Assembly (NCBI RefSeq): GCF_036711975.1
Contig: NC_091970.1
Location: forward strand, 4,657,501 to 4,721,500
Direction: 5' to 3'
Length of the DNA stretch: 64,000 nt
Source: Onthophagus taurus
Taxonomy: Eukaryota > Arthropoda > Insecta > Coleoptera > Scarabaeidae
Under the pieces are notes generated by a model. The model ran no database searches. It was given only the letters and a program-made list of their open reading frames with translations, and was not told the DNA's origin. Positions 1 through 64,000 of the stretch are shown here, piece by piece. Numbering within the stretch: the stretch's first letter is position 1; each line of letters begins with the position of its first letter. Position numbers and translations under genes: made by a program.

Positions 1-490
1 TAGACGGTTTATTTACAAAATCCCTAAACGTTGTTCGTATTTCGTAAAAAAAGTAAAGACACAAAACTCCTATAAGAAACGGTCGCTTGCGGGCAAGGCA
101 CTGGTTTTGATGTAATAACACGAAATAACACTAATATTAGAACTAACATTACAGCGCTAAGTTGTTGTATATTTTCATTGAACTAAAACTACAACTAACA
201 CTAGACCTACAACGAGCAAATTAGTTCTAGTTTTATGTAATTGTTATTAAGCGCTAATTTGTTGTCTATACAGTGCTATACAGTGCAAATGTAAAACTAG
301 AACTAACACTATGAAATAAAACCCAAATGATTTCAATTCTCGGTATAGTGTTAGTTCAATATAGCAACAGTGCTAGTGTAAAACTAGAATTAACACTAGA
401 CGTAGAACTAGAAAATATCGCTAAAGAAAGCTTCTAGTTCTAGGTCTAGTGTTAGTTCTAGTTTTAATTGTTATTCAGCTCTAGATTGTT
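1..490. repeat. Dispersed repeat with inverted arms
   Basis: This stretch is built from repeated words such as CTAGAACTAACACTAG and AGCGCTAA in both orientations. A 34-nt inverted repeat lies at 380-413 and 432-465, with an 18-nt spacer and two mismatches. A second word, GTCGCTTGCGGGC at 82-94 with its flank, recurs at about 7340-7470, and the AACTAACAC-type block recurs at about 12275-12316 inside a ZUP1 intron. It is therefore a dispersed repeat, perhaps the end of a larger DNA element cut by the window edge. No coding capacity is seen. Confidence 0.65.
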
Positions 491-2516
491 AAATGTTTTT
501 ATTGAAGTAGTTGAAAGGTACTTTTCTAATATGTATATTTAGTATTAGAAAAGTACATTTCTAACTTATCTCTAACTGGAAGTTTTCTTTCACTACCTTA
601 GTGCTTCGAGTTAGGGGAATTTCAGTGTAATTCAAAGTTAACACCGGAAGAATAAAAATTTTTACTATAAATAATCCAGACGGTGATTAAGAAAAAATAA
701 GGGTAATTATAAAGTATTTCTACCTCCCAATTAGGAATTAATTGTTCCGGATGGAGACCCTCCGTAATGAGACATTCAAAAAATATGCAATAAGATTATT
801 AATAAGATGTTGAATATAAATTAAAAATAATACGTTACGGTGCTTTAATTACATTTTAAATAGGAAAATAATGAATATTTAAAAAAAAATTTTTGAGGTT
901 ATGCAGAATGTCAGATTAAAAAAAAATACCGTAATGACGTGAACATAGACGTAAACGTCTACGTAAAAAATGCGTGGAGTGCCAACTTATTTCATTATTA
1001 TTTTTTTTGCAATTTAAGTTATTTAAAAAAATTTCCGGTTTTACAACAAATAAATCCCCAATAAGTTTATAATTAATTCAACAAAAATAAATAAATAAAA
1101 AGAAATCATATTATTTTCAAATCGTTCTTCTCTTAATTAAGGAAATTTGTTTTTGAAGCACTTAACCTTCGTGACGAAAATATCTCCGCGTTATCTAATT
1201 TATTTATAACTGGTCGGTTTCTATGTTGCAAAACGCGAAAGTATTAAAGTTGTTTTTTTCGATTTTTGTTTTTATTAAAACTTATTTTTTCAAATTTCGT
1301 TTATTTCGCCCAGATTTTTAAATCGAAATAAAAAGATTAAACTTTTCCGTTGGTTAAAAAATTATTACCTCCCGCTTGTAAATGTCACACGTAAAGTTGT
1401 GTTCGAGCCAAAAATTTAGTCTAGTGACATAACAAACGCTACCTAGCAACGAAAATATGCATAATAAAAAATTTGACAGTTAATAAACGTCAAATGTGAT
1501 TTTATTTGGATTTGGGTATACATAAATTTTTGTGGAGAAAACGAATAGTGAAAGTAAGTGGTTAGTTTTCATTCATTGGGGGGGCCCCACAACGACGAAT
1601 GCCGCCCGAACGACCTTCTCTCCAAGTCCGCATGCGTTTCCGCCCGTTTAAAGAGAACTTCGACGTCGTCTATAACGACGACGCCGTTCTTCTTGCGCAC
1701 GTGGGAGTTGTTTTCGACGCTAAAAATAGAAGGTGCGTCGTTTTTTTTTAAGGCGCCGATTTCGAGGAATATCCATTTTCCCCTCGCCATAATTCCGAGG
1801 ACAACGACGACGTGGTAAACATGTTTGTGACAGTATAATTTCCTTTTTCATTTCGTCACCATAATACAAAAAAAAAACCAGAAGAAAATTAAAATCGTAC
1901 AAACGGACGCGAAAAGAAAGTAATTATTTTAAAAATGTTTTTGTTCGTTGCAAAGCGAGGGAATAAAGTTGCAAAAGCCCCCCGCCGTCGTCGCATTCCA
2001 TTTCGTTGTGGAATCGACTTTATATTGCAATTTCGCTGGAAGCGAATGTGCAACAAACAAGTTGTTGGTGTGTTTTCAATGCAATAACATTGTAAATGGT
2101 GAAATTAAGATTTTGTGAAAAATTCCTTTTTTTTTAGGTTATGTTACATATTTATGACGTTTACGTCAAATCAATTTAGAATATTTAATAAAAAAAAACA
2201 CCTTTTTAAAAACTTCTTATACACACGATTCTTTTATTGATTACATAATTAATTTATTTATTGAAGAGTTATTAGTAAAATCAACGTTAATTTCGTTTAA
2301 TTATTAAAAAAAAAAAAATTAATCAATTCTCTAAGAGATGGCGCTAAAAATTTATTATTTTGGAATTAATAAAATTTAAAAGAAATGTGCTTAATTAATT
2401 TAATTTTAATTATTAGATTCTTAAATAATAAATATTAAAATTTAAATTGTTATTCTTAAATTATAAAAATAATTAATTTGGCTATAAAATGGAATGACAA
2501 GGTGTAAATGTTAACC
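491..2516. other. Non-coding stretch with GC-richer island
   Basis: Mostly AT-rich sequence without recognisable genes. A GC-richer island at about 1555-2050 has open frames on both strands and a GTAAGT donor-like site near 1555, but no domain can be recognised. It could be an untranslated first exon or a promoter of an unidentified transcript. An AGATGGCGCT motif occurs further right at 2336-2345. Confidence 0.4.
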
Positions 2517-2880
2517 CAGGAGACTTTTGATAACACCTCCTACGAATCCATAGAGAAAGCTTTAAACGTAAAAGGTCGTTAAACATCAGTCGACGACCAA
2601 ATGGTGTATAACCATGCTGAAAAATCGGCAGATCACAGCCAGTCTGGGAGGCGAGTCGTTGACTAGTAAGGCACTTAAAGATGTCCCCAAGGGGGGAGTG
2701 TTTTCACCTCTCAAACACCTTAACATTCATAATTCAGGGTTATGCTGATGACCTGGTGATCACAGACCGAGGTAAATATGACAGTATCACTAATGCAGGA
2801 AACTTACTTAGAGCAATACTAAGGTTCATAAAAGACCTACATTTGCCCTAAACTTTTGGAGGGCTTAAGTTACAATAGAT
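2517..2880 (+). mobile_element. Decayed LINE reverse transcriptase fragment
   Basis: Three separate blocks read like one non-LTR retrotransposon reverse transcriptase in the plus direction. The first, from about 2522, begins TFDNTSYESIEKAL (palm motif A of Jockey/R1-type enzymes). The second, at about 2628-2715, contains LGGESLTS and PKGGVFSPL (the PQGGVLSPL motif). The third, at about 2736-2850, contains QGYADDLVI (the catalytic YADD box). The blocks lie in different frames with stops between them and no ends are visible, so this is an old, 5'- and 3'-truncated copy of about 360 bp. It probably sits inside the first large intron of the insulin receptor substrate gene. Clade assignment to Jockey/R1 is from motif wording only. 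Confidence 0.8.
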
Positions 2881-4688
2881 CATATAGCTATTTTTTTTTA
2901 AGTGAAAGGTTATTTTAGATTAAAAAGGGACCCTTTTCGGATCGAAAAGAAAGTGCCACGATTTCGGTGGTCCCAAAGTTGATCGACCGAACAAGGAGGA
3001 GTTCATCAAGTTTATTTTAATCCTCAAAAAAATCCTTTTAAAACAAGCAAAATGCTCTTAAATACAATGAAATGCTCGAAAAAGAAATGAATCCGTGTAA
3101 AAGGGTGATAGTAGTGTGTTAATAGGACATCTACGACCGCGATGTGACTTTGATATCGTTTAAATATTTATGGTAAATTGTAAATTTATAGTTGACTCGC
3201 ATAAATAAATAAATTGGCCGTCGCGAATGGAAATTTTTTGTTTCCAATCGAACCAGCAGCAAAACAGCCACGCTGCGGTTGCATGCCGTGTTCTTGACAT
3301 TTCAAAACGCGTCCGTTAAAAAATAATGAACGTTTCCGATATGTTATAAAATCCTTATTCATTTTATTAAAGCTTTGAGGCTTTCCCAATGTGTAATCAT
3401 CGTGGAAAAAACTTTCCCGGATACGATCCTGACCGAATAAAAGGGTATTAATGATAACCCCACTCTCCGCCGATTTCATTCTTTAAAAAAAAGTCTCGTT
3501 CGTTTTCCACGCTACCGCTGGCTGTTGTTGTTGTTGCTTTTATTCCAGCCTCTCTCATACAAACAGCCTTGTAAAACCGCACCGGATGTGATACGTCCGC
3601 GGTCACAATACAAATACGCCGTATATGCACGGTTCATTCATAAACTCGTCTCTCCTCGTTGTTTACGCCCACTTCTGAATAAAATTTCGTGTGTATCATA
3701 TAAAATCATTAATTTAAACTAAAAAAAAATTATTTCAATTTTTGACGTTTCATTTTGCCGTTTTAATTTGAGGTTACAGTTTGAATTTTGAAGTTACAAA
3801 AATTTAATAAATTTAATACGATTACCTTAATTTTGCATTAATTAATTAATTATTGGTTAGAATTGAAAAAAGAGACAAGCAGCTTCTTATCACAAAGAGT
3901 ACGGAGATAAATAATCGATAAAGTACGACAAACAATGACGCCGGTTATTTTTTTGTGTATTCCATGTATTTCATGTTATTACAATTTTCCTCTCTCTCTA
4001 GCTCACTGTTTCACGATCGAAGTCCATCAAAACAACGCGTCATTAAAGGAAAAATCTAATTAAGAGGGGATTTTTTTGAGTGCTTCATTAAATAAAATCG
4101 TTTTTGAACTTACGTGAATAATAAAAAGTTGTTTTTGTCTTCGTTATCTTATTAATTAAACATTTTTAATGATTATAAACTAAAATTGTCGTTTGTGGTT
4201 ACGTTGATGCTTGAAAAGTTAAAAATTAATACCAACCCCAAAAAAATTACATTAATTTTATACAAATTATAAAATATGATTTTGTAATAACGAATTTATT
4301 TAATTTTTCGATAAATTAATTGTTATAATACGTTATTTAAACAGAATGTAAAAATTAATCTAATAAAATTATAATATTAGTCGAGATAAAAAATTTGTAG
4401 CCAACCCAAATTATAATTAAAAAAAAAAAAAAATTTTGATTAAATTAATAATCGAAGTAAACAAATTAATAATAAGATTATTAATCGTAAATAAATTAAC
4501 AAACAACCTTTAATCTTTAAAAAAATACATGAAAGTTATGAAATTAAATTGTGTTGTTTACATAGTTGGCATTATCTGTCAAAATTCGAGGTTATTTTAT
4601 CGTTTATTTATGGGGTCAATAATTGTCTATTTTGGAAGGTAAAAAGATAAAAAGTAAGTAAAAAATTGATCAACATATGTGGACTTAC
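2881..4688. other. AT-rich non-coding, probable IRS intron
   Basis: No exon can be supported. Short open frames near 3190-3720 occur on both strands without domain signatures. Because the IRS PH exon ends in a splice donor at 4688 on the minus strand, this stretch and probably everything to the left edge is intron of that gene. Confidence 0.5.
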
Positions 4689-5079
4689 CAAAAGTGGGTC
4701 TGGGGGCGACGCCGTCGGTGGCTTCATCGCCGTGTTGTAATAACAGTAAGATTTTTAACCAGGAGTCGAGCTCCTCGTCGCTATCGAACAGGATGCAGAA
4801 GCGGTCGTCCTTCGTATAGAGCGCAATGACGTGCCTGTGCTTTGAATCCGGCTGCCGGTTAATGTTAAAGCACGATTTAAGAGCTATCGCCCTTTTGGGG
4901 CGCGCCCCCGCCGCGTACTTTTTCTCCGAATCGTAATACTCCAAACGCGCCGCGTTTTCAACAGTTTCCGATCTTAACACGAAGAACTTTTTACGTTTCG
5001 ACGTGCGCAGCTTCTTCAAGTACCCCGTTCGGACGACGCCGGAAGCGTCTCCAACCGAACTAGTACTTTTCACAGACAT
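4689..5079 (-). CDS. chico: Insulin receptor substrate, PH-domain exon (partial)
   Basis: First coding exon of an insulin receptor substrate (IRS/chico) adaptor, which links the insulin receptor to PI3K and Ras signalling at the plasma membrane. About 130 residues are encoded, starting MSVKSTSSVGDASG. The PH domain runs from the segment VRTGYLKKLRTSKRKKFFVL through YYDSEKKY and the family hallmark SCFNINRQPDSKHRH to DEELDSWLKILLLL. The exon ends at a GTAAGT donor (intron begins at 4688). The PTB domain and tyrosine tail must lie beyond the left edge, since I cannot find them in the window. An in-frame Met 14 codons upstream (5121) exists, but MSVK matches the short IRS N-termini better. The gene is 5'-complete and 3'-partial. 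Confidence 0.9.
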
Positions 5080-5480
5080 AATCCCATCGTTTATTAATTT
5101 ATTAAAAAAAAACTCGCGCACTTCAAATCAAAATCAAATCACAAGACGCACTTTTTTTCTCTCTCTCGTTTAGTTGCGGGATAGAGTGAGAGAGAGCGAG
5201 AGGGGATTAGAAAAAATTTAAGGGGGCCTCCTCACGAAACGAGAAACACCCTACGAACGCTGTAACGCTACGTTGCAGACTGCGTACTACATTACTATTT
5301 TGGTTCGAGCGCCCTCCGAGACGCTAACGAATGCGACGTATCGTTTATATTAGCATCTTTGTCTTACTTGAAGGAACGGTTGAGTTGGTTGCGGACGGTG
5401 AAGTGCCCCCGGAATGCGACCGGGCCGCCGTGAACGAGTAAACAAGTGGGGCGCAGGCGCGGGTCAATAATGTGTCGCCG
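5080..5480 (-). promoter_or_regulatory. IRS upstream region with GAGA-type tract
   Basis: Immediately upstream of the IRS start lies a CT/GA-rich block at about 5157-5205 (runs of CTCTCT followed by GAGAGAG). Together these could form a hairpin or bind a GAGA-type factor. A GC-richer stretch with CpGs follows to about 5480. This fits a promoter or 5' UTR of the IRS gene, but no initiator can be fixed by eye. Confidence 0.4.
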
Positions 5481-6571
5481 CGCGCGTAGCGGTTCGCGAC
5501 GTTTCAAAGTGAAAAAGGATGGAAGAATTGCTGACCTAGAGATTGGGTGGGGACCGTTTTTTTTCTTTCGTGGCAGCAACAAATTTGACAAATTTATTTA
5601 TTTATTTTTATTTATTTATTTTACCATAAATAATAAAAAAATAAATAAAATTAATTTTAACCTCAAAACTGTCACATTTTTTACGTAAAATTTGACGATT
5701 AATCTTAACTTAAAAAATTTTAACTTAAAATTTCTTTTTGTTATAGGTTTTGAACCTTCTACCTGATTGGGGTTCTTGAATTCCGTGTCCCCAATTCCAA
5801 GAAGAGGACCTCACAGCGCCAAAAACCCTCCGCGCAAACTAGGAATGTCGCAATAATAATTAAGGGAAATTTAAATTTTCGAATCCGCCAAAAAGTAAGT
5901 GATTAATTAATTTTAATTTAATTTAATTTAACCCGGGAAATACATAGATAAATCGAATTAAAAAAAATCGGCGGAGAAGCGGTGAAGGAGGGGGAGAGTA
6001 TTGAACCTGAATCGTTCTCTAAAAATAACAAAAAGTACCCAGGTTATTAAACCCACGTGGATTCAATGCCACCAAAAAAACTTTTTTAACCAAACCCGGA
6101 CGTTTACTAAATTTACATTAAACGCAAAAAAAAGTAATAAATTTAAACATAACCTAATTTGACACAACTAAATTTGACGTTACTAAAAACTGACAGAACT
6201 AAAATTGACATAACCTAATTTAATCAAATTTGACAGAATTATAACCTAAAATCAATTCAAATGTTTTGAATGTTTTTGAAGGTGTAAAAAAAACTGAAAA
6301 AGGGGCGCGGTCCGTAAAGTTCGTCGTCGTCGTTTGCGAGGGCATCGCCCCTGCGCATTGGGTTCCCTGGGTTGGGTCATTCATTCTGCGTCGCGCCGCA
6401 GCGGTGGCGACGAAGGGGGATTCACCCCAAACCCGACGGCGCGGTTCGGGACTCGGGGGGGCTCCAGCTTTACTACGCAGAGCGTACTACTACGACTCTC
6501 TCTCTACGCGACAAACCGTAGCGAGGTAGGTGGCGGAGAAGGGGGGTTTGCGACCCGACCACGGCCGTAGT

Positions 6572-6608
6572 ATGGCGGCGGCGGCGTCGGCTGCTGCCCT
6601 CGCGAAAG
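6572..6608 (+). CDS. Possible first coding exon, Ala-rich start
   Basis: At the end of a CpG-rich island an ATG opens a short reading frame MAAAASAAALAK. It ends at a good donor, G|GTAGAC, at 6608/6609. GC-rich 5' leaders followed by an alanine-rich start and a donor are typical of animal first coding exons, but no downstream exon could be linked and the gene is unidentified. It may equally be chance in a GC-rich leader. Confidence 0.25.
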
Positions 6609-6820
6609 GTAGACACTGACCCTTGAGCTGGATCTATCTACGTTTTCTTGTTGTTGTCCTTCTCTGTCTGTCTATGTTTATGTTCAATTTTCAAGATCAA
6701 AATTTAAGTCAAACATCGATTCTATTAAAACCACGTATTTGATTCTTTGTGGTTAAGATACATTAAGATAGTTGATTTAGAATTGAAATTTTTTTGAAAT
6801 GGGATGGTGCCCAGAAACGG

Positions 6821-6970
6821 TTAAGAGAGAGATGAGAGATTGCGGATCGGAGCCGGGTGGGACTTTTTGCCCGTCTCCGGATGCTTGGAATTCCTGAGCA
6901 GGTCGTCCTGCTGGTCCTTTTGCTCTGTCTGGTCTTCCGACCGGATGGCATTCAACTCTTCGTTGCTCGA
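6821..6970 (-). CDS. Candidate terminal coding exon, unidentified
   Basis: An acceptor TTATTTAG precedes an open frame of 49 residues (SSNEELNAIRSEDQTEQKDQ..., then ...PAPIRNLSSLS) ending in TAA. It is highly charged, stop-free and GC-richer than its surroundings. A second frame of the same exon is open still further, to about 6777. That second frame would be in phase with the donor of the secreted-protein exon at 8604-8784, so the two might belong to one gene across a 1.6-kb intron. No family is recognised. Confidence 0.3.
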   Translation of the reverse strand, partial: SSNEELNAIRSEDQTEQKDQQDDLLRNSKHPETGKKSHPAPIRNLSSLS

Positions 6971-8603
6971 CTAAATAAGCATCGCTTCTCTTTTAAATCA
7001 CCAAAACAATTTTTTTTCTAATATTATTTCAATCATTTAAATTTTTAACCTCACTTTCAATATTCGTCACCTTGGCGACTTAAAATTTGACACAAACATT
7101 TTTTTATAACCTAAAGAAATTTAACAAACGTCAAGTTTATAACTCTAAAGTGGGTCTGATGAAATATTAATAAATATTGCTGAAATTGTTTGCGGGCGAT
7201 TCGCTGGACGTTAAATTATATTAATATAAAGCACAACACATTAATAAATAATTGTTTATCTCCATTTCGTCGAGGCCGCTTGCGGGCGATTTGAAGCGAA
7301 ATCGTTCCTTTTCCATCTTTGTAAAGATACAAAGTTTTCTATAAGAAAACATTTAACCTCACTCTGCCGAGGTCGCTTGCGAGCGAGGCGCTAGAATCCT
7401 TGAAGATTGATGATTTCGTGCTGATTAATCAAAACTAGCGCCTCGCCCGCAAGCGACTTCGGCGATTTGAAGCGAAATCGCTTGAATCTTCAAAAAATGA
7501 CGATTTCATGTTAATATATCGCTTCGGTGATTTTAGATAATATCGGTTATTTGATGTAAAATAGATTACACTAAAAAAGCACTAAAAAACCGAAATGAAC
7601 TCAAAAAAAATCTTGACACAAAATTTGACATTTGATGTTTAAAAAATAAATAAGTACCAACCTAAATAAATTAAAATCAAAAATCACCAAAACTCAATTA
7701 ATACATTTTGCACATTTTTATCATTTTTTTTTATTTATTTTTTTGCAAATTTATTAAGGGTTAACGTTTAATTTCGCTACTTTGTGAGAATACGAGATAG
7801 ACGTAGTATAGTATTTTCATCACGTTTAAAGAGCCCCACGTCGTCGGGGATCTCTTCACGTCATCATCTAAGCAGGAGCCGTGTTCAGGGCCGTAACAAA
7901 ATCGATTTTGACCTTTTAACATTAAAAAAAATTACTCCAAACCAATTTGTTATAAAAATAAATAAATGAATTGAAAATAAAGATGTAGTTAAACAGTAAT
8001 AGAATTTTGAAACTTTTAAAACGTTAATGTTTTTGTTTGTCGTCGCTGCCGAGGTTCTCGATAATTTTCCTTGAACTTCGAGTTGTTTGTTTTCGACGTG
8101 ACGTTACCGCTTGTGTTGCGTCACAACGCATTAAAAATCAGGAAAATAAACGACTTTTTTAAAAGTTTTTTTCATTAATAAGTTTTTAGGAATCAACAAC
8201 GAGAAATAATCTTTTTTTTTATGTATTATGATTTTTTTAAAGTTCTTTGCGCTGTATATTTTTTTCTATTCGTTCATCGGGGTCAAGTTCGTTCAAAAAC
8301 TTTCACGTGGGAATTCCCAAAGACCGTTCTCTCCCGTTCAAGGAAGTTTATTTTGCAAGAAACGAAATAAATTTGGCGGAGGCAACCAATTTTACACCAC
8401 CTTTTTCTTTTTTACAGAAATCTGTAATTTCTTAGGATTGAATTAAAACGGTTAAATTTTTTCTTTTTAAAATGCTGCGTTTAATTTAATATATAATAAA
8501 ATACATAATGAATTAGAAGAATCGTCGTCATGTATCAATTAATGATGTTTTTCTAAAAAAATTTTTTTAATACAAAGTTAAATTAATTAATTTTTGTACT
8601 CAC

Positions 8604-8784
8604 TATGCATTTTCTTCTTCTTTTTGGCTGCTTCCCCGCCAGTTTCTGGTGCAGGCTCAGCGTTAGAGCATGCAGAATTCCCCCCATCAACACCGGTCAC
8701 TGCAGGAGATTCTTCATCACCGAGAACTTTCCCCAAGTTAAAAATTAAAAGAAATGCAACGAATACGATAAAATGTAACTTCAT
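8604..8784 (-). CDS. Small secreted protein (signal-peptide exon)
   Basis: The frame begins MKLHFIVFVAFLLIFNLGKV, a clear signal peptide with a hydrophobic core. A short acidic and Ala/Gly-rich mature part (GDEESPAVTGVDGG...) ends in a run of lysines. A GTGAGT donor follows at 8603. If it is not spliced, the frame stops at 8587 after 65 residues in all, so the protein may be complete as a peptide or may continue in another exon (for example 6821-6970). I do not recognise the family. The start at 8784 is chosen over the longer frame because it places the signal peptide at the N-terminus. Confidence 0.5.
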
Positions 8785-9083
8785 TTTGAACAATTTCTGT
8801 CTTCTATGAGGCGAATAATCGCCCTTGATGTTTAAATACTTCAAAAATGAAATAAAAACCTCATTATTGTAAAATGTTTTGCTTCGTTAAAAACCTTTTT
8901 GCATCTTAAAAAAGGTAAATCATTAAAACATGACTTATTATTTATTAATTACAAATAAATACATTTGAGTGCAATTATAAAACTTTAACAAACAATTAAT
9001 ATATTTTAAAAACAATATCTTAATATCGTTACATTAAAAGCGAATTCGAGATATACTCCGACATTAATTATAATTTTAGTAAA

Positions 9084-9784
9084 TTAAATTTGTTGCGCAG
9101 TAGATATGTTGTAGCCCCCTTGACTTGGATGTGCGGCAACTGAAGGCACATTGCGGTCGATATCCTCGTAACTATCACGGTTAGTAGTAAAAATGTTTCC
9201 GATGTTTCTTTCAGAACCTGTAATGAAGCGTTTTGAAGAATAAATTCTGGTTCAATAACGTCCATACGAACCCCCTGGGGCGTCACCACGTTCTTGGCTG
9301 ATTTTAAATAGTACAAATGTAGTGGCCGGCTTCACCAACGTGAAAATTATTGCGATGATGCAAGAAAACATTGCTAAAAAATGAATCAAAATTAATTTGT
9401 TTCGTTTAAATTACTCAAAACACGTACATGAACTGTGAAAATGAAACCCAACCATAAACAAATCCAAAACAAAGGAGACACCATTTAATACAAGCGCCTA
9501 AAAATTCGGGTTCAAACATAACCTCACAAAAGAATTTTGACTTACAATTTTTAAAGTTTCGGTGTTGTCGCTTAAAATAATATGGAGAATGAGTATAATT
9601 ATGAGTATATTATAAAAACTATATCCGGTTGGGGCCCAATAACCGGTGGTAGCAAGCGAAAAAAAAAGTGTATGTATAAGAAATATAACCTAAAAAAAAA
9701 ATTTTTTTCTTTTAATCCTCACGTAATCCTTTTATAAATTAATACCTTTAATTGAAAGTTGGGTATTTGAGATATATCGGCCAT
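9084..9784 (-). CDS. Agtrap: AGTRAP-like four-helix membrane protein
   Basis: Homologue of the type-1 angiotensin II receptor-associated protein, a small membrane protein of the ER/Golgi/endosome system. I assembled five exons: 9746-9784, 9546-9689, 9428-9497, 9273-9373 plus one base (to 9272), and 9084-9217. Together they give 162 residues; the human protein has 159. It starts MADISQIPNFQLKVIFLIHT, matching the human start with its NLKVILLGH core. Hydrophobic helices follow, then TLVKPATTFVLFKISQERG (human LLLKPLSCCFVYHMYRERG), and a polar tail with YEDIDRNVPS, matching the human YQTIDSAE region. The last intron is only 54 bp (9218-9271), a multiple of three, and contains an in-frame TGA, so retention would shorten the tail. 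Confidence 0.8.
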
Positions 9785-10925
9785 TTTTATGGAGTTTAAC
9801 CACTGTTGCACTGAAAAAACCACAACTTTTAACCTTCCTGAACGTTCGTCATTACATCATTAAAAGAAAACGTATCTTACGTCTTAAATGTTGAGTCATA
9901 CCCCGAATCGTATGCGATAAGCATGGGATGGCATACAAATGTTAACTGTTGGGGGCAAAAGCCCCGGTTGTAAAGTTCCTTGGAGAAAATTACCCCTTTT
10001 TATTGATTTTTGCATATTTATCAGATTAGTCACGGAAAAGAAAAAAAAGGAAGAAAATGAATAAAATTTCGATGAAAATTCGTTGTATTTCATTAAAATT
10101 AATAATTAAAAAGGGATTTGATTAATTTATTTATACAATTAAATAATTTTTTATATATTTGTGACTATTTACTGACTTTTTAGATTATAAATCTAATTAT
10201 TTTACTTCAAATAATTAACAATAAAATTTATAAATCTTAATTAAAATAGAATCTATATACAAGGATTTAACTATCTTCATAGTTGTTTGATTAGGACTGT
10301 CAAATTTATTTGTCAAATTAAAGAATTTTTGAAGAGAATAATTTTTATTTTTTAAATGTGGGGTAATTAACACGTTGTAATTAAAACAACAAATAATTTT
10401 AAAACAACAAAGACAATTGCTTGTGGAATTGTGTAAAGTGGTTGATAATAGGAATATTTCTAAGACTTATGGCACAGTGTTCTCACAAATAAATACTACG
10501 ACAAAGAAATACAACAAAAAACCGGAACGATTCTTACAAATTTAATATCACTAAGTGTGCAGAGTTCCCTATTGTTAAAAGGGGAACCCTGGGAAACAAG
10601 CAGCACTCTAAGAAGCTTTGTACTATGTATTTTTTCTTTTAAATCTATATATAGGTACTTTCCGAACCACATTTTTGAATACTTTTTTTTTAAATTTTGA
10701 TATAGGGTAAATTTTCTTAGGATTGTTTTTTAATCTTTAAGCTAATTAAAAGTCTCAAAACGGCGATACATTTGAACAGCATCAGGTGGTCGTTTTTGAT
10801 GACCCGTTCGCCACCAAATGGCGAACAATTTCGATACTTCTCACCGATCTTGTGGTATCCTTAAACCCCGCAACACTTTACTTTGCTAAAATTTTAAAAA
10901 ATAAAGCATATTTATCCCAAATAAT
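9785..10925. other. Intergenic, nothing recognised
   Basis: AT-rich DNA between the AGTRAP start and the ZUP1 stop. Slightly GC-richer patches occur at about 9900-10000, 10440-10640 and 10780-10860. None has a convincing frame; they may be UTR or old repeat remnants. Confidence 0.4.
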
Positions 10926-13900
10926 TTATTTTACCTGATATTGTTGCTCGCTTTCAATCATACCAACAGCGGCGACGATTTGATATTGACGAGCTTTCAT
11001 GTAAGCCTCGCCCTTCCTTAATAATCTTAGGGCTTGCGAACCTGTGTTCGTATCGGCAAATTGCGCCATCTGCTGAGGTGAGTGACTCGGATCTAAAAGC
11101 AATAACACCAAACTTCCGTCTTTGTGCACTTCGATACCCATTATTGTACGACTATGTCCTTAAATAAATCCGATTAATTAAAAAAATGGGAAAAATTTTG
11201 TTTCTTACCTTGATGTTGAAGGTACAAAGGCGGAGTAAAGTCTTGCTGGAGGCAATTCTCGAAATAATTAAGTACCCAGGCGAATAATTCGGGGTGGGTA
11301 CCTCCAGGACCCGTCGGACGATGAAAATCTATTAACTGGCAACGAATTCTTAAGTACGATAATAAAGTCATCACTTCAGTAGCTCCAATCCATTTCCTAG
11401 TGTTTACTAATCGACTCCCAAGTTGCTCAGAACCCTAAAAAGATGCGAACTGACGGTCAAAAATTGTAATTTCGCACCAGCGCCATCTTTTGATGGCACT
11501 ATACTCTGTTTTTAAACCAGGAGGAGTAACCGCGAAAGTCAGATTTACACTAGGAAAAATCACCAGAAAATATCACTAGATATTTTGGCAGTAAATTTAA
11601 ATTAATAATTATTATTATTTATTTATTTACTTATTATTGTATTTATTTTCGTTTGTTATCGTCAACACTAAACATACAAATTAATATTGAAGTTATGAGT
11701 GTATTTATTTCAAAATATAATAAAGAAGGGTTTAAGAACACAAAATTTACAATAATGACACGTGATGACACGAAACTGTCGAACTGTCAATAACCTAACC
11801 TTCAAATTCAAAATTGCCTGTGTGTGAACCTTCCTCGCATTAAACCAATCACGTGCAAGGTCAATCTGGTGACAAATTTAAAATACTCCTCCTGGTTTAA
11901 AAACAGAGTATAATTGCTAAAGAAAAATTCAAGGTATAATTAATGTTTGTAAACAAAACTAACCTTACCTAACATTCCTTCACGCTATAATTGACATTAC
12001 AAAAGAAAACTTCACGCTATAATTGCCATTACTAATTGCCAAAGAAAACTTCATGGTATAATTAATGTTTGTAAACAAAACTAACCTTACCGAACATTCC
12101 TTCACGCTATAATTGACATTACAAAAGAAAACTTCACGCTATAATTGCCATTACTAATTGCCAAAGAATACTTCATGGTATAATTAATGTTTGTAAACAA
12201 AACTAACCTTACCTAACATTCAGCGTCTGAAGACACAGGGCTAAACCCGAAACTTAAAAATATACAACTAAGCGCTGAATAACAATTAAAACTAAAACTA
12301 ACACTTGCACTAGAACTATACTCTGTTTTTAAACCAGGAGGAGTAAACGCGAAAGTCAGATTTACACTGGAAAAAATCACCAGAAAATATCACTAGATAT
12401 TTTGGCGGTAAATTTAAATTAATAATTATTATTTATTTATTTACTTATTATTGTATTTATTTTCGTTTGTTATCGTCAACACTATACATACAAATTAACA
12501 TTGAAGTTATGAGTGTATTTATTTCAAAATATAATAAAAAAGGGTTTAAGAACACAAAATATACAATAATGACACGAAACTGTCGAATTATCAATTACCT
12601 AACCTTCAAATTCAAAATCAAAATTCAAAATTGCCTGTGTGTGAACCTTCCTCGCATTCAACCAATCACGTGCAAGGTCAATCTGGTGACAAATTTAAAA
12701 TACTCCTCCTGGTTTAAAAACAGAGTATAGTAAACGATAATATTTAATTAAATATAAACATTCTATTTTGATAACAATAATTACGGTAATAAATGGTAAT
12801 ATTTCTACAATTTAATTAATTTTTTTCCTTGTATATGGCGTTTAGTATGAAACAGTTTTTCGACAATTTATTTTTATAAGTAGCGCCATCTTTTGGTGAG
12901 CGTAAGAAAATTTAAAACATAACCTAATTTTTAACAAATTAAAAATTAACCAACCTGTAAATCAAATCCTTGAGCCCAAGCCTCTTCAATTAACCCTTGC
13001 AAACGTGATATACTCGGCACAGAACTCCTTGGGGGCTTCTGATTCTGCCAAATCGTGTATAACCTCTCATTATACCCCGTGTGTTTTAATAAACTAGATA
13101 TGAGCATTTGAGTGTTGCGATAACCGCACCCCCAACCTCGATCACCATAAGACGAGGCATAATGATCAACACATGTGCAAATATAAGTTCGAGAAACATT
13201 TTGCGAACTTATACTTAACGCTCTAATTCGAGGAATCTAATTAAAACAAATCAAATTAATACATTAAAAAAGTGATGTTACAATTCCTTTTGACATACTA
13301 ATCCCCTCGTTACTGAACTTCCATCATCGATTCCACAACTTTCCGCTTGTCTTAAATCGAGGGTTCTTTCGTAATAATCAGCAACGCTCATTTCGCCGGC
13401 ATAAACAGCCCTTTGCATGTTAGTAACAGATTGTTCGCGAAAATTCCCTTGGTTATCCATGCCGTATTGGGCTCGTAACAACTCAAATTCACGCTCTTCA
13501 CGTTTTTTTAACGCCTCACGGTCAATTGGTTGTGGGGAACCCGCTGGGAAATGTGATTCTACATGCCGAGCTGCCGCATCACTCTAAAAAAATAAAATTA
13601 ACTAATAAAATTGATGATTAAATGAGATTAATTTACGTTATTATCATTATCTAGAGTTAATCCGCAAATAGGACAAGTCGAATTTGTTGGGGAAGCTGGT
13701 GATAACACATCTTTATGCTCAATGTTAACATGCAGCTCTAAATCGGGAGCTGAATTGAATGATTTCGAACAAAGAGGGCAAGCGAAAACCTCCCCGGTTG
13801 TATTTCCGATTGATGGTGATGTTAAATCGAAATGTTGTCTAAAAATAAGGTTTGTTAATATTTTTTTAATGTTGTAATTAAACCATACCGATTTACATGT

Positions 13901-14426
13901 TCCTCTAACTCCCCGGGACTCGTACTTGTGTAACGGCAAATCGGGCACTGCAATACTTGGGGGTTTTTTAATTTTAAATTTAAATTTGAACGTTGTGGGG
14001 ACCCTTGTCCGTGAGATTCCGCTTTTATACTTAAATCGGCACCGCCACTAACAACTTTCGGGGAAACGCTGCTTTGATAGACTCCGTTTGAATTCGAAGC
14101 TAAATTTTTCCATTCACTCCCACTAAAAAAAAACATTTATTTATTAATTAAAACAAAAATTGTTTTAAGTATTATAACCTAGGACTAGCATCGATAAAAG
14201 TCATTGTATTCATTTCTTGTGTTGGTGTTAAGAATTCCGAGTGAACGGTTGCAACATGATCCTGGATGTTATTGGCCTCGTCCACTAAATAATCGCAAAA
14301 GGGGCATTCTAATTTCCCATCGATGTGATTAGTTTGTGTGTGCTCGAAGAATTGTTGGCTCGTTAAATCCCTCAAACCGCACACTTCACAAGAATACATA
14401 TCCGAGTTGTGATTACTACTTGCCAT
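10926..14426 (-). CDS. ZUP1: ZUP1/ZUFSP K63-specific deubiquitinase
   Basis: Zinc-finger-containing ubiquitin peptidase that trims K63-linked ubiquitin chains in genome maintenance. Seven exons: 14179-14426, 13889-14122, 13637-13838, 13299-13583, 12955-13236, 11209-11434 and 10926-11158. They join in frame to 569 residues (human 578). The N-terminal half carries C2H2 fingers (YSCEVCGL, LECPFCDY, FACPLCSK, STCPICGL). Next comes the pre-catalytic helix (YGMDNQGNFREQSVTNMQ) and then the peptidase domain, with catalytic Cys in GDRGWGCGYRN, His in HSRTIMGIE and Asp in LLLLDPSHSP. The fifth intron is about 1.5 kb, against 50-150 bp for the others, because it has accumulated transposons. The end at CAG|GTAAAATAA could also be a donor leading to a short tail. 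Confidence 0.92.
11502..11910. mobile_element. 409-bp MITE, copy 1 (TA target)
   Basis: Non-autonomous DNA transposon with perfect terminal inverted repeats of about 27 bp beginning TACTCTGTTTTTAAACCAGG, flanked by TA on both sides (11500-11501 and 11911-11912). The TA target fits a Tc1/mariner-type origin. No coding capacity; the interior is AT-rich. A second copy of the same length and orientation lies at 12319-12727. It sits in intron 5 of ZUP1. Confidence 0.85.
11913..12316. repeat. 122-bp tandem repeat plus dispersed-repeat tail
   Basis: A unit with the words GGTATAATTAATGTTTG, AACTAACCTTACC and TTCACGCTATAATTG recurs at a spacing of 122 bp (landmark GGTATA at 11933, 12055 and 12177), about 2.4 units, nearly identical. 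From about 12225 the sequence changes to a block ending in AACTAACACTTGCACTAGAAC, which matches the dispersed repeat at the left edge of the window. Near-identity of the units suggests recent amplification. Confidence 0.8.
12319..12727. mobile_element. 409-bp MITE, copy 2 (TA target)
   Basis: Second copy of the TACTCTG... element, in the same orientation as the copy at 11502, with intact inverted ends and TA on both flanks (12317-12318 and 12728-12729). The interiors differ by small indels and substitutions, so the copies arose by separate insertion or an old duplication. It was inserted inside the dispersed repeat block. Confidence 0.85.
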
Positions 14427-15412
14427 TTTTTAGAAAAAATAAAAATACAAAAAAAAATCTAACCTAAAATAAGTTGATTAAATAAAAATAATAAACACAA
14501 ATAATTTTTATATATTTAAATAATATTGTTACAATAATTAAAACGTTTTTACGTCACTTTGTGAGGTTAAATTCTCATTTTCTTTTTTGGGCGGATTTTT
14601 AACCGGAATTTGCGGCACCCCGCAATTTTAAGACGGCACACCACCGAATTATTTAAATAAGGTGTTATTAACACGGCGATATTTGCGATTCTTTTAACAT
14701 TTTGTGTTAATTTTTTTTTCTTCGACAGCCGATTGACCCACTTTTATGGCAACCAAACGCGCATCACCGTCAAATGTGTCAACTACTTAAAGTTTATTAA
14801 TTTATTGTTATTAATTTTATTGTAAAATCGAATTTATTTACAAATTTTAATGCAAAATTAATTCATACAAAAGAAATTATTTAATAATGAATTAATTTTA
14901 ATAAATTTTTTTGAAATCAACCCCATCTATTAATCTTTTTTCGAAACTCAAACTCTAATTTCTGTCATTACCTTAATACCGCTAAATCTCTACATAAATA
15001 ATATTATAAAATTAATTTGTTGTAAAAACAAATTTATTTATAAATTTTAATACAAAATTAATTAATTAAAAAAACTGTATTATAAATATGTTTTTGAAAC
15101 CAACCCCATCTAGTAATCTTTTTCTCAATACTTGAACGTCAATTTGGTTGTCTAATTACTTTATAATTGTCAAATAAAGAGGAAATTATGGAATTTTTTG
15201 CCCCGCCGCTGATTTCAAAAGTTGTGGTGGTGGTGGGTCAAAATGAAACGTTTCGATAGTCCCACAACTAGTTAGAAGCAAAGGTCAAGCATATTAATAT
15301 TACTGGAACGCTTCAACTTCGCACTCAACAAACATTTTTTCCTCGCTAGCGCCTGGGTATTTTCCGATTTATTTAAGTAGTATCGAGCGAAACGTTGAAC
15401 GAGTAACTCGAA
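14427..15412. promoter_or_regulatory. Divergent intergenic region ZUP1/SLC25A11
   Basis: About 1 kb separates the two outward-pointing genes. It is AT-rich and contains two related segments (about 14805-14945 and about 14995-15125) that share words such as AAATTTATTTA, TTAATACAAAATTAATT and CCAACCCCATCTA. This looks like an old local duplication. Core promoter elements cannot be fixed by eye. Confidence 0.4.
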
Positions 15413-16905
15413 ATGATGGCTCAAGTGCAAGTAAAAGAGGAAAAAACCATTCCTAACGCGGTCAAATTTGTAATGGGGGGATCAGCTGGGTAGGTAGATG
15501 GCATATGTTTTTTTGGTTTAAGCGCGAAATTCAAAAAAATAATTTTTATTAATTATTAAAATATTTTTAGAATGGCTGCGACATTAGTGGTGCAACCGCT
15601 AGATTTAGTTAAAAACCGTATGCAACTCAGTGGATCTGGTGGATCGAAAGCCTACAAAACCTCGTTTCATTGCATACAAGATATCATAGGCAAAGAAGGA
15701 GTTTTTGCCCTTTACAACGGTATCTCAGCCGGTTTACTTAGACAGGCTACGTACACTACAACCCGTTTGGGAATTTACACTTGGTTATTCGAGATGTGCT
15801 CAACTGGGGATAAACCCCCAGGTTTTTTTACAAAAGCCGGTTTGGGAATGGCCGCAGGAATTGCGGGGGCTTTTGTAGGTAAGGATTAAATTTATTAAGA
15901 TATTAATTTTTTTCCACCCAGATTATAACAATTTAAATTTAAGCCATTTCTTGATTTCTTATCAAAACAGATTATAATATGACCTCCACTTATCCTTTAC
16001 AATGTATTTTTTCAATACGCTTTGTCACACTTTTGTTTATCTTGCTTTTATGAAATTGTGTTAAAAATAAAAATGCGATTTTATCAGAAAAGGCAATATT
16101 TTCGCCTCAAAACTTGCTCAATCATTAGTACTTTTAATGTTAATTATTTTTTAACCAGGAACTCCCGCTGAAGTTGCTTTAATTCGAATGACATCTGATG
16201 GCCGTTTACCATTAGCAGAAAGAAGGAATTATAAAAATGTTTTCGATGCTTTAATGCGAATAACACGGGAAGAAGGAATTTTAACATTATGGAGAGGAGC
16301 TATCCCCACTATGGGGAGAGCCATGGTTGTTAACGCTGCCCAATTAGCTAGTTATTCTCAAGCGAAACAATTACTATTAGGAACTGGCTTTTTCTCCGAT
16401 AACGTTGGATGTCATTTTGCGGCATCAATGATTTCGGGTTTAGTTACAACAGCTGCTTCAATGCCTGTTGATATTGCTAAAACAAGGTATTTTAATTAAT
16501 TTAAAATTAATTAATTTAAAATAAAAATTAATTTGAGGTTATGTAATATTAAATGTCAAAAAAAAATCAATTTAAGGTTATGTTCATAAAAAATTAATTA
16601 ATTTTAAATTTAATTATTAAATACCAACTAATTTAAATTTTTTTAATCGAAATTAAATTAAAATATTTTTTTTAAGGATACAAAACATGAAAATGATTGA
16701 TGGAAAACCCGAGTATACCGGAGCTTTAAATGTTTTATCGAGGGTGATACAACAAGAAGGATTCTTTGCTCTTTGGAAAGGATTTACGCCGTATTTCTTG
16801 CGATTAGGTCCCCACACCGTTTTAACGTTCATCGTTTTGGAGCAAATGAATGCAGCTTATTACGAGCATGTCTTGGGGGTTAAGAAATCCAAGGGTTCCT
16901 TATAA
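15413..16905 (+). CDS. SLC25A11: Mitochondrial 2-oxoglutarate/malate carrier
   Basis: Inner-membrane antiporter exchanging 2-oxoglutarate for malate, part of the malate-aspartate shuttle. Four exons (15413-15489, 15571-15878, 16159-16486, 16677-16905) give 313 residues; the human carrier has 314. All three mitochondrial-carrier signature repeats are visible: QPLDLVKNRMQ, then TPAEVALIRM, then MPVDIAKTRIQN, each with its following glycine/aromatic motif (GVFALYNG, GILTLWRG, GFFALWKG). There is no cleavable presequence, as usual. Two ATGs are adjacent at the start; the first was taken. Confidence 0.95.
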
Positions 16906-17255
16906 TTAAATCAATTTCTAAGTCTATAAGTTGTATTTTATTAATAATAGATTTTACACAACTTGACAATCAAGTTATAAATGTTTTCTTCTCGAAATGC
17001 TTTATAAGGGGACACCGATAATTGTCAAAAGAATCAAATTTCAAGTATCAGTATTTTTATTTTTCGCTAAATTTTAACAAATACCTTCGTTAATACATTA
17101 TATTATTTTAATGATGTTACCACAAATAAAAGAATTAGATTTTTACAAAAAATAAGGTTTTTTTGTCTTATATGACTTCTTTTATAACATTTTCTTAAAA
17201 AAATAAAAACAATTTATCTTATACGTACTAAGATCTCAACGTCTAATAAAATTCT
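16906..17255. other. Convergent 3' region SLC25A11/CENP-A
   Basis: About 350 bp between two stop codons. It is AT-rich, with AATAAA-type signals on both strands (for example near 17126), and is presumably shared 3' UTR and polyadenylation sequence. Confidence 0.4.
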
Positions 17256-17660
17256 TCATGATTTTCTATCACGGAGTTGGAGAGCCAAGTCCATATCATC
17301 TGCCGAGAGTGTGATTCGATTTGCGTGCATTGCTAACATGTTAGCATCTTCAAATAAATGGGTAAGATAAAGCTCGCAGGATTCTTGTAGGGCTGCGAGG
17401 GCTAGTTGTTGCATTTGATTCACATCAGCCGAACGCGCATATAAGATTTCTCGAACTACCCGAGCAAAAGGTAACTTTGGTATTAATAATTTTGTGGATT
17501 TTTGCAGATACTTAATCGAATTCATAGTCGTTGTAGGCACTCTGTGCTCCTTAGATTTCACATAGAATATTGTGGCGGGTGGCTTCTTCTTCGGTTTTAA
17601 TTGCTTCCTTTTATTACTTGATGATGCGGTCGAAACGTTATTACTTGATTTCGGTGGCAT
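17256..17660 (-). CDS. cid: Centromeric histone H3 variant (CENP-A)
   Basis: Centromere-specific H3 that marks the kinetochore site. It is a single exon of 134 residues. The basic N-tail (about 45 residues, MPPKSSNNVSTASSSNKRKQ...) has no H3 tail identity. The histone fold begins at YLQKSTKLLIPKLPFARVVRE and continues through ALQESCELYLTHLFEDANM and MHANRITLSADDMDLALQL. Loop 1 (LYARSADVNQMQQ) is one residue longer than in canonical H3 and unlike it, the usual mark of CenH3 as opposed to H3 or H3.3. Presence of CenH3 implies monocentric chromosomes in this species by family knowledge. Confidence 0.9.
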   Translation of the reverse strand: MPPKSSNNVSTASSSNKRKQLKPKKKPPATIFYVKSKEHRVPTTTMNSIKYLQKSTKLLIPKLPFARVVREILYARSADVNQMQQLALAALQESCELYLTHLFEDANMLAMHANRITLSADDMDLALQLRDRKS

Positions 17661-18309
17661 TTTTTTTGTTATTCAACTAATTACAATCGTTTTTCTTACT
17701 GATTTAACGTCTTAAATTTCTAAAATTTATTTCTTATATTCTTAACGGTGATTTGAGGTTAATTCGGTTTTCATTCGCGCACTTTACGTCGGCGTACCAA
17801 CTGTTTATGTTGGTACTAATTATAATATCATATATTAAATGTTGAGAAACAAAATTTTATCAATTTTTATTTGTAATTAAATCTAAATTAAACTATTTTA
17901 TTATTATAAATCATTCAAAAATAAAGTGTTATCTTATTTTAGATTTATTGCACCATCGATTAATAGATGGCGCAAGAAATTGAGGTGGCCATTATTAAAG
18001 TTAAAGTTGCGCATGCGTACTTAGCACTTTAGACCACCCATTTATTTATTGAACGCCAACATAAAAAAATCATCAAATTTTCCTTATTTTTATTATTTAC
18101 CGAAGCAATAAAGAGCAGTAAGTTACACCAATACAGTATATTTGCTTAAAAGCCGTTTAGGATCCTTTTTCATCGATTTGGTTCTAAATATAACGCGCCG
18201 GTCTCTTTATGAGATAAAAATAGAAAAAAAAACTTCGATTTTACTAAAATCCAATTTTATTTCGACCTTGCGATAATTGGTTCTTTTTTATATCTATTTA
18301 GTTGAAATC
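17661..18309. promoter_or_regulatory. Divergent region CENP-A/RhoGDI
   Basis: About 650 bp between divergent start codons, AT-rich. It includes an AGATGGCGCA motif at 17965-17974, one of many copies of this word in the window. The part nearest RhoGDI probably includes its 5' UTR. Confidence 0.35.
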
Positions 18310-19834
18310 ATGTCCGAAGGAGACACCAATACACCCACCGGTGAGATCGACAATGATGATCCTTTGTATAAACCACCTCCCGAGAAAAGCATCGATGAAA
18401 TTCTGGCTGCCGACCAAGAAGATGAGAGCTTAAGGAAATATAAAGAGGCTTTGTTGGGGCAAGCTCAATCAGGAACGATTGTAGTTGGTAAAAATGAATT
18501 AAACAATTTTAATTTTGAGGTTATTACTGTTTTTGGTTTTTAGAACCCAACGATTTAAGAAAAGTCTTGGTGAAGCGATTGGTCTTGGTTGTCGCGGATC
18601 GCCCCGAACTCGCTTTAGATTTGACCGGCGACATCTCAAAATTAAAAAAAGAAACGTTTTCCATTAAAGAGGGCGTCTCTTATAAGATTCGTATCGAGTT
18701 TATCGTGCAAAGAGAAATCGTGCACGGCTTAAAATACGTGCAAAAAACTTATAGGCTCGGAGTTCCAGGTAAGAAAATTAACCTAAATTATTTCGTAACT
18801 TGTAAAATAAATTTATTTTCATAAGAGCTTACTGAACCAGGTAAGAAATAATTTTTTATTACGACATAAGCTCAACAAATTTTGACACTTAATTGACATA
18901 ACCCCAAAATATTTTGACATTTATTACTTTATTTCGTTACTTTTAAATAAATCGATTAAAAAGTCGATACCACCACAAGCTTTGTATGAAAACCACGTAA
19001 AAAAAGTTAAAATAAAAGTTGTTGCTCCCTCGTTGATGTGATGCTCGTCTTGGGCGAAACCGTAATATGCAAAAATGTAGGTTATCATGGCGATTAGGCC
19101 CCACCAATTTCCGCTTTTCACCGAAAAAAATCCTAATAGACACATGTTTAATCCCATCATTGGGATACCTTCGACGTCGGGGGTGAAATTCCTCACCACA
19201 ACGTAGCAGCAAATTAATGGTATCGTTGCAACTATTGGATAAATGTAGGCGAACTTGTTGTGGCCGTTTAAAAGGGCAACTTTTCCAATTATACAAGCGA
19301 TTCCCAAGGTGTCCCTTAAATACATTGATGTTCCATAAATTGAGTTAAAATTATCGTTATTATTACTATATTTTAATACTCCGGTTATCGAGTGAATACC
19401 CAATAAGCCAAATGCGGTTAATGTTAAAAGATCTTTCCCATTTAAACGATAATATTGGGTTGATAAAAATATGCTTGTCCCCGCTAATATTCCATGAGTT
19501 ATTAATCGATAACTTCTATCCATTATTCATTTTTAATTTAAAATTATAAAATTAATATAAAAATAATTTGACATTTCAAACGTCAAATGTAACTAATTTT
19601 TTTTTTAATTATGTTAGTTTTTCTTTTTATTTAGTGGATAAAATGACTCATATGGTTGGTTCTTACGCCCCAAAAGGTGAAATTCAATCGTACACAACAC
19701 CGTCGGAGGATGCACCTTCCGGAATGATGGCCAGAGGTGCATATACGGTTCAATCTCTTTTCACCGATGACGATAAACACGAGCATTTGAAATGGGAGTG
19801 GACGTTTGAAATTAAAAAGGATTGGAAAGATTGA
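18310..19834 (+). CDS. RhoGDI: Rho GDP-dissociation inhibitor
   Basis: Cytosolic chaperone that extracts prenylated Rho GTPases from membranes and holds them GDP-bound. Exons 18310-18487, 18544-18768 and 19635-19834 join to 200 residues (human ARHGDIA 204). The acidic N-terminal arm contains NDDPLYKPPPEKSIDEILAAD, the switch-binding helix. The immunoglobulin-like prenyl pocket follows, with FSIKEGVSYKIRIEF, and the C-terminal FTDDDKHEHLKWEWTFEIKK. Intron 2 (18769-19634) contains an antisense gene and a potential 15-nt microexon. The start is the ATG just before SEGDTN; an upstream in-frame ATG at 18277 lies in probable 5' UTR or intron. Confidence 0.95.
18826..18840 (+). other. Possible in-frame 15-nt microexon of RhoGDI
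   Basis: Within RhoGDI intron 2 the segment AGCTTACTGAACCAG is preceded by a pyrimidine-rich stretch ending in AAG and followed by GTAAGAAATA, nearly identical to the donor of exon 2 (GTAAGAAAAT). Its phase fits both neighbours: inclusion would insert ELTEP between GVP and VDKM. Canonical RhoGDIs lack the insert, so if used it is an alternative exon. A duplicated donor without function is the alternative. Confidence 0.4.
18924..19523 (-). CDS. Multi-pass membrane protein nested in RhoGDI intron
   Basis: Intronless 199-residue frame lying entirely inside RhoGDI intron 2 on the opposite strand. About six or seven hydrophobic segments can be read (for example GILAGTSIFLSTQYY, LTLTAFGLLGIHSITGVL, YIYPIVATIPLICCYVVV, GLIAMITYIFAYYGFA). 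It has charged short loops, no signal peptide cleavage site and a lysine near the C-terminus (FKSNEIK). Composition and codon use look like a real gene. I do not recognise the family. Being intronless and nested, it may have arrived by retroposition. Confidence 0.75.
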   Translation of the reverse strand: MDRSYRLITHGILAGTSIFLSTQYYRLNGKDLLTLTAFGLLGIHSITGVLKYSNNNDNFNSIYGTSMYLRDTLGIACIIGKVALLNGHNKFAYIYPIVATIPLICCYVVVRNFTPDVEGIPMMGLNMCLLGFFSVKSGNWWGLIAMITYIFAYYGFAQDEHHINEGATTFILTFFTWFSYKACGGIDFLIDLFKSNEIK

Positions 19835-20314
19835 AAATTGCGAAAAAGGTTTACGGAAGATAATAATTGGGGTATTAAAAAATCAAAACAAAAAAAAGGA
19901 AATAAATAAATAGACCAAAAGTATTAAAAGCCATAAAAAATAAACCAAAACCCGCCTTTAAAAAATTAAAGAATTAAATATTAATGTAATAAGAGAACGT
20001 TTTATACCCAAACAATAAATAATTTAGGTGCATTTTGAGGTACTTTACAAAAAAAACCTTTATAAAACCTTTTATAATATTAAAGAATCAAATTTTAAAG
20101 CATTTATAAATTTTTGTCCTTTAAAAAAACCAAAAATTAGGTTTTAAGAATTTTTTTAAGGTTATGTTAAGCGATTGGTGAAAAGGTGCAAATAAAAATA
20201 CCTCTACATATACTTATCAGCTTTCTTTCTTATCTATTTTTGTATTTCGCATAATCGTTTTTTCATATTCAACTAAAAACCAATAAAAGTAATTAACAAT
20301 AATTAATCGTAGTT
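19835..20314. other. Convergent 3' region RhoGDI/MTRFR
   Basis: About 480 bp of AT-rich sequence between two stop codons, with several AATAAA-type polyadenylation signals. No gene is seen. Confidence 0.4.
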
Positions 20315-20734
20315 TTATTTAATATTCTCTCGTCTTTTCCACTCCTCTTTCATGGTTTTTAATTTTTCCCTTTTTTTTAAAGCAGCTTCTGACTTTTTCT
20401 TCTCAATTTTATCAATTTGTGCTTGAACACTCTCCTCTTTATTAATTAAATTATCCAATTTTTGAATTAGAATAGCCCTTGCTTTCTTCCGATTTATCAT
20501 CAACGACCTATCTTCATGACATTTTACCACAATCCCTGTTGGGAGGTGTTTTAATACGACACAATTCGATGTTTTATTAGTCGCTTGCCCCCCGGGGCCA
20601 CTTCCACGCACATGTTGTTCTTCCAAATCCTTTTCGAATAACTTCGGCACTTTGGTGTAATCAACACAATGTTTTAGCCGCTTAAAATTTGCAATTATAA
20701 GAGGAGGAGGTTTAATAATGTAGCGAAGAATCAT
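20315..20734 (-). CDS. MTRFR: Mitochondrial GGQ release/rescue factor MTRFR
   Basis: Homologue of MTRFR (C12orf65), a class I release-factor-like protein that rescues stalled mitochondrial ribosomes. It has 139 residues. The N-terminus is basic and hydroxylated ([20 protein letters not shown]), consistent with a mitochondrial presequence. The catalytic loop [20 protein letters not shown] contains the GGQ tripeptide, followed by [10 protein letters not shown] and a lysine-rich helical tail that docks on the ribosome in this family. The ATG overlaps the stop of the upstream LYR frame as ATGA, so it is likely translated as the second cistron of a shared mRNA. Confidence 0.9.
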
Positions 20735-20934
20735 TTCACCGATTGTCGCTCGAGAAGTGATAAACCCTTCTTATAATTAAAAGAAATTTCTTTTGGATCG
20801 GTTAAATTTTTGTTGGTTTTAAATTCGTGGCGAATTTTGCGAAAATAATATCCTTTGTTTGTATATTCTAGATCTGAACCGTACCTTAAAAGTTGTTTAT
20901 AAAGATTTAAGATTTTTGTTGTTGAAATACTCAT
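20731..20934 (-). CDS. LYR-motif microprotein, MIEF1-MP-like
   Basis: A 67-residue frame directly upstream of MTRFR and overlapping it by four bases. The N-terminal [11 protein letters not shown] is an LYR-type motif; [15 protein letters not shown] and the final KKGLSLL align with human MIEF1-MP (LSLYRALLRQG, YTDRDFYFASIRREF, EKGLVFL). MIEF1-MP acts with the mitochondrial acyl carrier protein in large mitoribosomal subunit assembly. This pairs naturally with the ribosome-rescue factor encoded next. The stop is AAATGA, whose ATGA starts MTRFR. The distance to the zinc-finger gene stop upstream is only 137 bp. Confidence 0.8.
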
Positions 20935-21071
20935 ACTTTAAAACTTTATCAAATAACTGATTTTTATTGTGAGGTTATGTTATTTTTTAGGTTAGGGGGG
21001 AAAATGGGAACTAAAAAAACGTCGTATTGGTTGCATAACCAAGTTTGAAATTAAAAAAATTTATTTTAGTT

Positions 21072-31872: not shown

Positions 31873-33043
31873 TCATAGTAATTCATAGAAATAATCCAAA
31901 CCATCCCCAACTCTCCAAATAAAGATCCCAACGTTTAATTCATTCGCCAATTCAACCCTTTTATTTAAACTATACAAAGTGGGGTAAAAAATCCTCTTTT
32001 TCTTCATCGAGCTAAAATTAATTTTTTTAATTAAAAATAAAGGAATTAATTAAAATCCACCTTGTAATATCAAAATAGCTCTCGGCTGCGTATTGATCAT
32101 AAACCAAATAATTATTATAATCCTTCAAATAATCAATAAAATCATTTTTGTTGATTTCCTTGAATTGCGTTGGTTTATCCTTCTTTAAGGTGGTTTCATA
32201 ACCGTTAAATTCGACCCCAAAGAAGAGTTTGGTCCTAAATATCCCCTCGGGGTCAAGTTTCTTGATGAATCTCGCAATTCTAAACGTTGCTTTTCGATTA
32301 AAAGTTGCTAAGGTGATGATACTCGCGTAATTTGCGATTTGCTCAAATAAATCTTTATTTAAATGGTGAATATTCGTGTATTTCCTTGGAATTGAGATGA
32401 TTGAGACGAATAAATTCATTCTTAATCGCGCCGAAATTTCTTGAATGACTCCAATTAATAAATTATTAGGTACTCTTTTATACCAATCATTAAAAACATC
32501 CACAACTAATCCATGAAAGTGGTAATGTTCACATAAATGCAATAACTCCTCCGATAAACTAATCCATTCTTGTTCTGATGATGCCAAAATCAAAAAATCT
32601 CTCATATCCCAACTTTTGAAGGAAATTCTTGGGATAATTCTTATTTGGGGGTTAACTTGAATCAACTTTTTAATCCATTCCTTATTAATTTTCTCAATTC
32701 CCGAAATTTTGTACTCCCCGTAACCTGTTCGTTGAATATTCAACCACATCGGACTCAAATAATTAAATTTTTTCGCGAAATCTATCCCTTTTAACGCCTC
32801 ATCCTAAAATGAAACTTAATTAATTACAGATTAATCAATAAAAAGAAATCCAACATCTTCTATAAACCCCAAAACTCCAACTTGAGTCCGATTCCCCCCT
32901 CCGAGATAAAATTTATCATGATTTAACAAAATTTCTTCCGCACTCGGAGTATTAATCAACAAATTCCTTTCAAAAACACTTTCAACGTCGCAAAAAATCC
33001 TTCGAAACGCACCCAAAAACACTAAAATTCCCAAAACGTTCAT
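31873..33043 (-). CDS. Divergent CHID1-like (GH18) paralogue
   Basis: Paralogue of the chitinase-domain-containing protein CHID1/SI-CLP, a secreted or lysosomal GH18-fold lectin-like protein. Three exons (32855-33043, 32061-32803, 31873-32011) give 356 residues. It has a signal peptide ([18 protein letters not shown]), the [11 protein letters not shown] block, and a C-terminal [18 protein letters not shown] plus [11 protein letters not shown]. Compared with the conserved copy at 43090-44369, the strand-4 block DGYVIEIW reads HGLVVDVF, and the MTYDFSNVHRPGPNAP block is replaced by [13 protein letters not shown]. Ligand binding must therefore differ. The frame is intact, so it is not an obvious pseudogene. 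Intron 1 position is shared with the other copy. Confidence 0.85.
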
Positions 33044-33212
33044 GTTTAAATTAATTTTTTTAACGAAATAAATTTTTTATCTCAATTTTGAGGTTATCGA
33101 ATAAGATTAGATGGAGATTTGGATATAAAGACACTCAAAGATTAAAAAAACTTTAATATTACAATAATACAATAACAAAAAAATATTTTAAAACTATTTG
33201 TAAAGATTTTTA

Positions 33213-34545
33213 TTAAGCAGCTTCGGTTTCTTGGAAGGCTCTCATTCCCATCATCGATTGCGGCCCTTTAATTAATCGGTAAATAATGGCCCAACTCAAT
33301 TTCGCAGGGATAAAACTAAAAATTAAATTGTTAAAACACAATTTTTTTGGAATTAATTAATTACTTTTTGAGGGGTAGAATAAATCGAGCCCACCACGGC
33401 ATCGTAACAAAAACCTCCTTCAATTTTATGGCGGTTATAATCCGCTTTGCAACATCCCTAGGCTCCAACATAGCCATATTTTTGGGTTTACACCCATTAA
33501 ACATTCCTGTATTAATAAAATAGGGGCAAACAATCGTCATATTAATCCCTTTTTGACCATGAGTCTAAAAAAATTTATTTTGACATCAATTGACAGTTTT
33601 GTCAAAATGTTATAATGAAGGTAACTTTCAAAATTATTGCCAACATTAAAAAAAAAAAAAGTTACCTTCAACTCGGTTAATAAACTTTCATGAAAACCAA
33701 TCGTTGCGTGTTTACTAGCGCTATAATCCGTGCATTTATAAGTGCCCAACATCCCCGTTAAGCTACTAACGGTGACGATGTGACCTTTTCCATTTTTAAT
33801 CATATCCCCTAAAAATGCTTTGACGGTCTAAAAATAAAAAATTAAAATTGAGAAATAACTTTATTAAAACAGACCCAATATTGCGATAAGATGTTAACTT
33901 GGAACGTTTTTTCTACCATATAATCAGGGATGTCTAAACATGTGTTCCCACAAACAATCCCTGCATTATTAATTAAAATATCAACCACCCCAACTTCGCT
34001 TTTAACTAAATCGGCGTTTTTATAAACACTTTTACGATCGGTTACATCCACCGTGTATACATGAACTTGGTGGCCTTCATTTTCAATTTTTTCCTTTATT
34101 TCGTTCATACCTAAAAACAGTGAAATACTTAAATACATAGAAATTATTGGTGATTAAGCTAAATTGAGAGAAAGCCAAAGGAGAAAGCTCTCCTTTTAAA
34201 GATACCCGATGATTTTTATACCAACGAGAAGGTACTTTCTAAACAATTTTCTTCGACGAGGTCAAGAACACTTCTTACCTTTTTCATTAACATCCCAAAT
34301 AACGACTTTAGCTTGGTTCCTCGCTAATCTCAAGGCTAATTCTTGACCTACTCCTCCTGCACCACCAGTTAAAACGATAACTTTCCCTCTTAAACTGCGT
34401 TGTTTGCGTAAAAAGGTTGGGGTAAACGTTAAAATAATCGTTTCCGCCGTGTAATAAGTTATTAGCCAACCCATTATTGCTAAATCTATCGCTGCGGCAA
34501 CGAACGATAAAATTAATGTTCTTATCCATTGTATCCCGGATGATA
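33213..34545 (-). CDS. SDR16C-type retinol/short-chain dehydrogenase (5' end open)
   Basis: NAD(P)-dependent oxidoreductase of the SDR16C group (RDH10, SDR16C5 relatives), usually an ER/lipid-droplet retinol dehydrogenase. Exons 34279-34545, 33875-34110, 33666-33827, 33365-33564 and 33213-33315 give about 322 residues. An N-terminal hydrophobic anchor precedes the cofactor motif TGGAGGVG, then ILINNAGIV, the catalytic Ser in IVTVSSLTG and YSASK. The family block CPYFINTGMFNGCKPK follows, and the end is QETEAA. The first visible exon begins at an acceptor (TTGTAG|TATC) in phase 2, so a small upstream exon with the start codon is missing from my model. An internal Met lies at 34474. Confidence 0.85.
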
Positions 34546-37500
34546 CTACAAGAAATTAAGTAATTTTGTAAATAATTTTGGTATTTTGAAAATGACAGGT
34601 TTAAAACGTTATTTTTTTATTGATTTTAAGTGATACCAACTTATTTTTATGTTTTTATTAAAAATTTAAATAAAAAATTTAGAAAAGATTAATAAATTTG
34701 TAATGATTAAAATAAGTTTGAGATTTAATTTGGGGAATTGTTCAATTTAATTAAAAATAATTAAATAACATTAAAGAAAAAAAAATTCGAAATCCCGTTA
34801 AAAGATGGCGTTATAAAAAATTAATTAATTTTTACTTAAAATTTCCCAAAAAATATGTTAAATTAGATTTAATAATACAAGAAAAGAATGTTTTCCATTC
34901 TAATACACCTTTTAATTACTTTGCATTATTCCAAGGTCTTTCTACCTCGCTCTACTTCTTCTACTTTAAACAGTAACCGTCACAAATTGTTGTTACTAAT
35001 TAGTTTATTGACAAAATTGCGAAATTAACAAATAAATGAAAAAATCTCGTTTAATTATTATACACGCATTCAACTTATTAGTTCTAAAACATATTTACCC
35101 ATATCGAAAGCGTTATCCAAAAATTCGAGATTCATCGATTTAAAATTTGCACTTTTTAACGAAATAAACGATAACATCAACTTGTTCTTTATCGCTTCTT
35201 AAACTTAAAAGCTTTAAATAGGAAATTTTCTATTCCTTCTCTTCGTACTACTCACAACGGTATTAGATGAGGGAATGAGTCGCAACGTTGCAGTTCTCCT
35301 CTAGTTATAACCTATTTGTAGACGAAAGTATCATTTTAAAAATGTATTCCATAGAAAGAGGTGGAAAACATCAAAACAATCTGAAACTAAGAAAAATTTG
35401 TTAATAAAAATGATTTAATAAAGTAACATTTATTTTATGATGATAATGTTAGGTTAAGTAAGGTTGTCATGACAACGAATTGGTTGTCACTTAAAGTTTG
35501 ACAATTAAAATTTTAATTCTAAAATAATTATTATTATATAAATTATTTAAATATTCAAGAATAATTTTTAATAATATAAGTATAAATAGTAAGTATTGTT
35601 TGTTAATTTGACTTGTAAAGTATCTTTTTAAGGTTAAAAAAAGAGGTCGGAAAAGGTCAATATGGAAGTTATTTTTACATCTCGGTGAAAACGACACTTG
35701 TCGTACGTAAGTTTCACGGTTAAACGATGAAAAGTGGGTCGTCTCAATCTCGTTTGCGAATCCATTGCCAAGGTGAAGAGAAAATTTCACTCGATTCATT
35801 CATTTATCACCTAAAACGTTAAGTATCGATAAAAATTCTAATTGTAGACGTTTTATATGGTTTCCAAAAAAATGCTCACTAGGCAATAAATGGATTTGCT
35901 AAGTAAACTGAGTAAGAAAGTATGTAACGATAAGAAAGTTGGTGTAATCGAAAAAAAAAATAGAAATGGAACGGATTTCTTGTAGATTAAAACCCGATTA
36001 AAGTAATGTACAAATAATCGTTGCTAATTTTTTTTACTAAATAAAATTCCCTTCAATTAATAATGTTTAAAAAGGATTTCATTTCCCAAGCTTTGACTCG
36101 ATTACAAAATTAATTGCTAAAACTTCATTTTAGCCACAAATAAATTAATAATATGTTTTTTGTGATTATAAATAACCTTTTTGTTCTAAAATTGTTCAAT
36201 TTTGAATAAATTTGTTTTAAAAGAAGTTAATGTTAAAACGACATTTAAAATGACATGTTGGTGGTTTATGTTGGTAACATGTTGGTAACAATTTCGCTTT
36301 GACATTTAAAATGGGTTATGTACTCTGAGGATTTTTTTTAATTTATGATTATTTAATTAACATTAATGTTAAATTAAAATAAAAAATTAATTTAAAAAAG
36401 TACCTCCACTCTTTCCATAATTATTTCAAGTGTTCTTTATTCAATTGGGATGTCTCGGAAATATTACCGATACCAAAGTTATTTAATTTCTTTGCTTTGT
36501 AATTGTTGAAAAAAATCGAACAAAATTGTTTTGTGCACCAAATATGTGTAGCTTGTGATGATGAGTATCATTTTGGGTGCCTCTTTTATCTCCGATATCT
36601 CCAATTACTTCGGATTACGGTCGTAATCCCGATAAAATGATTAAATTATCAAGTCTCCCGAAACAAAATCATTATTTTTAATCAATTTCTACTGTTTTAA
36701 GTCATTCTTAATTGTTCTTAATTCTCTTCCGTTTTATTACAAGCTTGATGAAGTAAATTTGTGTTGATTGTTTTCTTATATTAGTGTTTATATCGCAACT
36801 TATAACTTATGGTTATTGTTTACATTAATTTTTCTTAAATAAACCCTTTGTTTACAATGACATAGTTAATGTTTAATTTATCATTAAAAGAAGCGTTGTC
36901 TTTAATTCTTGAAGCAAATTATTTCAATTAGGTTAAGTTATCGATATTTATGTATTCTTTTGAAAAAAAATTAGTTAAATTTAATCAATTTCTTCTACTT
37001 AAAGGCGAAGATTCTCCTTGAATTCACGAATTATACCTAAAACTGAAAAGTATACACATTCAGATCACAAAAAATTGGATTTCCCCTGATTATTAATATC
37101 AAACATTTTTGATGCTTTAACGTAACACGTTTTATATAAAAAATATCTCCCCAAGAACTTATTTCAATCCATTAAAATAAATTAACAATTTTTTTATTGT
37201 TTATATTTTTATTTGTCATCAAATACAAAAAATCACTCAATAGATGGAGCTGTTTGAAGTAATTTAATTTTAAATTAATTTTATTTTTAAATAAAGCTGT
37301 TTTCTCGCGATTATTAATAAATTCTTTATAACTTTAACTTAAAATTCATTTTCTGATAATTCAGAGAATCGTTTACTAATCGCCGATTGATGGGATCAAC
37401 AAGATGGGTGACGACTTCCGGTTAAATTTGATTTTAAACAATTATTATTTATTTATTTTTGATTTATTTATATAATCTAATTTAAAATCATTATTTGAGG

Positions 37501-38044
37501 TGTAAATACCCAAAAATAGAGTTAAATTTAATAAGTTGAATCGATTAAATAAATCGTCTTTGGAAATTGTGGCGGGAAATTTGAAATTGGATGTGTTAAA
37601 AACATATTGCATAATATTTTATTTATAAATACAAAGTTTTTATCCCCTTTGGGGATATTCGAAAGAAGAAAATTTTTTTCCTTCTCCCCATAGATTACAT
37701 AAAAAGCACCCCCTTTAAAGAAAGAAATACCCTCAGTGTGGATAGAACAGGTTATTGATTTCTTCGTGACATCACACAAGGGGTTGCCATGTAAATCGGG
37801 GGGCTAAGCGCCGGCGCTTCAACGTCCTCTGCCTGGTAGCAGTAATCGACCGCCCCTGCGCACCCTATCAAGGGGGTCGTGCCGTCCCTTTTCTACGGTG
37901 GTGGCGGTGCGCGAACGATTTTTAACACGAAATGTTGATAATTGTGTTGCTGTGTTAGTGATATCATTAATTTAAAAAAAAATTTGTTAATTTTAATGCT
38001 AAAAATTTAATAACCAAAAAAAGGGGAACAAAAAAAAATTAAAA
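34546..38044. other. Long non-coding region upstream of Cdk5alpha
   Basis: About 3.5 kb without a supportable gene. An AGATGGCGTT word occurs at 34804. A slightly GC-richer patch at about 35630-35800 and another at about 36540-36660 have no recognisable coding. A GC- and CpG-rich block at about 37790-37930 just before the Cdk5alpha ATG is probably its promoter/5' UTR. The missing first exon of the dehydrogenase may lie at the left side. Confidence 0.45.
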
Positions 38045-41000
38045 ATGGGCACCGTTTTGAGTTTTTCCCCAAGAGAAAGACGCCCAGTTTACACGACAAG
38101 TTCAACGGGGGATTTTACATTAAACAATTTCTCTTATGAGCAATTAAACAATGTGAAAAATCGCGAAAACAAATCGAACAACTCGATTTCGAATTCGAAT
38201 TCGAATCATAATTTGCAAACGAATTGTAACAATATAAACGATAACGCGAGAATTATTTCGGAGAAAAACGCTTTGGAGAAAAACCTTAAAAAGCACTCGT
38301 TGTTTATTAACGCGTTATCATGGAAGAGATTTTCCACGACGAATAACAACAAAAAGAAATTGGATAATAACAAAAATAAAAACGTCACCGTTTATCGCCA
38401 ACCGTTGGACTCAATTAATCCGGTTGTGGATAAAAATAAAAATATTCAACAGGGAAAACAACAAGGTCTTTATTACACAAACACAAAAAGTATAGGAACC
38501 TCAGCTTTGGCTTTGGATATTGTCAGGGCTAATAACGCTAATAATAATACGAACCATCATGTTAATTGTGAAAAAGTTACCAATAAACCAACTTTGTTGG
38601 GGCACCAAAACAATCAGCAACATCAGCATCAGCAACAACAAAGTTCTTTGCCCGTTGTTGCTAATTTACCCAAAAAAACCGTCATTCAAGCATCCACATC
38701 GGAATTATTGAAATGTCTCGGTATTTATTTGCAAGGAAAATGTTATAGACTAAGAGATTTTCAAGCTGGGGATGCTGTAATGTGGCTTCGAACTGTTGAC
38801 AGGAGCTTATTATTACAAGGATGGCAGGTAATTAAATAATTAATTTCGATTACTTAAAAGCAAATATTTTTGGTATTTTTATATTTTTTATCATATTTTT
38901 TCTTTATTATTAACAAATAATAAATATTTAATTTAATTAAAAAATTAATGACCGCGCCATCTCTTAAATATAATATATACTAACCAAAAAAAAATTTATT
39001 TAAAAGTTTTAACTTAATTTTTTTAAATCATCCCACGAAAATTAATTAACATAACCCTAAAGAATTTATTAACTTATAATAATATTATCATTTTTATATC
39101 CGACGATTAATAAATGTTATTAAAAAATGTAATTATAAAAATCAAATTATGGGCGCCATCTCAAAAAAATTATTATCGCGCCATCTCTTAAATATATTCT
39201 AAACTAATCAAAAAAGATTTATTAAAAAGTATTTTTTCACATCATCTCACGAAACTTAATTTAATTGACCATAAAGAATTTGTTAACTTAATTAATTATC
39301 TTTACTATCCAACAATAATAAATGTTATTAAATTTGATTATAAAGTTAAATTAAGCGCGCCATCTCTTAGATATAATCTTAACTTTCCCAAAATAATTAT
39401 TTGTAAGTTATTATTTTATCTTTTTAATGTTATATCACGAAAATAATTTAAAATAGCTTATAAAAAAACGGATTGTCTTTATTGGTTATTATTATTACCA
39501 AAAAATAATAAATATTATTAAATTTATTTATTAAAATTAAATTTATCGCGCCATCTCTTAAATACAACACAACCTAAACTAGCCCCAAAAAAATATTCAC
39601 AATCATTTAATTTTTTCAAACATTCAAAGTAACCCTAAAAATGTATTATCTTAATTATTCATCGTTATCAACAAATAACAAATATTATTAAATATAAAAA
39701 TTTTAATTCAAATTTCTCACCATCTTTCGGGAATAACGCAAATTATCAGACGTCAATTTAATTCCAACAAATTTAAAATAGTTTATTACAAAAATCTTAA
39801 ATTTTTTCCTTTATTAAATATAAAATGACTTAAAAATTCAGAGGTTGAACATACCCACCTAAACCCTTCTCTAACTCACAAGCCACAGCAATACACAGCC
39901 GATCATTAAAGCGTCCACCAACGATTTGAACCCCAACAGGAATCCCTTCGTTATTAAGCCCAATCGGAACCTGAGTAACAGGAAGTTTTAAAACGTTAAA
40001 AATCGAATAAAACCCTACTAATAAAGGCTCTAAAATCATGGTGTTATGATATTTCGCGGGATACGGTTCTGATGGAAGGATTAACACGCCATCATCTCCG
40101 AGGAGTTCGATTATTTCTTCCCTCGCATCTTGAATTAATTTTTCCATTATCTCCTCATTATACGGTTTATAAGTAGCTAATCTTAACAAAACGTACAAAG
40201 TATATAAAGAATGATCGCATTTACCCACTAAATATTTTTTAAATTCCCTTTTAAAATTAGTTTTTTCTAGGTTATTTTTAATTTCTTCTTCGTATCTCCA
40301 ATTTTCTTTCACTTTTGAGTAAAACCACAAATCCGGGCCATTATTAAGCCCATTAAATCGAATCTTCTCAGGCTTTTTAACCGAGTACCCATCAAAATAC
40401 TTCGCAGCCTTCTCCACCGCTTTTAAACAATCGTTTCCAATTGGACCATTTTTAAAACACTCAATCGAGGTCGAATAAAAAATTTTTATTTTTGTGACGT
40501 CTATTTCTTGATTTAATTTTAACCTAAAATCGTTTTTAGTGATTATTTTTAACATTGGGAGTAAATCCTCGGATTTTTTCGCCATCGGACCCGATGTGAC
40601 TAAAGTAGGGCCTTCATTTCCACTTCGAAATGTTAATCCTTTAGTACTGATTACATCGTTTGATGGTTTATGACCAAAAATTCCACATCGGAAAGCGGGG
40701 GCCCTTATTGAGCCGGCCAAATCGGTTCCGATGGAGATTGGGGTGCCCAAAGCCGCTAATAAAGCTGCATCACCTCCGGTTGAGCCCCCAACATTTCTTG
40801 TTGTATCATAAGGATTTTTTGTGCGCCCATAAACTTTGTTGTAAGTTTCCATCCACATATTAATTTCAGGAACGTTGCAAACCCCCAAAAGAATAGCTCC
40901 CGATGATTTCATTAAAGCAATTACGTCAGCGTCTTTATCCGCCTTAATTCCTTTCCGTGCGATTAACCCAAAAGTTGCACTTAAATCTTTACAAAGCACC

Positions 41001-41957
41001 GATTCTTTTGTTGTAAAAGGAACCCCTAAATATATTAAGTCTTCCAGCTCTTTTGGGGTGTAAATGTTAAGTTTTAATTTTTCATCGATTTCTTTAGCTT
41101 CATCTAAAGCTTCGTTGAATCGTTGATCCACCATGGCGTTTATTATCGGATTAACTAATTTGATTCGCTCAATAAAAGCTTCTACGACGGCTGTTGAATT
41201 TAATTTTTTTGATTTTATTTGTCGGGCTAATGACAAAGCACTTTCTTCGAGGATTTTGTTGCTTGTTCTTGGGACGGTTTCTTTCTTATTCTTGTAATAC
41301 AATGAGAAAAGAAACATCACCATGATGTGGTATATTTTTTTGTAAATGCAACATATTTGGAATAAAAGAGACATTTTGAATACAACTGCTCTTAATTTTT
41401 AGACTTTAATATGTACGATAATCATTATCTTATCGCTTTTTTGCTTTAATCTTATGAGTTGTAAACATAACCTAAATTTGAAATATAAAAGTATCATAAA
41501 ACTAACTTTTTTTTAGGATGTAGCGTTTATAAACCCAGCAAATGTCGTTTTCGTTTATATGCTAGTGAGGGAACTAGTCGAAGAAGATATAGAAACCGAG
41601 CAAGATCTTCAAGCCGTCGTATTAACCTGTTTATATCTCTCGTACTCGTACATGGGTAACGAAATCTCGTATCCATTAAAACCGTTCCTCGTGGAAGACT
41701 CAAAAGAAAAATTTTGGGATCGTTGTTTGGATATTGTTAACCGGTTGTCGTCGAATATGTTACGAATTAATGCGGAACCGGGTTATTTCACCGAGATTTT
41801 CACCGAATTAAAAAATTGTGGTATCAATAACACATTAAACGGGGGTTGTTCATCGAGTTCGACTTCATCCTCGATAAATGGGTTAACGACGATGGGTTGT
41901 CAAACGAGCGGGATCCCTCTCGTTCCTTGTGGAAATGGAACAACAACGGCTGCTTGA
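38045..41957 (+). CDS. Cdk5alpha: Cdk5 activator p35-like
   Basis: Neuronal activator of Cdk5. Two exons (38045-38827, 41517-41957) give 407 residues. The start [14 protein letters not shown] matches the myristoylation-type MGTVLS N-terminus of p35. An Asn/Gln-rich insert precedes [39 protein letters not shown] and LLLQGWQ. Exon 2 continues [47 protein letters not shown] and the C-terminal [17 protein letters not shown]. The N-terminal half is longer and more low-complexity than in vertebrates (human p35 307 residues). The 2.7-kb intron holds an antisense amidase gene and a tandem-repeat array. Confidence 0.95.
38900..39740. repeat. Degenerate ~190-bp tandem array
   Basis: Inside the Cdk5alpha intron, the word GCGCCATCTCTTAAATATA recurs at 38954, 39178, 39357 and 39546 (with a partial GGCGCCATCTC at 39150). 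The word AATAAATRTTATTAAA recurs near 39111, 39310, 39497 and 39671. Spacing is 175-225 bp. This is a decayed satellite of four to five units. Each unit carries the AGATGGCGC word (reverse strand) found singly elsewhere in the window. Confidence 0.7.
39830..41374 (-). CDS. FAAH2-like amidase nested in Cdk5alpha intron
   Basis: Amidase-signature serine hydrolase, 514 residues and intronless, antisense inside the Cdk5alpha intron. A hydrophobic N-terminal segment ([14 protein letters not shown]) suggests membrane anchoring, as in FAAH2. The Lys-Ser-Ser triad is present: Lys in GVPFTTKES, the first Ser in [12 protein letters not shown], and the nucleophile Ser in [21 protein letters not shown] follows. 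The usual GGSSGG is GGSTGG and the usual DIGGS oxyanion loop is DLAGS, two changes that could alter rate or substrate. Insect relatives are several; the substrate (fatty acid amide or other) is not known from sequence. Confidence 0.9.
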   Translation of the reverse strand: MSLLFQICCIYKKIYHIMVMFLFSLYYKNKKETVPRTSNKILEESALSLARQIKSKKLNSTAVVEAFIERIKLVNPIINAMVDQRFNEALDEAKEIDEKLKLNIYTPKELEDLIYLGVPFTTKESVLCKDLSATFGLIARKGIKADKDADVIALMKSSGAILLGVCNVPEINMWMETYNKVYGRTKNPYDTTRNVGGSTGGDAALLAALGTPISIGTDLAGSIRAPAFRCGIFGHKPSNDVISTKGLTFRSGNEGPTLVTSGPMAKKSEDLLPMLKIITKNDFRLKLNQEIDVTKIKIFYSTSIECFKNGPIGNDCLKAVEKAAKYFDGYSVKKPEKIRFNGLNNGPDLWFYSKVKENWRYEEEIKNNLEKTNFKREFKKYLVGKCDHSLYTLYVLLRLATYKPYNEEIMEKLIQDAREEIIELLGDDGVLILPSEPYPAKYHNTMILEPLLVGFYSIFNVLKLPVTQVPIGLNNEGIPVGVQIVGGRFNDRLCIAVACELEKGLGGYVQPLNF

Positions 41958-43089
41958 CGCAAAGAACACACGGTTGTAAAATTGAGCATTGCCGACATGC
42001 CCACGGTACCGTGTGAGGTTTGAGAATCATATAAAACAATGAGAAAGAGGATTTTTTTGGGTTGAGAGTACTTCCGGATAAATAATTTACATTTAAAGAT
42101 GAGAAAAATCTAGATTTAAGAATTAAAGGATGAATTTAAGGCATCTATTATATTATTTCTGTTGAATAAATAAGATTTTTGTTGATTTTTTTGTTTGGAG
42201 AAGAAAATGTGTTCAAGTCCGCAAATGATTAATGATAAATTTAAAACGAAAAATGTTCGTAGAGATGAAATTCTTTCTTTTTGGTTAATTAAAAGACGTT
42301 ACCCGGTTAGTTTCAATCTTTTAAGAGATTGAACATTTAGAAAGAATTAAAATGTAGATAATCAATATTTTCTATTAGACCGATATTAATGATACGATAC
42401 TGTTTAGGGTTTAAGAAAAAGAATTAAATAAGTAAATAAAACTTACAAAGCGGTCGGGATATGTGCAATTTTTGGGGCGGAATCGTTTAAAAATCACTCA
42501 AAATCACTTTGTATGAGAATTTTAAATATTTTTGAGGTTAAAATTAAACGTCAAAGAAAATCTAACCTCACTTTCTTAACAATTATTTATTATAATCATA
42601 TAAAGTGTTTTTTTGTAAATTTGTACCGACGCCGATTAACAATTTAAAAAAAAACCATAACATAGCTGTTTTTGTAGTAAAAAATGTTTTGGTTTTTGTA
42701 TTCCCATTAAAAGTTATAAAAAAATTAAGTTAAGTTGTTGCAGCGAATGGAGTATTTTTGTAAAAATTGCGAGAAAGTATAAAATATCGTGTGATACTAA
42801 TTAAAAAAGAAAAAACATCCAAACCATCTCAAAAAAATTAAAATAAGTCATTTTTTGTGCTTAAAAAACTTCATTGTGCATATTCCATGTTGTTCTCGTT
42901 TCGTTTCATTGTTTTCATCTACTTTAAGGATTAAAAATTTTTTGATTGAGGTTCAAATAATTAAAAATAAAGTATAAATGTAGATTATTAAAAATACTTT
43001 TATTTAATAACCTATTTTTCAGATTTAATTAAAAAAAATTCAACCAAATTTGCTTAAGTGTAATATGGGTTGCATATTAATACTTTTTT
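41958..43089. other. Cdk5alpha 3' UTR and intergenic
   Basis: About 1.1 kb of AT-rich DNA between the Cdk5alpha stop and the CHID1 stop. No frame or RNA gene is supported. AATAAATAAG near 42165 and later AATAAA words are candidate polyadenylation signals. Confidence 0.4.
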
Positions 43090-44369
43090 TTAAAACAAAT
43101 CAAAAAAATAATCGAGTCCTTGTCCCAACTCCCAAATAGAAACCCCAGTTCCCAATTTATTCACCAATTTAACCCGCTCATTAATCGTAAATAAAGTTGG
43201 GTAAAATATGATGTGTTTCCCATCCTCCTCTTTAACCTCAAAGTAATGTTCTTGACTTTTCTCATCAATTTGCAATTTTCCTTTAAATTTTTTTAATAAT
43301 TTCAAATAATCGTGGTTAATAACTGCGCCACCACCACTCGGGGTAAAATCATAACCATACAAATTAAATCCAGTAAATATTTTTTCTCTCTTCTCAATAT
43401 CGGGAGCTATTAATTTAACGCAATCCTCAATCCAACGAATTGGGGCGTTCGGACCTGGTCTATGCACATTAGAAAAATCGTACGTCATCAACGAAAATCC
43501 ATCAACGTAATCGTAAAGATCGTTAAAGTTGTTTTGATCGAATAACGGCGTTTTTGAGCGCATCGGAGGGATCACTAAAATAATTTCTAATTTTTCTTTA
43601 CGTACTCGCATCGAAACTTCCTGCACCAAATTTATAATGAGATCACTACGGAGTCTACCGATTACTTGGGACCAAATCTCGATTACGTAACCATCAAATT
43701 TGTGTTTTTGTGCGGTTCTAATTAAGGTATTTGAGAAGCCGTCCCATTCATCTTGCATCATCGATAATTTTACGTAATCTTCAGCCAACCAATTTTCAAG
43801 GATTATTCGAGGAACAACTAAAAATCTTTATGATTAATACTTATTAAGTTAAGATTATAAAGGTTACTTTTTAAGTTATTAGCTTTTCCAGCTCTTTTAA
43901 CATCGGCCATCCAGTCTTTATCAACATCATGTTGACCCAAAATTTCATAAACTCCTTTATCCACACGTTTTGCTTGCAACCAAACTGGGCTGATGTGAGT
44001 AAATTTATTTGCGAATATAAATGCGGCGTTATAACCATTATTATTCCACTAAAAATTTTTTTTTTAAGATTGTGTGTATTTTTAATTATTATAACTTACA
44101 GGAGTAATATAAGCCAAAGATTTTCCTTGTGTACGCTTAATATGGGTCTTTTTGCAATAAGCTTTATGATTATTAATGATTTCTTTAGCTGTTGGTGGAT
44201 TAACAACTAAGTTTTTCTCAAAAACATCAATTTCATCAGGACCTGATCTCACTACTTCAGATTTATCCGGTTTTGAACCTTTTTCCCCGCTTTTTCGCGA
44301 CTTTGGGGTTAACGTACACTCGGTTAGTAATAAAATATGGACAAAAAAAGAGAGAAATTTAATTAACAT
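43090..44369 (-). CDS. CHID1: CHID1 (chitinase domain-containing protein 1)
   Basis: Secreted/lysosomal GH18-fold protein (SI-CLP homologue). Three exons (44100-44369, 43868-44048, 43090-43817) give 392 residues; human CHID1 has 393. A signal peptide (MLIKFLSFFVHILLLTEC) precedes a basic segment. Family blocks are ISPVWLQAKR, FDGYVIEIWSQ, LVQEVSMRVRKE, LMTYDFSNVHRPGPNAPIRW, GFNLYGYDF, the SQEHYFEVKEEDGKHIIFYP segment and SIWELGQGLDYFFDL. The glutamates of classic chitinase catalysis are not in the canonical DxxDxDxE form, as in the family, so sugar binding rather than chitin hydrolysis is likely. A divergent paralogue lies about 10 kb to the left on the same strand. Confidence 0.93.

Positions 44370-64000: not shown

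Follow-up and report, generated by a model that had tools for sequence, protein, structure and literature searches.

Hayden & Bosco 2008 (PMC2276209) list 44 conserved-peptide upstream open reading frames (uORFs), one of them in the Drosophila melanogaster gene CG30100, whose annotation is that of a translation release factor. According to the same paper, the CG30100 uORF encodes 70 aa with a Ka/Ks of 0.08, and the uORF and the main open reading frame (mORF) are found together on one EST in species as distant as Ixodes scapularis. CG42372 directly adjoins CG30100 (PMC13401236) and is listed among the fly LYR-domain proteins (PMC9585818). From its position and size, and from the homologous arrangement described below, we infer that CG42372 is the 70-aa uORF of CG30100. 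Given the release-factor annotation, we take CG30100 to be the fly orthologue of MTRFR.

Several other systems share parts of this design. In the human MIEF1-MP/MIEF1 dual-coding mRNA, an LYR microprotein is likewise encoded upstream of another mitochondrial gene, except that the downstream gene encodes the fission factor MIEF1 instead of MTRFR. Drosophila sloth1 and sloth2 are two small mitochondrial proteins made from one mRNA, with an inter-ORF gap of 5 nt, and reporters support leaky scanning (PMC9681215); they differ from the pair studied here in being Complex III factors and in having a non-optimal first start context. In the dicistrons of Drosophila stoned and Snapin, which are not mitochondrial pairs (Wall et al. 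2005), the first cistron is poor in internal AUGs, and leaky scanning was shown experimentally for both, as described in PMC11291117. Green-algal dicistrons combine an AUG-depleted first frame with leaky scanning, and some have overlapping stop and start codons (PMC11291117). Overlapping stop and start codons are also found in influenza B BM2 and in caliciviruses, together with a UGGGA core (TURBS) that is missing here. A FlyBase count in 2015 gave 159 dicistronic pairs.

Overlapping frames for an LYR protein and MTRFR

We analysed a 64,000-nt stretch of Onthophagus taurus DNA (the window), in which an LYR frame is followed by an MTRFR frame on the same strand (Table 1). The anatomy of the genes matches that of CG42372/CG30100 and its arthropod orthologues, in which a release-factor mORF and a conserved uORF of about 70 aa lie on one mRNA and, in the fly, the adjacent gene encodes an LYR protein. 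The locus differs from CG30100 in species, and the main text of the 2008 report names the uORF neither as LYR nor as MIEF1-MP and does not describe an ATGA overlap. The novelty that the first-pass annotation implied for the arrangement is not upheld, since it was reported from fruit flies and ticks in 2008 (PMC2276209); the LYR/MTRFR arrangement is a further example of a known, arthropod-wide one. In a literature search, no publication turned up that identifies the CG30100 uORF as a MIEF1-MP relative.

Table 1. Features of the LYR/MTRFR locus (window coordinates)
Feature	Position	Strand	Basis or remark
Cistron 1, LYR-family protein, 67 aa	20731..20934	-	ORF and homology
Cistron 2, MTRFR/C12orf65 orthologue, 139 aa	20315..20734	-	ORF and homology
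ATGA stop/start overlap	20731..20734	-	sequence
Predicted RNA hairpin around ATGA, arms in both frames	20693..20780	-	z about -2.3
TCAGTT initiator-like element	20955..20960	-	motif; predicted TSS A at 20958
AATAAA polyadenylation signal, overlaps MTRFR stop codon	20314..20319	-	consensus match only
ZAD-C2H2 zinc-finger gene, main exon, upstream neighbour	21072..22205	-	first exon from 22493

The LYR stop and the MTRFR start overlap as ATGA, as had been claimed, with the TGA (20733-20731) sharing letters with the ATG (20734-20732). The overlapped AUG is the sole in-frame AUG of the MTRFR frame ahead of the GGQ, the next being at 20500, and an in-frame stop lies 13 codons 5′ of it; thus, barring an unseen upstream exon, translation of a functional MTRFR has to begin at the ATGA. 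An ORF of at least 60 aa linked by ATGA to a following ORF of at least 100 aa arose in 0 of 100 copies generated from the window with a first-order Markov model, versus two such pairs in the real window. The second pair (52335-52594 and 52592-53050, plus strand) was rejected as a dicistron, being an artefact in which a TSC2-like (DUF3384) exon is read into its intron, and the ATGA pattern alone therefore proves nothing. The LYR/MTRFR pair is real, as both of its frames have homologues, the LYR domain is complete and there is no credible splice acceptor.

The first frame matches Pfam Complex1_LYR (PF05347, 2.4e-13) over residues 7-62 and contains an LYK motif of the LYR/K type at residues 11-13 (20904-20896, minus strand). 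Among LYR proteins with a solved structure, to which the ranking was confined, its best match is human MIEF1-MP (AltMIEF1, 1.1e-9), followed by LYRM4 (about 1e-5) and NDUFB9 (0.009), and the mitoribosome-assembly LYR proteins of trypanosomes match likewise. The likeness to MIEF1-MP that the first-pass annotation had noticed is well supported among these structures, and the LYR protein is likely to be an assembly factor of the mitoribosomal large subunit, on which MIEF1-MP binds mtACP and MALSU1. A single-sequence structural model is a poor one (pLDDT 64) with three helices; fold comparison with this model recovered LYR chains at Z scores of 3 to 5, MIEF1-MP being absent among the matches listed, and Foldseek returned no significant match. 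No match was obtained in NCBIfam, and no relatives were found in the scanned viral contigs or prokaryote genomes.

The second frame matches Pfam RF-1 (7.7e-22) and human C12orf65/MTRFR at 1.1e-29, versus 2e-11 for the next family, and shares an 18-residue stretch with the human protein, in agreement with its earlier designation as the mitoribosome rescue factor MTRFR. It comprises a short RF-1 domain with a GGQ (20593-20585, minus strand) and without codon-recognition domains, and its N-terminal 24 residues are basic and contain no D or E, a composition that may suit mitochondrial targeting. NCBIfam gave generic release-factor matches only, and the scanned viral contigs contained no relatives.

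A predicted common transcript and the synthesis of MTRFR

TCAGTT is an arthropod initiator consensus. At this locus it stands 26 nt ahead of the LYR AUG, and transcription from its A would give a predicted leader of 24 nt that is free of AUG. The frequency of the element in the window is about 0.2 per kb on each strand, so that about 0.03 copies are expected in the 137 nt between the stop of the zinc-finger gene and the LYR start. Since TCAGTT lies so close to the LYR start, a short-leader dicistronic mRNA is likely, and that the LYR protein and MTRFR share one mRNA is very likely. The zinc-finger neighbour, in a hand-spliced two-exon reading, matches zf-AD (6.8e-7), presumably as befits an arthropod host, and has an AATAAA at 21065, directly after its stop. 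A bacterial-type promoter scan of the locus was uninformative. Downstream of MTRFR, on the same strand, lies an intronless frame for a 199-aa multi-pass membrane protein (18924-19523, minus strand) with no confident Pfam match.

We consider it probable that the locus is an arthropod-conserved dicistronic gene from which MTRFR is made mainly by leaky scanning. Transcription from the TCAGTT near 20958 would yield a single mRNA that has a leader of about 24 nt and ends just past 20315. Some of the scanning 40S subunits would initiate at the first AUG (20934) and produce the LYR protein, while others would bypass it, meet no AUG across the LYR frame and initiate at 20734 to produce MTRFR, which releases peptides from stalled mitoribosomes; coupled termination-reinitiation at the ATGA may contribute some MTRFR. 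The outcome would be the co-expression of two mitochondrial translation proteins. Leaky scanning is preferred because the first frame is AUG-free and the predicted leader is short. Specifically, the stretch from the LYR start to the MTRFR start contains no further AUG in any of the three frames, whereas only 4.4% of the sequence's 200-nt coding windows are AUG-free. Synonymous recoding of the LYR protein gives an AUG-free frame in 13% of draws (P 0.13), or about 0.045 when the absence of Met is counted. The AUG depletion is thus only modestly non-random (p about 0.04) and lends modest support to leaky scanning. The LYR AUG, with A at -3, T at -1 and A at +4, is not clearly weak, which would limit leakage.

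The first-pass annotation had instead proposed that MTRFR is translated from the shared mRNA mainly by termination-reinitiation at the ATGA, which we regard as rather unlikely. The overlap resembles those of calicivirus VP1/VP2, influenza B BM2 and silkworm SART1, and the ATGA lies within the predicted hairpin, which has a perfect arm pair of 10 bp (AATTATAAGA/TCTTATAATT) plus a GGGTTTA/TAAACCT pairing; SART1 relies on structure downstream of its overlap. However, a z of -2 is reached by 2.6% of coding windows and the scan covered 28 overlapping windows, which leaves the hairpin without significance; it is suggestive, as a predicted structure that could favour coupling, and apart from the overlap it is all that still speaks for coupling. 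Against termination-reinitiation as the main route, the UGGGA motif-1 core, the best-known signal of this mechanism, is absent throughout the LYR frame, a first frame of 67 codons is long for ordinary reinitiation, the mechanism needs no AUG-free first frame, and stop and start also overlap in some of the algal dicistrons, for which leaky scanning is supported (PMC11291117). Of the original proposal, the dicistronic reading and the two identities are well supported, with a published precedent in the fly CG30100 uORF and the LYR neighbour CG42372, whereas termination-reinitiation has no firm positive feature beyond the overlap.

Two further explanations were considered. MTRFR could have its own promoter within the LYR frame, the overlap being a result of gene crowding. 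It had been claimed that there is no room for a promoter, and indeed none fits between the frames, but one inside the LYR frame would have space, where a TATAAA is found at 20901; in the fly, numerous dicistronic loci give rise to monocistronic mRNAs as well. This TATAAA, however, is followed by no initiator motif, TATAWA arises by chance about 0.5 times per kb in coding sense, and arthropod ESTs carry the uORF and mORF on one RNA, which makes an internal promoter improbable. Still less credible, and very improbable in our estimate, is that the upstream frame is spurious or a spliced piece of a single gene. An artefact of that type does occur in the window at 52335-53050, but the LYR frame has a start and a stop of its own and contains the LYR domain in full, no good splice acceptor with a pyrimidine tract was found near either frame, the best donors score 4/6, and the fly counterpart is a separate conserved 70-aa frame.

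Implications and other features of the window

The locus connects an entry in the 2008 table of fly and tick uORFs with two proteins of mitochondrial translation whose human counterparts are known. In humans, loss of MTRFR leads to disease. Mutation or RNAi of fly CG30100 may also affect the LYR protein. In other respects, the locus is a further arthropod dicistronic gene for mitochondrial proteins. A bolder and quite unlikely interpretation is that LYR microproteins of the MIEF1-MP type have since ancient times shared the mRNAs of mitochondrial genes, that of MTRFR in arthropods and that of MIEF1 in vertebrates, and that in arthropods the ATGA and the hairpin would enforce coupled synthesis of an assembly factor and a rescue factor of the ribosome at a fixed ratio.

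Elsewhere in the window, similar-looking GH18 chitinase-domain (CHID1-like) frames lie 11 kb apart on the minus strand at 32027-32749 and 43090-43761, of which only the latter matches Pfam; they are possible duplicate copies. At 11490-11920 (minus strand), a ACTCTGTTTTTAAACCAGGAGGAGTA-like stretch has an inverted copy, ACTCCTCCTGGTTTAAAAACAGAGTAT, about 400 nt away. The pair adjoins a UFSP-like (Peptidase_C78) gene and looks like the termini of a small transposable element with inverted repeats.
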